Source: Clostridiaceae bacterium BRH_c20a (GTDB taxonomy: Bacteria > Bacillota > Peptococcia > Peptococcales > BICA1-8). From it: a stretch of 62,548 bases of DNA. Position 1 is the stretch's first letter. Each line of letters begins with the position of its first letter. Below the pieces are notes generated by a model. The model made no database searches, was not told the DNA's origin, and worked only from the letters and a program-made list of their open reading frames with translations. This document shows, one piece after another, positions 1-62,548 of this stretch. The position numbers and the translations under genes are program-made. The stretch is taken from assembly GCA_000961765.1 (NCBI GenBank), contig LADT01000004.1, positions 1 through 62,548 on the forward strand, read 5' to 3'.

Positions 1-288
1 TATTTAAGTCGTGATGATAGGATTAAGGCTCATTTTACTACATGTTTTCTTGCCCTGGTGATATACAGATATCTTGAAAAGTATTTGGGTGAGAAGTTTA
101 CTAGTCATGAAATCATTAGTGGTTTAAGGAATATAAATTTTTATTCTGTTCCGGCTGAAGGTTATATTCCAACCTATACAAGAAATGATTTTACTGATGC
201 TTTACATGATGTATTTGGGTTTAGAACTGATTATCAAATTGTTAGTTTAAAAGAAATGAAAAAAATTTTTAAGGATACAAAAAAATAA
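1..288 (+). CDS. Transposase C-terminal part, IS1634/IS4-like (cut by window edge)
   Basis: The reading frame is open from the first base, so the gene enters from outside the window. The visible 95 residues include SRDDRIKAHFTTCFLALVIY, which matches the conserved C-terminal region of IS1634-type DDE transposases, followed by a short basic tail and a TAA stop. The upstream catalytic part is not visible, so activity cannot be judged. A terminator-like hairpin follows about 30 bases after the stop. The family call rests on remembered motif similarity and is fairly secure; the exact IS is not identified. Confidence 0.75.
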   Translation, partial: YLSRDDRIKAHFTTCFLALVIYRYLEKYLGEKFTSHEIISGLRNINFYSVPAEGYIPTYTRNDFTDALHDVFGFRTDYQIVSLKEMKKIFKDTKK

Positions 289-317
289 AAAAAGTACGCA
301 GTTTTTAAAAATCAAAG

Positions 318-360
318 AAACTCCGGAATGTCCTATTTACAAGGCTTCCCGGAGTTTTTG
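318..360 (+). terminator. Rho-independent terminator after the IS transposase
   Basis: A 9-bp inverted repeat (AAACTCCGG and CCGGAGTTT) encloses a 22-nt loop and runs into a T-rich stretch. It follows the transposase stop codon and faces the 3' end of divIC, so it may serve both directions. Confidence 0.6.
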
Positions 361-423
361 TATCTCACAACTGTCAAATATGGGATTATATCCACCCAGG
401 CTTTAAAATGTCAAGACACCAAT

Positions 424-777
424 TTATCGTTGTGCCTCTTTAGCCCGCATAATCACAATTTCCCCTGGTTTAATAAGACCTAGTTTTTCTCTGGCAATTT
501 TTTCAATAGCTTCAGGGGTATAATTGTATTTCAATTCTTCCTGTAATTTCATATTTTCTTGTTGCACTTTAGCCAACTGAGCTTCTAAGCCCTTGATCTC
601 CTCTTTTAATTGATAGCCCTGATAGAAACTTGAAGAAAATGAAAATAACATAAAGACTAATATACTAAATATAATTAGCTTACTTAACTTTCGAGGTGTA
701 AAACCTCTTTTATTTTTTTTATTTATTTGCTCCCGCCCTTCAGCACTAGACCGAATCTGTCTCTGAGGTAATGCCAT
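424..777 (-). CDS. divIC: Septum formation initiator, DivIC/FtsB family
   Basis: A small bitopic division protein of 117 residues that in this family pairs with FtsL and bridges the FtsQ/DivIB complex at the septum. A basic cytoplasmic N-terminus is followed by one membrane segment (about residues 32-50), a coiled coil (about 56-83) and the family signature EKIAREKLGLIKPGE near the end. The ATG overlaps the TAA of the upstream HTH gene by one base, so the two are translationally coupled. In Bacillus divIC directly follows yabP-yabQ; here an ABC transporter and the HTH gene lie between them. Confidence 0.92.
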   Translation of the reverse strand: MALPQRQIRSSAEGREQINKKNKRGFTPRKLSKLIIFSILVFMLFSFSSSFYQGYQLKEEIKGLEAQLAKVQQENMKLQEELKYNYTPEAIEKIAREKLGLIKPGEIVIMRAKEAQR

Positions 778-995
778 TATTCATCATCCTCCATCAATCC
801 CAAAACAGAGCCTGGTAAAATAATAACCACTTCATAGCCTTTATTCCGAGCTCTATTATACAAAGTAGCAACTGTACTTGCACTAATCCCTAACTTCTTA
901 GCAATAGATTCATTAGAGAGGCCGGTCTCCTTCAAGGTTACTACCTGTCTTTCACGAAAGCTTAGTTTTTCCATTCCTCTTAATTCTATTTTCAT
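777..995 (-). CDS. Small HTH protein, sigma-70 region 4/LuxR-like
   Basis: A 72-residue protein whose residues 11-50 form a helix-turn-helix of the sigma-70 region 4/LuxR type (LSFRERQVVTLKETGLSNES then IAKKLGISASTVATLYNRAR). It lacks any receiver or sigma region 2, so it is probably a stand-alone DNA-binding protein. I chose the ATG at 995 because GGTGA lies just before it; an ATG at 1037 has no convincing ribosome site. It is coupled to divIC by a one-base stop/start overlap. The target is unknown. Confidence 0.7.
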   Translation of the reverse strand: MKIELRGMEKLSFRERQVVTLKETGLSNESIAKKLGISASTVATLYNRARNKGYEVVIILPGSVLGLMEDDE

Positions 996-1039
996 ATATT
1001 CACCATTTTTTGGGAATTTATCCCCATCATTATCCACAG

Positions 1040-1284
1040 TTTGTGGACAAATTTAGTACAATATTAGTAATTATCTTAGTTCTCTTCTATTATTTAAAAT
1101 CCTTCTTTTTTCCAAATAAATTATATGCTATTAAGAACAAAAATAGACCAAAAAAAAGCCCCAAAGGGCAAATATTTAACCACGGGCCCTCCGGGCATAC
1201 GGATGAACACGGTAAATATTTAATATCAGCATTAAATACAATCGGGCGGGCATGGAAACCCGCCCCTACAAAACACTCATATAC
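1040..1284. repeat. Intergenic region with dispersed repeat fragments
   Basis: No gene is supported here. Two repeat fragments are visible. One (about 1172-1216) starts TTTAACCACGGGCCC and recurs at 6571-6614 and, inverted, at 52681-52702. The other (about 1243-1270) is a GGGCGGGCATGGAAACCCGCCC hairpin. The first half is plain AT-rich sequence. Confidence 0.5.
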
Positions 1285-2010
1285 TTACCAGATTTGGGAA
1301 AGGAATTCCTTGGTCCTCTCCATCTGCGGATCATCGAAAATTTTAGTTGGACAGCCTTCTTCAACTATCCTGCCATCATCCATATAAATTACTCGATCAG
1401 CTACTTCACGGGCAAAACCCATTTCATGGGTTACTACTACCATAGTCATTCCTTCTTTAGCTAGGTTTTTCATAACTGCGAGCACTTCACCTACTAGTTC
1501 AGGATCTAAAGCTGATGTTGGCTCATCAAAAAGAATTACTGATGGCTCCATGGCCATAGCTCTAGCGATAGCAACTCTTTGCTTTTGACCACCTGAGAGC
1601 ATACTAGGATATGAGCCTTCCTTGTCGCTCAGTCCTACCTTCTCTAGATAATATCTCCCAACTTCTACAGCATCTTTCTTCGGCAAACCTTTAACCTGGG
1701 TTGGGCCTTCGATTACATTCTGCAAAACAGTCATATGAGGAAAAAGGTTAAAGTGCTGAAATACCATACCCACATGGGTCCGCATTTTATTAATCATCTT
1801 TTCATTATTATTATCAATTACTACATCGTCAATTTCAATAATGCCCTTTTTGAATCTTTCTAAAAAATTTATACACCTTAGAAGGGTACTTTTCCCTGAG
1901 CCGCTAGCACCAATAATTACTACTACTTCACTTGGATTAACAACCAAGTCTATTTCCTTTAAAACATGCAAATCACCAAACCATTTTTCCAAACCTTTGA
2001 CCTTAATCAT
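1285..2010 (-). CDS. glnQ: Polar amino-acid ABC transporter ATPase, GlnQ type
   Basis: Cytoplasmic ATPase of a polar amino-acid importer, 241 residues. Walker [10 protein letters not shown] is at 34-42, signature LSGGQKQR at about 138-145, Walker B VILFDE at about 158-163, and the switch histidine is in VVTHEMGF. It lies 10 bases after the permease gene and last in a substrate-binding protein, permease, ATPase operon. It is closely similar to the second GlnQ at 28436-29188, sharing long identical stretches. Substrate is not determined by sequence; the leader RNA upstream could report it. Confidence 0.93.
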
Positions 2011-2020
2011 TTTTCTCCTC

Positions 2021-2680
2021 CTAACGGCTGCCGCTAACTGCCAGCTTTTCTTCGATCTTATTAAACATCCAGGTGAAAATGCTGGTATATAGCAAATAAA
2101 ATAGAGCTGCCACGGTTAGCATTTCCATCATCATGAAATTTGCTGAATATAACTGCTGTGATTTTAAAAGCAGTTCATTGATAGTAATTGCACTTGCCAA
2201 GGAAGAATCCTTGAGAGCAATAATGAACTGATTACCCAAGGGAGGTATTGCTCTTTTAAAGGCCTGGGGCAGAATAATCCGCACCATAGCTTTTTGGTAG
2301 GTCATGCCTAAAGAACGGGCTGCCTCCATTTGTCCTAAAGCAATAGACTGGATAGCGCCCCGGAAAATTTCGGAAATATATGCTCCATTATGAATACCCA
2401 GACCTAAAAATGCAGAAGTAAAAGCTTCAAAACCAAACAATCCTCTTAAACCGTAGTAGATAAAAAGCAATTGTAGTAACAATGGCGTACCACGAATTAT
2501 ATATACATATATACCAGCTGGAATATTTAAAAGCCTATTGTTAGAAATGCGACAAAAGGCCGTTAAAAGCCCAAGTATTAACCCCATTAAAATCCCTGCA
2601 ATTGTTATTTTGATTGTCATTAGAGCTGCCGGCAAAAAGAATGGGAAAAATTTTACCAAGGCTGAAAATTCGTAATCCAT
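2021..2680 (-). CDS. Polar amino-acid ABC transporter permease, HisM/GlnP type
   Basis: Integral membrane subunit of the transporter, about 219 residues with about five membrane helices and the EAA loop that docks the ATPase (around [20 protein letters not shown]). The ATG at 2680 has GGAG eight bases upstream; a GTG nine bases earlier overlaps that Shine-Dalgarno and is less likely. It sits between the binding-protein gene, from which an intercistronic hairpin separates it, and the ATPase gene. Confidence 0.9.
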
Positions 2681-2743
2681 TTCTTTCACTCCTCATTTAA
2701 TAATACCTTAGGAATCTTATACTTATGCTTTATAGAAAACCTG

Positions 2744-2775
2744 AATCAGGTGGGGTTTTAACCCCACCTGATTCT
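2744..2775 (-). promoter_or_regulatory. Intercistronic stem-loop between binding-protein and permease genes
   Basis: AATCAGGTGGGGTT and AACCCCACCTGATT form a near-perfect hairpin of about 14 bp without a following U run. It lies 25 bases after the binding-protein stop. Such hairpins commonly protect the upstream message so that the binding protein is made in excess; that role is inferred. The second amino-acid transporter has a GGGGGGTG hairpin in the same place. Confidence 0.6.
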
Positions 2776-2799
2776 TATTCAGCCGAACTAATTCATAGC

Positions 2800-3588
2800 T
2801 TATTTTTTAGTAATATCTGCCTGCAACCACTTTTCGCTTAATTGTTTTAGTGTTCCATCTTCATGCATTTCATTTAAAATTTTATCAACAGCCTCTCGCA
2901 GAGAATCATCACTTTGCCTAAAAGCCACTGCAATATCTTCGCTGCGCAGCGGATTGCCAAGAAGCTCAATCTGGAATTTTCCACTATTGATAGCATTGAC
3001 ACCCACTACCCTATCAGTAATTACGGCATCAACTACTCCGCTATTTACCTCCATTAGGGTCTGGTTATCATCTTTATAAAGCTTTATTTCCCCTGCCTCC
3101 AGTTTTTCCCCATCGGATTCAAAGGTTGTTCCTGTAACAACTCCGATTACTTTGCCTTTTAAATCAACTGGATCTTTATAAGGACTATTTTCCTTCACTA
3201 CTAACTGAGCACCAGAATAATAATAGGGTACAGAAAAATCTACTTTTTCTTTACGTTCATCTGTTACTGCCATACTTCCCAATATCCCGTCATATACCCC
3301 AGAACGCAAGCCTTCAATTATACCGCTCCAATCAGTAGTAACAGGCCTAAATTCTACGCCCAGCCTTTTAGCCACTTCATTGGAGACATCTACATCAAAA
3401 CCTACTAATTCATTTTTTTCATCATAATAATTAAATGGTGGATAACCTCCACTCATGGCAAAGCTAATTTCCCCTGCTTTTTGAACCCGCACCAGAGCAT
3501 CACCCTTATCCTGACCACACCCTGATAAAACCAAGGTAACTGCTAATAAAAACATTACTCCCATTAAAAACTTTCTACTACTTTTCAT
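2800..3588 (-). CDS. Amino-acid ABC transporter substrate-binding lipoprotein
   Basis: Extracellular lipoprotein of 262 residues that captures the substrate for the permease at 2021-2680. A lipoprotein signal ends in LVLSGC (Cys24), and the rest is a family 3 bacterial solute-binding domain with the usual FAMSGGYPPFNYYDE opening and GFDVDVSNEVAKRLG segment. It is the first gene after a terminator-bearing leader RNA. The start ATG has AGGAGG ten bases upstream. Ligand class is polar amino acid; the exact one is not readable from sequence. Confidence 0.9.
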   Translation of the reverse strand: MKSSRKFLMGVMFLLAVTLVLSGCGQDKGDALVRVQKAGEISFAMSGGYPPFNYYDEKNELVGFDVDVSNEVAKRLGVEFRPVTTDWSGIIEGLRSGVYDGILGSMAVTDERKEKVDFSVPYYYSGAQLVVKENSPYKDPVDLKGKVIGVVTGTTFESDGEKLEAGEIKLYKDDNQTLMEVNSGVVDAVITDRVVGVNAINSGKFQIELLGNPLRSEDIAVAFRQSDDSLREAVDKILNEMHEDGTLKQLSEKWLQADITKK

Positions 3589-3639
3589 ACCGACATTTCC
3601 TCCTGATTTTCGCTAGAAGCCCCACTATACATTTTTGAG

Positions 3640-3683
3640 AAAAAAAGGCACTCTAACTCTACATTTAGTAGAGTTAGAGTGCC
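3640..3683 (-). terminator. Strong terminator at the end of the leader RNA
   Basis: A perfect 16-bp stem with a 5-nt loop is followed on the minus strand by seven U residues. It lies about 50 bases before the start of the substrate-binding protein gene, so readthrough is needed for expression from the promoter at 3917-3945. Confidence 0.85.
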
Positions 3684-3912
3684 TGGGTTTCGCCTCTCGA
3701 CTCACCCTAAACCACATGCTAACATGTAGCCTACTTCATGTCCCGCAGAACCTAAAGAAGCCCCAGCTCTTAATTAACGTTTTTCAGTAACAGATTTCGG
3801 ATATGTACAAATCATTTCTTAAGCTTGCCAGCTCGCATTTAACCTATCTCCCGGACATGCCAAACCTTACTGACCGCACCTACTACCCTGTACTTACTTC
3901 ACATTTTTATAT
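3640..3912 (-). ncRNA. Candidate structured leader RNA or sRNA, class not recognised
   Basis: From the predicted start near 3910 to the terminator, the transcript is about 270 nt and contains several helices I can draw by eye. CAUGUCC pairs with GGACAUG across about 130 nt, CUACAUG pairs with CAUGUGG as a local hairpin, GGUUU pairs with AAACC, and AAGAGC pairs with GCUUCUU. It precedes an amino-acid transporter, as riboswitches and T-boxes do. It lacks the lysine-riboswitch GCCGAAG, the T-box GGUGGNACCGCG core, and S-box, TPP, cobalamin and glycine signatures. A stand-alone sRNA is also possible. Confidence 0.6.
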
Positions 3913-3916
3913 TATA

Positions 3917-3945
3917 ATTATAGCTCTTTAGGTATAATTTGTCAA
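3917..3945 (-). promoter_or_regulatory. Consensus sigma-A promoter for leader RNA and transporter
   Basis: On the minus strand TTGACA (3945-3940) and TATAAT (3922-3917) are separated by exactly 17 bases, a perfect match to the housekeeping consensus. The start point would be near 3910. Such a strong promoter in front of a terminator fits control by attenuation, or an abundant small RNA. Confidence 0.88.
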
Positions 3946-3950
3946 CAACT

Positions 3951-4463
3951 TTATTCCTTGTCATTGGGTTGTTTGTTTCTAATCCTTGATAGCTCTCTGG
4001 TAATTTTTTGTCCAACCTTCTTAACTCCTTTGCGCATAAAATCAAACGCACTTTCTAAACCAGAAATAACAAATCCTATAGGAACAAGAATAATTCTATA
4101 AACAATTCTAAATGGCCAAGAAATAACCCGACACAAAATAACTGATATTCTAATAATATAAAGAAAAATAGTCCGGAATATTTTCTGACATCTTTTGCTA
4201 AGATAATGCACATATAGATAAGCACCAAAAGCAACCCCAAGAAAGACATAAATACGCATTTCCCCCCAGTTACCGAATAACAATAAAGCAAAAACCAAAA
4301 CTGTCATAACTAGCCAAAATAAAATATCTCCAAAAAAGGTCCCCAATTTCCTAGGTCGCCATAGCCCTCTGAAAACACGGTAAACATCAAAAATAATACC
4401 GGCTAAAAAGCCGATACCCATAGTAACTATAAAAGCAAATAGCTGATCATATATTGATTGCAT
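3951..4463 (-). CDS. yabQ: Spore cortex protein YabQ
   Basis: A 170-residue membrane protein of the YabQ family, needed in Bacillus for spore cortex assembly and located at the forespore surface. About four hydrophobic segments occupy residues 10-130, followed by a basic tail. It starts 11 bases after the yabP stop, as in Bacillus. Downstream, the promoter of the leader RNA and amino-acid transporter begins immediately after its stop, so the usual yabQ-divIC linkage is broken here. Expression is expected to be mother-cell specific, by analogy only. Confidence 0.88.
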   Translation of the reverse strand: MQSIYDQLFAFIVTMGIGFLAGIIFDVYRVFRGLWRPRKLGTFFGDILFWLVMTVLVFALLLFGNWGEMRIYVFLGVAFGAYLYVHYLSKRCQKIFRTIFLYIIRISVILCRVISWPFRIVYRIILVPIGFVISGLESAFDFMRKGVKKVGQKITRELSRIRNKQPNDKE

Positions 4464-4474
4464 TTTGACACACC

Positions 4475-4759
4475 CTACCTTATCAATCTAGAAAAGATAC
4501 CTTTACTTTTATCTCGTAATTTTGCTCCTTTGTCCTCCGAAAACTCAAGTTTATTTATATATCCATCTACTGTAAGATTTCCGTCTTCTAGATTTAGATT
4601 AGTAATGTGCATACCCGCTCCTTTTACAACAAGAATACCTAAAACGGTTTGTATTACTATTTCTGCTTCATCATAAGAAGCAACATTATTTACACCGGTA
4701 ATCTGCATTTTTTCTCTATTAATTAAACTTAAAACACACTCCCCCATTTTGTCCTCCAT
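4475..4759 (-). CDS. yabP: Sporulation protein YabP
   Basis: A 94-residue YabP/YqfC-family protein required for cortex formation in Bacillus; it is soluble and probably works with YabQ. The family pattern is visible in NREKMQITGVNNVASYDEAE and the KGIFSRLI tail. Two starts are plausible: the ATG at 4759 with a G-rich tract six bases upstream, and an ATG at 4747 with GGAGG five bases upstream, which would give 90 residues. It is the first gene of the yabP-yabQ pair. Confidence 0.87.
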   Translation of the reverse strand: MEDKMGECVLSLINREKMQITGVNNVASYDEAEIVIQTVLGILVVKGAGMHITNLNLEDGNLTVDGYINKLEFSEDKGAKLRDKSKGIFSRLIR

Positions 4760-4874
4760 GCAGAGCCCCCCCTTTAAAAATAACTCCTTGCTAACATATA
4801 TGCGTATTGCTAGTATTTCATTACAATAATGTTAACTACAATGGACTATGGTCTATCGACTATCGACCGTAAAT

Positions 4875-4904
4875 TAAAGAGCCGGACGCTTCCGGCTCTT
4901 TAAT
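4875..4904 (-). terminator. Terminator of the SpoIID-like gene
   Basis: TTAAAGAGCCGGA and TCCGGCTCTTTAA form a compact stem with a short loop directly after the stop codon at 4905. The ends are T-rich on both strands. Confidence 0.7.
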
Positions 4905-5852
4905 TTACTTATATTCTTTTACAATCTCTACATCCTTAAAAAAGTAGCGAACGATATCTTCAGGGCTCTTACCTTGCTCTGCTAAAGCTCGAGCTCCCCA
5001 TTGACTCATACCTACCCCATGTCCATATCCTTTTCCCTGGATTACTAAGTTTCCACCTTGGATGCTAATACCAGTCAATAAAGCAGACCTCATTTTATCA
5101 CTTCCCAAGGCTAGTCTTAGAGCAGGTGCGCTTACTACTACATCACCTACTTTTATCTTTGTAGCCCTTCCCGAAGGTCCCTTTTCAGCAATTGACACTG
5201 AACTAATATTTGTTGCGGCCTTACCAGAGACCTGTTGAATTGCATTCTGGACCTCATTAAGGGGGAAAGACACCTGCCAGCTTTTATTTTCCTCAACAGT
5301 AATATTTATCCCAGGGTCATCTACACTTTTAATATAAGGTGTAGGTACTCTATTAAACCCAAGTCCCTCTTCAGCTGAAGCTGAAGTTTTACCTCCCCCA
5401 TCTGCAAAAAACCAGGCCTTAATAAATTTTCCTTGATATTTTGCAACTTCACCCCTAGTCATTTGCACCGCTTTTTTTACTTGGTCATTAATCCGTTCCC
5501 TATCATAGGCCTGAAATTCATTAATATCAGTGGAAGCATCTGTACCTCGCTCTTTTACTCCACCCTCTTGGATCTTTTCTAAGGTAAAGGTCCGGGCAAT
5601 AATTGCCTGCGCAGCCAATGCCTCTAGAGGCCAGTTGACATCCATTTCAGCAGCTACTACGCCTTCTAAATACGACTCCATTTTGATTTCCTTTGTGTTC
5701 CCTGTTTCAGCAACATATAGGCTAATCGTAGGCTCTTCTTTTGTTGGCTGTTGTTGGGGAGGAGCAGGTTTTTTCTGAGGCGAGGTACAAGCGATTCCGT
5801 TAAGTAGAATTAAACTGAGCATAACTACAAAAATAACTACTCTTTTACACAT
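4905..5852 (-). CDS. SpoIID/LytB-domain lipoprotein
   Basis: A 315-residue exported protein with a lipoprotein signal (LLNGIAC, Cys near residue 22), a proline-rich linker and a SpoIID domain. The domain carries the family motifs AAEMDVNWPLEALAAQAI and, near the C-terminus, GYGHGVGMSQWGA. SpoIID enzymes are lytic transglycosylases acting on denuded glycan strands during engulfment. This copy lies between rqcP and yabP, not beside spoIIIA or spoIIQ, so it may be a paralogue with another role. I chose the ATG at 5852 because GGAGG lies six bases upstream. Confidence 0.85.
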   Translation of the reverse strand: MCKRVVIFVVMLSLILLNGIACTSPQKKPAPPQQQPTKEEPTISLYVAETGNTKEIKMESYLEGVVAAEMDVNWPLEALAAQAIIARTFTLEKIQEGGVKERGTDASTDINEFQAYDRERINDQVKKAVQMTRGEVAKYQGKFIKAWFFADGGGKTSASAEEGLGFNRVPTPYIKSVDDPGINITVEENKSWQVSFPLNEVQNAIQQVSGKAATNISSVSIAEKGPSGRATKIKVGDVVVSAPALRLALGSDKMRSALLTGISIQGGNLVIQGKGYGHGVGMSQWGARALAEQGKSPEDIVRYFFKDVEIVKEYK

Positions 5853-5929
5853 AAAAAGCCTCCTCAATCTTTAGTAAATTTAGTATCAAGCGAGAGGAAG
5901 CAGAATATACATTTTTTTGACTTATACTG

Positions 5930-6230
5930 CAAGCTTGCATGTCAGTGGAATGACTAACGGGTAAAACTGTATGACCGTGTGATAGCTCATAAGTAATACT
6001 GCATGTCCGTGTCACCGTGCCGCCGAAAAGTAACGATGAATATTTTCGGGATGCATCTTCTTTTGCATTAAACTGCATGTTGCATAAGATGAAAGTCAAA
6101 TTGTTTTGATGCATCCTTTATGCAAAATCCTTTATCGTAATCGATGGCACGGTGACACATCGAGTAAGCTAGACATGCATGTTGACACGTCAGGGTAAAT
6201 TGCCATCCATGTTCACACGATTCTACCTGA
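5930..6230 (+). repeat. Long dispersed repeat element, copy A
   Basis: This gene-free stretch shares two blocks with the inverse complement of 17085-17290. One block covers about 5967-6032 (CTGTATGACCGTGTG through GTGCCGCCGAAAAGT). The other covers about 6165-6200 (AAGCTAGACATGCATGT through ACGTCAGGGTA). Identity by eye is above 80 percent. Copy A has about 80 extra bases in the middle, rich in ATGCAT and TTGCAT palindromes. It may be a MITE-like element or a structured RNA; no open frame in it looks like a gene. Confidence 0.7.
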
Positions 6231-6245
6231 GTAACCCATAATTAA

Positions 6246-6485
6246 TTAAAGTTGTTTATACAAATCCTTGGCTGCATCAGCTCTTACATTTTCCTCAACC
6301 TTCAAAATTTGATATCGAGAAATGCGCTCTCCAAAGCCTATTTCTAGAATATCTTCTTGTTTAATAATTGAACTAGCTTTAGCTACGTTACCATTAATCT
6401 TTACCCTCCCACCATCACAAACTTCTTTAGCTAAAGTACGCCTTTTTATTATTCGGGAAACTTTAAGAAATTTATCTAAACGCAT
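6246..6485 (-). CDS. rqcP: S4-domain RNA-binding protein RqcP (YabO)
   Basis: A 79-residue S4 RNA-binding protein that in Bacillus (YabO/RqcP) helps RqcH add alanine tails to stalled nascent chains on the 50S subunit. The S4 core is visible in MRLDKFLKVSRIIKRRTLAK and VCDGGRVKINGNVAKAS. GGAGG lies five bases before the ATG. Its place between mazG-HU and yabP matches the conserved Firmicute order mazG-yabO-yabP-yabQ-divIC, with HU and a SpoIID-like gene interposed. Confidence 0.92.
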   Translation of the reverse strand: MRLDKFLKVSRIIKRRTLAKEVCDGGRVKINGNVAKASSIIKQEDILEIGFGERISRYQILKVEENVRADAAKDLYKQL

Positions 6486-6790
6486 GGGAATCCTCCTTTT
6501 AGTGGCTAATGGCTAGTGACTAGAAAAAACTAGTCGATAGTCTATGGTCTATAGCTACAAGAAAATCTATTATTTAACCACGGGCCCCTCCGGGGACACG
6601 GATAACACGGTTTAAAAGAAATAACTAAGGTTGGTTCAAGGCTAAGTAAAATCTTTAACCTCGGATTTTACTGTAGCACTGTAGCACTGACATCCAGTAT
6701 AACCCAAAAGCTTAAAACTGACATCCAGTATAACCCAAAAGCTTAAAACTAACATACTGTTTAGCCCATCGGCTTAAGCACAGAAGCTTT
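6486..6790. repeat. Repeat-rich spacer with two perfect 31-bp direct repeats
   Basis: No gene is visible. The spacer holds a GTCTATGGTCTATAG fragment (about 6528-6555), a TTTAACCACGGGCCC repeat (6571-6614), two GTAGCACT units (6673-6688), and a 31-bp sequence starting GACATCCAGTATAACCC present twice head to tail (6689-6719 and 6720-6750). The junction GTAGCACTGACATCCAGTAT recurs at about 16007-16026. Confidence 0.8.
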
Positions 6791-6829
6791 AAAAAAGTCA
6801 GGCTCATTAAATGAACCTGACTTTTTTAG
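6791..6829 (-). terminator. Terminator of the HU gene
   Basis: AAAAAGTCAGG and CCTGACTTTTTT form a stem just after the HU stop codon, with an A/T-rich flank giving a U run on the minus strand. Confidence 0.85.
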
Positions 6830-6834
6830 CCTAC

Positions 6835-7113
6835 TTACAGTTTTTCAACAGCGTCCTTTAATGACTTGCCTGCTTTAAATGCTGGAACTTTAGCAGCGGG
6901 GATTTGAATTTCTTCCCCTGTTTGAGGGTTACGGCCGGTACGAGCTTTACGGTCTCTTACTTCGAATGTACCAAATCCTACCAATTGGACCTTTTCCCCT
7001 CTTGCTAATGCTTCCTCTACAGAGGCAAATAAAGCGCTAACGGCTTTCTCTGCGTCTTTCTTGGTTAGTTCAGATTTTTCAGCTACACTGCTTATGAGTT
7101 CAGTCTTATTCAT
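6835..7113 (-). CDS. hup: DNA-binding protein HU
   Basis: A 92-residue nucleoid protein of the HU/IHF family. The typical opening [20 protein letters not shown] and the DNA-binding arm with [21 protein letters not shown] are present. HU dimers bend and compact DNA. It lies between mazG and rqcP with its own strong terminator, so its message ends separately. The ATG has a good Shine-Dalgarno (AGGAGGG). Confidence 0.96.
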
Positions 7114-7214
7114 AATGAATCCCTCCTACAATAAATGAGTTTCTCACGTTCACCATAATTCGTGGTATGTTGGTTAAATTCCTGCAATAAATACCAATTA
7201 AATAAAATTTTTTC

Positions 7215-8009
7215 CTAATTCTTCTTAATCACCTTGGATTCTTCCCACCACATATCAAGTTCTTCCATACAATAGTCATCTATATTCTTACCATTTTCAC
7301 CAATTTTATTTTCAATAAATGCAAACCTGAAACGAAATTTTCTAATAGCAGCCAGCAAAGCTTCTTCTGGATTAATCTTAAGAAATCTAGAAACATTGAC
7401 TATAGAGAATAAAAGATCTCCCAATTCCTCATAGATTTCCTCTTTTTTATTAACAGCAACATCTAATTCCTCCAATTCCTCATAAACCTTATCCCATGCG
7501 CCCTTGATATCCGGCCAATCAAAGCCTACTTTAGCAGCTCTTTCCTGGACTTTATAAGCATGCATTAAGGATGGCATATCTTTGGGAACAGAGCCCAAGA
7601 GACTTTTTTCCTTTTGCCGACCCTTTTCTTGGGCCTTTATTACTTCCCAGTTATGCAAAACATCCTCGGGACCCGAAACTGTAACATTACCAAAAACATG
7701 GGGATGGCGACGAACCATTTTATCTGTTATTCCTTCTATGACATCATTTATCGTAAATTGATTTGCTCTGTCACCAAGTGCAGAGTGAAATACCACTTGT
7801 AGTAATAAGTCTCCCAATTCTTCACAGAGTTTATTCATATTTCCTTCATCAATAGCTTCTAATACCTCATAAGTCTCCTCCAACAAATACCTTTTTAATG
7901 TACTATGATTTTGCTTCCTATCCCATGGACAGCCATCAGGTGCTAAAAGCTTGTCCATTACCTCTATAAGCGGATCAAGGGGATATTTAGCTTCTTTTTC
8001 TTTAGACAT
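7215..8009 (-). CDS. mazG: Nucleoside triphosphate pyrophosphohydrolase MazG
   Basis: A two-domain MazG enzyme that hydrolyses NTPs to NMP and pyrophosphate, limiting ppGpp and damaged nucleotides. The metal-binding acidic motifs are clear in both halves: EETYEVLEAID with ELGDLLLQVVFHS in the first, and EELEELD with EELGDLLFSIVN in the second. The start is uncertain: an ATG at 8009 precedes SKEKEAKYPLDP with AGGA 12 bases upstream, and an ATG at 8021 lies too close to the same site. It follows spoVB, as yabN follows yabM in Bacillus. Confidence 0.92.
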   Translation of the reverse strand: MSKEKEAKYPLDPLIEVMDKLLAPDGCPWDRKQNHSTLKRYLLEETYEVLEAIDEGNMNKLCEELGDLLLQVVFHSALGDRANQFTINDVIEGITDKMVRRHPHVFGNVTVSGPEDVLHNWEVIKAQEKGRQKEKSLLGSVPKDMPSLMHAYKVQERAAKVGFDWPDIKGAWDKVYEELEELDVAVNKKEEIYEELGDLLFSIVNVSRFLKINPEEALLAAIRKFRFRFAFIENKIGENGKNIDDYCMEELDMWWEESKVIKKN

Positions 8010-8104
8010 TTTAACTACCATTCCTTTCACTATGCTCAAATCACAAAAACTAATGAAAGATTTCAATTTTCAATTCTCATTTGTCAATTCTCAATTAATT
8101 TAAG

Positions 8105-9712
8105 TTAATCCCTCGCTATTTTTAGTTTCTCCAGTATTTGGGCTAGTTTGGGTCCTATCTTAGGAAACTTTCTTATATCTTGGATTTTTATACCCCCAAT
8201 TAGGACTAGCACCAAAAAATATACTCCTCCACCTAAGGAAATTGCCAGCAAAGTACTAACTTCCTCCCTGATACCTAGTGCTAACATTTTTCGGAAGCTC
8301 ATTAATACTACTATCCCCATGACACTTACAGAAACAATAGGCTTAAGAAAGTGATCTTTAAACCTAAACCATTTGGAGCCAATTATTTTAGTAACCATAT
8401 AGAGGTTTCTTAAGGCGGCTAGCAAAAAGCCCAATACTGTTGCTAACGCTGCACCTTTAATTCCTAGAGTAGGTATTGCTGTTAATATAAAGGTTAACAC
8501 CCCTTTAGTTAACGCACCGAGTAAGAGGCTTATTACCGGAATGGTCGGTCTACCTAAGCCCTGTAAGGTACCTGTTGAGGTCTGATAAAGACCTATTGCT
8601 AAAACGGTAGGTGCCAGCCATGCTAGCGGTATCCCCGCAGCAGGCTCATTATAAAGTAGCTGGCAGATGGGTTCGGCTAGAATAAAAAGACCTACTGAGG
8701 CAGGCAAAACAATAATCAAAGCTAAAAACATAGCAGAACTAAACTGACCCCGAACAGCACTTACTCGGCCAGAGGCTAGGGAGTCAGCCACCGCCGGCAC
8801 TAGACTGGCTGCCAACGCTGTAGTTATAATAAAAGGCAAGTTAATAATTGCACCCGCCATACCTGATAATTGACCATAAAGACCTGTTGCTTCTGCGGTT
8901 GTGAATCCTGCCGACTGGAGCCTTAATGGTACTAAAAAAGTATCCATAGTCTGCATAAGAGGAAGTACCAAACCACCAATGGAAATGGGTACGGCTAGAA
9001 AAATAATCTGCTTCATAATATCCCGGTTGGTCTCTCGCTCAAGCAGCTGGGGTTGAGCATAATTAGAACCACGAAACTTATATGTTCTCCAAAAATATAT
9101 TATCACTAATAACAATAATCCTGCCAAGCCTCCACTAGCTGCACCAAAAGTTGCACCAGCTGCAGCATATTCCACTCCTAGAGGCAATAGATAAAAAGCA
9201 GCAAAAAAAACTGTAGCTACTCTGACCAACTGCTCAAAAACCTGTGATAATGCAGTAGGTGTCATGGTTTGGAAGCCCTGGAAATAGCCTCTAAAAGATG
9301 ACATAGCAGAAGTAAATAAAATGGCTGGAGCAATAGCTTTTAAACTCAGGGCTGCCCTAGGCTCCCTAAGAATATTTTGGGCTATATAATCGGCAGTTGT
9401 AAATAATCCAATAGAAGCTAAAGCTCCGGTAATAACTAACAGAGCCATTGAAAGTCTAAATACCCGCTTTATTCCTACTTGATCACTTTTATAATGGCGT
9501 TCCGCAACTAACTTGGAAATAGCGAGGGGAATCCCTGCTGTAGAAACGGCTAAAATCATTGTATAAAAAGGGTACGCCATTTGATATAACCCTACACCCT
9601 CATCACCTACCAGCCTTGCAAAAGGAATACGGTATACTGCCCCTAAAACTTTACTAATAATTCCCGCTAAACTTAAAATTAATGCACCCTTAAAAAAAGA
9701 TTTCTGCTCCAC
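8105..9712 (-). CDS. spoVB: SpoVB/MurJ-like lipid flippase (polysaccharide export family)
   Basis: A 535-residue membrane protein of the MOP flippase superfamily with about 14 helices. The N-terminal GALILSLAGIISKVLGAVYR followed by IPFARLVGDEGVGLYQMAYP is typical of stage V sporulation protein B, which is involved in spore cortex precursor export. It takes the yabM position between spoVT and mazG. The start is a GTG at 9712 with GAGGAGA eight bases upstream. A role in spore versus vegetative wall synthesis cannot be told from sequence alone. Confidence 0.9.
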   Translation of the reverse strand: MEQKSFFKGALILSLAGIISKVLGAVYRIPFARLVGDEGVGLYQMAYPFYTMILAVSTAGIPLAISKLVAERHYKSDQVGIKRVFRLSMALLVITGALASIGLFTTADYIAQNILREPRAALSLKAIAPAILFTSAMSSFRGYFQGFQTMTPTALSQVFEQLVRVATVFFAAFYLLPLGVEYAAAGATFGAASGGLAGLLLLVIIYFWRTYKFRGSNYAQPQLLERETNRDIMKQIIFLAVPISIGGLVLPLMQTMDTFLVPLRLQSAGFTTAEATGLYGQLSGMAGAIINLPFIITTALAASLVPAVADSLASGRVSAVRGQFSSAMFLALIIVLPASVGLFILAEPICQLLYNEPAAGIPLAWLAPTVLAIGLYQTSTGTLQGLGRPTIPVISLLLGALTKGVLTFILTAIPTLGIKGAALATVLGFLLAALRNLYMVTKIIGSKWFRFKDHFLKPIVSVSVMGIVVLMSFRKMLALGIREEVSTLLAISLGGGVYFLVLVLIGGIKIQDIRKFPKIGPKLAQILEKLKIARD

Positions 9713-9784
9713 CGTAGTATCTCCTCATATAAAAGTTGCTAGCTCTTAGTGGCTAGTAAAGGTTTGGGCCAATTACTTGGTTTC

Positions 9785-9822
9785 GTGCCCAGTGCCCAGT
9801 GCCCAGTGCCCAGTGCTCAGTG
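9785..9822. repeat. Tandem 7-bp array (CCCAGTG)n
   Basis: About five tandem copies of the heptamer CCCAGTG, the last degenerate (CTCAGTG). It lies between spoVB and spoVT. Related CCCAGTG/CCAGTGT units occur at 15780-15802. Confidence 0.85.
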
Positions 9823-9874
9823 TATGATACAAATATCCTTACCAGAATAGCTTAGTGCTAAATTTTAAAAAACC

Positions 9875-9902
9875 TTAATCTAGCGAAGCGAAATCTTAAT
9901 CT
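9875..9902. repeat. Dispersed repeat TCTAGCGAAGCG
   Basis: A copy of a repeat with core AATCTAGCGAAGCGRAATCTTA. Other copies are at about 10952-11003, 15846-15898, 18268-18320, 25036-25092 and 26682-26720, always between genes. Longer copies add TCTAACGCAACGAAGTGAAGTG. Confidence 0.75.
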
Positions 9903-9917
9903 TAATCTTCATCGCTT

Positions 9918-9972
9918 CCACTATTCCACTATTCCACTATTCCACTATTCCACTATTCCACTATTCCACTAT
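9918..9972. repeat. Tandem 8-bp array (CCACTATT)n
   Basis: Seven near-perfect tandem copies of the octamer CCACTATT, 55 bp in all, in the spacer upstream of the spoVT terminator. Confidence 0.9.
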
Positions 9973-10008
9973 AATTATATTAGCTCAGCATGTAATAAAT
10001 GGCAAATA

Positions 10009-10039
10009 AAAAGGTGGCCTCCTTTGACCACCTTTTTAT
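10009..10039 (-). terminator. Terminator of spoVT
   Basis: AAAAAGGTGG and CCACCTTTTT form a stem directly after the spoVT stop, with T-rich sequence on the exit side. Confidence 0.8.
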
Positions 10040-10602
10040 CACTGTTCCATTTGCTTTGCTAAAAACGAGGCTGCTGTTTCCGCTAATTTAAGCTCCAGTT
10101 CGGACATTTTTGCATTCGGTTCTCTAGTTCCTATAATAACTGCTCCGATGGGATCCCCTTCGGCAATGATTGGTGCAATAACTTCAGCAGTAAATTTATA
10201 TTCGATTCCCGACTCTTCACCTTCACTATTCTTAAAGTAGGGGTGGGTTTGTAAATCATTAATCATTACTGCTTTTCTTTCTTCCATAATCTTCTCAAGC
10301 ACTGTACCAACTGCTTTATTTAAATATTCTTTTTTGGGGCCCCCGGCTATGGCGATAACTTGATCTCTATCAGCAATACACGCAATATGTCCCATGGCTT
10401 CATGCAGTGAATCAGCGTACTCTTTAGCGAACTCCCCTAACTCACCTATTGGGGAATATTTTTTCAGTATTACTTCGCCTTCACGATCAACAAAAATTTC
10501 TAATGGATCGCCCTCACGAATACGTAGCGTTCTACGAATTTCTTTGGGAATTACGACTCTTCCTAAATCATCAATACGCCTTACAATTCCTGTGGCCTTC
10601 AT
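10039..10602 (-). CDS. spoVT: Stage V sporulation regulator SpoVT
   Basis: A 187-residue transcription factor. Residues 1-50 are an AbrB-type swapped-hairpin DNA-binding domain (MKATGIVRRIDDLGRVVIPK then EIRRTLRIREGDPLEIFVD). Residues 55-185 are a GAF-like domain. SpoVT modulates sigma-G-dependent forespore genes in Bacillus. Length and domain order match the family exactly. It lies between the foldase and spoVB genes, as spoVT lies between mfd and yabM in Bacillus. Confidence 0.96.
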   Translation of the reverse strand: MKATGIVRRIDDLGRVVIPKEIRRTLRIREGDPLEIFVDREGEVILKKYSPIGELGEFAKEYADSLHEAMGHIACIADRDQVIAIAGGPKKEYLNKAVGTVLEKIMEERKAVMINDLQTHPYFKNSEGEESGIEYKFTAEVIAPIIAEGDPIGAVIIGTREPNAKMSELELKLAETAASFLAKQMEQ

Positions 10603-11015
10603 GAATTTTTCCTTCCCTCCTTTGTAGGTTGATGGGCAAGGTAAAACCTTTCAGTGATAGTATATAGCCAGAGGCAAACATTTATTCATTATTTTCCCAT
10701 GGTACATAATGAAAAGTTAACTTTGCCCTGTAGCTGAAGTATTTGTTATTTAAGAAAAAATATACATCAGGGACCGCAATACGATTTCGTCTATCGTCTG
10801 TTAGTCTATGGCTGTAGTCAGTAGTCAGTAATCAGTAATCAGTAATCAGTAGTCAGTAATCAGTAATCAGTAATCAGTAATCAGTAATCAGTAATCAGTA
10901 GTCAATAGTCAATAGTTATTAGCCACCTGTGGCAAGATGACGCCCAATTTTTATCTAGCGGAGCGGAATCTTAATCTAACGCAACGAAGTGAAGTGTAAT
11001 CTTTTCCCCTTAAAA
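10603..11015. repeat. Spacer with a long 7-bp tandem array (CAGTAAT)n
   Basis: No gene is visible. About 10814-10915 is an array of about 14 copies of CAGTAAT/CAGTAGT, which drifts at its end into GTCAATA. About 10952-11003 is a long copy of the TCTAGCGAAGCG repeat. The part nearest spoVT (10603-10790) holds its promoter region, with no operator I can name. Confidence 0.85.
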
Positions 11016-11045
11016 AGGGAACCACCTAAGTGATTCCCTTTTTTA
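11016..11045 (-). terminator. Terminator of the foldase gene
   Basis: AGGGAACCAC and GTGATTCCCTTTTTT form an imperfect stem with a T run, immediately downstream of the foldase stop at 11049. Confidence 0.65.
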
Positions 11046-11048
11046 CTA

Positions 11049-12074
11049 CTATTTGGTTTCTCCCTTACTTTCTTCTTTATTTTCCTCTGGAGCCTCTTGG
11101 GCCGCCTTTTTCTGCTCTGCTTCTATTTTTTCCTGAATTTTATTTTCGATTTCAGCTTTATTCTTTAAATCATCCATATATACAGCAAAAGCATCACTTT
11201 TTTCTTCAAAGATAAACCTTTCTTCTAATTCATCCTTAACTTCATCAAAAGTTTGCTGCTTATCTCCTAATTTGTCTTCGAGGCGGATAACATGCCAACC
11301 AAAAGAACTCTCAACAGGTTCCTTACTAATTTCACCGATTTCTAAAGCAAAGGCTGCATCTTCAAAAGGCTTAACCATTTCACCTCGACCGAAATACCCT
11401 AAATCACCTTTGCTAGTTTTAGCAGCTGGTTCTGTGGATTTTAAAACTGCTAAATCTGCCATGTCTTGTTTCTCTTCGGTTATCAGCTTGATAATCTCTT
11501 GAGCTTCTTCATTTGTATTAACTAAGATATGTCGGGCTCTAACCATTTCTTCTTGATAAAATTCTTCCAGATGATCGTCATAATATTGTTTTATATCCAC
11601 ACCAGTTGTAATTACATCTTTAGTGACCTCTTCATATAAAGCTTGTACGAGAAGCTGTGTCTCAATAGCTACTTTGATATCTTTTTCTTCCATTTTTAAT
11701 TGGTCTTTAAAATAACTTAGGAACTCTTTATCTGATTCGAACTGTCCCTTAATAGAAGCTAGTTCAGACTCAACATCCTCTTTATTCACTACCAGCTTGC
11801 GAACATTTCTTGCTTCATTCTCCAAAAGAACCTCATCAATCATTCTCTCCAGGATTTGAAGCTCAAACATTTCCTTATATCCAGCATATTGGGGGTCGTT
11901 TAGATCAAAATTATTCATAGCGGCAGCCTGGTCTACCCTTAGTTTAAAATCCTCTTCAGTTATAACTTGACCATTAACCTTGGCTACATACAGCGAATTA
12001 TCCTGTTTGTTACAACCAACCACAGTAAAAATTAATATTATCAATAATATTAAAATAATCCGTTTTTTTTGCAT
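11049..12074 (-). CDS. PrsA/SurA-like peptidyl-prolyl isomerase lipoprotein
   Basis: A 341-residue exported foldase. It has a lipoprotein signal ending in VVGC (Cys21), a SurA-like N-terminal helical region, and a parvulin domain beginning near VRARHILVNTNEEAQE and ending FGWHVIRLED, then a charged Glu/Lys-rich tail. It would assist folding of secreted proteins outside the membrane. The ATG at 12074 has AAGGAG seven bases upstream; an in-frame longer form would overlap mfd and is unlikely. It is placed 43 bases after the mfd stop. Confidence 0.9.
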   Translation of the reverse strand: MQKKRIILILLIILIFTVVGCNKQDNSLYVAKVNGQVITEEDFKLRVDQAAAMNNFDLNDPQYAGYKEMFELQILERMIDEVLLENEARNVRKLVVNKEDVESELASIKGQFESDKEFLSYFKDQLKMEEKDIKVAIETQLLVQALYEEVTKDVITTGVDIKQYYDDHLEEFYQEEMVRARHILVNTNEEAQEIIKLITEEKQDMADLAVLKSTEPAAKTSKGDLGYFGRGEMVKPFEDAAFALEIGEISKEPVESSFGWHVIRLEDKLGDKQQTFDEVKDELEERFIFEEKSDAFAVYMDDLKNKAEIENKIQEKIEAEQKKAAQEAPEENKEESKGETK

Positions 12075-12117
12075 GAGATCGCTCCTTGTTTGAAATTTTA
12101 AATACATAACAGGCATA

Positions 12118-15100
12118 TTATAACAGAGTTTTCTTGTTTGAAACAAGGGTGGATATTTCCATTAACATTTTTTCTAAAAGCCCTATACAGTCTTCCGTAC
12201 TTAACCTGGATACATTTAACTTTATAGCCAGGCCATTATCAAAAGAAAAGGTGAGCTTGCGGCGAAACTTCTGAGCTACTTCCATTAGCTCTTGTCCTGT
12301 TAAACCAGGGTCTCCAGCAAAATTAATAGTTACTACAGAATCCTTTTGTTTAATCATATCAACCTGACAGCCGCTAGCTAACACCTTTAAACGAGCCAGG
12401 TATAACAAGTTTCTGGTTTCTAAAGGCAAGTCACCAAAGCGATCCTCCATTTCCTCCTCCAAATCCTGGATACCTTTTAAGGTCTTAACCAATCGAATAC
12501 GCTGATAAAAATCTAATTTAGTAGCTGCCTCCGTAATATAGTAATCTGCAATAAAAGAGCTTACCTGAAGGTCCACTTCCACGTTGATACTTACTGCCTT
12601 TTTCTCTCCTTTTAATTCTCGCACAGCTTCTTCTAAGAGCCTACAGTACATATCAAAGCCAATAGCGGCTACATGGCCGTGCTGCTCTGGACCTAGAAGA
12701 TTACCTGCTCCCCGAATTTCTAAATCCCGCATGGCAATTTTGAATCCTGAGCCTAATTCTGTGAATTCTCTAATAGCATGGAGGCGTTTTTCTGCCAATT
12801 GACTTAATATCTTGTCTTTTTTATAGGTTAGATAGGCATATGCTACCCGATTAGTCCTGCCTACCCTGCCTCTAAGCTGATAGAGCTGAGCCAAACCCAT
12901 TTTACCAGCTTCATCAATAATTAAGGTATTTACATTGGATATATCCAAGCCGGTTTCAATTATTGTAGTGCATACTAAAACATCTAGCTCCTGTTCCATA
13001 AACTGCATCATGATTTTTTCCAGAAAATCCTCTTTCATTTGTCCGTGACCAATACCTACCCGAGTCTCGGGAACTAGCATTCTAATATCCTCAGCGACTT
13101 TTTCGATATCCTCTACCCGATTATGAACATAGAAAACCTGACCACCTCTGCCCATTTCCCGTCTAATGGCCTCTTTAATTAATTCAGGGCTGTGCTCTAC
13201 AATGTAGGTTTGGATGGGATAACGATCCTCAGGGGGTGTTTCAATTACACTCATGTCCCTTATGCCTACTAAAGACATGTGTAGTGTCCTAGGAATTGGC
13301 GTTGCTGATAAAGTGAGCACATCTACCTGAGATTTTAATCTTTTTAGCTTCTCTTTATGGCTGACACCAAACCGCTGCTCCTCATCTATAACTAATAAGC
13401 CTAGGTCTTTAAACATAACGTCCTTTGATAGCAATCTGTGTGTTCCAATAATTATGTCAACCGTACCGTCCTGAGCCCCATCCATTATTTTCTTCTGTTC
13501 CCCAGCAGTGCGAAAACGGCTGACCACTTCAATTGTTATTGGGAAATTGGCAAATCGCTCTCGAAAAGTATTATAGTGCTGTTGTGCCAATATAGTAGTT
13601 GGCACTAATACAGCCACTTGCTTACCATCATTTACCGCCTTAAAGGCAGCCCTAATAGCTACCTCTGTTTTACCATAACCAACATCACCACAGATAAGGC
13701 GATCCATGGGAGTATTTTTTTGCATATCTTTCTTTACTTCATGAATTGCTTTAAGCTGATCAGGGGTTTCCTTATAAGGAAATGCATCTTCAAATTCTCG
13801 CTGCCAGTTATCATCAGGGCCAAATGCATATCCAGGCATACCCTGTCTTTTAGCATATAACTCCAACAAGCCCTCAGCTAATTTTTTAACGGATGCAGTT
13901 ACTTTAAGCTTGGTTTTCTGCCATTCCGTACCACCTAGCTTATGGACCTTAGGGGGACTGCCTTCCCCGGCAACATATTTCTGTAAAAGCTCAACCTGGT
14001 CAGTAGGAACAAATAGACGGTCTTCACCGGCATATTTTATAATCAAATAGTCCCGTTCGACATCGCCTACTTTTAGCCGTTCAACACCCATATAGCGGCC
14101 TATCCCGTGACTGGAATGGACAACATAGCCTCCTACCTTTAAATCATCTAGTCGAGTTATATGCTGCCCATCCTGTTGAAACATCCTTTTAGGAGAGCGT
14201 TTTTTTGGCTGCTGAAAAATTTCATTTTCTGAAACAAGAACCAGCTGGGATTTAATAAACTCTACCCCTGCACTTAAATTTCCTTGAGCAATATAAACAT
14301 GGCCCTGCTTAGGTTCATAATTTTCAGCAACCCAAGGAGCCTCTACCCCGCAATCGCTTAATGCCTGCCGCAGTCTTTGTGCCTTTGACTCAGAGGTAAT
14401 CAAAAGAATAACTGCATATTTTTTTCTCTTCCATTCCTTAATTTCATCTGCCAAAAGCCTAATTTTAGAAAAAAAGGGCGGTAAGGATTTAGTTTCTATG
14501 CCTATTACATTTTCCACAGACCCTGGTAGGCCCTTTTTGGGAAGTAGAGATAAATATATTCTCTTTCTTTTTTCTAAAGTATGGAGAAGTTGACTAAACT
14601 CAAAAAAGAACCTGCTTTGACTTGGTAAAACAGAGCCTGCCGTTAATAATTCAGCAAAACTATTATTCCGTTCCCCATCTCGGTGCTCTAAAGCTTCCCG
14701 CAATCGAACCGGCTCATCTAAGCAAAAATAACTTTCCAGGGGTAAATAATCTATAAGAGTACTTTGTTCAGGATAGAAAAAAGGCTGCAGCTGGTCTAAG
14801 CCCGGGAAATATATTCCGTTATTGACCTTTTCTATTACTTCACTTATTTTATTACTTAATTTTTCTAGAGCACTTCGCTCTTTCTTTTTCACAAGTCTCT
14901 GTTTTTGTTGTTCAAATTCTTTTTGTATTTCCTGCAAGCCTGCTGCCGTATTTTCCGGCGTTATAAAAAATTCACGGGCGGGCACAAGTTTAATTTCTTT
15001 TACTTTATCTATTGATTTTTGGTTCTTTAGGTCAAAATGGCGGATAGAATCTACTTCATCGTCAAAGAATTCTAAACGAATAGGCTCTTCATAGAGAACG

Positions 15101-15663
15101 CAGAAAATATCTAAAATACCCCCTCTTAGACTGAATTGACCAGGTCCTTCAACCTGTTCTGCCCTCTCATAACCATACTGAACCAAATATTCCAGCAATT
15201 CATGCAAATCAACCTGGTCTCCTACTTTTAGGTTCCTAATTGTCTGTTTAAATATTTTAGGAGGTATTAAACCTTTAGCCAAGGCCTCCACAGGGCAAAC
15301 AATAATAGTTTGCTTCTCTTCCTGGGCCAAATTGGCTAGAACCTGCAGCCGCTGTCTTTGTATCTCAGCACTTTGGGCAAAAACCTCAAAAGGGATTACC
15401 TCCAAAGCTGGAAAATACAAAACACTAAAATGGGGCAAGAGGTAAGCAAGATCGTCCCACACCTCTTTTGCCCGTTTAGGGCTATCACAGATAAATAGCA
15501 TATTATTATTTTTGACCTGGGCAATTGTTGCTGCGACAATAGTTTTCTGCACCCCAGTCAATCCATAAATCAAGTGTTCTTCTTTTCTTGCTAAAGAGTT
15601 AAGAATAAGACTTATATCATTTCCCTTGCTTAAAACAGATAGTATCGGCGGTATTACTTGCAT
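12118..15663 (-). CDS. mfd: Transcription-repair coupling factor Mfd
   Basis: An 1181-residue SF2 translocase that removes stalled RNA polymerase and recruits UvrA. The domains run in the usual order. An N-terminal UvrB-like region comes first, then a CarD-like polymerase-interaction domain ([20 protein letters not shown]). The helicase core follows with Walker [12 protein letters not shown] and box DEEQRFG, then the TRG motif region and a C-terminal UvrA-binding domain. Length is typical of the family. AGGAGG precedes the ATG. Confidence 0.98.
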
Positions 15664-16045
15664 GCTAACCTCCTTATTATGCCAAACACGCTAAAGTGGA
15701 CATCCCCCATGATGGGACCTCCACGGCAATTAGTTACTAGTTATTAGTTATTTTGGGGCACAGTCTCTTGCGTTTCGTGCCCAGTGACCAGTGTCCAGTG
15801 CTCAAAAAAAGCTGAGCTTAGTCTATCGTCAATCGTCTTTAATATTATCTAGCGAAGCGAAATCTTAGTCTAACGCAACGAAGTGAAGTGAAATCTTATT
15901 GGGGACATTCCTGCCCTGAGATATATCTTGAGCTTTAGCAGGTGTGTCCCCTTTCCTTTTAGAACAGTAGCACTGTAGCACTGTAGAACTGTAGAACTGT
16001 AGCACTGTAGCACTGACATCCAGTATAACCCATAAGCCCATAAGC
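15664..16045. repeat. Repeat-rich spacer between pth region and mfd
   Basis: No gene is visible. In order it holds GCCCAGTGACCAGTG units (about 15778-15802), a long TCTAGCGAAGCG repeat (15846-15898), a GGGGACATTCCTGC...GCAGGTGTGTCCCC palindrome (15901-15954), exactly six tandem octamers GTAGCACT/GTAGAACT (15967-16014), and a GACATCCAGTATAACCC fragment shared with 6689-6750. Confidence 0.85.
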
Positions 16046-16423
16046 CTATGAGCTTCTCCTTATAATATAACTATTCCAGATAATATGGGTAATAATACTT
16101 ATAATAATACCAAAAATGAGAAACCCGGTAAGCCAAAAGATATAAATTGTAATAAACCCAAAAATGCTGTGGGTTAACAGACTGAATATTGCTGGCCTAA
16201 AGCCTTTAGTATTAACCTTCATATCCCAGATAGCTTCAATAACACCAAAACTGAAATGAGCATAGAAAATTGATGCCCCAAATATTATCGCTATTAAGGT
16301 CTTTAATATTTCCTCGGCTACAGGCACGATATATGCTACTGCCAAATCACCCCAACGGTTTACAACAGAGCGATTAATAATCCAAGCTGCAAATGCGGCT
16401 ATTAAACCTGTAAAGAATGCCAT
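16046..16423 (-). CDS. Small PrsW/CPBP-like membrane protein
   Basis: A 125-residue integral membrane protein with about four helices. Conserved polar groups sit in membrane segments as in PrsW and CAAX-type intramembrane proteases: EEILK at 37-41, FGVIEA at 59-64, His85 in HSIFG, and HxxWN near 113-117. This suggests a glutamyl-type intramembrane protease or an inactive relative, but the protein is shorter than PrsW, so the call is tentative. It lies alone between pth and mfd with AGGAG before its ATG. Confidence 0.55.
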   Translation of the reverse strand: MAFFTGLIAAFAAWIINRSVVNRWGDLAVAYIVPVAEEILKTLIAIIFGASIFYAHFSFGVIEAIWDMKVNTKGFRPAIFSLLTHSIFGFITIYIFWLTGFLIFGIIISIITHIIWNSYIIRRSS

Positions 16424-16493
16424 GAAAAAACTCCTGTTTTAGCCTATTATTAACATTATACATCCTATTTATCTGAATAATATTAAAGCTGCC

Positions 16494-17042
16494 TTAATTA
16501 AAATTATTCATAGCCTTTTCAATACCGCTATCCATCCAGATCTTAATACCCTCAACGGCCCTCTTAACTCCAAGGTCAATAGCATCTTTTTCCTCTTTTG
16601 TAAAAGGAGTCAAAACATAGTTTTCAACATCATGGTATTCAGGCTTCCCTATGCCAATTTTAAGACGATCAAACTCCTGAGAGTTTGTATGCTGGATGAT
16701 AGATTTTAAACCATTATGACCACCTGTTCCACCACTGACTTTAAAGCGTAGCTGCCCCACTTGTAAATCTAAGTCATCATGGACAATAATAAAATCCTCT
16801 ACCTGATCCTGATAAAAATTTATCAATTGCATTACCGACTGTCCGCTTAAGTTCATATAAGTCTGAGGTTTTACCAATAATATTTTTTTAGCATCCCAAA
16901 AAGAAGTCTGCACCTGAGCCTGAGCAATTTTTTTATCTATTTTTATATTTAGTTGCTCAGCAATTTTATCTACAACCCAAAACCCTACATTATGTCTAGT
17001 GTTTTCATATTTCCGCCCCGGGTTACCCAAACCGACAATCAT
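16494..17042 (-). CDS. pth: Peptidyl-tRNA hydrolase
   Basis: A 182-residue enzyme that frees tRNA from peptidyl-tRNA dropped off the ribosome. The opening MIVGLGNPGRKYENTRHNVGF contains the family motif and catalytic His. PQTYMNLSGQSV, HDDLDLQVG and GGHNGLKS are also typical. I chose the ATG at 17042 because it gives the standard family N-terminus, with the GGATGGG tract as ribosome site; upstream ATG and TTG codons lie inside that tract. The L25 gene is upstream but a 370-base repeat-bearing spacer intervenes. Confidence 0.95.
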   Translation of the reverse strand: MIVGLGNPGRKYENTRHNVGFWVVDKIAEQLNIKIDKKIAQAQVQTSFWDAKKILLVKPQTYMNLSGQSVMQLINFYQDQVEDFIIVHDDLDLQVGQLRFKVSGGTGGHNGLKSIIQHTNSQEFDRLKIGIGKPEYHDVENYVLTPFTKEEKDAIDLGVKRAVEGIKIWMDSGIEKAMNNFN

Positions 17043-17084
17043 GAACAATCCCATCCCCCCCAATCTCTCTAAAAAACCGTACCA

Positions 17085-17290
17085 TCATACATGTCTAGCT
17101 ACCCTGACGTGCCGACATGCATGTTTAGCTTTATTGACGTTTCACGATGGATGACATTCTACCGGGATGTGTCATCGTAAAAAATTCTAATGACTTTTCG
17201 GCGGCACGATCGCACGGACATGCAGTATTATTTATGAGCCGCCACACGATCATGCAGAAATGCCTTATTGGCCATGACACCGCCCAATAT
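17085..17290 (-). repeat. Long dispersed repeat element, copy B (inverted)
   Basis: Read on the minus strand this matches the element at 5930-6230 in two blocks: 17192-17258 (CTGCATGATCGTGTGGCGGCTCA onward is the first block) and about 17095-17130 (AAGCTAAACATGCATGT through ACGTCAGGGTA). Its middle is about 80 bases shorter. Both copies lie in long spacers next to translation-related genes. Confidence 0.7.
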
Positions 17291-17317
17291 ATTGCTAATA
17301 AGTTATAAAGACCTTAG

Positions 17318-17342
17318 CTCGCCCACTCGCCCACTGACCCGC
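17318..17342. repeat. Tandem 8-bp repeat (CGCCCACT)n
   Basis: Two to three octamers CGCCCACT with a CTGACCCGC end. The same octamer with variants occurs at 51053-51079 and at the window end (62531-62548). Confidence 0.65.
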
Positions 17343-17372
17343 TGTCTAGCAGTATAAGCAAACGACTTTAGA

Positions 17373-17410
17373 CGAGTAATCAGTTTCCTCCCAACTGATT
17401 ACTCGTCTCT
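17373..17410 (-). promoter_or_regulatory. Perfect 16-bp stem-loop downstream of L25
   Basis: AGACGAGTAATCAGTT and AACTGATTACTCGTCT are exact inverse complements around a 6-7 nt loop, 27 bases after the L25 stop. There is no U run on either side, so it may be an mRNA-end stabiliser or weak terminator. Confidence 0.6.
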
Positions 17411-17436
17411 ATAATTATCTATTATTGTGCACGAAT

Positions 17437-18057
17437 CTAGGGTGTTTCATTTTCCGCCTGCGTTTCTTCATTTGCTTCTTGTTCTTCCTCATCTTCTTCA
17501 GCCATGATTGGCGGAACTACTGTAACCAACACCTTTTCCGGTTCTGACAGAATTTGTACATTCTCACTAACTACTATATTTGCTACAGTAAGCTTATCCC
17601 CTATTTTTAAAGAAGTTATGTCTAAAATAACCCTTTCTGGTATGTCATGGGGTAAACACTCTATTTCTACAGCTGTATCGTTATGCTGAACAATTCCGCC
17701 ATCTTTCACACCCTCAGGTTCACCTTCAAAATGAACCTGGATCTCTGTCCGTATCTTCTTATGCATAGAAATCTCTCCAAAATCTATATGCCAATAATGT
17801 CCGGTAACTGGATGCCGCTGAATTTCTTTAATCATGGCTTGGATTGATTGACCCTTGATATTTAGCGTAATTATGGCATTAAGCCCATGGGAGCTGAGCA
17901 CATTTAATAAATCCTTTTTAGCCATTAAGACCGATGCATTTCCAATTTTTGTTCCATAAATAATGCCCGGGAGAACTCCCTGTTTCCTCAACTTGTTTAA
18001 GGCACCTCTGCCTAGCGAAGCATTTCTTTCCGTAGTTTCTAAAACAATTGACTTCAT
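17437..18057 (-). CDS. rplY: 50S ribosomal protein L25, TL5/general stress protein CTC type
   Basis: A long-form L25 of about 206 residues that binds 5S rRNA. The N-terminal domain (SLGRGALNKLRKQGVLPGII then YGTKIG) is followed by the TL5 C-terminal beta domain and a strongly acidic tail typical of the CTC type. In Bacillus ctc is a sigma-B stress gene next to prs and pth, as here. The ATG at 18057 lies nine bases after GGAG; an ATG at 18063 is only three bases away from it. Confidence 0.93.
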   Translation of the reverse strand: MKSIVLETTERNASLGRGALNKLRKQGVLPGIIYGTKIGNASVLMAKKDLLNVLSSHGLNAIITLNIKGQSIQAMIKEIQRHPVTGHYWHIDFGEISMHKKIRTEIQVHFEGEPEGVKDGGIVQHNDTAVEIECLPHDIPERVILDITSLKIGDKLTVANIVVSENVQILSEPEKVLVTVVPPIMAEEDEEEQEANEETQAENETP

Positions 18058-18119
18058 ATTCATTCACTCCTTTCATCTAGGTATTATGCCCAGTGAGAAA
18101 GGAAGGGAAACATGCATTC

Positions 18120-18152
18120 ACTAAATAGCCACATAGTATGTGGCTATTTAGC
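18120..18152. promoter_or_regulatory. 13-bp hairpin between prs and the L25 gene
   Basis: CTAAATAGCCACA and TGTGGCTATTTAG are exact inverse complements with a 5-6 nt loop. It lies in the L25 leader, 60-90 bases before the start codon and without a U run, so it is a leader hairpin or weak terminator of prs. The rest of the spacer holds two copies of the TCTAGCGAAGCG repeat. Confidence 0.5.
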
Positions 18153-18318
18153 TGAATGTTAAGGTTTCGCTACATTTCATTACGCTAGGTTAAGGTTAAG
18201 TTTTTTCTTAGCCTCAACCTCAGCTTCATTTTTTATTTAATCATGGCTAAATTATAAGTTTTCCTTGATCTCAATCTAGCATAGCGAAATCTTAATCTAG
18301 CGAAGCGGAACCTTAACC

Positions 18319-19266
18319 TTAGTCAAACAGTTTGCTCACCGAGAGATCTTCATGAATACGGATAATTGCCTCACCCATGATTGGAGCAACTGAAAGGACT
18401 TTTAATTTATCAAGACTTTTTTCTTTACTTAAAGGTATGGTATTTGTAGTAACTAATTCAGTAATGGGCGACTTGTCCAAACGAGTAATAGCAGGACCAG
18501 AGAGAACAGCATGGGTACAACAGGCAAAGACAGTTTTTGCCCCCCGTTCTAATAATGCTTCAGCTCCATTAGTTATAGTTCCTGCCGTATCAATAATATC
18601 ATCGGTCATAATGACATTCTTACCTTTAATTTCCCCGATAATATTCATTACCTCCGACACATTTGGCATTGGTCTACGTTTATCAATTATAGCTAAGGGC
18701 GCACCGATACGTTCTGCTAAATTTCTGGCCCTGGTAACTCCTCCCATATCCGGAGAAACCACAACTACATCCTCTAAACCTTTATTTTTATAGTATTCTG
18801 CTAAAATAGGCACGCCTAGGAGGTGGTCCACAGGAACATCGAAAAAACCTTGAATCTGTCCAGCGTGTAAATCCATAGTCAAAACCCGGCGAGCTCCGGC
18901 CTGAACAATCAAATTTGCTACCAATTTAGCTGTTATAGGATCTCGAGCCCTAGCTTTTCTATCCTGACGGGCATAGCCATAATAGGGTAAAACAGCAGTA
19001 ATCCTCCTAGCTGATGCTCTCCGCACTGCATCGATCATTATTAATAACTCCATAATATTGTCATTAACCGGAGTAGAGGTGGACTGCAAAATAAATACAT
19101 CGGCTCCCCTTACGCTTTCATCAATATTAACATTAATTTCCCCATCACTGAAACGGCCTACCTTGCTACTTCCTAACTCCAAGCCCATATACTCTGAGAT
19201 TTCTTCTGCCAGCTTAATATTTGCGTTTCCGCTAAGAATTTTTAAGTTATTATGCCTTTTTGACAT
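18319..19266 (-). CDS. prs: Ribose-phosphate pyrophosphokinase
   Basis: A 315-residue PRPP synthetase that makes PRPP from ribose 5-phosphate and ATP. The flexible loop [17 protein letters not shown], the divalent-metal site [18 protein letters not shown] and the PRPP-binding motif [20 protein letters not shown] are all present. It follows glmU by 13 bases, the standard Firmicute glmU-prs pair. AGGAGG lies upstream of the ATG. Confidence 0.98.
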
Positions 19267-19279
19267 CCTGCTAGACCTC

Positions 19280-20644
19280 CTAATTATCCTTAGTACCTTT
19301 AGCCCAATCCGGGATATTCTTTTGTTTTTCTCTGGCTATGCCTAAAGCATTTGCCGGTACATCTTTATTTATTGTCGAGCCCGCACCTATTACAGCATTT
19401 TTACCCACCTTCACAGGCGCAATAAGATTGGTATTGCTGCCGATGAACGCACCATCCTCAATCCGAGTTATGTGCTTATTTTTACCATCATAGTTACAGG
19501 TTATTGTACCACAGCCCACATTCACCTTTTCCCCTAAAAAAGCATCACCTATATAAGATAAATGGGGAACCTTACTACCTCGCCCAATAACTGACTTTTT
19601 AATCTCCACAAAATCACCAATTTTAACATTATCCTCTAAGATTGTCCCTGGTCTTAAATAGGCGAAGGGGCCTATGCTGCAGTTATTACCAACTTTGCTT
19701 TCTAAAATAACCGCATTTTGAATTTGACTGTTACTACCGATAGTACTATCCACAATCCTCACTCCGGGACCTATCAGACAATCCTGCCCAATAACGGTCT
19801 TGCCCTCCAAAATTGTTCCTGGATAAATGATGCTATCAGCTCCCACCTCTACAGCGCAACCAATATATGTAGAAGAAGGGTCCATAATGGTCACACCTTC
19901 TAACATTAACTTCTCCAGCGCCCTTAGGTGCAGCACCTTTTCCGCCTCTGCTAATTGAATCCGGTTATTAATACCTAAGCTCTCCTGTATATCATCTAAA
20001 ACAAACCCTTCAACCTTTAGCCCTTCCTCAACTGCCAATTTAATCAGATCAGTAAGGTAATATTCGCCTTGAGCATTAGTATTAGTTAATTTTGCTAAGT
20101 TATTTATTAGAAAATCCGCTGTAAAACAATATGTACCTGTATTGATCTCCCTGATAGCCTTTTCCTGGTCCTTTGCATCTTTTTCTTCGATGATAGCTTT
20201 TATCTGGTTATTTTCTCTGATAATACGACCATAACCCTGGGGATCAGAAATGACGGCTGTCAATATTGTAACTTGGGCCTGGCTGGTAATATGCCTTTCT
20301 TGCAAATTCTCTAAGGTAACTTTCTGTAAAAGAGGTGTATCGCCACAGACGACCATGACATTCCCTGATACTCCTTGCAATAATCTTTCAGCTTGCAATA
20401 CTGCATGACCTGTGCCTAGCTGTTCCCACTGGTAAACAACCTCTATTCCCTCTGGCAGCCATTCTTGAATCAGTTCAGCACCATGTCCCAACACTACAAT
20501 CTTCCTCTTTACGCCTGCTTTTTCTAAAGTATTAAGCACATGTTCCAGCATTGGAATGCCAGCTACTTTATGGAGAACCTTTGGCAATTTGGACTTCATC
20601 CGCGTACCTTGACCTGCTGCTAAAACTATTGCTGTAGAATCCAT
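19280..20644 (-). CDS. glmU: Bifunctional GlcNAc-1-P uridyltransferase/GlcN-1-P acetyltransferase GlmU
   Basis: A 454-residue two-domain enzyme that makes UDP-GlcNAc for peptidoglycan. The N-terminal nucleotidyltransferase begins with [20 protein letters not shown]. The C-terminal half is a left-handed beta helix of hexapeptide repeats with the acetyltransferase segment [20 protein letters not shown]. Full length, with no missing motifs. It is followed by prs and preceded by spoVG. Confidence 0.97.
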
Positions 20645-20716
20645 TACTTCGCACCCCTTAACCCCCAGTTTTCAACTATTAATAGTTATACCACATATTT
20701 TTAAAAAGTTAAATAA

Positions 20717-20747
20717 AAAAGGAGCTCTTTTCCGCTCCTTTTCGGGT
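20717..20747 (-). terminator. Terminator of spoVG
   Basis: AAAAGGAGC and GCTCCTTTT form a stem with a short loop and a T run on the minus-strand exit, eleven bases after the spoVG stop. Confidence 0.85.
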
Positions 20748-20756
20748 TAGAGTCCT

Positions 20757-21023
20757 TTACATTGCTTCTTCATAAGCCTTTAAAACGGCGCTCTGAATAA
20801 CATCCCTAGCTGTTGAAGAGATTGGATGGGCAATATCTCGGAATTCCCCATCAGGCATCTTCTTACTAGGCATAGCAACAAATAGCCCTTTTTGACCCTC
20901 AACTACCTTAACATCATGAACTACGAAGGCATCATCGAAAGTAACGGAAACTATCGCCTTCATTCTGCCATCCACATTTATCTTTCTAATCCGTACATCT
21001 GTAATATTCAATTGCTTCACCAC
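20757..21023 (-). CDS. spoVG: Septation/sporulation protein SpoVG
   Basis: An 88-residue SpoVG, a small nucleic-acid-binding regulator of septation, cortex formation and exoprotein genes. The typical N-terminus [20 protein letters not shown] and the [17 protein letters not shown] loop are visible. The gene lies between purR and glmU, as in Bacillus. GAAGGTGG precedes the ATG. Confidence 0.96.
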
Positions 21024-21122
21024 CTTCCTGATATGCGGAACATTTTGACATCAATGACGATATTCGTCAATAATTTGGAAAATCCTTCTTTACTATAAGA
21101 AATTTACCAATAAATATAGTTT

Positions 21123-21947
21123 TTATACATCCTCAGTTAAGTTTTTTGAATGAATGGTCACTTTTTCATTCTTTTCGTCTAATTCTTTTAGTTCAAGTAA
21201 GCCTAAATAGTTTTCTACCAGTTTGTCTTCAGGCTCCTTTGTATCAACCAAAACACCCATACCCAATACTTCGGCTTTGAACTCCTTCATTAAATCAATC
21301 ATACCTTTAGCTGTGCCACCAGCTTTCATAAAATCATCAATAATGATTACCCTGGCATCTGGCTCTAACGCCCGTCGAGCTAATGACATAGTTCCTATTT
21401 TTTTTGAAGACCCTGAAAAATAATTAATACTTACAGCCGAACCTTCCGTTACCCTACTGTCATCTCTAATAATAACCAGCGATATATTAAAGGCCTTGGC
21501 AGTCATTAAAGCCAAGGGAATACCTTTAGTTTCAACAGTAACTATATGATCGGGCTCTTTCCCTACAAAACGGTGAGCAAATATTGTACCAATTTTAGCC
21601 ACAATAGCTGGATTATAGATTATATCTGTCATATATAAGTATCCACCAGGCAAAATCCTTCTTGGGTCAGATAATCTCCGCGCCAAATCATCCAAAAACT
21701 CCTTTTCTACAGCAGGACTATTGTAGGGCAAGTATCTGACACCACCCGCTGCACCAGAAACAGTTTCCATATTTCCCTGTCCCGTCTCTAGAAAAGCATT
21801 CTTAATTATACTCAAATCTTCACTGATACTTGACTTTGCTGACTGAAATAATTCTGCAAAATACCCAAGGGTAAATAACTGGTGGGGATTTTCTAAAAGC
21901 ATTTTAGTTATCAAAACCATCCGTTCACTTCTACGCCATTTTTCCAC
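21123..21947 (-). CDS. purR: Pur operon repressor PurR
   Basis: A 274-residue repressor with an N-terminal winged helix (EKWRRSERMVLITKMLLENP) and a phosphoribosyltransferase-like domain carrying the PRPP-binding motif IIIDDFMKAGGTAKGM. PRPP binding releases it from purine operators in Bacillus. I chose the GTG at 21947 because GGAGGTG lies six bases upstream; an in-frame TTG at 21962 overlaps that site. No PurBox pair was located in the window. Confidence 0.95.
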   Translation of the reverse strand: MEKWRRSERMVLITKMLLENPHQLFTLGYFAELFQSAKSSISEDLSIIKNAFLETGQGNMETVSGAAGGVRYLPYNSPAVEKEFLDDLARRLSDPRRILPGGYLYMTDIIYNPAIVAKIGTIFAHRFVGKEPDHIVTVETKGIPLALMTAKAFNISLVIIRDDSRVTEGSAVSINYFSGSSKKIGTMSLARRALEPDARVIIIDDFMKAGGTAKGMIDLMKEFKAEVLGMGVLVDTKEPEDKLVENYLGLLELKELDEKNEKVTIHSKNLTEDV

Positions 21948-21962
21948 TCTTTTCACCTCCAA

Positions 21963-22327
21963 ATTTGTATATGAGATACTAATTTCCGAATATTAGTTCC
22001 TATCTCCCTCATATTTATTCACTTATTCTTCATTATAAAGAAAACTTGGATTGCGTCAAGCGGGTATAAGAAAGACCTGCATCCTAGCAGGTCTTTCTGT
22101 GCTACAGTTCTACAGTGCTACTGTGCTACAGAAAACAAAAAACCGCCCGGAGCGGTTGTGTGTATAATTCAGAACGACACAGGGTCGTTCTGAATTATTA
22201 AATCAACTCAATCTAGATAAGCTCTTCTAATCTCCATTGCCTTTTCTGTAGCACTGTAGCACTGTAGAACTGTAGGTTCGGAAAAGTTCTACCCAAAAAC
22301 CATTCCTAGGTTAGAACTTTTCCTTAT
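21963..22327. repeat. Spacer with hairpins and GTAGCACT repeats
   Basis: No gene is visible. Hairpins: AGAAAGACCTGC/GCAGGTCTTTCT (22070-22100); AACCGC/GCGGTT preceded on the exit side by an A run (22134-22158), a likely terminator for the nucleotidyltransferase gene; and a 15-bp stem ATAATTCAGAACGAC (22165-22199). Octamer repeats AGTGCTAC (22099-22131) and GTAGCACT (22248-22275) face each other, and GGAAAAGTTCTA/TAGAACTTTTCC arms lie at about 22277-22321. Confidence 0.7.
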
Positions 22328-23086
22328 TTATCCTAATATCCTTTCCACCAGTTCTAGATCACTTAGTTTATCCACATCAACACCAATTTCTGGATAGGAA
22401 ACGACAATGGCCCTTCCTTTGATGTTGAAAAGCTCAGAGATCCGTTCCTCTGCATCTTTTATGGATAAACTTCTAAAAATATATTTTAAGAAATACAAAA
22501 CGCCGATATAGTTTACCAACTGCAAAGGACTTTTTCTAAGTCTAACCAGTTCTTCTGCTTTTGGAGCACAATGTTTGACAATTTGGGGATTAATCAGAAA
22601 AATATTACCCCCTGTATAAACCCCATCCTTTAGCTTGGCATAGGTTCTTTTTACTTGAGGATATTTAGCCTGATTTAAGGATTTAGATACCACCGGATAA
22701 ATAATATCGGCATCTTCTCCAACACACCTTTTTAGAAAACCATCAATAATTTTACCAGTTATTAAAGGTATATCTGAGGTAACCACAAGTACCTTGGAAT
22801 TTGACACAATATCTATAAGTTCTATAGCATTCAAGAGACTTTGCATGATTGTTGGCCCGTTTTCAACTAACTGTAGTCCCTGGTTTTCGGGCAAGACCCC
22901 CTCTAGATACTTCCTTGGACCAGAGACAATAATCCCATCTACTTCACAGGACTCCTTCAATGCATCGACAACATACTCAACCATACACTTATTACCAATT
23001 TTTATTAAGGACTCATGGGGAGCAGTGCGGTAATCTTTTAAACTTTCTTTATTAGAACTCCCCGCCAATACGATTGCTTTAGCCAA
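22328..23086 (-). CDS. MobA/GlmU-like NTP-transferase protein
   Basis: A 252-residue nucleotidyltransferase-fold protein. Its N-terminus (AKAIVLAGSSNKESLKDYRT) corresponds to the nucleotide-binding loop of the GlmU/MobA superfamily but lacks the full GxGxRM pattern, so the substrate is uncertain. VVTSDIPLITG is the metal-binding Asp motif of the family. The start is probably the TTG at 23086, with a purine-rich ribosome site. It sits between a GntR regulator and purR. Molybdopterin or sugar nucleotide transfer are both conceivable; I do not assign one. Confidence 0.7.
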   Translation of the reverse strand: MAKAIVLAGSSNKESLKDYRTAPHESLIKIGNKCMVEYVVDALKESCEVDGIIVSGPRKYLEGVLPENQGLQLVENGPTIMQSLLNAIELIDIVSNSKVLVVTSDIPLITGKIIDGFLKRCVGEDADIIYPVVSKSLNQAKYPQVKRTYAKLKDGVYTGGNIFLINPQIVKHCAPKAEELVRLRKSPLQLVNYIGVLYFLKYIFRSLSIKDAEERISELFNIKGRAIVVSYPEIGVDVDKLSDLELVERILG

Positions 23087-23107
23087 TACAAGGACCCCTC
23101 TCCTTGG

Positions 23108-23809
23108 TTAATCCTCCTCATAGTATAACCCTTGTTTTTCCAAAGATAACAACATAGCATGTTCAGCACTTTCTATATGTTCACGGGCTAGCTGCCCAGC
23201 CAGTTTACCATTGCGCGTAGCCAAGGCCTCTACAATCTTTCTGTGTTCTTCCAAAGCAATTTTCCCCCTACCTGGCCTCGCCAAAGAGGCTGAACGGAAA
23301 CGCTGCAACTGTTCCTGCAGAAGGTTAACAAAGTGAACCAATCTTTCGTTACGGGCTGCTTTGTACAAAAGGTCATGGAAGGAAGTATCAATTTCTACGA
23401 TACTGCGCAGATTGTTGGCTTCTGTTTCCTTCGCTTCTTCTACCAGCCGCCGTTCCATTTCTTCAAGTTCTTCTTCAGTAATACGCTCTGCCGCAAGGCT
23501 TGCTGCTAATGCTTCCAGAGCAGAACGCACTTCAAATACTTCATGAATATCCTTCATAGAAATGCCCGCAACATAAACTCCCCTTCGAGGAACCATTACT
23601 ACAAACCCCTCAAGTTCCAGCTTTCTTATAGCTTCCCGTACCGGGGTTCTGCTGACCCCCATTTCTTCAGCAAGTTGAATTTCCATTAGCCTTTCACCAG
23701 GCCTTAAAACTTGATTAATTATGGCATCCCTTAAAGTTTCAAAGACAATTTCTCTTAATGGTTTATATCCATCTAGTTTAACCGGAATTAGTCTTCTTTC
23801 CATGCTCAT
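23108..23809 (-). CDS. GntR/FadR-family transcriptional regulator
   Basis: A 233-residue regulator with an N-terminal winged helix (ERLMEIQLAEEMGVSRTPVR then EAIRKLELEGFVVMVPRRGV) and a C-terminal all-helical FCD domain with metal-binding histidines (DTSFHDLLY, EEHRKIVEAL, AREHIESAEHAM). The ligand is probably a small organic acid, as usual for FCD domains; the target is unknown. Its ATG overlaps the ispE stop by four bases (ATGA), so the two are co-translated. Confidence 0.9.
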   Translation of the reverse strand: MSMERRLIPVKLDGYKPLREIVFETLRDAIINQVLRPGERLMEIQLAEEMGVSRTPVREAIRKLELEGFVVMVPRRGVYVAGISMKDIHEVFEVRSALEALAASLAAERITEEELEEMERRLVEEAKETEANNLRSIVEIDTSFHDLLYKAARNERLVHFVNLLQEQLQRFRSASLARPGRGKIALEEHRKIVEALATRNGKLAGQLAREHIESAEHAMLLSLEKQGLYYEED

Positions 23810-24693
23810 GATATCTCCACCCTTTCGTTTAGTATTTCCTTATTTAAAGTATGGGCTACCCAGACTTGATAAGTACATCCTTTTCTCACATCACTAGCAA
23901 AGGTATCTGCAGCCTCTTGAGAAGCAAATAAGGCATAAATTGTTGGTCCACTTCCTGACATCAATAAACTTTTTGCTCCCAAAGCTTTTAAAGCTTCTTT
24001 TAATTCTTTTACCTGAGGATAAAGCTTGAAAGTACTATATTCCAGTACATTAGCAATTTTATTTAATAAGTAAGGAACATCTCCAACCTGTAACGCATCA
24101 AGATATCCTGCCAAATCGGGGTGGCTCGATATGCTCGATAACATTAAATTCTGATATACCTCTTTTGTCTTAACTCCAAAGTTAGGCTTGACTAAAACTA
24201 CCCACAGTTTTGGACATTGTGCAACTTCCTCTATTATTTCCCCCCGCCCTTTAGCTAGGGCAGTGGCACCTAATATACAAAAAGGCACATCGGAACCGAG
24301 CTGAGCTCCTCTTTCTAATAACTCTATATTATCCATCTTTAAGGAAAACATTGCATTCATCCCTATTAGCACCGCTGCAGCATCTGTGCTTCCTCCAGCA
24401 AGACCAGCTTCCATCGGGATGTTTTTTTCTATATTTATCTCTACACCGGGTATATCAGGGTACTCTTTTATCAATACTTCTGCTGCCTGATATGCCAGGT
24501 TTCTCTCATCTAGGGGTATTAAGGGGTGATTTGTTGTAATACTTATCCCATTTCCGGGTTTTATGGTTATTCGATCATAAAGGCTGATAGCCTGCATAAT
24601 CATCTCAACTTCATGATAACCATCTGGTCTTTTCCCTAGAACATCCAAAATAAGATTTATCTTTGCATAGGCCTTAACTACAGCTTTTTTCAT
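23806..24693 (-). CDS. ispE: 4-diphosphocytidyl-2-C-methyl-D-erythritol kinase
   Basis: A GHMP kinase of the MEP isoprenoid pathway, about 295 residues. The start motif VKAYAKINLILDVLGKRPDG and the ATP-binding PMEAGLAGGSTDAAA are present, with LMSGSGPTIYALF near the C-terminus. The ATG at 24693 has GAGGT five bases upstream and gives the normal family N-terminus. It heads an ispE-gntR-nucleotidyltransferase group, as in many Clostridia. Confidence 0.95.
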   Translation of the reverse strand: MKKAVVKAYAKINLILDVLGKRPDGYHEVEMIMQAISLYDRITIKPGNGISITTNHPLIPLDERNLAYQAAEVLIKEYPDIPGVEINIEKNIPMEAGLAGGSTDAAAVLIGMNAMFSLKMDNIELLERGAQLGSDVPFCILGATALAKGRGEIIEEVAQCPKLWVVLVKPNFGVKTKEVYQNLMLSSISSHPDLAGYLDALQVGDVPYLLNKIANVLEYSTFKLYPQVKELKEALKALGAKSLLMSGSGPTIYALFASQEAADTFASDVRKGCTYQVWVAHTLNKEILNERVEIS

Positions 24694-24711
24694 ATCTTGA
24701 CCTCTTCTCAA

Positions 24712-24985
24712 TATTGTCCAGCAATTTAAATTATATTTATTATATAACAGTTTACCAAAATATCACAACATTAAATGGCTTAATCCCTTTGGTCGCTCTT
24801 TTTTTGCTCCCTTGGTTAAAATGTTGGTCTGATAACTACTACTGGGTGAAATTTATGGGTCTGACATGCTTTGAGGGCATACTTTTGCGTCTGACAGTAC
24901 TTACGGGTGAACTTTTTGCGTCTGACACAAGCAGGGATTGCTTCGCTTCGCTCGTCCAGCACTAGTTTTCATTTCATTATTATAT
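24712..24985. repeat. Spacer with GGGTGAACTTTTTGCGTCTGACA repeats
   Basis: No gene is visible. About 24843-24931 holds three diverged copies of a unit with core CTTTTTGCGTCTGACA, most preceded by GGGTGAA. One more copy is at 62404-62430. The remainder is AT-rich sequence upstream of ispE. Confidence 0.6.
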
Positions 24986-24987
24986 TA

Positions 24988-25017
24988 AAAAACGGTGCAC
25001 TAGGCACCGTTTTAATC
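24988..25017 (-). terminator. Terminator hairpin downstream of the uracil permease
   Basis: AAAAACGGTGC and GCACCGTTTT form a stem with a 5-nt loop. It is about 90 bases past the permease stop, after one TCTAGCGAAGCG repeat copy (25036-25092), with T-rich ends. Confidence 0.75.
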
Positions 25018-25105
25018 TATGCTATTAATCATTGCTCTTAATCTAGCGAAGCGGAATCTTAATCTAACGAAACTATGTGAAGTGTAATCTTTACTTAGCT
25101 TATCC

Positions 25106-26413
25106 TTACTTAGATTTTTCTAAAGCTACTTTCATCCTCTTGGCCGTATTTTCTTTAGCAGCAGCCTCTTCCTTCTCGCCTGGGATAAAGTGGGGTATGA
25201 TAATGTTAATGACCGCATTTAATGATACACCTATAATAGCCGCCAAACTTAAACCCGATAAGCTGGCATGCTCAGCAAAACTAATTATTGCTGGGTTAGC
25301 CTCACCTTTTATGGATACTATACCAATAATTAAGATAGTGAAAACTACAATACTATTTCGTAAGTCAGATAAGTCAGGCTTTGCATCAACTAAGGTACGA
25401 ACACCGATGCTAGCTATCATCCCAAAGAGGACAAAGCTAACACCCCCCATAACAGGAACAGGTATAGTTTGAACTAAAGCACCAAATTTACCAATAAAGC
25501 TTAATAAAATAGCAACAATAGCAGCCCCTCTTAAGATGGCCGGGTTGTAGTTTTTGGTTACTGCCAATACTCCTGTGTTTTCCCCATAAGTGGTGTTCGC
25601 CGGAGCCCCAATTAAACCGGCAAAAGCTGTTGCAATACCGTCACCCATTAGTGTGCGGTGCAGACCAGGGGATTTAAAGAAATCCTTGCCCACAACAGCT
25701 CCATTTGTTGTAATATCACCAATATGTTCAATCATGGTAACTAAGGCAATAGGGACAATTATTTTCATAGCATCAAAAGAAAACTGAGGAAGAAGCATCA
25801 TTCCTTTAAATTCTGATGGTCCGTAGAATATCGGTGCTTGCACAACCGGACTGAAATCAACTATTCCCATGGCGATGGAAGCAATGTACCCTACGCTGAT
25901 ACCCACAATTATTGGGATCATCCTGACAAAACCTTTAGCGATAATACCCGTTAAGGCAATTGCTACAATAGTAACAATTGCTATTGTCCAGTTAGCAGAG
26001 GCCATATCAACCGCAACTGGAGCTAAGATTAAGCCGATAACGATTATGATAGGTCCAGTTACTATAGACGGGAATATTTTTTTAACCTTCTCTGGTCCTA
26101 TCAAGTATACCACTAGAGCCATTAGCAGATAAAGAGCTCCCACTACTAGAAACGAGCCGGTAGCATAAGCTAAGCCAAAGTTTTCTTTAACCACCAAGAT
26201 GCCTGCAATAAAAGCAAAGGACGAGCCTAAAAAAACAGGAACCTTTCCACCTGTTATTGCGTGGAACAAAAGTGTGCCTACCCCAGCTCCCAATAAAGCT
26301 ATAGAAGGGTTTAAGCCAGTAATAAAAGGTACCAAGACAGTTGCACCGAACATTGCTAAAACATGCTGAAAGGATAAAATTCCCGCGGACAAAAAGCTGT
26401 GTTGCTTTTCCAT
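25106..26413 (-). CDS. uraA: Uracil/xanthine permease, UraA family
   Basis: A 435-residue nucleobase:cation symporter with about 14 membrane segments. Family motifs include FQHVLAMFGATVLVPFITGL near the start and the substrate-site region EHIGDITTNGAVVGKDF with GAPANTTYGENTGVLA. The PyrR attenuator upstream points to uracil rather than xanthine. GAGGAGG precedes the ATG. It is transcribed alone. Confidence 0.94.
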   Translation of the reverse strand: MEKQHSFLSAGILSFQHVLAMFGATVLVPFITGLNPSIALLGAGVGTLLFHAITGGKVPVFLGSSFAFIAGILVVKENFGLAYATGSFLVVGALYLLMALVVYLIGPEKVKKIFPSIVTGPIIIVIGLILAPVAVDMASANWTIAIVTIVAIALTGIIAKGFVRMIPIIVGISVGYIASIAMGIVDFSPVVQAPIFYGPSEFKGMMLLPQFSFDAMKIIVPIALVTMIEHIGDITTNGAVVGKDFFKSPGLHRTLMGDGIATAFAGLIGAPANTTYGENTGVLAVTKNYNPAILRGAAIVAILLSFIGKFGALVQTIPVPVMGGVSFVLFGMIASIGVRTLVDAKPDLSDLRNSIVVFTILIIGIVSIKGEANPAIISFAEHASLSGLSLAAIIGVSLNAVINIIIPHFIPGEKEEAAAKENTAKRMKVALEKSK

Positions 26414-26440
26414 TCAAAACTCCTCCTCTTTTTGCCGCAC

Positions 26441-26545
26441 AAAAAACCCCCTTACCGTGAGTTGAGCACAATAAGGAGGTATTGCTATCGGAATACCTTA
26501 CCTCAGCTCTTTTTGGCCTCACGGGACCAATTTAAAGGCAGAAGG
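26441..26545 (-). promoter_or_regulatory. PyrR-binding attenuator before the uracil permease
   Basis: On the minus strand, UUUAAAUUGGUCCCGUGAGG then CC is a PyrR-binding loop (conserved GUCCCGUGAGGCY) at about 26512-26538. Downstream is a terminator, CCUCCUUA paired with UAAGGGGG and U6 (26441-26479). CCGUGAG in the PyrR loop is complementary to CUCACGG inside the terminator hairpin, giving an antiterminator that PyrR with UMP would disrupt. The permease should therefore be off when pyrimidines are abundant. Confidence 0.88.
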
Positions 26546-26731
26546 CTTTTTATGCGATTAATTACTTAAATTATAGCCTAAAATCGACATTCAAGTCAAT
26601 AAGAAAGACCTTTCTCTGAAAGACCTTTCTCTTTTTTCTTACTCAAAGCATGTGGGTTGCACTGTTAGACTTTCTATAGTATTAAATCTAGCGAAGCGGA
26701 ATCTCTAATCTTAGTCTAAATCTTTAATCTG

Positions 26732-27001
26732 TTAGGTTTCAAACCGTATAACTTGACCATTTTCGTACTTTCCCACTAATTTCCCTTCAGAACTATATTC
26801 TTCTAGATATAAACTACGAAAAGCATTGATACCTTCTTTTTCTACATAAGGTACTAGCTCATTAACAATGGCTTCAACTTGACCGTACTTATGAAACTTT
26901 GAACCATTCATTTGGAACCCCAAGCCTTTCAACTGGTCTGTAATCTTATTCGTAAGGATAACACCATGTTCTACTAGTTCCCCTTCTACGTAGTTTTTCA
27001 T
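26732..27001 (-). CDS. Small protein of unknown function
   Basis: An 89-residue soluble, mildly acidic protein without a signal peptide or membrane segment. GAGGTG precedes its ATG. The sequence (MKNYVEGELVEHGVILTNKI at the start) matches no family I recognise; the C-terminal LEEYSSEGKLVGKYENGQVI could be a beta hairpin. It stands between the chemoreceptor and the uracil permease leader. No function is assigned. Confidence 0.65.
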   Translation of the reverse strand: MKNYVEGELVEHGVILTNKITDQLKGLGFQMNGSKFHKYGQVEAIVNELVPYVEKEGINAFRSLYLEEYSSEGKLVGKYENGQVIRFET

Positions 27002-27067
27002 TTACCAATCACCTCAAAATTATCTTGTTACTTTCAGGTGAAAGATATACGAACAAAATCCTCTTTA

Positions 27068-28246
27068 TTATTCAACTAAATTTATTATGGACTTAGCCAG
27101 CTCCTGGCTAGTGTTATTAATATCTTCTAGTTTTTTGTTTATAATTCCCACTGCAGTTTTCTCTTCAACTGCCGAAAGAGCAATACTATTAATTTTTTCC
27201 CTATTTTCTAATAAATCATTAGTAAGCGAGCTTAGAGAAGGACCAATTTCCCTCACTACTGTATATATCTCTTCCATAAGTATCCGTATAGTTTCTACAG
27301 ATTTACGGCTTTCTTCAGCTAGTTTTCTTACCTCTTGGGCAACTACAGCAAAGCCCCGACCCTGATCTCCAGCCCGAGCAGCTTCAATTGCAGCATTAAG
27401 AGCCAGCAAATTTGTTTGCCCCGAAATATGCTTAATTGTATCAACAAAAGAACTAATTTTATCAGTAGCCTCCTTTAGTGCAGTAGAGGAAGCCATTGTG
27501 GAATTAACCTTTTGTGCATCCTCATTCATCTTACTGCTGATATCAGAAATAGTGCCTGAAGAAACTTCAATAGATGCAGATACCTCTTCTGTTATAGCTA
27601 GGATATTTTGAATATCCTGATTTAACTCATTACAGATTTTTGAGACCTGGCGGGAAATTTTCCGGTAATTATACAAGGTGATATATTCCATTATTTCCTT
27701 AGTAGAATCAAAAGTCGGTACCCTAAAAGCTGGAATTACCACCACATCCGGTCTTAGGAATTTCCTATATTTACTTATCTCTCCGCCTGCTCCTACAATT
27801 GTACTAGAGCCAGCAATATACTTAGCATTTTTTAAATTCTCAATAACCTCTTCTTGAGATATTTCATCATAAGGAATAATTTTAAACTTCAGATGGTCTA
27901 TCCCCTGTTCAAGACAATATTCTTTTATTTTATTACCTTGAGCTGTATTATTATTAAACACAATAACTTCGTGGGCAATAGGTATTTTAGCTATCTGTAC
28001 ATAGAACTTAGAATTCGGCACTAATTCCAAGCTGATAATTTTCTCCCGTGGAACTCTTTGAGCTGTTTGTTCAACCCTAGTTGGCAAGGCAATAAATAAA
28101 TCAGCCTCTGTGCCGGGTGAAAGCTTATCAACACTTACAGCCTGAGCACTAATATCCTTTGAAAATACCTCCTGAACAACAGCCAATAATTCATCAGCCA
28201 CTATCTGGCTGCTCCCTACTGTAAAAGCCTTTAAAAAGTCAGACAT
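27068..28246 (-). CDS. Soluble methyl-accepting chemotaxis protein with novel N-terminal sensor
   Basis: A chemoreceptor-type protein of about 392 residues with no membrane segment. The C-terminal third is the conserved signalling hairpin (SGQTNLLALNAAIEAARAGD). The first half is an alpha/beta sensor; its IAGSSTIVGAGGEISKYRKF then LRPDVVVIPAFRVPT section resembles the N-terminal sensor of PrpR-like regulators, but this is a weak, remembered likeness. It would feed cytoplasmic signals to a CheA not seen in this window. The ATG at 28246 has GGAGG nine bases upstream. Confidence 0.85.
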   Translation of the reverse strand: MSDFLKAFTVGSSQIVADELLAVVQEVFSKDISAQAVSVDKLSPGTEADLFIALPTRVEQTAQRVPREKIISLELVPNSKFYVQIAKIPIAHEVIVFNNNTAQGNKIKEYCLEQGIDHLKFKIIPYDEISQEEVIENLKNAKYIAGSSTIVGAGGEISKYRKFLRPDVVVIPAFRVPTFDSTKEIMEYITLYNYRKISRQVSKICNELNQDIQNILAITEEVSASIEVSSGTISDISSKMNEDAQKVNSTMASSTALKEATDKISSFVDTIKHISGQTNLLALNAAIEAARAGDQGRGFAVVAQEVRKLAEESRKSVETIRILMEEIYTVVREIGPSLSSLTNDLLENREKINSIALSAVEEKTAVGIINKKLEDINNTSQELAKSIINLVE

Positions 28247-28402
28247 TACCTGCACCCTCCTTTATTTATGACAACCTAAACGCAAGCCCTCGTATTGTGA
28301 AAGTTTTATTTTATACTTTCATAAGTTCGCCTTTTACCTAAAAATACCTTCTAATTTTAACAAAATTTATCTAATTTCATGGATAATATTACCTATAACT
28401 AC

Positions 28403-28432
28403 AAAAAGAGACACCGGCTAGGTGTCTTTTCC
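28403..28432 (-). terminator. Terminator of the second amino-acid transporter operon
   Basis: AAAAGAGACACC and GGTGTCTTTT form a tight hairpin right after the ATPase stop codon, with flanking A/T runs. Confidence 0.85.
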
Positions 28433-28435
28433 GAG

Positions 28436-29188
28436 TTATAATATTTTTACTAGAAACTCCCGGGTACGGGGGTGGCTAGGGTTGGTAAATATTTGGGAAG
28501 GAGGCCCTTCTTCAACAATTTTCCCCTCATCCATGAAGATTACCCGGTCAGCAACCTCTTTTGCAAAGCTCATCTCATGGGTGACAACCACCATTGTCAT
28601 ACCCTCTTTAGCCAAATCCTTCATAACAGCCAAAACTTCACCAACCAATTCAGGGTCTAAGGCTGATGTAGGTTCATCAAAAAGCATGATTTTGGGTTCC
28701 ATAGCCAAAGCTCTAGCGATAGCCACCCTCTGCTGCTGCCCTCCTGATAAGTGGGCAGGATAAGCATTTGCCTTTTCATCCAATCCTACTTTTTCTAAAA
28801 GCTGTAACGCCTGTTTAAAAGCTTCTTGCTTGCTTACTTTCTTAACTAATACTGGTGCTTCTGTAATATTTTGCAGAACAGTCATATGGGGAAACAGATT
28901 AAATCTTTGAAATACCATGCCAATATTTTCTCTCATTTTATAAACTTCTTTTGCCGGCGCTTCAACTAACCTCCCATTAATTTCTTTTTTCCCAACAAGC
29001 TTCCCATCAATATATATTTTTCCATCATCAATTTTTTCTAAATAATTAATACATCTTAGTAAAGTACTTTTGCCAGAACCGCTAGGACCAATTACAACTA
29101 CTACCTCCCCAGGGGAAATATTTAAATTAATGTTATCTAGTACTTTTAGAGAACCAAAGCTTTTGGAAATGCTTTCAACTTTAATCAA
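28436..29188 (-). CDS. Polar amino-acid ABC transporter ATPase, GlnQ type (second copy)
   Basis: A 250-residue ATPase with Walker [10 protein letters not shown], signature LSGGQQQR and Walker [15 protein letters not shown]. It is last in the operon binding protein-permease-ATPase. Long segments are identical to the ATPase at 1285-2010, including [13 protein letters not shown] and [15 protein letters not shown], so the two transporters are recent paralogues or under strong constraint. Confidence 0.93.
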
Positions 29189-29202
29189 TGATATTTCCCC
29201 CC

Positions 29203-29880
29203 TTACTCAGATTGTGCTAATTTGGTCTCTAGTTTGCCAAATACTACGGTAAAAAAAGTCGTTAGAATTAAATAAATTACTCCGGCTGTTAAGAACATTT
29301 CAAAGGGTTTGAAGTGAGATGCCGAATATATTTGGGCCGTTCTTGTTAACTCTGTCATAGTAATTGTCGAAACTAATGCGGTATCCTTTAAAAGGGTTAT
29401 AAATTCATTACCCATGGGAGGGATTAAGCGACGATAGGTTTGCGGAACTATTACCCTTCGCATAGCTTGAAAATAACCCATCCCCAAGGACATGGATGCC
29501 TCCATTTGCCCCTTATCAACCGATTGTACACCCGCTCTAATAATTTCTGCAATATAGGCACCACCACACAGACTAATACCTATTACTGCAGCTGGAAAAG
29601 CATCTAATGTTATACCTAATACCATCGGCAATGCATAATAAATTATAAATAGTTGTACCAAGAGAGGAATGCCCCTAAAAACCCATGTATATATTCCACC
29701 GATAAAATTAAGCACAGGGTTTTTTATAATCTTCATAAAAGCTATTATAAGTCCAATTCCTGTACCAAATGTAATAGCACAAGCAGTTAATGTAACCGTC
29801 ATTACTGCACCTTTAAGTAAAAGGGGCAGCATTTTCAGTACAAATGCCCAATCCCATACAAAACCAGTTGCCACCTTCAT
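29203..29880 (-). CDS. Polar amino-acid ABC transporter permease (second copy)
   Basis: Membrane subunit of the second importer, about 225 residues and five helices, with the EAA loop near [20 protein letters not shown]. The start is uncertain: ATG 29880 has AGGGG close upstream and gives the usual family start; ATG 29922 has no clear ribosome site. It is followed after 14 bases by the ATPase gene. Confidence 0.88.
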
Positions 29881-30000
29881 CACCCCTGAATTAGAAACCT
29901 TACCAAGTTCTATTATTTGCATACATCAAATACTTCTTTATTAAAAATTATGATTGCTCATTATTCTCCAATATTTTAAAAAATAAGGTTAAAACTGAAC

Positions 30001-30032
30001 TTAAGGGGGGTGTAAATCACCCCCCTTCGTAT
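30001..30032 (-). promoter_or_regulatory. Intercistronic stem-loop after the binding-protein gene
   Basis: AAGGGGGGTG and CACCCCCCTT form a hairpin of about ten pairs with a 6-nt loop, about 30 bases after the binding-protein stop. It mirrors the hairpin at 2744-2775 in the first transporter and has no U run. Confidence 0.6.
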
Positions 30033-30063
30033 TCTTTATATTAGCTTAAGTGTTTTAACAATT

Positions 30064-30936
30064 TTAATCAAGTCCTTCTGTGATATCATAACCAATCCAT
30101 TTATTTGAAATTTCTTTTAATGTACCATCATTTTTCATAGAATCAATAGCTTGATTTATCTTATCCAATAGTTCCTTATCCTCTTTGCGAACTGCTATAC
30201 CAATTGTGGATTCTTCACCAGCGCCGATATCTGTACCGACTTTTTTATATTTTCCGGTTTTTATCCACTCCGGAGATGCAAATCCATCAATTACGACTGC
30301 TACAATACGACCATTGTCTAAATCAGCAAAAGCTTGAGGAAATTTATCGTAAAGCTTCATATCTTTTTCTGTAAAGCCAGCCTCACGGCACTCATTCTCA
30401 CCTGTACTACCAAGCTGTGTACCAATAACCTTTCCCTTTAAGTCCTCCAATGTTTCAATCTTTTCGTTATTATCTGTTTTTACTAACATTACCTGTGAAG
30501 CAACACCATATGGTCCAGCAAAATTTACAACCTCTCTGCGCGCTGCCAACATGTTCATCCCGGAGATAATAACATCAAATTTTTTGGAAATAAGGGATGT
30601 AACAACACCATTCCATTCTGTGGGCATCCATTCTATTTCTACGCCAATACGTTTACTGATTTCTGCTGCCATTTCTATATCAAAGCCAGTTAATTCACCT
30701 TTATCATTTCTAAAACCCATTGGCGGATAAGCATCATCCAAGCCTGCTACTATCTTACCTGCCTTTGTTACTCTCTCCCAAGAACCATCACCTTCTTGCT
30801 TTACTTCTTGCTTTACTTCCTGTTTTGACTCTTCTTTTGGCGCTTCCGCTTTTGGCTCCTCTTTTTTTGCACATCCTGATACAACAAGGACTAAAGCCAA
30901 TAGTAAAACAATAGCTAATAAAAACCTTTTTTTCAT
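30064..30936 (-). CDS. Amino-acid ABC transporter substrate-binding lipoprotein (second copy)
   Basis: A 290-residue lipoprotein. The signal ends VVSGC (Cys22); a Lys/Glu repeat linker (KQEVKQEVKQ) follows, then a family 3 solute-binding domain (AGLDDAYPPMGFRNDKGELT, GFDIEMAAEISKRIG). It delivers the ligand to the permease at 29203. The linker is longer than in the first paralogue. No leader RNA like that at 3640-3912 precedes it. Confidence 0.9.
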   Translation of the reverse strand: MKKRFLLAIVLLLALVLVVSGCAKKEEPKAEAPKEESKQEVKQEVKQEGDGSWERVTKAGKIVAGLDDAYPPMGFRNDKGELTGFDIEMAAEISKRIGVEIEWMPTEWNGVVTSLISKKFDVIISGMNMLAARREVVNFAGPYGVASQVMLVKTDNNEKIETLEDLKGKVIGTQLGSTGENECREAGFTEKDMKLYDKFPQAFADLDNGRIVAVVIDGFASPEWIKTGKYKKVGTDIGAGEESTIGIAVRKEDKELLDKINQAIDSMKNDGTLKEISNKWIGYDITEGLD

Positions 30937-31121
30937 CTTAAGTAACCCCCAAATATTATTTTAAAATTTTGTTATTGTGCTATTATTTTAACTTGTTAAA
31001 GTGTTGTAGTCAATACGGAAATTTCCTTTTTTTAAAAATATTTTGCTCAAGTAAGAATTTACTTTTACCACCAGTATAAAGATTCTTATTTCTAAACACA
31101 CTAAGATTAGGAGGTGCTTTT

Positions 31122-31280
31122 ATGGAGTCAAAGAAAAGCTGGCGAAATAAAAGTAGTTTGCGGGAAAAATATGCTTTAATGAATTTACTGGGTAAGACGC
31201 CTATGGAAGTTGCTGATCCTATTGCATATAATAACCATTCCACCCAAAAAACTCCCTCTAAAGAAAACCCAAAGCGTTAA
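31122..31280 (+). CDS. 52-residue basic microprotein
   Basis: A short gene with an excellent ribosome site (TTAGGAGGTGCTTTT before ATG) and its own terminator directly after TAA. The product begins MESKKSWRNKSSLREKYALM, continues NLLGKTPMEVADPIAYNNHS and ends in a polar, basic tail. It has no membrane segment and no Cys. It matches no family I know. An isolated small gene with ribosome site and terminator is probably real; the function is unknown. Confidence 0.65.
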   Translation: MESKKSWRNKSSLREKYALMNLLGKTPMEVADPIAYNNHSTQKTPSKENPKR

Positions 31281-31312
31281 AAAAAACTTGGTGCAAGCCA
31301 AGTTTTTTTAAT
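31281..31312 (+). terminator. Terminator of the 52-residue microprotein gene
   Basis: AAAAAACTTGG and CCAAGTTTTTTT form a short-loop hairpin with a T run right after the stop codon at 31280. Confidence 0.85.
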
Positions 31313-31390
31313 TTTTCTAGTTAAGTGGATTTTCAAGTTATAATTTTTTAAATATTACTTTACATATTTCTTATCTATATGATAAATTGT

Positions 31391-31426
31391 AATTAGATAT
31401 TTAGATTATTGTCTAAATATCTAATT
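31391..31426. promoter_or_regulatory. Perfect 15-bp palindromic operator before the sdpR-like gene
   Basis: AATTAGATATTTAGA and TCTAAATATCTAATT are exact inverse complements separated by 6 bp, ending 31 bases before the TTG start. The position and ArsR-like symmetry make it the likely autorepressor site. Confidence 0.75.
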
Positions 31427-31457
31427 ACCTAAATTTCCTTCTATAGGGGGGGTCAAT

Positions 31458-31742
31458 TTGCCTGACCAAAATAATATTTTTAAAGCTTTGTCTGATCAAA
31501 ATCGCAGAAAAATACTGCACCTACTAAAAGAAAGGGACATGACTGCCGGAGAAATTGCTGATTCTTTTAATATATCTAAGCCTAGTATTAGTCACCATTT
31601 AAATATATTAAAGCAGGCAAATCTGGTTATTGATGAAAGACAGGGTCAAAGCATCTCTTACTCACTAAATACTACCGTTTTCCAAGAGGTATTAAGTTTT
31701 TTTCTAAATATAATTGATAAAGAGGAGGTTAAGCCCAAATGA
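31458..31742 (+). CDS. ArsR-family autorepressor, SdpR type
   Basis: A 94-residue winged-helix repressor. The DNA-recognition region is DMTAGEIADSFNISKPSISH then HLNILKQANLV. It lacks ArsR metal-binding cysteines, like SdpR, whose activity is controlled by the SdpI membrane protein. The start is a TTG with GGGGGG upstream. The next gene overlaps it by four bases (ATGA) and encodes an SdpI-family protein, so this is an SdpRI-like unit, probably acting on the palindrome at 31391-31426. Confidence 0.85.
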   Translation: MPDQNNIFKALSDQNRRKILHLLKERDMTAGEIADSFNISKPSISHHLNILKQANLVIDERQGQSISYSLNTTVFQEVLSFFLNIIDKEEVKPK

Positions 31743-32389
31743 ATCAATTTTTTAAAAAGGAATGGCCCTATTTATTGTTTTTAGTCATTCCACTAGTAGC
31801 AGCGTTTTTGGTTTACCCATATATGCCCGACATGGTCCCTACCCATTGGAATACCCAGGGAGAGGTTGATAGATATAGCTCTAGAGAATTTGGAACTTTC
31901 TTTTTACCCTTATTGAATATTGTTTTATATGTACTTTTTATAGTACTGCCCCACCTAGATCCTAAGAGGGCAAATTATGAAAAGTTTCTCGGTTCCTATA
32001 GGTTAATTAGATATACAACTCATATATTCTTTGTTTTCGTGTTTGCTATAACCGTCTTTGCTTCCTTGGGCTATTCCGTAGATATTGGTCTGTGGGTTTC
32101 TTTGGGTGTTTCACTACTCTTTATTGTCATGGGGAATATTATGGGAAGAGTTAGACATAATTATTTTGTAGGCTTTCGTTATCCTTGGACCTTAGCCAAC
32201 GAAGAAGTCTGGCGTAAAACCCATCAAATAGGGTCAAAAGCCATGGTTCTAGGTGGTATAATTGCCTTAATCGGAGTATTGCTTACCGAAAATAATGCAC
32301 GATTTATAGTTTTAATGAGTGGTATTTTTATTCCGACAATATTTACTACAATCTATTCTTATTTAGTATATAAAAAAATATCAGAGTAG
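31739..32389 (+). CDS. SdpI-family membrane protein
   Basis: A 216-residue membrane protein with about six helices. The DUF1648 signature MPDMVPTHWNTQGEVDRYSS is at the N-terminus and the SdpI C-terminal segment (GNIMGRVRHNYFVGFRYPWT) is conserved. In Bacillus SdpI gives immunity to the SdpC killing peptide and sequesters SdpR. No sdpC-like toxin gene is visible nearby, so it may protect against a foreign toxin or sense envelope stress. Confidence 0.85.
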   Translation: MNQFFKKEWPYLLFLVIPLVAAFLVYPYMPDMVPTHWNTQGEVDRYSSREFGTFFLPLLNIVLYVLFIVLPHLDPKRANYEKFLGSYRLIRYTTHIFFVFVFAITVFASLGYSVDIGLWVSLGVSLLFIVMGNIMGRVRHNYFVGFRYPWTLANEEVWRKTHQIGSKAMVLGGIIALIGVLLTENNARFIVLMSGIFIPTIFTTIYSYLVYKKISE

Positions 32390-32494
32390 GGAACGACGCC
32401 CCGTAGTTCCGCCTCTATTTGCATAACGGAACGGTGGGGGACCGTTGCCTACAAAATAATATCATTTACACCCAATAAAGGAGGTTATGCTTAC

Positions 32495-32716
32495 ATGGTG
32501 AAAACTGCTGCAATATTTTGTTTTATTACTGCACTACTAATATATGGAGTTACTATTATAGCACCATTTTTAATAGACCCATCTATTGTATTTATTCTTT
32601 TAAGATTTGCTATTATTATCTTTGCCCTCGGTGTTATTTTAGGATTTATTCATGTAATAACAGAGCGTCGTCAGGAGAAAAAGAAGGAAGATTGGGATAA
32701 GCTTAAGGATTATTAA
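32495..32716 (+). CDS. Small two-helix membrane protein
   Basis: A 73-residue protein with two hydrophobic segments (about 3-25 and 31-53) and a highly charged C-terminal tail (ERRQEKKKEDWDKLKDY). GGAGG lies upstream of the ATG. The family is not recognised. It follows the sdpRI-like pair by about 100 bases and could be part of the same unit, though that gap contains a GC-rich imperfect repeat (GGAACGACGCCCCGTAGTTCC). Confidence 0.65.
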   Translation: MVKTAAIFCFITALLIYGVTIIAPFLIDPSIVFILLRFAIIIFALGVILGFIHVITERRQEKKKEDWDKLKDY

Positions 32717-32790
32717 TTTTAATCTTGTATCTTGAGATTAAACATTCACTGTCAATACAAAATTAATTAAATTTTAGGGAGGTCAATATT

Positions 32791-33105
32791 ATGCTTTTAG
32801 TAAATACTGAAAATATACCAGGAAAGGAAGTCCAACAGGTTATTGGCTTAGTAAAAGGCAGTACTATCAGAGCCAAGCATGTAGGAAAAGATATCTTGAG
32901 TGGCCTGAAGCATTTAATTGGTGGAGAGCTAACAGAATATGAGGAAATGCTGCGAGAAGCGAGGCAAATTTCCGTAGGCAGGATGGTTGAAGAGGCAGAA
33001 GGGAAAGGTGCTAACGCTATTGTAAATATTAGATTTACCAGCGCCTCAGTAAGCCAGGGAGCGGCAGAGGTGCTGGTATACGGCACCGCCGTTATAGTTA
33101 AATAG
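32791..33105 (+). CDS. YbjQ/UPF0145 family protein
   Basis: A 104-residue protein of the YbjQ (heavy-metal-binding-like) family, which forms compact pentamers; its biological role is unclear. Family signatures are VNTENIPGKEVQQVIGLVKG near the start, EARQISVGRMVEEAEGKGAN and AIVNIRF. GGGAGG precedes the ATG. It is monocistronic, followed by a repeat element. Confidence 0.9.
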   Translation: MLLVNTENIPGKEVQQVIGLVKGSTIRAKHVGKDILSGLKHLIGGELTEYEEMLREARQISVGRMVEEAEGKGANAIVNIRFTSASVSQGAAEVLVYGTAVIVK

Positions 33106-33124
33106 AGCTGATGAAATACTTCGC

Positions 33125-33246
33125 CCAGCTCTAGCTCAATATAATGGGGACATTCCTGCTTCTTTTGCAGGTATATCCCCATTCCCACTTTTGACTGCGT
33201 CCTTAGGCTTAAAATATGCCTAGCTATCCATCCCTTTTGAACAGCC
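33125..33246. repeat. 122-bp dispersed repeat, copy 1
   Basis: Matches 41711-41832 over the same length with about 90 percent identity by eye, in the same orientation. It starts CCAGCTCTAGCTC, has an inner palindrome of GGGGACATTCCTGC and GCAGGTATATCCCC, and ends with TATGCCTAGCTATCCATCCC followed by TTTTGAAC. Both copies follow the stop of a plus-strand gene. Confidence 0.85.
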
Positions 33247-33391
33247 CTTGTAGGGGGCAGTTTTCATGCCGCCCGCAAAATCCCGGGTGGTTCACAGGGC
33301 ATAGGTCCTGTTTTCCCCTTTGTCTAGCAATATTGGCCTGATTGCGAAGTCGGATTGCCATAGTACTGGTGATAATAGCCACAAGACCCAC
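33224..33391 (-). CDS. Possible small Cys-containing membrane protein
   Basis: A 55-residue candidate from a GTG at 33391 (GAGG nine bases upstream). It has a hydrophobic start, a basic middle, and a C-terminus with three Cys (DLCPVNHPGFCGRHENCPLQ). Its last codons lie inside the 122-bp repeat. The Cys spacing looks selected, but the start is unsure and no family is recognised, so it may be spurious. Confidence 0.35.
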   Translation of the reverse strand: MGLVAIITSTMAIRLRNQANIARQRGKQDLCPVNHPGFCGRHENCPLQGLFKRDG

Positions 33392-33529
33392 ACTTACCAA
33401 CCTCACAGTAATAAAGCCACTTTTTAGATTGATTGTACCATAATTATTAGTTAAATATGTTATAATTAATCGAGGCATTAATTGCAATCTATGTATTCCT
33501 TTTAATAATATATTTGGGAGTTGTTAGGT

Positions 33530-33940
33530 ATGGAAAGGTTATTTAAAGAATTTCTGACAGAATTTAAAGATTTTAAAAACCAAATTAATTCAAAATTTGA
33601 TAATCTCGAAGGAAGGTTTGATAACCTTGAAGGTAGATTTGATAATCTTGAAGGCAGGTTTGATAACCTTGGAGTCAAATTTGATAATCTTGAAGGCAAG
33701 TTTGATAATCTTGAAATTGTTGTGGATGATTTAAAAACGCAGCAAAAGGAAAACACCCAAATTCTGCGGGCCTTAGAACATAAAGCAGAGGTTTCTAAAG
33801 CGGAACTGGATAACATTCACCACCAATTGGCAAAAATACAAGGTACCGTTAACGAAATAAAGGAAGATCAAAAATCTATCCATGAAATCCTGGGTGACCA
33901 CGAAGTAGCTATTCGCACCTTAAGACGCAAACCCGTATAA
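33530..33940 (+). CDS. Coiled-coil protein with 21-bp DNA repeats
   Basis: A 136-residue soluble protein that is almost entirely coiled coil. Residues about 21-63 are six tandem heptads of the form FDNLEGR/K, encoded by 21-bp direct repeats (33592-33718); a longer irregular coiled coil follows (KAEVSKAELDNIHHQLAKIQ). The ATG at 33530 has GGGAG nine bases upstream and a TATAAT box about 65 bases before it. Similar DUF-type proteins are common in Peptococcaceae; the function is unknown. Confidence 0.75.
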   Translation: MERLFKEFLTEFKDFKNQINSKFDNLEGRFDNLEGRFDNLEGRFDNLGVKFDNLEGKFDNLEIVVDDLKTQQKENTQILRALEHKAEVSKAELDNIHHQLAKIQGTVNEIKEDQKSIHEILGDHEVAIRTLRRKPV

Positions 33941-34079
33941 AAATATCAAAGGATGGAAAGGTTGTTATTTTTACCAATATGGTCCAAGTAGCAACCTTTT
34001 TTTATACTTTTACTATTGTACTGTTAAATGTTCCTAACTGCCAACAAGGGACAAGGTACCTTTCCCCTTATCCCCTCTG

Positions 34080-34344
34080 TTCACCCATAATCTTAACTAT
34101 TGCAGAGAGTGAAGCATCCTCAATTACTCTTTCGTCAGATAAATTATATAAAAATTGATATTCTCACCAAAAGCTCAGGCTCTTTTGCAGGTCTTCCATA
34201 ATACTTACAGTAGGATTTTTCTATAAGTTTATTGATAAAACTAAAATCAATTGCAGAATTTATTAACTTAAGAATGTGATTCTCCGGTATCTTACTGTAT
34301 AATATGGTATACATACTTAATCGCATATCCTTACTTTTAAGCAT
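34080..34344 (-). pseudogene. IS1182-like transposase remnant, N-terminal part with frameshift
   Basis: The frame from 34344 encodes MLKSKDMRLSMYTILYSKIP, the usual start of IS1182-family transposases, with GRPAKEPELLVRI. It then runs into a stop at 34144, while another frame continues with FLYNLSDERVIEDASL, the expected next segment. The remaining roughly 400 residues are absent. So this is a frameshifted, truncated remnant. Confidence 0.8.
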
Positions 34345-34495
34345 GGGAAAACCCCCTTTGGTATTAGTTTCTCAACAACTCTATTATACCAAATTACGGG
34401 GGTTTTTTCTCTATTTTACTACAATTTTATGCCTTTTTTGCCAATTATTGACATGTTTTTCAGTGTTCTTTACCTGTCCCCTTTTTGTTTTTTAA

Positions 34496-34933
34496 TTAAA
34501 CCTCTTTCCTTTCTTTCATGAAATAATTATCCGCTAAAAAACTTACTGCTAGAGGAATAAGAACTGATAAAAAAACGATAATAGAAGTTTTGATTTCCAC
34601 AAAAGTAATTATTGGTTTATCTTTATAATAATGTGAAAAAATAATTCTTGGATAAATCCATAGAAAAAATGTATACATTATTGCTGTCGTAGTTGCTACT
34701 CCTTTTTTACGTTCTTTAAATATTAAAACTGCTAGTATACCAATCCCTATTCCTACTATACTGTGACCTAAAACAATATTCAAATAAGTTTCATTTAATC
34801 CTAATATATTCATATGCCCAAAAGTTTTTGAAATAAATTTTGTTCCTTTATAAAGGTCACTACAAATAGAGCCTAACATGCCAACAAATACTAACAGTAC
34901 TGAAGGTTTTAAATAAGAAACTAGTCTTCTCAT
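34496..34933 (-). CDS. Four-helix membrane protein, unknown
   Basis: A 145-residue protein with four predicted membrane segments and a short basic tail. AGGAG lies before the ATG. No family is recognised. It lies between two broken genes, in a part of the window that looks recently rearranged, so it may be horizontally acquired. Function unknown. Confidence 0.6.
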   Translation of the reverse strand: MRRLVSYLKPSVLLVFVGMLGSICSDLYKGTKFISKTFGHMNILGLNETYLNIVLGHSIVGIGIGILAVLIFKERKKGVATTTAIMYTFFLWIYPRIIFSHYYKDKPIITFVEIKTSIIVFLSVLIPLAVSFLADNYFMKERKEV

Positions 34934-34948
34934 AACAATCTCCTAAAT

Positions 34949-34980
34949 AATACCCTGCCCTTTAACCGAGCAGGGTATTT
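34949..34980. terminator. Hairpin after the peptidase remnant
   Basis: ATACCCTGC and GCAGGGTAT pair around an 11-nt loop, with T-rich sequence on the plus-strand exit and weaker T content on the minus side. It could end minus transcription through the remnant or stop antisense reading. Confidence 0.5.
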
Positions 34981-34984
34981 TTAA

Positions 34985-35247
34985 TTAATCAGCAATATAC
35001 AGATTAGCCATGCTGGGAAAGTTTGCATACCAGTCAACATAAACATTAGGAGTTCCGTTAGGATCATTTATGATCCTATACATTACTTCCGATTCTATCG
35101 CATAACCTCTTACAGTACACCAATGCCAATTAGCATAAGGAGCACTATTAAATAATACCATAAATGGATGGTTATTGTTTATTTTATACTCTAAGAAACC
35201 ATTTCTTGCATCCCCTGGGTTGGTTCCGTTCCAAGTCGGGATATTCA
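34985..35247 (-). pseudogene. C-terminal fragment of a C39-like peptidase
   Basis: Only about 88 C-terminal codons remain, reading PTWNGTNPGDARNGFLEYKI and later WHWCTVRGYAIESEVMYRII then NDPNG to a TAA stop. The HW..VRGY and NDP pattern is that of the catalytic His and Asp regions of C39-like secreted cysteine peptidases. The N-terminal part with the catalytic Cys is missing. The break coincides with the edge of a perfect palindrome at 35248. Confidence 0.65.
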
Positions 35248-35299
35248 GGGGCAGGCTTAATATTTTTATAACTAGTTATAAAAATATTAAGCCTGCCCC
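35248..35299. repeat. Perfect 52-bp palindrome
   Basis: Two exact 26-bp arms without spacer: GGGGCAGGCTTAATATTTTT continuing ATAACT, and its inverse complement, centred on ACTAGT. It lies exactly where the peptidase fragment is truncated. It looks like two mobile-element ends fused head to head, or a very small palindromic element. Confidence 0.9.
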
Positions 35300-35321
35300 C
35301 TACTACTCCCCCAACAATAGA

Positions 35322-35954
35322 TTACTTAATAACACCTGGAGGCAACACAACTTTATTTCCATATTTTTCTTTGAAACCTTTTACCTTTTCAAGAAATATT
35401 TCTTCAGAAATTGACTTTTCAAAACCTACAGCTTTTCCTTCCCGTAATTCATACTTGCCCTGTGGACCACCCAATATTGTATATGTTACTTTATTATCAT
35501 CAATAGGGTTCCATTCTTTTAGATATAATAATTGTCTATACGTAGTGCCTGGGCTAATAGAATCTGTTACAAATTTATGTTTACCTATTTCTCCTCCCGG
35601 CACTCTAACTGTTACTACTTCCCCTTGGGGTAAGTCTCCTTTTAGATCCTTTGTGATCTCAAAAAAATAATCTTTGTAGATATATGGTAATTGCTTACTA
35701 TGGAAATCTTGGATTTCATATTTGGCTTCACTTACTTCAACTATTTTGCCAATAGCAACAAGGTCAGCATAGCCAAATATTTCTTCGTCATCAAACTTAA
35801 TATTAGAAGAATGTACATGGCCGATTAGATTTGATTTATTAATTTCATTTTCGGCAATCCTAGCGTTTTTATTAGCTCCTAGGGAGACAAGGAAAATAAA
35901 AGCGAGAAGAATGCTCAGGACAATTATAAAGTTAGATTTTTTCACATTAAACAC
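35322..35954 (-). CDS. Exported protein of unknown function, partner of the protease gene
   Basis: A 210-residue protein with an N-terminal membrane anchor or signal (about 9-26) and a mainly beta extracellular part (YFFEITKDLKGDLPQGEVVT, VRVPGGEIGKHKF). It has no Cys and no recognised domain. Its start is 3 bases after the stop of the matrixin-like gene, so they form one operon and probably act together outside the cell, perhaps as protease and inhibitor or substrate; that is inference. Confidence 0.75.
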   Translation of the reverse strand: MFNVKKSNFIIVLSILLAFIFLVSLGANKNARIAENEINKSNLIGHVHSSNIKFDDEEIFGYADLVAIGKIVEVSEAKYEIQDFHSKQLPYIYKDYFFEITKDLKGDLPQGEVVTVRVPGGEIGKHKFVTDSISPGTTYRQLLYLKEWNPIDDNKVTYTILGGPQGKYELREGKAVGFEKSISEEIFLEKVKGFKEKYGNKVVLPPGVIK

Positions 35955-35957
35955 CTC

Positions 35958-36518
35958 CTATGGATACATTATACGAGCTGGATTGTAATCATGAGAAGAT
36001 ATGGATTTTCTTTGACCTACATCAATATGATAATACATTAATGAGCTAGAATGGCTACTTTCATAACAATCATCTAATGAGTACCAATGGCCAAATTCAT
36101 GTTTCGTAACCGTCAAGAAATCAAATTTATCAGATGGTGGACTACTAGTTCCATAATGCCATGAGAGTGAAGTACTGTAATAGACATCACATTCTTCAAT
36201 ATATCCTGTATTTGGATTAACCCAATAATAAGTTGCAGCTGCTACTCCATAGGGAACCATGCCTCCCGGGTCAGGTCCTAATTGGTGGAAACTGGAACTG
36301 GATTCACTAAATGTAAAACCGGGTACTTTGCTGTTCCAGTCGCTAGCTGCTTCTCTTATTCTGTTATTTGCATCAGAGCCAGCATAAACAGGCTTAAAAT
36401 ATACTCTATTACTAGACCATTTATCGTTTGTATCAATATGTGCAGAGACGGTAGAGACCAATGCAAATTGTAGAATAAGTATTATGCAAATAGCTGTAAA
36501 TATTTTTTTTGTTTTCAT
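35958..36518 (-). CDS. Secreted matrixin/snapalysin-like zinc metalloprotease
   Basis: A 186-residue protein with a clear signal peptide (cleavage after VSA near residue 26) and a metzincin site: HEFGHWYSLDD, two His and Glu, with Asp as probable third zinc ligand as in snapalysins; SSLMYYH supplies the Met-turn. The glycine usual after the second His is Ser here. The ATG at 36518 has GGAGG seven bases upstream. It is divergent from the agr operon across 386 bases that hold the phased repeats at 36679-36731. Confidence 0.8.
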   Translation of the reverse strand: MKTKKIFTAICIILILQFALVSTVSAHIDTNDKWSSNRVYFKPVYAGSDANNRIREAASDWNSKVPGFTFSESSSSFHQLGPDPGGMVPYGVAAATYYWVNPNTGYIEECDVYYSTSLSWHYGTSSPPSDKFDFLTVTKHEFGHWYSLDDCYESSHSSSLMYYHIDVGQRKSISSHDYNPARIMYP

Positions 36519-36571
36519 TGGTTTTCCTCCTAACATTTTTTTAATAAACTTTTGAAAAATTATTTTATGCT

Positions 36572-36581
36572 CTTAAATAGA
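36572..36581 (-). promoter_or_regulatory. Single CTATTTAAG half-site near the protease promoter
   Basis: On the minus strand GTCTATTTAAG matches the repeat unit at 36679-36731. It stands alone about 55 bases before the protease start, with an AT-rich possible -10 just downstream. One 7-mer match alone is weak evidence. Confidence 0.3.
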
Positions 36582-36678
36582 CCTTGTTTCTTAGTTTCTT
36601 ATTTATTTGAGAGGCCTCTCAAAAATTATTCTTTGATTACACCTTACCAAATTAGAAAACTGCTTGTCTATCGATTCT

Positions 36679-36731
36679 CCTATTTAGCCTATATTCGTAT
36701 CTATTTAAGCCAAAAACAAGCCTATTTAACC
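36679..36731 (+). promoter_or_regulatory. Three direct repeats with 21-bp phasing, likely AgrA/LytTR site
   Basis: CTATTTAGCC (from 36680), CTATTTAAGCC (from 36701) and CTATTTAACC (from 36722) start exactly 21 bp apart, two helical turns. LytTR regulators such as AgrA bind pairs of 9-bp repeats with 12-13 bp spacers, which gives the same phasing. The site lies between the divergent protease and agr operons and could control both. Confidence 0.7.
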
Positions 36732-36904
36732 AGTTTATTTAGATAAAGTAGTAATGAAGAATTGATTGTTAAGGGATGAAAGCATGGAGGTTATCTTTGC
36801 GGCATTGCATAATGAGTCGAAATATGTAGTAATTTTTGTAAAGGAGTAAAAAAATTAAAAAAGAAATTAGAAAATAGAAGATTGTTATTATCACAGGAGG
36901 AATT

Positions 36905-37384
36905 ATGGTACATTCTATCCCCTGGTATATTGTCCTAACGGTTAGTATACCTGAAACTTTTTTGTGTTTGTCTCTTGGGTTTAGCCTTTTTAATGTACCC
37001 GTTAACAACAAAGATAAATTAATCTTATCTATTTTAGCCGGAATATCATCTTATATTATTAGGAAGATTCCCCTTCTATTTGGTGTTCACACATTTATAT
37101 TCCTAATATTTTTAGTCATATTAACCAGATTACTTTGCAAAATCGGCCTCATCCAATCTGTTATTTGCATTTTAGCAGGAATGATGATTGTAGGAATATT
37201 ACAAAGTATTACTTCGCCTTTGATTATTGATTTGTCCGGAATAAATGTAAATGAAGTTAGCGATAAGCCCTGGATAAACCTTATATTATTTCTACCTTCC
37301 GGGCTTATTATGACACTGCTTTACTATCTAATCAAAAAGTTTAATTTGATATTATACGATTTAAAAATTTACTATGAAGGTTGA
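36905..37384 (+). CDS. Membrane protein at the head of the agr operon
   Basis: A 159-residue protein with about five membrane helices and short loops. ACAGGAGG lies four bases before the ATG. Its stop overlaps the region where the next gene starts, so it is coupled to the sensor kinase, which itself has only two membrane helices. AgrC receptors normally have six or seven helices fused to the kinase; this protein may provide the missing sensor helices as a separate chain. No family name is known to me. Confidence 0.8.
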   Translation: MVHSIPWYIVLTVSIPETFLCLSLGFSLFNVPVNNKDKLILSILAGISSYIIRKIPLLFGVHTFIFLIFLVILTRLLCKIGLIQSVICILAGMMIVGILQSITSPLIIDLSGINVNEVSDKPWINLILFLPSGLIMTLLYYLIKKFNLILYDLKIYYEG

Positions 37385-37392
37385 TAAGTTTA

Positions 37393-38226
37393 ATGGAAAA
37401 TATATCCATCGTTTTAACAGTTTTAATGCAAACTTTTCTTATTATTGTTGTAAACCACTACATTTATATCCTTAATAATCCAGATACCTTAAAAATCTTA
37501 CTTCCTTTTATTAACCTATTGATGTTTTTGTTGGTAAGCTTTTTATTAATTTCAATTAAAAAACTAGAAATTAATGCAAGAAGAAAAGTAGAAATCAATT
37601 TATTACGGGACCATCTTAAACAGATTGAAAACCTACTCTCGTCAATGCAAACTCAAAAACATGATCACACCAAACATATCCAAACTTTACAGGCTATGGT
37701 CCATTTGGGGGAAATTGAAGCGGCAAAAAAATATATTGATGGTATTGCTGAAAATTACTGGTACATGCAGGATATCATTAATGTAGGTCATCCTGCTTTG
37801 ACAGCTTTATTAAACAGTAAGAGAAAAGTTGCGGAAATTAAAAAAATTGAATTTGATTTTAGCGTAAAATGTGATATTAGCATAATTCATATAACTTCCT
37901 GGGATTTATGCAGTATTATCGGCAACCTATTGGATAATGCGATTGAAGCAGTTACCAGCAATAATGGTCATAAACGGGTTGGTATGGAACTCAAATTGGA
38001 AGACAATAAGTATATGATTTATGTTTACAACAATGGTCCCACGTTAACTTCAGAAGAAAAAAGGAAAATATTTGAGCCGGGTTACACCACAAAAGATTCC
38101 ATCGGTAGGGGTTATGGCCTTTACCTGATACAAAAGCTAGTTGAAAATTATCAGGGGAACATCCAAATTATTTCAGAGGATAAGACTACTTTTATTGTTT
38201 CAATTCCCCAAAAGGAGAAATGGTGA
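37393..38226 (+). CDS. AgrC-like sensor kinase with GHKL ATPase domain
   Basis: A 277-residue kinase: two membrane helices (about 5-27 and 33-54), a Spo0B/AgrC-type dimerisation region with the phosphoacceptor His in QKHDHTKHIQTL, and a GHKL ATPase domain with N box NLLDNAIEA and glycine motifs near GRGYGLYLIQKLV. It would phosphorylate the LytTR regulator at 39128. ATG 37393 is preferred; a TTG at 37381 overlaps the previous stop. The short sensor part is unusual for AgrC. Confidence 0.88.
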   Translation: MENISIVLTVLMQTFLIIVVNHYIYILNNPDTLKILLPFINLLMFLLVSFLLISIKKLEINARRKVEINLLRDHLKQIENLLSSMQTQKHDHTKHIQTLQAMVHLGEIEAAKKYIDGIAENYWYMQDIINVGHPALTALLNSKRKVAEIKKIEFDFSVKCDISIIHITSWDLCSIIGNLLDNAIEAVTSNNGHKRVGMELKLEDNKYMIYVYNNGPTLTSEEKRKIFEPGYTTKDSIGRGYGLYLIQKLVENYQGNIQIISEDKTTFIVSIPQKEKW

Positions 38227-38861
38227 TGATTAAAGGTATTTCTAAAAATCTGGCCAAATGGATGGGAAATCAGTTGGCCTCTAGGGAAGATGAGTTAGAA
38301 GTATATGCTTATGGACTGGAAATTATTCTGGGTGGGATCTTTAAAATAGGGTTACTATTATTGATTGCTTCTCAGCTGAATATCTTATCGACCACTGTAC
38401 TTTGTACACTCGGATTTGTGGGAATCAGGTTTTTCGGCGGAGGAGTGCATTTATGTACTTACCCCAGATGTTTAGCAGGTAGTTTAACAATCCTATTAAT
38501 ATTAGGAAAAATTGCTGCTTTTAATTTAAGCGTGGATTTCCTTTTTATATTTATTTTTGCAACTCTCTGTTTAGGAGTTTATTCAATTATCAAACTAGTA
38601 CCTGCCGGCACCCATAAGAAGACAGTTACCGATAAAAAGCTAAGAACCAAGCAAAAAATTAAAACCTCTATAATATTCATTATCTATCTAGTTATAATAT
38701 TAATTTTTATGCGGTATCAACTAGTTTCTTGGGCTTTTTCAGTAGTTTTTGGGGTTCTAGCTAGCTTTTTCTTGATTACTCCTTTAGGTTATTTCTTTTT
38801 GCAAAGTATAGATAATCTTTTGGATTTATTACGTCAGAAACAAGGTACCCGGTTTGGCTAA
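38226..38861 (+). CDS. agrB: AgrB-like peptide-processing membrane protease
   Basis: A 211-residue integral membrane cysteine protease that in agr systems cuts the propeptide and forms its lactone ring. The catalytic pair is visible in RFFGGGVHLCTYPRC, with His and Cys seven residues apart, as in Staphylococcus AgrB. About five hydrophobic segments follow. The ATG at 38226 has GGAG eight bases upstream and overlaps the kinase stop. The propeptide gene follows at 38984. Confidence 0.92.
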   Translation: MIKGISKNLAKWMGNQLASREDELEVYAYGLEIILGGIFKIGLLLLIASQLNILSTTVLCTLGFVGIRFFGGGVHLCTYPRCLAGSLTILLILGKIAAFNLSVDFLFIFIFATLCLGVYSIIKLVPAGTHKKTVTDKKLRTKQKIKTSIIFIIYLVIILIFMRYQLVSWAFSVVFGVLASFFLITPLGYFFLQSIDNLLDLLRQKQGTRFG

Positions 38862-38983
38862 AAAGACTCTATTTTGTACGAAATGGACACGAATATGGGC
38901 TAAATAGACAAAACAGGGGGAAATTTAACTGAAATATCGAATTGTTTTATTGTAATTAAAATTAAAATAGGAAAGGAGGACGT

Positions 38984-39121
38984 ATGATGAAATATTTAAC
39001 AAAATTTGCTTTTGTTTTAGCCAGTTTAGCGGTATTGGTAGCCGGTATAGGAATTAGTCCCAATAGCATGTGGTTTTGTCACGAACCGGATATACCCCCA
39101 AGTTTAAGAAATAAGGATTGA
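38984..39121 (+). CDS. agrD: AgrD-like autoinducer propeptide, probable serine-ring type
   Basis: A 45-residue propeptide missed by length cut-offs. It has an amphipathic leader (MMKYLTKFAFVLASLAVLVA), a pheromone core NSMWFC, and the acidic, proline-containing tail HEPDIPPSLRNKD that AgrB needs. Aligned on that tail, the core SMWFC takes the place of CLWFT in the clostridial AgrD I remember, so Ser28 replaces the ring Cys and Cys32 becomes the C-terminal residue. AGGAGG lies upstream; the regulator gene starts seven bases after the stop. Confidence 0.88.
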   Translation: MMKYLTKFAFVLASLAVLVAGIGISPNSMWFCHEPDIPPSLRNKD

Positions 39122-39127
39122 GGAACT

Positions 39128-39853
39128 GTGGTCAATATTTTGCTTTTAGAAGATGAAGCTTATACAAGAAAGTTTTTTAAACAGCTTTTAATAAATAATC
39201 CTTTAACAACAAATATTTATGATACATCAAATTGTAAAGAAGCTATTAAATTGGCGAAAGAGCATAAACCAGAAATTGCTATGTTAGATATTGAACTTGG
39301 GTCAACAGAGGCTATGAACGGATTAGATGCAGCGAAAATTATCTCTAACCTTTTACCAGACACAATTTTTGTTTTTGTTACAGGTTATACCAAATACGCA
39401 GTTGATTCCTTTGCCGTGCATCCTTTTGATTATATTATAAAGCCAGTAAATAAGGATCGTATTACTGAGGTTATCGCTAAAATTGTTAGCCGCTTGAATA
39501 ATTCTGCTATTTCCAGAAAAGATAACAAGCTAACTTTTAAAAATAAGGATGAGACGTATTTTATTCATCCCAGGGATATTATCTTTATTGAAAGACAATC
39601 TAGAGATACCCTGGTCCATACTAAATATGGCGTTTATCCAGTCAATGACAATCTAACTAATTTCGAAGAAATGCTTGGTAATAACTTTTTACGGGTGCAT
39701 CAGTCCTTTTTAATCAATCTGAGCAAAGTCAAAATGATCAAAAATCTTGCTAACAGGTCTTTTGATATTGAGTTTTTGGGATATAATAAAAAAGCTTCTA
39801 TGAGTAGATATAAATTTGAAGAGTTCAAAGAAAAATTCGCCCCGTTACTTTAA
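39128..39853 (+). CDS. AgrA-like response regulator with LytTR domain
   Basis: A 241-residue regulator. Residues 1-120 form a receiver with the acidic pair in LLEDEA, the phosphorylation Asp in AMLDIELGS, and Lys in IIKPVNKD. Residues 140-240 are a LytTR DNA-binding domain (ETYFIHPRDIIFIERQ, FLRVHQSFLINLSKVK). The start is a GTG with GAGGA three bases upstream. It is the output of the agr cassette and the presumed reader of the repeats at 36679-36731. Confidence 0.93.
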   Translation: MVNILLLEDEAYTRKFFKQLLINNPLTTNIYDTSNCKEAIKLAKEHKPEIAMLDIELGSTEAMNGLDAAKIISNLLPDTIFVFVTGYTKYAVDSFAVHPFDYIIKPVNKDRITEVIAKIVSRLNNSAISRKDNKLTFKNKDETYFIHPRDIIFIERQSRDTLVHTKYGVYPVNDNLTNFEEMLGNNFLRVHQSFLINLSKVKMIKNLANRSFDIEFLGYNKKASMSRYKFEEFKEKFAPLL

Positions 39854-40066
39854 GGTAAAGGGGCCAATTTAGCTGTTATGAGCCTCCCTTCAATTTCTTT
39901 AAAAAAGAAAAGATTTGATTAAAGGTATTTTTAAAAGCCGACCCGATGGATGTTGACCCCCTAGTAGTAATTTTAACTTCATTTTGATGTATAAATAGAT
40001 TATAATACCTAAATAGGGGACAATAACATTTATTAGTTAATTTGTTAATAGTTGGGGTGAACATTA

Positions 40067-41509
40067 ATGAAAAAAAGATTTGTATTTTTCATAATCTTAT
40101 GTTTAATTTTGTTTATGTTTTCTTGTACAAGTAAGCAAAATGAAAATAAAAAAAAGGAATTTAAATTAGATTCAAGTACAAAGTCTCAAGAAGAATTGCA
40201 TATAATCCAAGCACCTGAAACTCCACAAGACTTACCTAGGCCAGAAATTGAAGTATTTAATACCTTAACTCAAATTTCTAACCCAAAATTAACAATGTAT
40301 TTGAAAAAATATCCTTTACTTTCATTTAAAGAACTACAGGTGTATTCACTTTCTCCTGGAGAAGAAGTTATAGTGCAATGTAATAAGGAGATAGATAAAG
40401 AAAGTCTTTTAAATGCATTTAAAAAAATAGCGCCTGATGAAGAGTGGGAATTGAGCTGGATTAATGGGAACATTGCAACTGTAAGCTTCTTTCCACCTAA
40501 TAATTTAAAGAAAACTTATCAAGTATATCTTAGAAACATCAAAAGTATCGATGGTGATGAGATTATTATACCTGAATGTATTGATTTGATTGTAGCATCA
40601 CAAACTAGTGTGTTTTGCATGAGCGATGATAATGGAAAAGAAGAGATAGGTAAAACTAATGGGGGCTTTATAGGTGGTAAAATATCCCCTGATGGTAAAC
40701 TTGCAGTATTTTGGGAATGGAGTTCTTATTTCGGAGATGTCGCTGAAGTACGTTATTGGCTTCAAAACTGGGAAACAGGGGATAGAGTATATTTAACCGA
40801 AAATGTCCCCCGTGGTATAAAATGGTATCCTGATAATAGTTTCCAGATTAGTAACAAGAAGTTTAATTCTGGTGGAGAGCTTATAAAAGGGGATTTGGAA
40901 GAGAAAATTATCATTGGGTTCGATATAAGTACAAATGGCGATTTATCGTATGTTAGTATTAGTGACCCAAAAGAAAGTGTTTATTCTCTTGATTTATTCT
41001 ACAAAAGGAATGAAGATACTGTTACTATTAAGAAATTCACATATCCAATATATTCTAAGAGTCACTTTCTATTATCTATGGATCCATCCTATAATCCTAC
41101 CGATAATAAATTAGCCGTAGTACATAATTCTTCCATTGATGATAGCGTCCTTTCATCTAATATTTATATTATAGATCTTATTTCAGGAGAGAAACAACTT
41201 ATATTTGAAGATGGAGAATATGTTTTATGGTCTCCTACCGGAGACTATTTAGCAATAGGCTACATAAATAATAAAATTGATATTGTTGCACTATCTGGCG
41301 AAAAAATAGGAAATTTTTCTGGTTATCATTTTAATTCGATTAAACAATGGATGCCTAATGGAAAATGTCTACTTATTGCAGATCCGACATATCGGAGAAA
41401 TATTTTTGAATTAATAGATATTTTTTCTAAAGAAATAAAAGAATATAAAGGGACTCCATTAGGTTTTGATTTAAATAATAATTTATATTATATTGAGAAA
41501 CCAGAATAG
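40067..41509 (+). CDS. Lipoprotein with TolB-like beta-propeller
   Basis: A 480-residue lipoprotein; the signal ends in FSC (about Cys20). An N-terminal Ig-like region (CNKEIDKESLLNAFKKI) is followed by propeller-like repeats (GGKISPDGKLAVFWEW, YVLWSPTGDYLAIGY, SIKQWMPNGKCLLIAD) like those of TolB/WD40-type proteins. The role is unknown; it could be a surface sensor or binder. It lies about 210 bases after the agr regulator, beyond a possible promoter, and may be part of an accessory segment. Confidence 0.8.
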   Translation: MKKRFVFFIILCLILFMFSCTSKQNENKKKEFKLDSSTKSQEELHIIQAPETPQDLPRPEIEVFNTLTQISNPKLTMYLKKYPLLSFKELQVYSLSPGEEVIVQCNKEIDKESLLNAFKKIAPDEEWELSWINGNIATVSFFPPNNLKKTYQVYLRNIKSIDGDEIIIPECIDLIVASQTSVFCMSDDNGKEEIGKTNGGFIGGKISPDGKLAVFWEWSSYFGDVAEVRYWLQNWETGDRVYLTENVPRGIKWYPDNSFQISNKKFNSGGELIKGDLEEKIIIGFDISTNGDLSYVSISDPKESVYSLDLFYKRNEDTVTIKKFTYPIYSKSHFLLSMDPSYNPTDNKLAVVHNSSIDDSVLSSNIYIIDLISGEKQLIFEDGEYVLWSPTGDYLAIGYINNKIDIVALSGEKIGNFSGYHFNSIKQWMPNGKCLLIADPTYRRNIFELIDIFSKEIKEYKGTPLGFDLNNNLYYIEKPE

Positions 41510-41710
41510 ATTATAATAGATTACTTTAAAGGATAGAACACAGCAAATAAAAAACAGAGTAATTGTTGCAAGATAAAAATACAGAGGATACAATTGTACC
41601 CCCTGAAAATAGTAAACTATACTTTAAAAAAATAGATAGTGATACTGATAGCGTACCTTAGCACGCCTCCGATTTACCCCTTTTCAGCGCCTAGCTTTGC
41701 TCGCATTTGA
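41510..41710. other. AT-rich spacer, no gene
   Basis: No supported gene. The sequence is AT-rich with only short chance open frames. It leads into the 122-bp repeat at 41711-41832, preceded by TTTCAGCGCCTAGCTTTGCTC. Confidence 0.5.
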
Positions 41711-41832
41711 CCAGCTCTAGCTCTATATAATGGGGACACACCTGCTCCTTTTGCAGGTGTGTCCCCGTTCCTATTTTCGACTGCGGCCTTAGGCTTAAAA
41801 TATGCCTAGCTATCCATCCCTTTTGAACTGCC
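41711..41832. repeat. 122-bp dispersed repeat, copy 2
   Basis: The counterpart of 33125-33246, same orientation and length. Its inner palindrome is a perfect pair, GGGGACACACCTGC and GCAGGTGTGTCCCC, around a 7-nt loop. The rest of the spacer to the MscS gene is pyrimidine-rich and without a gene. Confidence 0.85.
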
Positions 41833-41973
41833 TTTTCATTTTCACCTTTACACTATTTTCACTTTTCACTCTTACCTTTTCTTATTCACTTTTTTACTTT
41901 TTTAAAAATTTGGGAGGATTTTCGTTATGCATTTATCGAAAAATATTAATAAATACAGTTAGGGAGGAAAAGC

Positions 41974-43077
41974 ATGAGTTTCTGGGAAGATATTTTAAGC
42001 CTTTTGGAAGAGTTTGTTTTTAGTGAGAGCATGTGGAGAATAGCAGGTGCTATTGGAACCATTATTCTTACTTTACTATTAAGACAGGTGTTTGTAAAAT
42101 TCATCGTTGGTTTATTTAAGAAGTTTACAAGAAAAACAAAAAGTAATATTGATGATCAACTTCTTGAGATACTTGAGAAGCCGGCCCGCTTCGCATTTAT
42201 TATTTTAGGCATTTACCTCGCCGGACAGATTATTGAGTTTTCGCTTAATGTTCAGTTTTTTATTGGTAGAGTAACACGTTCATTAATTCTTTTTACCCTG
42301 TTTTGGGCAGCCTATCGGACTGCAACTACTTTTAGTATTTTATTTAAAAAGTTTACTGAGAATACTGAAACAAAGTTTGATGACATGCTGGCATCATTTT
42401 TAACTAATGGCCTTAAGGCAATGATTATAATAATCGGGAGTATTACAATTGTCCAGGTATGGTTTGAAGAAATTGCAGGCATCCTTACCGGTCTAGGTCT
42501 TGGAGGTCTCGCCTTTGCTCTTGCTGCCAAGGATACAGCCGCCAATCTCTTTGGGAGCATTACTATAATGATTGACCGACCCTTTGCAATAGGTGATTGG
42601 ATTCAAACACCTCATGTAGAAGGAACAGTAGAAGAAATGGGGTTCAGAAGTACCAGGGTGCGAACCTTCGCCCAAGCACTTGTTACAATTCCCAACTCTG
42701 TGATGGGTAATGATCCTATTACTAACTGGTCAAGAATGGGTAAGAGAAGAATAAGCTACAGACTTGGGGTCACCTACAGCACCACATCTGAACAGATGAG
42801 AGAATGTGTAGCACGACTGAGAGGAATGCTTGAAGGACACCCGGAAGTTCATCCCCAGACAATTTTTGTGTATTTTGAAAGATTTGGAGATAGTGCCCTC
42901 GAAATTTTTCTTTACTTTTTCACCAATACAACAAACTGGCAAGAATTTCTGGAAGTTCAGGAGGATATTAATCTTAAAATAATGGATATTATTAAAGAAC
43001 TTGATCTATCGGTGGCATTCCCCTCAAGGAGCATATATATTGAAAACACCGATAAAAAACTAGTGGCCAATAGCTAA
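41974..43077 (+). CDS. MscS-family mechanosensitive channel
   Basis: A 367-residue small-conductance channel with three to four N-terminal helices. The pore helix is GILTGLGLGGLAFALAAKDT, rich in Gly and Ala as in MscS TM3, followed by the beta domain start NLFGSITIMIDRPFAIGDWI. It would release solutes on hypo-osmotic shock. AGGGAGGA precedes the ATG. It is monocistronic and convergent with the dsr operon. Confidence 0.95.
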   Translation: MSFWEDILSLLEEFVFSESMWRIAGAIGTIILTLLLRQVFVKFIVGLFKKFTRKTKSNIDDQLLEILEKPARFAFIILGIYLAGQIIEFSLNVQFFIGRVTRSLILFTLFWAAYRTATTFSILFKKFTENTETKFDDMLASFLTNGLKAMIIIIGSITIVQVWFEEIAGILTGLGLGGLAFALAAKDTAANLFGSITIMIDRPFAIGDWIQTPHVEGTVEEMGFRSTRVRTFAQALVTIPNSVMGNDPITNWSRMGKRRISYRLGVTYSTTSEQMRECVARLRGMLEGHPEVHPQTIFVYFERFGDSALEIFLYFFTNTTNWQEFLEVQEDINLKIMDIIKELDLSVAFPSRSIYIENTDKKLVANS

Positions 43078-43111
43078 GATTGTCAATCTTAGTGTTTAAT
43101 CGAACTCACTA

Positions 43112-43141
43112 AATAAACCCTGCCGCCAGGCAGGGTCTATT
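43112..43141. terminator. Bidirectional terminator between mscS and dsrM
   Basis: ACCCTGCC and GGCAGGGT form a GC-rich stem, with A/T flanks on both sides, between two convergent genes. Confidence 0.7.
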
Positions 43142-43149
43142 AGACATCA

Positions 43150-44175
43150 TTATTCTTTAGTTGCAGCTGCTTCGTCTTCAGCCCCGTCCCTATCTAAGGG
43201 GAGACCTGCTGCCCGCATTTTGTCTCTAAATTCATCTTCATATTCTGCGTAGGTATGAACCTTTACTGGATAATTCCAGGGGTTAATATGCCTTTCAGCA
43301 CGGCTATTATTTGGCATATTTCTAGTAGGACTTAAGAAAATTCCGCCCATATGCATTAATTTACTAAAGGGTAAGTAGCTTATTAAAGTACATACCAGGA
43401 ATAAATGAATATAGAATAAGACACTTACTCCTTCAGGAATGACAGGATTAAAGCTAAACAGACCTACAGTTAATTCCTTAATGGAAACCACATCAACCCT
43501 GTAAAAATACTTCATTAAAATTCCGGTAGTTGCTATACCCATTAGTACAAAGAGCGGGAAATAATCAGCCGCAAGGGATATATAGCGAACCTGGGGAATA
43601 AGAACCCGTCTGATAAACAGGAAAGTAACTGCAGCCAAAAGCAGTACACCAGTTATATAAAAATTCTGTAAGTCAACCATGAAGAAACCATCGACTTTTC
43701 CAATTAAAGTTACAAAAGCAGGTACAGGCTCTAAAAATAGCCTTAAGTGCCTTACTACTACTATCAAAAAGGACCAGTGAAAAACTAAGCCGGCTAACCA
43801 GAGCCATTTTTCCCATTGATAAGTCAGCTTTTTACCATCGACCATTTCAGCTTTAGTATTTTTGAATAATGAACGAAAAAACAATACTTCCAATGCCATC
43901 CTGACCATTGTCCAGGAAGTAGTGGCTGGATTATCAATTTTATTATCTTTAATCCAGGGTAATGATTTTTGCTGGCCGCTGGTTGTAGTTATCCTAAAGG
44001 GGACTGGAGCCTTAGCCCATTTAACCACCTTGAGGATAAACCCAATTATAAATGTAGCTAGAGCTAAATAGGGTATTATTACTCCGAAGAGAAAACTTAA
44101 ACCCAAAGCCTCTACACCCAGAAAAACAGCTAAAATGAGCGCCGCAACTATGAGTAAAGAAAAATTGAGACCCAT
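43150..44175 (-). CDS. dsrM: DsrM-like cytochrome b subunit (NarI/nitrate reductase gamma type)
   Basis: A 341-residue membrane subunit with about six helices that oxidises menaquinol and passes electrons to DsrK. Membrane His residues as haem b ligands are visible in GLVFHWSFLIVVVRHLRLF and in YIHLFLVCTLISYLPFSKLM then HMGG. The ATG at 44175 overlaps the dsrP stop (TAATG). It is last in the operon, whereas classic order puts dsrM first (MKJOP). Confidence 0.9.
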   Translation of the reverse strand: MGLNFSLLIVAALILAVFLGVEALGLSFLFGVIIPYLALATFIIGFILKVVKWAKAPVPFRITTTSGQQKSLPWIKDNKIDNPATTSWTMVRMALEVLFFRSLFKNTKAEMVDGKKLTYQWEKWLWLAGLVFHWSFLIVVVRHLRLFLEPVPAFVTLIGKVDGFFMVDLQNFYITGVLLLAAVTFLFIRRVLIPQVRYISLAADYFPLFVLMGIATTGILMKYFYRVDVVSIKELTVGLFSFNPVIPEGVSVLFYIHLFLVCTLISYLPFSKLMHMGGIFLSPTRNMPNNSRAERHINPWNYPVKVHTYAEYEDEFRDKMRAAGLPLDRDGAEDEAAATKE

Positions 44176-45377
44176 TAACAATCCCTCATTTCCTGTTTAT
44201 TAAAACTTGCATTAGCAAAATCCGATTCTCTCTTAACCGAAACAACCATCTTATAAAAAAGACTTGCAATCATAATGCCTAACGCCCAAATACCAATACT
44301 AATTAAGACTTCATGTATTCCCGGGATATATGGGGTTATCTCACCAAAGGGATTTTCAGATAATCCACCAATTACAAAAGTTAAGCCTTTTTCAATGAAC
44401 ATTGAGACAAAGACAAATATACAGGCAATAATTAATGTCTTATCATTTTCCCGTGTTTTACGGGGAATTAATAATCCTAATGCAAGCACTGCCAAAATCA
44501 CAAATATCCACATTATAGCAACAAATTGACTATAGCCGTGTGCACCTACAAATAAATACTGAAGTGTCACCATATGGCCTGGCACTTGACTGAAGAAAGC
44601 AGTAAAGAACTCCACGGCAACCATGAAAATGCTAATAGACATGGCATAAGTTATTATTAGAGCTAATTTTTGAATAGCCTTTTTGCCGGCATCAAAGCCA
44701 GCAAACTTTTTAAGCAAAAAGCAAATTAGGATCAACAATGCGGGACCTGTGGCAAAAGCAGACGCCAAAAACTTCGGAGCAATTAATGCTGTTAACCAGT
44801 AGTGGCGGCCGGGTAGACCAGCATATAAGAAAGCAGTCACCGTATGAATACTTACCGCCCAAGGAATTGAAATTATAATCAGAGTTTTTACCCATTTAGG
44901 TGGATTAACACCTTTGCTTTCAGCTTCCAAAACATTCCAGCCAATAAAGATATTTAAGAGCAAGTAGCCGGTTAATACAGTTGCATCCCAAAACATCGGT
45001 GAGTTAAATGTTGGGTATAAGAACATATTCAGTACACGCATGGGCATACCCATATCAACAATAATAAAGAGCATACACATAATTACAGCAGAAACAGCCA
45101 AAAACTCTCCTACAACTGTAATCCGGCCAAACTCTTTTACATTATGCAAATAATAAGGTAATACTAGCATAACTGCCGATGCAGCTACTCCAACAAAAAA
45201 GGTGAATTGGCCTATATATAAACCCCACGATATATCCCGACTTAGTCCAGTAACAGTTAAACCTTGATCTAACTGATGGAGGTAGGAGTTAAAACCTACT
45301 CCCACTAGAACTACTAAGGATAGTATCCAGTACCAAAATATTCTATTATTTTCTTTTATTAATGCCTTTTCTAGCAT
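44175..45377 (-). CDS. dsrP: DsrP-like quinone-binding membrane subunit (NrfD family)
   Basis: A 400-residue NrfD-type subunit with about ten helices. GLYIGQFTFFVGVAASAVML is the quinone-site region and AFLYAGLPGRHYWLTALIAP is also conserved. With DsrO and DsrJ it forms the quinone/periplasm-facing module. GGGGGAGGA precedes the ATG, 15 bases after dsrO. Confidence 0.92.
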   Translation of the reverse strand: MLEKALIKENNRIFWYWILSLVVLVGVGFNSYLHQLDQGLTVTGLSRDISWGLYIGQFTFFVGVAASAVMLVLPYYLHNVKEFGRITVVGEFLAVSAVIMCMLFIIVDMGMPMRVLNMFLYPTFNSPMFWDATVLTGYLLLNIFIGWNVLEAESKGVNPPKWVKTLIIISIPWAVSIHTVTAFLYAGLPGRHYWLTALIAPKFLASAFATGPALLILICFLLKKFAGFDAGKKAIQKLALIITYAMSISIFMVAVEFFTAFFSQVPGHMVTLQYLFVGAHGYSQFVAIMWIFVILAVLALGLLIPRKTRENDKTLIIACIFVFVSMFIEKGLTFVIGGLSENPFGEITPYIPGIHEVLISIGIWALGIMIASLFYKMVVSVKRESDFANASFNKQEMRDC

Positions 45378-45392
45378 GGTTCCTCCCCCTCC

Positions 45393-46157
45393 TTATAAAA
45401 TATAAAATACTTTCGGCTTAGTCCCTAAACTTGGCTTTCTCTGAACAGTAAATTGAGTGTCTAGAACTTTACGAACTTCTGAGTTTGGATCGTCTAGATC
45501 ACCAAAAACTAATCCACCATTTGTACTAGCCTCAACACAAGCTGGAAGTAAACCTTTAGCCAAACGTTCAGAACAGAAGTTACACTTTTCTACAACTCCT
45601 TTAGTCCTCGTTGGGTAATTGGGGTTAATTTCTTCTATATAAGGACGGGGATCTTTAAAGTTGAAGCTTCTGGCTCCGTAAGGACAACCGGCCATACAAT
45701 ATCGGCAGCCAATACAACGATGGTAATCCATCATTATAATTCCCTCTTTATTTTTAAATGTAGCTTTTGTTGGACATACCCTGACACAAACCGGATTTTC
45801 ACATTGGTTGCATAAAGCTAAAAAATGCCTGTGCTCCATTTCTTTATTCATAAAGTCATGTTTGTTATCATGGAAAAGGTGTCCGTATTTATCGGTCCAA
45901 ATCCACTTCACTTCTTCTTTTTTATTATCGATGTTAGGAACATTGTGTTCCTTATGACAAGCCATGGTACAGGCTTCCACATCTTTTTCAAGCTTGTTCA
46001 TATCAACTACCATGGCCCAGTTTTTTGCAGTTAAAGCATTAGGGCCGGGAGCATATTTGCCTTTAACTCCGGCTAAAACACTCTTGGCAGGTGCAATACT
46101 CAAACCTAAGGCCAAAACTCCACCAGCTTTTAGAAACTTCCTTCTATTAATATCCAT
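45393..46157 (-). CDS. dsrO: DsrO-like periplasmic ferredoxin subunit with Tat signal
   Basis: A 254-residue iron-sulfur protein with four cysteine clusters for [4Fe-4S] centres (CTMACHKEHNVP, CNQCENPVCVRVCP, CIGCRYCMAGCPYGA, CNFCSERLAKGLLPAC). The N-terminus RRKFLKAGG is a Tat signal, so it is exported folded. It relays electrons between DsrJ and DsrP. Its ATG abuts the dsrJ stop codon. Confidence 0.94.
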   Translation of the reverse strand: MDINRRKFLKAGGVLALGLSIAPAKSVLAGVKGKYAPGPNALTAKNWAMVVDMNKLEKDVEACTMACHKEHNVPNIDNKKEEVKWIWTDKYGHLFHDNKHDFMNKEMEHRHFLALCNQCENPVCVRVCPTKATFKNKEGIIMMDYHRCIGCRYCMAGCPYGARSFNFKDPRPYIEEINPNYPTRTKGVVEKCNFCSERLAKGLLPACVEASTNGGLVFGDLDDPNSEVRKVLDTQFTVQRKPSLGTKPKVFYIL

Positions 46158-46559
46158 TTACCTAATCACCTCCGGCGCAACATGGCAATCCCAACAGTTG
46201 GGCTCTACCTCAGCATAGGTATGACAAGCATCACAGAATTGTTCTTTATTTGAGTGACAGTCAAGGCAGGTATTTTGCAGGCTCATATCATATTCTTGGC
46301 CATCTTTTTGGGAAACATATACTCGATTACCGTCTCTAACTACAGCTACTTTCCAATCACTTAAAAGCTGCATATGGTTATTACGCATAAACTCCACTGT
46401 TTCAATTGGTTCCTTTTTTATTAGCTCATTAATTTTAGGGGTATCAAGACTGAGCTTAGGCGCTTCATTAGCCTTACCGGCACCTAGTACAAAAGGAAAA
46501 GTAAAGATGCCCACAAAAATAATCAGACCAATAATAATATTTCGGGAATTATACATCAT
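46158..46559 (-). CDS. dsrJ: DsrJ-like triheme cytochrome c
   Basis: A 133-residue membrane-anchored cytochrome: one N-terminal helix and three CxxCH motifs (CLDCH, CDACH, CWDCH) in the last 35 residues. DsrJ is the periplasmic haem subunit of the Dsr membrane complex. The start overlaps the dsrK stop and has GGAGG six bases upstream. Haem attachment needs system II, encoded just upstream (ccsA/resB). Confidence 0.93.
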   Translation of the reverse strand: MMYNSRNIIIGLIIFVGIFTFPFVLGAGKANEAPKLSLDTPKINELIKKEPIETVEFMRNNHMQLLSDWKVAVVRDGNRVYVSQKDGQEYDMSLQNTCLDCHSNKEQFCDACHTYAEVEPNCWDCHVAPEVIR

Positions 46560-48162
46560 TATCTTCCTCCGTTCCTATAGGCTCAAAACGCAAGCTTTCT
46601 TCCCGTTCCTTTTCCCCTTTCATCACAAGGGCATTACCAACCAGTTCATGAACACCACAAACATTTACATCAGGTACCCAGTAATGCATTAATGGGGGTA
46701 GTACCGCTCGGTCAATGGCACATACACAGGAGAGCATGTTCACCCCGTGCTTTTCATGGACATATTTAACAGCATTTGCTCGGGGGAGGCCGCCCCGCAT
46801 ACGCATTTCCATATTTTCGTCTGCACCTAGACCTGCCCCGCCACCACAGCAGAAGGTTTTTTCTCTAATAGTTTCCTCAGGCATCTCATAGAAATTATTG
46901 CAGACATTTTTCAGTATATACCGCGGTTCTTCTAACAAGCCCATTGCTCTAGCCGGGTTACAGGAATCATGATAAGTAACTACATGCTTATTATTACGGC
47001 TAGGGTCAAGCTTAATTTTATTGTTTTGAATTAAGTCCGCAGTAAATTCGGTGATATGAATCATCTTTGTAGATTTAGCATGTTCAAATCTTGTGCCGGT
47101 AATTGCAGATACAGGAACCTCTAAGAAGTCGGCAGGTCCGTTCATGGTATCCATATATTGATTAATTACTCTCCACATATGGCCACATTCGCCACCTAGA
47201 ATCCATTTTACTCCCAATCTTTTCGCTTCAGCATATATTTTTGAATTGAGCCTTTTCATCATTTCATGGGAAGTAAATAATCCGAAGTTACCACCCTCGG
47301 AAGCATAAGTGCTCAAGGTATAATCCAGACCTACTTCATGCATAAGCATTAATTGTCCCATCAAACTATGGGTACCCGGATCAGCAAATACATCACCGGA
47401 AGGAGGCACAAACAGTACTTCTGCTCCTTTTCTATTAAAAGAAAGATCTAGCTGCACACCAGTAATATCAGCAATATCATCGGTTAACATTTCAAAGGAG
47501 TCAACCAGCCCATGGGGTTGAATGCCTAAGTGATTACCTTTTTTATAACAATTAGCTACCGGAGTCACAACCCAGTCAATATTTAAGCCCACGAGGTTTA
47601 AGAGTTCTCTCCCAATCATGGTTATTTCTGCGGTATCTATACCGTAAGGACAGAATACGGAACAACGGCGACATTCAGTACATTGGAAGAAATAGTAGAA
47701 CCATTCTTTTAAAACAGCGGGTGTCAATTCCCGAGCACCGGCAAATTTGCCAAATATTTTTCCGGCAGTTGTAAAATCTTTTCTATATACCGATCTTAAG
47801 AGCTCAGCCCGTAAAACCGGCATGTTTTTCGGGTCACCTGAGCCCAGATAAAAATGACATTTATCTGCACAAGCACCACATCTGACGCAAGTATCCATAA
47901 ATAATTGCAGTGACCGGAATTTTCCTAATCTTTCTCTTAACCCTTCTAAAATAATTTCTTTCCAATTTTCGGGCAATTTCCAATCTTCATCTTCCGGTGA
48001 CCACTGTCTTGGATTAGCTAAGCCTACTGTTTCTAAGCTTTCTGCCTTACCTGCATAAAGCCATGTGCCTGGCTTGAAATCCACAGGGGTTTCCTGCCAG
48101 CCTGTTTTGGGCGGCTGAAAATTAATTCTTAACAGTTCCTCTGTTTTAGGTAGTTTCGCCAT
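46549..48162 (-). CDS. dsrK: DsrK-like heterodisulfide-reductase-type subunit
   Basis: A 537-residue cytoplasmic catalytic subunit related to HdrD. It has two [4Fe-4S] clusters (CVRCGACADKCHFY, CTECRRCSVFCPYG) and two CCG-type regions (GGECGHMWRV, HDSCNPAR, EKTFCCGGGAGL) that hold the catalytic cluster. In sulfite reducers it reduces DsrC; no dsrC or dsrAB lies in this window. The ATG at 48162 has GAGGGG upstream. It heads the K-J-O-P-M order. Confidence 0.95.
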   Translation of the reverse strand: MAKLPKTEELLRINFQPPKTGWQETPVDFKPGTWLYAGKAESLETVGLANPRQWSPEDEDWKLPENWKEIILEGLRERLGKFRSLQLFMDTCVRCGACADKCHFYLGSGDPKNMPVLRAELLRSVYRKDFTTAGKIFGKFAGARELTPAVLKEWFYYFFQCTECRRCSVFCPYGIDTAEITMIGRELLNLVGLNIDWVVTPVANCYKKGNHLGIQPHGLVDSFEMLTDDIADITGVQLDLSFNRKGAEVLFVPPSGDVFADPGTHSLMGQLMLMHEVGLDYTLSTYASEGGNFGLFTSHEMMKRLNSKIYAEAKRLGVKWILGGECGHMWRVINQYMDTMNGPADFLEVPVSAITGTRFEHAKSTKMIHITEFTADLIQNNKIKLDPSRNNKHVVTYHDSCNPARAMGLLEEPRYILKNVCNNFYEMPEETIREKTFCCGGGAGLGADENMEMRMRGGLPRANAVKYVHEKHGVNMLSCVCAIDRAVLPPLMHYWVPDVNVCGVHELVGNALVMKGEKEREESLRFEPIGTEEDNDV

Positions 48163-48196
48163 TTTTACACCCCTCAATCAATGAAATATATCCAGT

Positions 48197-48721
48197 TTAA
48201 TTATTGTATTGATTAATTCGCTCTAAGATATCACACCTGGTTTTTACTTCATGAAGTCTCATTTTATAGATAGTCTCACGACATTCTAAATAAATATTAA
48301 AAGCCAAAAGTATTGATTGGTCAACCTTATCTTCAAAATCAAGTAGCTCCTGCAAACATTTACCTTCCCGCAGTTCTTCGGCTAAGCCTTCTCGTACCAC
48401 CCTTTTTAAAAGAAATAAAAAAGAAACAGCTTTAGAGGGTGATAGATCCTGTACTGCCGTAATTCGCAGAATTCTATCCAAAGCTTTAAATATCCTATCC
48501 TCATTCGCGTACTGACTTAACTCATCATAAATTTCATCTAAGCCTTCAAAAATATTATGGCCGATTGGATTAGCAAACTGACTTTTTTGATTACCAAAAT
48601 GTCTTGCCGTTTCTTTTGGGTAAGTCTCGAGGACAAGATGGAACCATTTTGTTAACAGGGTATCTTTATTATCTGTTAAAAGGCTTTTGAGATCCAAAGC
48701 TGCTTGCTCCATCCTTTTCAC
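48197..48721 (-). CDS. RsbRD N-terminal-domain protein, dsr-associated
   Basis: A 174-residue all-helical protein of the RsbRD_N type (globin-like sensor fold without haem), with LLTDNKDTLLTKWFHLVLET typical of the first helices. It has no STAS or output domain. It lies directly before dsrK by 20-35 bases, as in several sulfate-reducing Firmicutes and Deltaproteobacteria, and may sense redox or regulate the complex; this is inference. Confidence 0.8.
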   Translation of the reverse strand: MKRMEQAALDLKSLLTDNKDTLLTKWFHLVLETYPKETARHFGNQKSQFANPIGHNIFEGLDEIYDELSQYANEDRIFKALDRILRITAVQDLSPSKAVSFLFLLKRVVREGLAEELREGKCLQELLDFEDKVDQSILLAFNIYLECRETIYKMRLHEVKTRCDILERINQYNN

Positions 48722-48761
48722 CCCCTCTCAATAGGAAAAAAATTATTTCCCTTTTTCATGC

Positions 48762-49583
48762 TTAGGCATAACTATGAATCCCAGGAAGTAAATAACTAAC
48801 ACCTAAAAAAGTAAATATCACAGCCATAAAGCCAACAATAGATATTATCGCAGCTTTCTTACCTTTCCAGCCCCGTAGTCGAATATGAAGATAAGCGGAG
48901 TAAACAAACCAGGTTACTAGAGCCCAGGTTTCCTTAGGATCCCAGCTCCAGTAACGACCCCAGGAATACTCAGCCCAAACTGCACCAGTCACTAGCATAA
49001 TAGTTAAAGCTGGCATACCTAGAAAAATCACCTTATAGGATAGTTCATCTAAAAGCTCCAAGCGGGGCATAATACTAGCCAGCCTATTAGGGGAATTCTC
49101 CCCGCCTAGCCAATCCTTTACTAAATACATTACAGATAAGGCAAAGGAAATAGCAAAGGCTCCATAGGCAAGAACGGCGGTTAGGACATGAATAATCAGC
49201 CATTTACTTCTCAAGGCTGGCATTGCAGGCCTTACCGTAACATCTAAGTTTACTAAAAATAGGAGGAGCAGAATTACGATAGGCAATACAAATAAAGCAG
49301 AAACTGATAAATCAAATTTATATTCAATAAATAAAAAGACCAGTGTAATGGCCCAAATAAAAAATAAGCCAAATTCAAATAGATTTCTTAGAGGTAGCCC
49401 GCTGATTAAAAGCCCCCTAATTACTAATAGTCCGGTATTAAGCACAAAAGCCAATACTATAAGCAATTTTGCAGTATTTTTTAAAGCTACCTTTGCATAA
49501 ATAAAGGTAATAAAGTAAAACATAAATGCCAATACATAGGCCACTAAAAGAGCCACCATAAACGGTGTTTGTAAACTTTCCAT
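48762..49583 (-). CDS. ccsA: Cytochrome c biogenesis protein CcsA/ResC
   Basis: A 273-residue membrane protein of system II haem delivery, with about eight helices and the tryptophan-rich haem-handling motif WGRYWSWDPKETWALVTWFV. Together with ResB it moves haem across the membrane and attaches it to CxxCH. Its ATG overlaps the resB stop by one base. It lies between resB and the dsr operon, whose DsrJ is its probable client. Confidence 0.94.
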   Translation of the reverse strand: MESLQTPFMVALLVAYVLAFMFYFITFIYAKVALKNTAKLLIVLAFVLNTGLLVIRGLLISGLPLRNLFEFGLFFIWAITLVFLFIEYKFDLSVSALFVLPIVILLLLFLVNLDVTVRPAMPALRSKWLIIHVLTAVLAYGAFAISFALSVMYLVKDWLGGENSPNRLASIMPRLELLDELSYKVIFLGMPALTIMLVTGAVWAEYSWGRYWSWDPKETWALVTWFVYSAYLHIRLRGWKGKKAAIISIVGFMAVIFTFLGVSYLLPGIHSYA

Positions 49584-50704
49584 TATTTCACCTTCATTCT
49601 TTCACTTATTTCTTCCGTTACCTCATCACGAACAGCCTTGATTTTACAATTAACTATTAAGTTTGCTTTTCCTTCTGTCAATGAAAATGCCACTTCTCGG
49701 TACCTACCTGTCCAGAAAAGGAAGGAAGCAAAAGTCATCAAAAGGAATCCCGCCATAACTACTAGAGTACCTGGGTCTTTTTTAACTCCCAGGACGGTGA
49801 AAGGATTAAGTTGCAGATAGGTTAGTACTGTATCATTAGGAAAATCTATTTTATCTCCATCCTTTAGGATAACCTTTTCGCTTAAATTATGACCCTCAAA
49901 AAAGCTAACTACTGCACCTTCTTCGGAATAGCTGATATTAAATGTCTTATCTTCCAGTTTAAATATTTTTTTATCTGGTACTTCATAGGTTCCCGGTTGA
50001 ACCCCCGTAAGCTCAATTAAATGATAATATCCATAAGATTTCTGATAGAAAGATACACCTTGGTGTTTTAAAGGGGCATTTACCTTGGTAGCACCGCTTG
50101 CAGTCTTTTCATCATTAACGTAGATAATAAAATCAGTAATCCAGTTATCAATAGCGCCATCGGCATCATAGATTGTTTGAAAATCATTTACTTCGATGAC
50201 CATGCCTGAAGCAACACTAGCAGGAACAACTGCTTTCTCGCCAACAAAACAGGTTACTTGGTCTTCGACACCTAAGGAGGTGAGGAAACCACCAATAAGT
50301 ACTACTATTAATGATAAATGCAAAAGTTGGGGTGCTATCAGATTCCAAATTCCTTTTTGAGCTAATATGTTTTGTTGCCCCTCAGAAGAGCTTGTTTTTA
50401 TTTTATAGCCTTTTTCCTTTAGATAATTCATCATTTTTTCGGTATCTTCAGGACCTGAAAAATCGAGGGTTTTAGCTCGTTCTTCATCAACCCTTGCAGG
50501 AAGCTTGTTAATCCTGTGCACAATGCCAGGTAGGCTCTTAAATGTGCATATCAGTAAATTTAGACAGAATAAAAACAGCAGTCCTCTGAACCAAAAGGCA
50601 CTAAAGATCTCAATCTTAGGAAATAGTGTAGCAAAAACAGAGGCTAAAACCATAGCAGCAATTAAGGTAATCGCTAATTGGATGGAAGATAGAAATTTAA
50701 TCAT
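49583..50704 (-). CDS. resB: Cytochrome c biogenesis protein ResB/CcsB
   Basis: A 373-residue system II partner of CcsA. Three N-terminal helices are followed by a large extracytoplasmic domain and one C-terminal helix (PGTLVVMAGFLLMTFASFLF). Opening FLSSIQLAITLIAAMVLASV is typical. The start ATG is preceded by AAAGGAATTG. First gene of the maturation pair. Confidence 0.93.
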   Translation of the reverse strand: MIKFLSSIQLAITLIAAMVLASVFATLFPKIEIFSAFWFRGLLFLFCLNLLICTFKSLPGIVHRINKLPARVDEERAKTLDFSGPEDTEKMMNYLKEKGYKIKTSSSEGQQNILAQKGIWNLIAPQLLHLSLIVVLIGGFLTSLGVEDQVTCFVGEKAVVPASVASGMVIEVNDFQTIYDADGAIDNWITDFIIYVNDEKTASGATKVNAPLKHQGVSFYQKSYGYYHLIELTGVQPGTYEVPDKKIFKLEDKTFNISYSEEGAVVSFFEGHNLSEKVILKDGDKIDFPNDTVLTYLQLNPFTVLGVKKDPGTLVVMAGFLLMTFASFLFWTGRYREVAFSLTEGKANLIVNCKIKAVRDEVTEEISERMKVK

Positions 50705-51086
50705 TTTTCAATTCCTTTCATGTTTGTACAATTTCTCACATTCATACTCTCAACTAATCAAAACAGTTTCTTATAACATTAGTTTATTAGCTTTGTCCAC
50801 GAGAAACTCCTGCCTTATAGTTATTATAATTTTTAATTGCTATTATAAGCTAAACATGTGAAAACATTATTTTGGAAGGGGCACGCCTTTGTAGGGCCAT
50901 GCTCTACTAAATTATACTTCTTTTCACTAAAAAATCCAGCATGTTTATCACCTATGGGCGCACTAAACCGTTTTTATAGTACAATTTGGAAACTGCACTT
51001 AATAATAAAAACCAGCAAACTCTAGTAAGTTACTGGTTTTATATTTGTTTTTCTCGCCCACGCGCTCACTCGCCCACTATTAGACT
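50705..51086. other. Spacer upstream of resB with hairpin and CGCCCACT repeat
   Basis: No gene is seen. AAAACCAG and CTGGTTTT form a stem at 51006-51043, probably the terminator of the holin-like gene at 51087. A CGCCCACT/CGCTCACT repeat lies at 51053-51079. The rest is AT-rich and would hold the resB promoter. Confidence 0.6.
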
Positions 51087-51491
51087 TTAAAAATGACCTC
51101 TTCTCAGTTTATTCTCCATTACCTTCTGTTCCAATATATTATCCATCAACTCATCTACTGAACCAAAGCTTCTTTGCAAAATATCCATATCCTTTAAACT
51201 AATCTGCTTTTTAATTGAGTTCATAGCTTTATCTTTAATTAGGGCTGCTTCCTCATCAGTGAGTTTACTATTAGCTCTACTATGCTTTAAGTCATCTACA
51301 AGAGTCTGAGATAAGGCAGTCACCGTGGCTAAAATTATTTGTTCAAGGTTTGTTAACGCTGCTTTTATTATACCATTGTTGGTTTGACTTATCACAAACC
51401 TAGCTAGAGCAATAAATACATAAGACAGAATTGTCGCTAAAATAGGGATCAATGTTAATATTAAATTGACCATAAAGCTTTCCCATTCCAT
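51087..51491 (-). CDS. Phage-type holin, LLH family-like
   Basis: A 134-residue protein with one N-terminal membrane helix (about 8-35), then a helical, charged domain (LTDEEAALIKDKAMNSIKKQ) and a basic C-terminus, the layout of LLH-family (phage_holin_6) holins. It starts six bases after the amidase stop with GGAGGT upstream, forming a lysis cassette. No other phage genes surround it, so it is probably a domesticated remnant, perhaps used in spore or mother-cell lysis. Confidence 0.65.
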   Translation of the reverse strand: MEWESFMVNLILTLIPILATILSYVFIALARFVISQTNNGIIKAALTNLEQIILATVTALSQTLVDDLKHSRANSKLTDEEAALIKDKAMNSIKKQISLKDMDILQRSFGSVDELMDNILEQKVMENKLRRGHF

Positions 51492-51496
51492 ATATT

Positions 51497-52207
51497 TTAC
51501 ACCTCCGAAATTATCTTCTTAATATTATTAATTATTGAAAGATAGTAATTGCTTTCCTGTTGAACTTGTTCTAAAATATCGTCTTTAATTAAATACACTC
51601 TGTTCCTTTCGCTATCCCATTCCACCTCAAAACCTAATACTTCCCCCAAAGGCCTGATAGCTACATATGTTGCTCCATTCTTTAGCTCAGCAGAAATATT
51701 TAGTTTTTTATTATTTAGATAAACCTCCACTTGCTCCATATTTAAAAATTGTCGTAAAGTTTCCATATCTAACGCCGGGCAAGCAGTTGCACTACCAACA
51801 AATTCGTTATGACCTTTAACCGCATCTATACCCAGTTCCAACCTATCCAGCAAGTTCCTTATTAATTCCCTGGCTGCCGCCTTTTGCTCTGTTCTTAATA
51901 TCTCTATTGTAAAATCACCAACCAAACAGATACCAATAGATTGGCTATTGTAACCTTTAACATGATAGCTAGTAACATTAAGGTCATTAGTCCACTGAAT
52001 CGTGCCGTCTTCCAAAATAACATAGTGATAACCAATTCCTGGCCAATCTAGACTATTTACATGATAACGAGCAAAACTAAAAGCATCCCCCCCTAAAGTA
52101 GCAGAATGATGTATCACTAGATACTTAATGCTGCTCTCTAACGTTCTTTTAGAATATTCCTTAGAAGGGTGTCTAGCTAATTGCTTCCGTACATCAATTA
52201 TTTCCAC
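51497..52207 (-). CDS. N-acetylmuramoyl-L-alanine amidase with stalk domain
   Basis: A 236-residue endolysin-like enzyme. An amidase_2/PGRP domain (zinc ligands in VIHHSAT, KGHNEF and ATACP) is followed by a copper-amine-oxidase-like stalk domain (KLNISAELKNGATYVAIRPL then GEVLGF). It would cleave the sugar-peptide bond of peptidoglycan. No signal peptide is present, which fits export through the holin next door. A GTG at 52207 with GAGG eight bases upstream is the likely start. Confidence 0.87.
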   Translation of the reverse strand: MEIIDVRKQLARHPSKEYSKRTLESSIKYLVIHHSATLGGDAFSFARYHVNSLDWPGIGYHYVILEDGTIQWTNDLNVTSYHVKGYNSQSIGICLVGDFTIEILRTEQKAAARELIRNLLDRLELGIDAVKGHNEFVGSATACPALDMETLRQFLNMEQVEVYLNNKKLNISAELKNGATYVAIRPLGEVLGFEVEWDSERNRVYLIKDDILEQVQQESNYYLSIINNIKKIISEV

Positions 52208-52317
52208 CTTAACCACCTCATCATTTATTCTTTTTATTATATTTAAAAGCTAACTAAAAGGTGAAAAGCATCTGCTTAAATTTAGGGGCTAGTTCTTAGT
52301 GGCTAGGGGCTGGTTTG

Positions 52318-52442
52318 GTGACTGGTGACTGATGACTAGTGACTGGTGACTAGTGACTGGTGACTGGTGACTGGTGACTGGTGACTAGTGACTAGTGACT
52401 AGTGACTAGTGACTAGTGACTGGTCTATGGTCTATGGTCTAT
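52318..52442. repeat. Long tandem 7-bp array (GTGACTG/GTGACTA)n
   Basis: About 15 tandem heptamers alternating GTGACTG and GTGACTA, followed by three GGTCTAT heptamers. It is the longest such array in the window and lies about 110 bases upstream of the amidase start. Confidence 0.9.
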
Positions 52443-52476
52443 TTGTCATTGTTATGAAAGCTACTGATTGTTGCTA

Positions 52477-52556
52477 TGTCATCCTGAGGGAGGTACGACT
52501 GAAGGATCTTAAGATTCTTCACTACGTAAGATCCTTCGCTATCGCTCAGGATGACA
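52477..52556. repeat. TGTCATCCTGAG palindromic repeat
   Basis: An 80-bp imperfect palindrome beginning TGTCATCCTGAGGGAGG and ending GCTCAGGATGACA, with GAAGGATCTTA/TAAGATCCTTC inside. Repeats with this TGTCATCCTGAG...GAAGGATCT core are widespread in anaerobe genomes. A 62-codon open frame across it is a by-product. Confidence 0.85.
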
Positions 52557-52772
52557 GGAATGCTTTCGTTTATAGTGGTGTGGTCAATACGTGATAATTG
52601 CGAGCACTTTATCAGCTACAAAGTATAACTTCCAGCCAATTAAGTGCCAAGGGTGGTAATCTCATCCTTTTCCCAGTGCCCCAAGGGGCCCGTGGTTAAT
52701 GCAAATATATTTTATGCATGCATTTTTTCTTTTATATAGTAAACACTAAGAAAAAAAAGGGGTACCAAAACT

Positions 52773-52922
52773 ATGACTTCCTTTAACTTTAGACCCCCCT
52801 TGTGCTTAAGCTGCGGAATTGCTTTAGAGCATAAAATTGAGACCCATAGGAGTAATGGATCTGTTTACCAAGTGGACTACTGTCCAAACTGCGGTGAAAT
52901 ATTTAATAGAATCGAGCTGTAA
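52773..52922 (+). CDS. 49-residue zinc-ribbon microprotein
   Basis: A short gene whose product has two CxxC knuckles, CLSCG at 11-15 and CPNCG at 37-41, a classic zinc ribbon, ending EIFNRIEL. AAGGGG lies ten bases before the ATG, and a terminator follows at 53008. A nearby AT-rich TATATAGTA may be its -10. It may bind nucleic acid or protein; no partner is evident. It is convergent with the sigma factor gene. Confidence 0.7.
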   Translation: MTSFNFRPPLCLSCGIALEHKIETHRSNGSVYQVDYCPNCGEIFNRIEL

Positions 52923-52930
52923 TAGCTTTA

Positions 52931-52996
52931 GTCTTTGGTCGATAGACTATAGTTTATGGTCTATGGCCTATAGACTATAGACTATAGACTATAGTC
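52931..52996. repeat. Tandem TCTATGG/TATAGAC heptamers
   Basis: An array mixing GGTCTAT, CTATGGC and TATAGAC heptamers, partly self-complementary. Related arrays are at 4846-4866, 6528-6555 and 56165-56210. Confidence 0.75.
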
Positions 52997-53007
52997 TGAT
53001 TTGAACA

Positions 53008-53036
53008 GAAAAGTTCCCGCCGATAGGGCGGGAACT
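53008..53036 (+). terminator. Hairpin after the zinc-ribbon gene
   Basis: AGTTCCCGCC and GGCGGGAACT make a 10-bp stem with a 5-nt loop, followed by GATTTCCTT. It lies between convergent genes and probably serves the zinc-ribbon gene. Confidence 0.6.
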
Positions 53037-53111
53037 GATTTCCTTGAACTCTGTGAAGTTGGGGTTATGCCTGTTCATCTTCTTAGTATTACCATTATTC
53101 TAATATATAAT

Positions 53112-53846
53112 CTATCCCGACAGAGATTTTTTCAATTCACCTAGAGCCATTCTCTCTAACCGCGAAACCTGCATTTGCGATACACCTAAGAGCTGGGCCA
53201 CTTTGCTTTGGGTCAAATCTTCGTAAAAGCGCATATAAATTACCTTCTTTTGAATCTCTTCTAGTTTATTTAGAGCATTAGCTACATCTTGTTTTGCTTC
53301 AATGGACTGCAAATTTACGTCTTCTCGACCCATAAATTGCATAAGTTCTGTTTTATTATCTTCCTTTTCTAACTGCTCTGATAAAGAAGTAGCTTTAGAT
53401 GCGCGCTTAGCCTCTAAAACCTTCTCTACTTCTTCCTCGCTAAGACCTAAGGTAGAAGCAATTTCCTTAACACTAGGGGGTTGTCCTGTCCGTTGATAAA
53501 TTTCCCCTTCTACTTTAGTAATATTTGTACTCAGCTCCCGGTACTTACGGGGAATACTTACGCGCCAGGTATAATCACGATAGTAGTTTAAGATTTTTCC
53601 GGTAACTGTTCTATATGCATAGGTTTTAAACCGGATTTCCTTCTCAGGGTCAAATCTATCTAGAGCCCCAACAACAGCTATCCTGGCTACCTGTAACAGG
53701 TCCTCCTTTTCCCAAGGAAGATAGCACTGGGTTTGGCACCAATACTTAATAAGAGGCTCCATTTTATGTAAAATAGCATTTAATAACTCTTCGGATTTAT
53801 TTTTCTTATATTGTAAAACTAAATCTTCTAAGTCTATGGTCTTCAT
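53112..53846 (-). CDS. RNA polymerase sigma factor, sigma-B/F/G type
   Basis: A 244-residue sigma-70-family factor. Region 2 (EDLLQVARIAVVGALDRFDP then EKEIRFKTYAYRTVTGKILN), region 3 (GQPPSVKEIASTLGLSEEEV) and region 4 (YEDLTQSKVAQLLGVSQMQV then SRLER) are all present. It groups by eye with sigma-B/F/G. No anti-sigma or anti-anti-sigma gene is adjacent, unlike sigB and sigF operons, so how it is controlled is unknown. Confidence 0.88.
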   Translation of the reverse strand: MKTIDLEDLVLQYKKNKSEELLNAILHKMEPLIKYWCQTQCYLPWEKEDLLQVARIAVVGALDRFDPEKEIRFKTYAYRTVTGKILNYYRDYTWRVSIPRKYRELSTNITKVEGEIYQRTGQPPSVKEIASTLGLSEEEVEKVLEAKRASKATSLSEQLEKEDNKTELMQFMGREDVNLQSIEAKQDVANALNKLEEIQKKVIYMRFYEDLTQSKVAQLLGVSQMQVSRLERMALGELKKSLSG

Positions 53847-53877
53847 GTAAGCTTCCCCTCTTCGAAATAGACTACAG

Positions 53878-54255
53878 CTACAACAGCTCTACTGCGTCAT
53901 TAATTCTATCCTCGGCAATATCTACGATTCGCCGATCAGGACCTATGTGGCGGGCAAAAGCAAATTTCATATCCGGGTAAGTGGTTTTAAGCCTTAATAT
54001 TTTGCCTGGAATATCCCGATGCATGTGGTTTCCCACTGTTAAAAACATAGGCATAATTATTATTTTCTCAAATTTATCTTCTTCTAATAGTCCTTCAATA
54101 GCATCAACAAGGGAAGGCTTACCAAATTCTAAAAAAGCTACCTGGTATTTGTTATCTGGATTTTTCTCCTGCAGCTTAGCTGTAATATCCCTAATCTCAT
54201 CATTGGCATCCTCTCTGCGACTGCCGTGACCTAAGATAATAATTCCATCCTTCAT
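53878..54255 (-). CDS. cbiX: Small CbiX-type sirohydrochlorin chelatase
   Basis: A 125-residue single-domain chelatase that inserts cobalt (or iron) into sirohydrochlorin. The start IILGHGSRREDANDEI carries the active-site His, and IIMPMFLTVGNHMHRDIP the second. It follows cobJ by two bases, so the three genes CobI-CobJ-CbiX form an operon for early anaerobic cobalamin steps. Confidence 0.92.
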   Translation of the reverse strand: MKDGIIILGHGSRREDANDEIRDITAKLQEKNPDNKYQVAFLEFGKPSLVDAIEGLLEEDKFEKIIIMPMFLTVGNHMHRDIPGKILRLKTTYPDMKFAFARHIGPDRRIVDIAEDRINDAVELL

Positions 54256-54257
54256 TA

Positions 54258-55013
54258 TTATACCTCCTGGGCTTTACTGTAATTTTGTTTCTTTTGGTAC
54301 CCCCGAGGGGTGATAATTTTCCCCTTTTCAATACTGGTTTCTGAGTTTCCGACAATTACTGTTGTCAGCATATCAATTTGATGACTTAACATATCTTTCA
54401 AAGTAGTAATTACTACCTCTTCATCACCCCTTTTAGCATTCCTCACGAGACCTACAGGGGTTTGGGGGTCTCTATGCCAAAGTATTATTTCTCTAGCTGT
54501 TTCAATGTTTTTTATCCGTCCCCTACTCTTTGGATTGTATAAAACTATAACCATGTCCCCGAGAGAAGCGGCTTCTAAACGGGTCATTATTTTATGCCAA
54601 GGAGTCAGCAAATCACTAAGACTGATCACTGCGAAGTCATGCATAAGGGGTGCCCCTAATGCAGCAGCGACAGCAGTGGCTGCAGTTACACCTGGTATTA
54701 TTTCAACGGGAACTAAATCTTGGGCTAGTTCTAATACTATCCCGGCCATACCGTAAACACCAGGGTCACCGCTAGAAATAACAGCCACCTCTTTTCCTTC
54801 TAGTGCTATTTTCACAGACTGCCGAGCTCTTTCGATTTCCTTAGTCATTCCCGAATTTATTATTTCTTTGCCCTCTATGAGGTCCTCAATTAACTCTATA
54901 TATGTACCATAACCAATAATTACATCTACTTTTTTTAAAACTTCACAGGCTTTAAAGGTCATATGGTCCCTATCTCCAGGCCCTATACCCACTACATAGA
55001 TTATTCCACTCAA
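54258..55013 (-). CDS. cbiH: Precorrin/cobalt-factor III C17-methyltransferase (CobJ/CbiH)
   Basis: A tetrapyrrole SAM methyltransferase of about 251 residues doing ring contraction in the corrin pathway. IIYVVGIGPGDRDHMTFKAC and VAVISSGDPGVYGMAGIVLE are family motifs, with IEIPGVTAATAVAAALGAPL-like SAM-site sequence nearby. The likely start is a TTG at 55013 with GGGGGAG five bases upstream; a GTG at 55040 overlaps the previous gene. In anaerobes the enzyme is CbiH. Confidence 0.9.
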   Translation of the reverse strand: MSGIIYVVGIGPGDRDHMTFKACEVLKKVDVIIGYGTYIELIEDLIEGKEIINSGMTKEIERARQSVKIALEGKEVAVISSGDPGVYGMAGIVLELAQDLVPVEIIPGVTAATAVAAALGAPLMHDFAVISLSDLLTPWHKIMTRLEAASLGDMVIVLYNPKSRGRIKNIETAREIILWHRDPQTPVGLVRNAKRGDEEVVITTLKDMLSHQIDMLTTVIVGNSETSIEKGKIITPRGYQKKQNYSKAQEV

Positions 55014-55026
55014 ATACTTCTCCCCC

Positions 55027-55740
55027 TTACTTAAAGCCACCTTTTTTTACAAACAATAATGAGAGGTAATCACGCTGCCTCTGTGCAACATCTTGAAGAT
55101 TAAAAGATAGATATTCATCAGAAAAACCGCAGCGCTCCCCAAATACCGCCTTTTCTTCCAAACCCTTCTCCTGTAAAATTGGATAGATTTCTGAAAAGGT
55201 CCGTCCTACTTTTAAGAAAATTATATTGTCAAAGCTATCTAGAGCTTGACCAATTTTATCTAAATCACTTATGCCCGGAATAATTAAAAAGCTTTCCTCG
55301 CCTTCTGCCAGTGACACCTGAGCCTGAGCAGCCAAAATATTAGGAGAGCTTATACCGGGAACTATCTCAACTTCAAGCTCAGCCAGTATCACCTTTAACT
55401 TCCGTACTAAATACACGAAGGTACTATATAAGGATGGGTCCCCTAGTGTAATAAATGCACAGTCCTGCCCCGACCTTAGTATATCTGATATTTTCAAGGC
55501 GGCTTCCTGCCAGTGTCCTTCCAGTACAGAGTCATCCCTAGTCATTGGTAGATAAAGTTCTGCAACACACCAATTCTTTTTTACCGCACCTGCGGCAATT
55601 TCCAAAGCAATACTTGGTTTGCCTGGCTGAGAAATAGGATAACATAAATAATCAATCTTTTTTAATATTCTTACTGCTTTTAAGGTTAATAATTCTGGGT
55701 CTCCCGGACCCACTCCTATACCGTATAGTTTACCCTGCAA
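55027..55740 (-). CDS. cbiL: Precorrin-2/cobalt-factor II C20-methyltransferase (CobI/CbiL)
   Basis: A 237-residue SAM-dependent corrin methyltransferase. GKLYGIGVGPGDPELLTLKA and ITLGDPSLYSTFVYLVRKL are the family signatures. The start is a TTG with GAGGTG six bases upstream. It is the first gene of a CbiL-CbiH-CbiX operon. The other cobalamin genes are not in the window, so the pathway is split in this genome. Confidence 0.92.
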   Translation of the reverse strand: MQGKLYGIGVGPGDPELLTLKAVRILKKIDYLCYPISQPGKPSIALEIAAGAVKKNWCVAELYLPMTRDDSVLEGHWQEAALKISDILRSGQDCAFITLGDPSLYSTFVYLVRKLKVILAELEVEIVPGISSPNILAAQAQVSLAEGEESFLIIPGISDLDKIGQALDSFDNIIFLKVGRTFSEIYPILQEKGLEEKAVFGERCGFSDEYLSFNLQDVAQRQRDYLSLLFVKKGGFK

Positions 55741-55753
55741 CTAAAACACCTCA

Positions 55754-55987
55754 CTATTCATCCATATCTTCTATATCAGTAATATCTATATAGTCGGGCT
55801 CGACAGGAATTACAATACCGCAGATAATATATGTTAAAATACCCAAAAAGGGCCCAACAACAGGTATTAAGGATAATATAACCCAAGCAAGCCTTAAAAT
55901 AGTGGTGTCTATGTTAAAATATTTGGCCAAACCTCCACATACGCCAAAGATTTTTTTGTCATTAACTGAACGATAAAGTTTTTTCAC
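55754..55987 (-). CDS. PspC-domain membrane protein
   Basis: A 77-residue phage-shock-protein C-like protein. LYRSVNDKKIFGVCGGLAKY and FNIDTTILRLAWVI match the PspC domain, followed by a second hydrophobic segment and an acidic tail. In this family it monitors envelope stress. The start is a GTG with GGAG upstream. It is adjacent to the cobalamin genes, with 13 bases between them. Confidence 0.9.
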   Translation of the reverse strand: MKKLYRSVNDKKIFGVCGGLAKYFNIDTTILRLAWVILSLIPVVGPFLGILTYIICGIVIPVEPDYIDITDIEDMDE

Positions 55988-56164
55988 TTTAAACTCCCCC
56001 CTTTGAAAAACGACTTCGCCATTTTGTATCCTAAATTACTAGTGTAAGTTTTGATTGTTCTTTTTTAAATAGCTTATCATAAATTTCCTAAACCCGTACA
56101 TAGTTAATTACGATTTAAAAATAGATTTGTTTCAACCCACTAAAAAATCTACCAATCACTAGTA
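55988..56164. other. Promoter region upstream of the PspC gene
   Basis: AT-rich non-coding sequence. It should hold the promoter for the PspC-cobalamin operon; no named operator is visible. Confidence 0.4.
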
Positions 56165-56210
56165 ACCATAGACCATAGACCATAGTCTATGGTCTATGGT
56201 CTATGGTCTA
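56165..56210. repeat. Self-complementary GGTCTAT/ATAGACC heptamer array
   Basis: Three ATAGACC heptamers run into three GGTCTAT heptamers, giving a near-perfect palindrome of about 46 bp made of tandem 7-mers. It is next to the terminator of the CAP-domain gene. Confidence 0.85.
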
Positions 56211-56213
56211 ATT

Positions 56214-56254
56214 AAAAAGCACTCCCCCCTTATTTTTGAGGAGGAATGCTTTTT
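56214..56254 (-). terminator. Terminator of the CAP-domain gene
   Basis: AAAAAGCACTCC and GGAATGCTTTTT form a stem with a few mismatches and clear A/T tails just after the CAP-gene stop. Confidence 0.75.
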
Positions 56255-56257
56255 CAA

Positions 56258-57223
56258 TTACTCATGATTAATTACAGCCTTATTAAGTGTCGGATACCAA
56301 ACTACCTCTCCCCCGAAAAGCTCAGATACTAATCTCAGTGGTACCATAGTACGACTTTGGCGTATCTCTGGTGAGGAATCGCTTATTAAAAGCTGATTGT
56401 TTTTAAAAACTAGTTTTTTGTCAATCCATAAGTTCATGCTGTTTTCGTCCTTTTTAATAATAATCTTTTGGTCCACCATTTCCCACTCTACCCGGTAACC
56501 TAATTCTTGAGAAATAAACCTTAAGGGTACCATTATTCTTTCATTTTCATTTATGTAGGGCTTTATATCGGGAAAAGTAATTTCTTTAGCATTATAGAAA
56601 ATCTGCAAATCATCTTTTCTCGGTTGTATCTGTTTTTTATTAACGCTCTCATTAATAATAGGTGCTGGAGTTGGGATTTCCTGAACTTTTACTGGCAAAG
56701 GATTAGAATCATCACTTCGGGATTTAATAAACATTTGAGTAATCATCATGCCATAAGGTCCACCTTTAACAACACCTATGCCAATATGGGTAAATTCCGG
56801 TTTGAGGATATTTGCTCTATGTCCAGGCGAGTTCATCAATGCTTCATGGGCCCCAGGCAAACTGGAATTACCTGCTAGGTTTTCACCCGCCATCGAGTAA
56901 TCCACGCCATAATCTTTCATCATCGCAAAAGGATCACCATATGTAGGCGAAGTATGGGAGAAATAGTTTTTATCTATCATATCCTTTGACTTTAATCTAG
57001 CTACATCAACCAGTTTGGCATCCATCTTAAGTGGTGCCAGACCTGCCGTTGACCTTTCTTTATTTACTAAATCCAGCATTTGCTTTTCCAAATCCGCCTC
57101 ACCGGAAACTGCCGCCATACCAGTGCTTGTCCAGATAATTAATACTAATAACGCAAGTAGAAACATTTTGCTAATACGCTTTGTGAACGCCCCAAAACAA
57201 AATATTGACAACAACTTTTTCAT
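56258..57223 (-). CDS. Exported CAP/SCP-domain protein with stalk domain
   Basis: A 321-residue secreted or anchored protein. A signal segment (about 15-38) is followed by a CAP domain (LVNKERSTAGLAPLKMDAKL, the active-site-like KDMIDKNYFSHTSP, AGENLAG, HRANILKPEFTHIGIGV), then a copper-amine-oxidase-like stalk domain (INENERIMVPLRFISQELGY). Similar to the YkwD and SafA-associated spore proteins. The ATG at 57223 has AGGGGGT ten bases upstream. The function of bacterial CAP proteins is poorly known. Confidence 0.87.
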   Translation of the reverse strand: MKKLLSIFCFGAFTKRISKMFLLALLVLIIWTSTGMAAVSGEADLEKQMLDLVNKERSTAGLAPLKMDAKLVDVARLKSKDMIDKNYFSHTSPTYGDPFAMMKDYGVDYSMAGENLAGNSSLPGAHEALMNSPGHRANILKPEFTHIGIGVVKGGPYGMMITQMFIKSRSDDSNPLPVKVQEIPTPAPIINESVNKKQIQPRKDDLQIFYNAKEITFPDIKPYINENERIMVPLRFISQELGYRVEWEMVDQKIIIKKDENSMNLWIDKKLVFKNNQLLISDSSPEIRQSRTMVPLRLVSELFGGEVVWYPTLNKAVINHE

Positions 57224-57318
57224 GATGGATCTTACCCCCTGATGTTTTTTGTTTACTATAGATATTCGTATTGCCCCAACTTTTCTATGGGTACTAGTTG
57301 TTGCCAATTTGTGGTTTA

Positions 57319-57540
57319 TCATGAACACTTTTTGCAGTTGTTTTCCAAATCATTTACTATAGTTTCTATTTTATTTATTTCATTAAGAAGAAGGTGTAAT
57401 ACCTCGTCATTTAATGATTTTTCCATTTTCAGCAGATATAGTTGCAGAAAACCTTTGATTGTAGTTAATGGATTTAATATTTGATTAGCAATTTCACCGG
57501 GAGGTACCGTTTTACAGCAAGAACAATTTTTCTTGACCAT
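57319..57540 (-). CDS. Orphan DHp-like small protein with Cys pairs
   Basis: A 73-residue protein resembling a lone histidine-kinase dimerisation domain. IANQILNPLTTIKGFLQLYL parallels the H-box of HisKA (where AHEIRNPL is usual) but Asn replaces the phosphoacceptor His. A second helix follows. Two Cys groups flank it (NCSCCK near the start, NCKKCS at the end). No ATPase domain exists. GGAGG lies eight bases before the ATG at 57540. It could be a decoy or inhibitor of a kinase. Confidence 0.65.
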   Translation of the reverse strand: MVKKNCSCCKTVPPGEIANQILNPLTTIKGFLQLYLLKMEKSLNDEVLHLLLNEINKIETIVNDLENNCKKCS

Positions 57541-57655
57541 TTCGAAAACCTCCAATTATTAACATTATATCTGATATGTACCTATTTCTAGGCAAAATTA
57601 AACAAGAGACTGCCAATTCATGGCAGCCAAAGTTTTTCATTAGTTGGTTATATTC

Positions 57656-57868
57656 CACCTAAGCGGATTATTCCGAGCTTCAGCAGGTGTGTCCATTAGT
57701 TCGGGACATTCCTCTACTCAAAGTGAGCCTCCGAACGAGGTGTGTCCCATTAGTTCGGGACATTCCTGCCTAAAGGGATTATCCCGAGCTTCAGCAGGTG
57801 TGTCCCATTAGTTCGGGACATTCCTGCCTAAAGGGATTATTCCGAGCTTCAGCAGGTGTGTCCCGTAC
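57656..57868. repeat. Tandem array of 54-58 bp GGGACATTCCTGCC units
   Basis: At least three units of the form ATTAGTTCGGGACATTCCTG continuing to GCAGGTGTGTCCC, starting near 57700, 57754 and 57812. Each carries palindromic ends. It lies immediately after the stop of the thiamine-precursor binding protein gene. The same GGGACA...TGTCCC core is found singly at 15901 and inside the 122-bp repeats. Confidence 0.85.
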
Positions 57869-58837
57869 CTACTTCAGTTCAATAAAGGCTTTCTCCCCTT
57901 CTGGTTTCTTATCAATAAGCTCAAGCTCATACATCCAGTCTATTACCTCTTGCCATCTTTTGAGCTCCTGTTGACCAAATTCCTGCATTAATGGCAGTAA
58001 TATCTCTAAACTTTCGGTTTCTACCTCAGCATCTAAGGGAAACTGATCATTTTGGTTATCTAGGAGCAGTTGAAGTCCTTCTCTAGGATTATCCTGAACA
58101 TATGACTGCCCTTTTTTGACTGCTTGCCAAAACTTATTAGCCAGGTTCTTATTCTCCTGAAGTAATTTCTCACTGGTAATTAAAATCAATTCATAATAAT
58201 CAGGAACACCATACTGGACAGGGTCAATTATGTTAACACTATACCCTTCCTTCTCGATAAGTATTTTTTCGTGGTTGATAAATCCGCCACTAATGACATC
58301 AACTCTCTTTGTTACCATGGCTGGTATTAAATCCCAGCCTATATCAATTAAGTTCAGCTTAGCAATATCCCCACCATCATTTTTAACCGCCGTTTTTACT
58401 ATAGCCTCGTATACAGGTAAAGAGTAGCCAACAGTTTTACCTTCTAAATCCTTAGGTCTTATTATATTTCCGGAGGCCCCCACCATTAAAGTATTCAAAG
58501 GATGATTTACTATAGACGCCACTGAAACTACCGGGATATCCTGAGCCCTAGCCATAACAAGCTGGGGTTGATAGCTGATGGCAAAATCTGTTTGTCCTGC
58601 AGCCACTAATTTCAATGGGTCACTGGTATCCGCAGGCATAAGAACTTGGACATTAAGACCTTCTTCAGCAAAATACCCTTTATCTAAGGCAGCATATAGA
58701 AAAGAATGGACAGCATTAGGATACCAATCCAACATAATCGATACTTCCTGCAGCCCTTTTTCTTCTTCCTTTTGATTGCAACCTGCTAAACCAAACATTG
58801 TTATTACAATAATTAAAATAATCAAGGCTCTTTTCAT
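57869..58837 (-). CDS. thiY: Thiamine-precursor-binding lipoprotein (NMT1/THI5-like, ThiY type)
   Basis: A 322-residue lipoprotein (signal ending LAGC, about Cys20) with an NMT1/THI5 domain (LDWYPNAVHSFLYAALDKGY then FAEEGL). This family binds the HMP-type thiamine pyrimidine precursor. With the TPP riboswitch before the operon, the role in thiamine-precursor uptake is well supported. ATG 58837 overlaps the permease stop by one base, with GGAG nine bases upstream. Confidence 0.9.
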   Translation of the reverse strand: MKRALIILIIVITMFGLAGCNQKEEEKGLQEVSIMLDWYPNAVHSFLYAALDKGYFAEEGLNVQVLMPADTSDPLKLVAAGQTDFAISYQPQLVMARAQDIPVVSVASIVNHPLNTLMVGASGNIIRPKDLEGKTVGYSLPVYEAIVKTAVKNDGGDIAKLNLIDIGWDLIPAMVTKRVDVISGGFINHEKILIEKEGYSVNIIDPVQYGVPDYYELILITSEKLLQENKNLANKFWQAVKKGQSYVQDNPREGLQLLLDNQNDQFPLDAEVETESLEILLPLMQEFGQQELKRWQEVIDWMYELELIDKKPEGEKAFIELK

Positions 58838-59622
58838 CAACTTTCACTCCTATTTTTTTTAGTTTGAAAATACCAAGGCATAAGGTTCTTTTCTAAAATA
58901 TTCACAAACTTGAAAAGACCCATGCCTAACATGGCAAGAATTAAAACCGCGGCAAAAACTGCATCGGCCTGGAGATTACTTGCCATCCGCCTGCTGAAAA
59001 CTCCTAAGCCTGCGTTACCCCCTAGCCATTCGCCAATTACAGCTCCTATAACACTTACTGCAGCACCTACCTTAAGTCCTGTGAAAAACCCAGGTAAGGC
59101 CGCAGGAACCCTAACCTTCCAAAAAATTTGCCTCGCATTTGCCCCCATAGTCTTTAAAAGATTTATATAGCGATAGTCAACATTTTTCAAACCGTCATAA
59201 GTATTTACAACTATCGGAAAAAATGTAATCAAAATTGTTATAGCAACTTTCCCAGGCAGGCCATAACCAAACCACATAATTACCACAGGAGATAAAACTA
59301 TAATAGGTATAGTCTGAGAGGCTACCAGAAAAGGATATATACTCTTTTCTAGGATGGGCGCCTTGAGCATAAGCAAAGATAAAATAATAGAAATAATTAC
59401 TGAAATTACTAAACCGACAATAACCTCCACTAAGGTAACTGGTAAATGGGTCAAAAAAAGCACTTTTTTAAGGGACCATAAAGCTATAAAAATTCTACTA
59501 GGTGGCGGCAAAATAAATATAGGTACTTTTAAAAAGACCACAACCAATTCCCAGACAGCTAAAAAAAGGATACCAGACACTATACCAATTTTATTTAAAA
59601 TACTTTTTTTCATGTTATTCAT
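58837..59622 (-). CDS. thiX: Thiamine-precursor ABC transporter permease (ThiX type)
   Basis: A 261-residue membrane subunit with about six helices and the SsuC/TauC-type EAA region (LLKTMGANARQIFWKVRVPA then ALPGFFTGL). It lies between the ATPase and binding-protein genes; its start overlaps the ATPase stop. Two adjacent ATGs (59622 and 59613) are both possible starts. Confidence 0.9.
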   Translation of the reverse strand: MNNMKKSILNKIGIVSGILFLAVWELVVVFLKVPIFILPPPSRIFIALWSLKKVLFLTHLPVTLVEVIVGLVISVIISIILSLLMLKAPILEKSIYPFLVASQTIPIIVLSPVVIMWFGYGLPGKVAITILITFFPIVVNTYDGLKNVDYRYINLLKTMGANARQIFWKVRVPAALPGFFTGLKVGAAVSVIGAVIGEWLGGNAGLGVFSRRMASNLQADAVFAAVLILAMLGMGLFKFVNILEKNLMPWYFQTKKNRSES

Positions 59623-60379
59623 CAGCACCACCCCAGACCATGTCAGCTAAAATTTGCTGCCTTAACTGGACAAAATCCAGGTTGCCCAACAGAGAGTGAT
59701 TTCTAGGATATACAAAGGGCACTTGATAATGCTTTAACTTGCTATTAGGAACCATAGAGAATATATATATGCTCTGCCCTAAAAAAATTGCTTCTTCGAC
59801 ATCATGGGTTATAAAAATTATAGTAGGTTGAAATTTCTGCCACATAGTTATCAGCCATTCCTGCATCTTTAGCCTTGTCAATGCATCTAAAGAACTGAAA
59901 GGTTCATCAAGAAGCAATACCCTATGACCAGTCAATATGCTTCGCAAAAAAGCCACTCGCTGACGCATGCCACCGGATAACTGATGGGGATAGTAATTTT
60001 CAAACCCTTCCAAGCCAAATTCTCTTAGCAATTCTCGAACCTGCTGGTTTGCAGCACTTTTTTTTTCTCCTTTTATCTCTAAAGGCAGGGCTCCATTTTC
60101 TAGTACGGTCCGCCAAGGTAAGAGCAAATCTTCCTGGGGCATTAGACTGATATTTCCTAAAGGCAACTTTTTTAATCCATCCAGGAGAATACCCCCTGAA
60201 AAATCCGTGATTAACCCAGCCATTATTTCTAAGAGTGTTGTTTTACCACAACCACTAGGTCCAACTAAAGTAACAAATTCCCCCCTCTGCACGGTAAGGG
60301 AAAGCTTATCAAAGATCGGATGCTCCATCCCCTGATAACTATAATAAATTTCCTTTAATTTTACTTCCGTTATCACCAT
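59615..60379 (-). CDS. thiZ: Thiamine-precursor ABC transporter ATPase (ThiZ type)
   Basis: A 254-residue SsuB/TauB-type ATPase with Walker A GPSGCGKTT, signature LSGGMRQR and Walker B VLLLDEPFSSLD. It is the first gene after the TPP riboswitch. AAGGGG lies directly before the ATG, so the true start may be the GTG three bases on. It couples ATP hydrolysis to precursor import. Confidence 0.91.
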   Translation of the reverse strand: MVITEVKLKEIYYSYQGMEHPIFDKLSLTVQRGEFVTLVGPSGCGKTTLLEIMAGLITDFSGGILLDGLKKLPLGNISLMPQEDLLLPWRTVLENGALPLEIKGEKKSAANQQVRELLREFGLEGFENYYPHQLSGGMRQRVAFLRSILTGHRVLLLDEPFSSLDALTRLKMQEWLITMWQKFQPTIIFITHDVEEAIFLGQSIYIFSMVPNSKLKHYQVPFVYPRNHSLLGNLDFVQLRQQILADMVWGGADE

Positions 60380-60426
60380 CCCCTTTCAAAAACGGCTATG
60401 CATTTTTACTTAATAATAAACCATAT

Positions 60427-60571
60427 AAAAAAACCTCCTTACATGGATAGAAGGAGGCTTTTTACCAAAATCTCACTTCCCCACGCTGGAATTAACCAGA
60501 TCAGGTCCAAAGGGTCAAAAACCTTTAGCGCGGTTTTTTCTCAGCCTATACTCTTATAAGCTCCCCTAGTG
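60427..60571 (-). promoter_or_regulatory. TPP riboswitch with terminator
   Basis: On the minus strand the aptamer (60571-60475) begins CUAGGGGAGC, continues with GCUGAGA, and has GACCCUUUGGACCUGAUCUG followed by GUUAAUUCCAGCGUGGGGA, all core elements of the thi-box. A terminator follows at 60460-60427 (AAGCCUCCUU paired with AAGGAGGUUUUUUU). Thiamine pyrophosphate would switch off the downstream importer. Confidence 0.97.
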
Positions 60572-60596
60572 GAATATTTAATTTTATTTTTATCTT

Positions 60597-61238
60597 TTAG
60601 TAGGGTGGATTGAATTTTATATATCCTGCTGTTAATAACTGAAGGTCCTCATGGAGATTTACCCAAAAATATTTAACCCTCTCCCAGTGACTACTTAAAT
60701 AAACCCTGTCGTCCCGACTAATATTTCCATCTAAACAGTGCTTTTCAAGATTATCTAGCTCTTCGTGATCAAGAATAACTGTATCCAGTAAAAGGTAGGT
60801 CTCATTAATCTCCTCAAGATTTAGAATCTGCTGCCATTCTAATTCTATCAACTTATATATAAGCCAATATGTTGCGAATGTTTTGCCTAATATTAAGCCT
60901 GCTATAGGATCAAAGGTTAGGGAGCCTTTCGCAAAGGATACTAAAATTGCAAGATTATATAAAGCCGCCTCCTGAGCTTCTTTTTTTACCTGGTCAGTAG
61001 TCTCTCCTGACTTTACACTTTCTTGGAAGGACTTAATTAAAGGCTCACTACTCATAGGTTTAATGGGTTTTAGAGAAAGATCAGGAAATCTATCCTGGTA
61101 TTTTAGCAATTCTTCTGTCGCAAAAGCAATTGCAGTTGCAGATGTAAGCCAGTAAAAACTTTCGGAGTTAAATAGACTTAAAGACAAACTATCTTCCGGC
61201 TCCAATACATTGATAAAATTATGGAACTTCTGTCGCAT
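60597..61238 (-). CDS. Hypothetical soluble protein
   Basis: A 213-residue mainly helical protein with no signal or clear membrane segment; the hydrophobic part FDPIAGLILGKTFATYWLIY might be a buried helix. I recognise no domain. Its ATG has GGTGGGG upstream. It lies just upstream of the TPP riboswitch and is transcribed in the same direction, so it is not under it. Confidence 0.65.
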   Translation of the reverse strand: MRQKFHNFINVLEPEDSLSLSLFNSESFYWLTSATAIAFATEELLKYQDRFPDLSLKPIKPMSSEPLIKSFQESVKSGETTDQVKKEAQEAALYNLAILVSFAKGSLTFDPIAGLILGKTFATYWLIYKLIELEWQQILNLEEINETYLLLDTVILDHEELDNLEKHCLDGNISRDDRVYLSSHWERVKYFWVNLHEDLQLLTAGYIKFNPPY

Positions 61239-61315
61239 AATTTCCCCACCTTAAATTGATTAGTTAATTACTAAGATATATACCCAACTTATCTAATATT
61301 AAAAATTCTTTATAT

Positions 61316-61519
61316 TTATTTTCGTCCAGCAATATTTTTTAAGACAACCTTCAAGGAAAGCAGATTGCCCTTTTGATCATAATCAATCCTAACAATATCA
61401 CCGGGAATAGCCTTGCCAGGTATTAAACCCAAGGGAACTATTGTTCTTTCCGGACCATTTGTAAAATAAACCAAGCCATCAGCAATTTTTTCTACAACCC
61501 ATAACTGCTCCTGGTTCAT
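61316..61519 (-). CDS. DUF3006-family protein
   Basis: A 67-residue protein whose layout (VVEKIADGLVYFTNGPERTI, PGDIVRIDYDQKGNLLSLKV) matches DUF3006 proteins, which are small beta-rich and often found beside competence-like metallo-beta-lactamases. None is adjacent here. GGGGGAA precedes the ATG. Function unknown. Confidence 0.75.
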   Translation of the reverse strand: MNQEQLWVVEKIADGLVYFTNGPERTIVPLGLIPGKAIPGDIVRIDYDQKGNLLSLKVVLKNIAGRK

Positions 61520-61715
61520 AAATATTCCCCCATTAGAGCTCTTTAATTGCTATTTTACCACGTACCTAGCTTATTTGAAATATTAAATCCTAGTTTTTAA
61601 ATTAATTGTCTATAAATTAGTTAGTATATTGACGTTTTTATAAGCAAATAGGATCTATTTCGCATTTATGTCTAAATTTGGTCCAATTCAAACATTTATT
61701 ACTACTTACTGCTAT
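61520..61715. other. AT-rich spacer, no gene
   Basis: Non-coding sequence between two divergent small genes. No repeats stand out. It leads to the promoter at 61716-61744. Confidence 0.4.
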
Positions 61716-61744
61716 TTGCATAAAAATATAATTAGCTGTAAAAT
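61716..61744 (+). promoter_or_regulatory. Promoter of the 41-residue microprotein gene
   Basis: TTGCAT and TAAAAT are separated by 17 bases, each with one or two mismatches to consensus. A Fur-box-like site begins nine bases after the -10, over the expected start point. Confidence 0.7.
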
Positions 61745-61753
61745 ATAAGCAAA

Positions 61754-61768
61754 TGACAATAATTATCA
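61754..61768 (+). promoter_or_regulatory. Fur-box-like site 1
   Basis: TGACAATAATTATCA matches the 7-1-7 Fur box TGATAATNATTATCA at all but one position. It covers the probable transcription start of the microprotein gene, the right place for repression when iron is plentiful. Zur and PerR boxes are related, so the exact metal regulator is not certain. Confidence 0.75.
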
Positions 61769-61785
61769 TTTAGGAGGTGGCGAGG

Positions 61786-61911
61786 ATGAGTTTTTTCAAC
61801 GACAAAATAGCTGTTGATCGGATTAGTAAAGCCCGTAAAGACTTTGAAATACTAAGCAAACCTACACAGCATTTTACTAAGTTGGAATTAGTCAACGGTT
61901 TTAAAAAATAG
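61786..61911 (+). CDS. 41-residue microprotein flanked by Fur-box-like sites
   Basis: A short gene with a strong ribosome site (TAGGAGG followed by a second GAGG before ATG). The product starts MSFFNDKIAVDRISKARKDF and ends LELVNGFKK, is soluble and basic, and has two possible helices but no Cys. It has its own promoter, Fur-box-like site and terminator. I do not recognise it. Iron-sparing or transporter-modulating microproteins regulated by Fur are known in other bacteria; a similar role here is only inference. Confidence 0.7.
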   Translation: MSFFNDKIAVDRISKARKDFEILSKPTQHFTKLELVNGFKK

Positions 61912-61926
61912 TGATAACCATTATCA
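61912..61926. promoter_or_regulatory. Fur-box-like site 2, after the microprotein gene
   Basis: TGATAACCATTATCA differs from the Fur-box consensus at one position. It directly follows the TAG stop, an unusual place because no promoter or gene start is beside it. It might allow looping with site 1. Confidence 0.65.
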
Positions 61927-61928
61927 AT

Positions 61929-61966
61929 AAAAAATGTGCGACTACATAGTCACACATTTTTTATTT
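61929..61966. terminator. Bidirectional terminator after the microprotein gene
   Basis: AAAAATGTG and CACATTTTT, with GACTA/TAGTC inside, form a long stem with A and T tails on both sides. It lies between the microprotein gene and the convergent gene ending at 61969. Confidence 0.85.
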
Positions 61967-61968
61967 AT

Positions 61969-62334
61969 TTAGTCCTGCCCCTCAATTGAACTTAAACCAT
62001 GGGTCATAAAATGCTCTTTGAGGCCTTGAACTGTTTTTGAAGATACTCCTAATTCCTTAGCCATTTCTGTATCAGACATGTCTTTTTCAATTCCTGAAAT
62101 AAGGTTGTCCATATTTACACCTACTTCTTCACACATAAACTTCAGGCTGGGTTCCCTGCTCCAGGGTGCACCACGGAATCCTTGAGTATATTCAGTTGGC
62201 CCCTGTTCATATTTTACTGTTACACCCTCAGCATCTAGACTCTCTAATGTAGCAGAACCTTCCTCCGTTGGTACAAATGCATTTCCTTTAACTTTTCTAT
62301 TAGTTTCCGGTGTGTTTAATTTTTCTCCTATCAT
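61969..62334 (-). CDS. HTH-tailed protein of unknown function
   Basis: A 121-residue protein. The C-terminal part (SDTEMAKELGVSSKTVQGLK) looks like a helix-turn-helix. The N-terminal half (FVPTEEGSATLESLDAEGVT, YTQGFRGAPWSREPS) is not recognised and lacks Cys clusters. The ATG at 62334 has AAGGAG eight bases upstream; upstream in-frame codons have none. It may regulate the neighbouring microprotein or itself. Confidence 0.6.
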   Translation of the reverse strand: MIGEKLNTPETNRKVKGNAFVPTEEGSATLESLDAEGVTVKYEQGPTEYTQGFRGAPWSREPSLKFMCEEVGVNMDNLISGIEKDMSDTEMAKELGVSSKTVQGLKEHFMTHGLSSIEGQD

Positions 62335-62403
62335 ATATTTTTCTCCTTTCTTGGTACTTAACATTAGTCTTTCAAATTTCTTGAGAAAATATAAATCACT
62401 ATT

Positions 62404-62548
62404 TGGGTGAATATTTTCCGTCTGACACAAACAATAGGTTATTTAGACAATTTTTTAGGCTTCTTGCCCAGGAAAAAGAAAAAAGACTATAGTCAAAGTT
62501 CCTAAAAAAGAACAATGATCCATACTCTTTTCTCGCCCACTCGCTCAC
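62404..62548. repeat. Window-end spacer with GTCTGACACAA and CGCCCACT repeats
   Basis: A copy of the GGGTGAATNTTTNCGTCTGACA repeat (62404-62430, see 24843-24931) and a CGCCCACTCGCTCAC octamer repeat at the very end (62531-62548). No gene is visible. Confidence 0.6.

Follow-up and report, generated by a model that had tools for sequence, protein, structure and literature searches.

The agr locus of Clostridiaceae bacterium BRH_c20a raises the question of how its signalling peptide is closed, as the AgrD propeptide has a serine at the position where a ring-forming cysteine is usual and a cysteine at the end of its core. The window that we analysed is a whole contig (LADT01000004.1, 62,548 bp) of a 4.5-Mb genome, and agrD lies at 38984..39121 on the forward strand, flanked by agrB and a LytTR response regulator gene. 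Its 45-residue translation is MMKYLTKFAFVLASLAVLVAGIGISPNSMWFCHEPDIPPSLRNKD, in agreement with the core NSMWFC, the tail HEPDIPPSL and the Ser28 and Cys32 numbering given in a first-pass annotation of this DNA. The propeptide matches the NCBIfam model TIGR04223 with 33.3 bits (E 3.7e-08), above the curated cut-off of 19, and its assignment agrees with an alignment of 159 AgrDs and with the orthologous operons described below. A strong ribosome-binding site, AAAGGAGG (38972..38979, forward strand), lies 4 nt before the first ATG and 7 nt before a second at 38987, and because of this spacing translation may start at Met2 instead, giving a 44-residue product. The agrD at 38984–39121 is a real gene within a complete agr operon.

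The operon encodes, in order, a membrane sensor, a GHKL kinase, AgrB, AgrD and a LytTR regulator, all transcribed rightwards. The regulator (39128..39853, forward strand) is AgrA-like, has a GTG start, and matches Response_reg (9.8e-14) and LytTR (1.4e-20). The kinase (37393..38226, forward strand, with a TTG at 37381 as a possible alternative start) has matches to HATPase_c, GHKL and SPOB_a, but covers only positions 140–396 of the 414-position AgrC profile; the part that is absent corresponds in size to the 159-aa membrane protein encoded immediately upstream (36905..37384, forward strand). In another genome (locus L217) sensor and kinase are fused into a 460-aa AgrC that aligns to profile positions 44–396, and the 159-aa protein matches the N-terminal part of this fusion (E 6e-20). 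Because the kinase lacks the N-terminal part of the profile and L217 fuses both, the receptor is probably an AgrC split into a 159-aa AIP-sensing half and a separate kinase half. The window copy of the sensor matches no Pfam or NCBIfam family, and a solved structure for it was not found. A literature search found no split AgrC receptors, which is weak evidence as subscription papers were mostly outside its reach. If confirmed, a split receptor would make it possible to study AIP binding separately from the kinase. The sensor-like membrane protein is conserved beside agrB across relatives (L002, L017, L018, L019 and L208–L212), and at some relatives' loci there is no kinase beside it, the next gene being GGDEF-like or another.

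The register of the ring was examined with AgrDs collected from 46 genomes of the window's class and from an even sample of 398 genomes of the phylum, which gave 159 distinct profile-aligned sequences; the matches listed were the best-scoring ones, so this sample favours AgrDs that match the model strongly. Four further residues separate the ring residue from the cleavage site, without insertion or deletion, in 159/159 of the AgrDs among the matches listed, a constancy that is partly what a profile seeded with tail-aligned sequences can detect. Of these 159 listed sequences, 116 have Cys, 41 (26%) Ser and two Thr as the ring residue, the first tail residue after cleavage is Tyr in 140 and His in 19, and tail position +3 is Pro in every one. 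The window AgrD fits the same pattern, in which the fifth residue before the cleavage site is Cys or Ser and the tail reads [HY]-[QED]-P-x-x-P-x-x-L. From this spacing, the residue counts and the tail, position 28 is therefore taken as the ring position and Cys32 as the last core residue, as the first-pass annotation had proposed. A Ser28–Cys32 lactone with a free terminal thiol is thus the best reading of the propeptide. The AgrD of Clostridium perfringens, in which CLWFT precedes HQPEEPKSL, has the same register and likewise His after the cleavage site, but its ring is closed by Cys where the window has Ser, and its last core residue is Thr where the window has Cys. Residue 28 is also the ring Cys of Staphylococcus aureus AgrD, in whose processing E34 and L41 are important (PMC10482373); the window AgrD agrees with this numbering.

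Cys is the usual nucleophile and Cys32 is the sole Cys of this AgrD, which could point to a ring closed elsewhere, by Cys32 in a shifted register or by Ser25 in a larger ring like the nine-residue ring of GBAP. However, Cys32 is immediately followed by the conserved [HY]-[QED]-P tail and shares its column with the last core residue in every relative, and a shifted ring occurs in 0/159 of the AgrDs among the matches listed, so that closure through another residue is very improbable. Attack of the Cys32 thiol on its own carbonyl is also unlikely, since it would require a four-membered ring.

The Ser28–Cys32 register is borne out by the operons most closely related to that in the window. The five nearest AgrBs (L174, L170, L203, L159 and L188) form a six-member clade with the window's (SH-aLRT 99), and the order sensor-kinase-agrB-agrD-regulator is common to all five. 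Their AgrD cores are PN-CWFII, PN-SVFAL, TQ-SWWSL, LN-CWFIT and PL-CWLVW, as compared with PN-SMWFC in the window. The position equivalent to Ser28 is Cys in three and Ser in two (3:3 when the window is included), the position equivalent to Cys32 is I, L, L, T and W, and the homologue alignment thus offers no case of a ring residue elsewhere, such as at Cys32. The tree of 119 AgrBs requires a minimum of 15 changes of the ring residue, compared with about 29 when the labels are shuffled; Cys and Ser therefore switch repeatedly, yet are more clustered than expected by chance. The agr ring nucleophile has thus switched between Cys and Ser many times, whereas the reviews consulted treat Ser as an exception. 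A contig search with AgrB as the query found no relative.

The earlier statement that serine rings are known in only a few systems stands for characterised systems, but rarity does not follow, given the 41 Ser-type sequences among the 159 AgrDs listed and two further paralogues in this same genome. These clear Ser-ring paralogues have TSLGLW before HQPRVPRKL (contig C44) and ASFFTF before YQPKTPKAL (C42); a third, with CSASLF before YQPRVPEKL (C60), has an ambiguous ring residue. Serine rings are thus common, and an ordinary feature, in this bacterial group, and thiolactone trapping by native chemical ligation should miss about one quarter of the peptides in this sample of the phylum. The genome contains eight AgrB matches (on contigs C22, C42, C44, C60, C19, C4, C75 and C83, some of them truncated or at contig ends) and several further AgrDs. 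Copies of an agrD with the core CLGYF are near-identical on C19 and C83, with two on C83, which suggests recent duplication.

The AIP of Staphylococcus intermedius/pseudintermedius has Ser in place of the ring Cys, as in the window, but its last residue is not Cys and its AgrC is a one-piece protein, unlike the apparently split AgrC here. It is a lactone of nine residues with an N-terminal tail (Ji 2005; PMC3673130), and the S. intermedius group, Enterococcus faecalis GBAP (PMC3673130) and Clostridium thermocellum (PMC5322536) provide the characterised Ser rings. The E. faecalis Fsr system likewise makes a lactone and not a thiolactone, although its ring is four residues larger and fsrD lies within the fsrB sequence (PMC3673130). 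The C. thermocellum AgrD Clo1313_2818 resembles the window propeptide in having a five-residue Ser-hydroxyl lactone just before the tail residue and a proline tail, but this tail begins with Y and not with His, the last residue of the peptide is Phe, and the gene lies outside any agr operon (PMC5322536). Its Ser-lactone pentapeptide was confirmed by LC-MS/MS in culture fluid (PMC5322536).

The gene upstream of agrD encodes the AgrB membrane endopeptidase/cyclase (38220..38861, forward strand; PF04647, E 6e-32), with a catalytic dyad H...C in RFFGGGVHLCTYPRC. Both the catalytic His and Cys are present (GGGVHLCTYPRC), and these columns are near invariant in 119 AgrBs. In the 38484–38486 region, the residue three after the catalytic His is Thr (HLCT); of the AgrBs with a Ser-type AgrD partner, 15 of 32 have Ala, Gly or Cys there, compared with 0 of 86 of those with a Cys-type partner, an association that is underpowered and not significant after correction for relatedness. 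In the established agr scheme the ring residue attacks a thioester that AgrB has formed with the last residue of the core (PMC10482373). S. aureus AgrB1 and AgrB2 are unable to process a Ser-containing AgrD (PMC10482373), and the use of Ser therefore depends on the partner AgrB. The window AgrB would sever the Cys32–His33 bond of AgrD, with its catalytic Cys forming the thioester, and the Ser28 hydroxyl would then attack this thioester, closing SMWFC into a lactone of five residues and leaving the thiol of the last one free. Once the leader upstream of Ser28 is removed, the signal would be secreted either as the bare ring or with a short tail, for instance ISPN-, still attached.

Whether such a tail remains bears on the fate of the ring. 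The residues before Ser28 (ISPN) contain no A-x-A signal-peptidase motif and resemble SINP-, which is among the staphylococcal AIP tails (PMC10482373), and an N-terminal tail such as ISPN- on the five-residue ring is therefore plausible. Exotail-free thiolactones rearrange spontaneously, and for an exotail-free lactone analogue of a Listeria peptide 22 h at pH 7 and 37 C led to 48% rearrangement and 36% hydrolysis (PMC11297923); an O-to-N acyl shift would therefore be expected here if no tail remains, converting the lactone to a lasting head-to-tail cyclo(SMWFC) with the Ser hydroxyl and Cys thiol both free. Such a rearrangement would be a later fate of the Ser28–Cys32 lactone, so that both can be true, but a tail would block the route, and we consider a cyclo(SMWFC) end product possible but doubtful.

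The terminal Cys, which the first-pass annotation had called unusual, is indeed so, being present in 1/159 of the AgrDs among the matches listed. The last core position is highly variable, with 17 different residues in the 159 listed sequences. A looser DNA pattern, S/C/T-xxx-C-[HY]-[EQ]-P..P..L, gave 31 matches in the 398 phylum genomes, of which only one besides the window (L095) is AgrD-like, the rest being judged chance matches although not every one was translated. A tighter pattern run on 84,980 species gave four matches, all due to chance by translation, and no AgrD relative with S-[hydrophobic]-W-[hydrophobic]-C. In these sets the terminal Cys was found in no other intact relative. The L095 sequence (G343:C73) has LSPCPVFC before HQPKLPDSLRE; it is a decayed, leaderless Cys-ring relic with the core CPVFC and adjoins a transposase. 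The core nearest to that in the window is NSMWFL, from a decayed agr locus of another family (L116/L213). At L213 (G129:C17) this agrD is accompanied by a truncated regulator, and there is no agrB nearby.

We weighed three accounts of Cys32. It is most likely a tolerated variation at a highly variable site, and not a second ring nucleophile; because Cys32 is not conserved, its predicted thiol is most likely without a role. Nine Cys-ring AgrDs among the 159 listed have a second Cys inside the ring, and a spare thiol is therefore not in itself exceptional. The combination of a Ser ring with a terminal Cys is unique among the AgrDs listed and the predicted structure would leave a free thiol, so the signal could instead act or be stored in disulfide form, as a dimer or a mixed disulfide, in a redox-dependent manner; but Cys32 is conserved in no orthologue and the nine Cys-ring sequences argue that spare thiols are tolerated, which makes this account improbable. 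Were it true, a serine lactone whose C-terminal thiol is put to use, either by disulfide dimerisation or by gating receptor binding according to redox state, would be an AIP chemistry that we have not found described. The third account, that agrD is decaying or that the assembly has its Cys codon wrong and the real peptide is SMWFF or similar, draws on the restriction of the Cys end to a single genome, on the single base by which TGT differs from TTT (Phe), and on the decayed NSMWFL locus of a related genome (L213). All five operon genes, the tail and the ribosome-binding site are intact, however, and the assembly is rated 100% complete, and we regard this account as decidedly improbable, though the unconserved terminal Cys could have arisen within the strain or through a fault in the assembly.

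Signal read by the proposed split AgrC would lead to phosphorylation of the LytTR regulator, and probable sites for this regulator are present both upstream of the operon and within it. Three direct repeats (CTATTTAGC, CTATTTAAG and CTATTTAAC) with a 21-bp period lie upstream of the operon (36680..36730, forward strand) and are probable LytTR regulator sites. A probable second site in the agrB–agrD gap (38856..38909, reverse strand) has three copies in inverted orientation, again with a 21-bp period, one of them overlapping the last agrB codons. The repeats have the consensus CTATTTA[GA][CG]. In the window, the pair CYATTT-N15-CYATTT is present at three places, all of them within these two intergenic regions, an outcome reached in 0/100 shuffles. 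Near-identical 9-mers spaced at exactly 21 bp are present upstream of 8/10 related agr operons, with no more than three for any other period tried. The AgrA site consists of a 9-bp repeat with 12-bp spacing. AgrA recognises a pair of direct repeats that lie upstream of the promoters it controls (PMC4227749), and this, together with the repeat arrays in the operon gaps and the 21-bp period in the relatives, makes a direct autoinduction loop likely, in which the regulator would bind both upstream of the operon and in the agrB–agrD gap. Searching the genome for further targets of the regulator gave two weak matches only, the same number as in a reversed control.

Genes, register and repeats together point to an agr operon in which a Ser28–Cys32 lactone would be sensed by a split AgrC and would drive its own synthesis through the LytTR regulator, a reading to which we assign a probability of about 0.8. 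Divergent from the operon is a gene for a secreted matrixin-like metalloprotease (35958–36536, reverse strand; PF00413, 24.6 bits with a cut-off of 24). The upstream repeat array lies between this gene and the operon, and the metalloprotease may be an output of the system, like gelatinase in Fsr.
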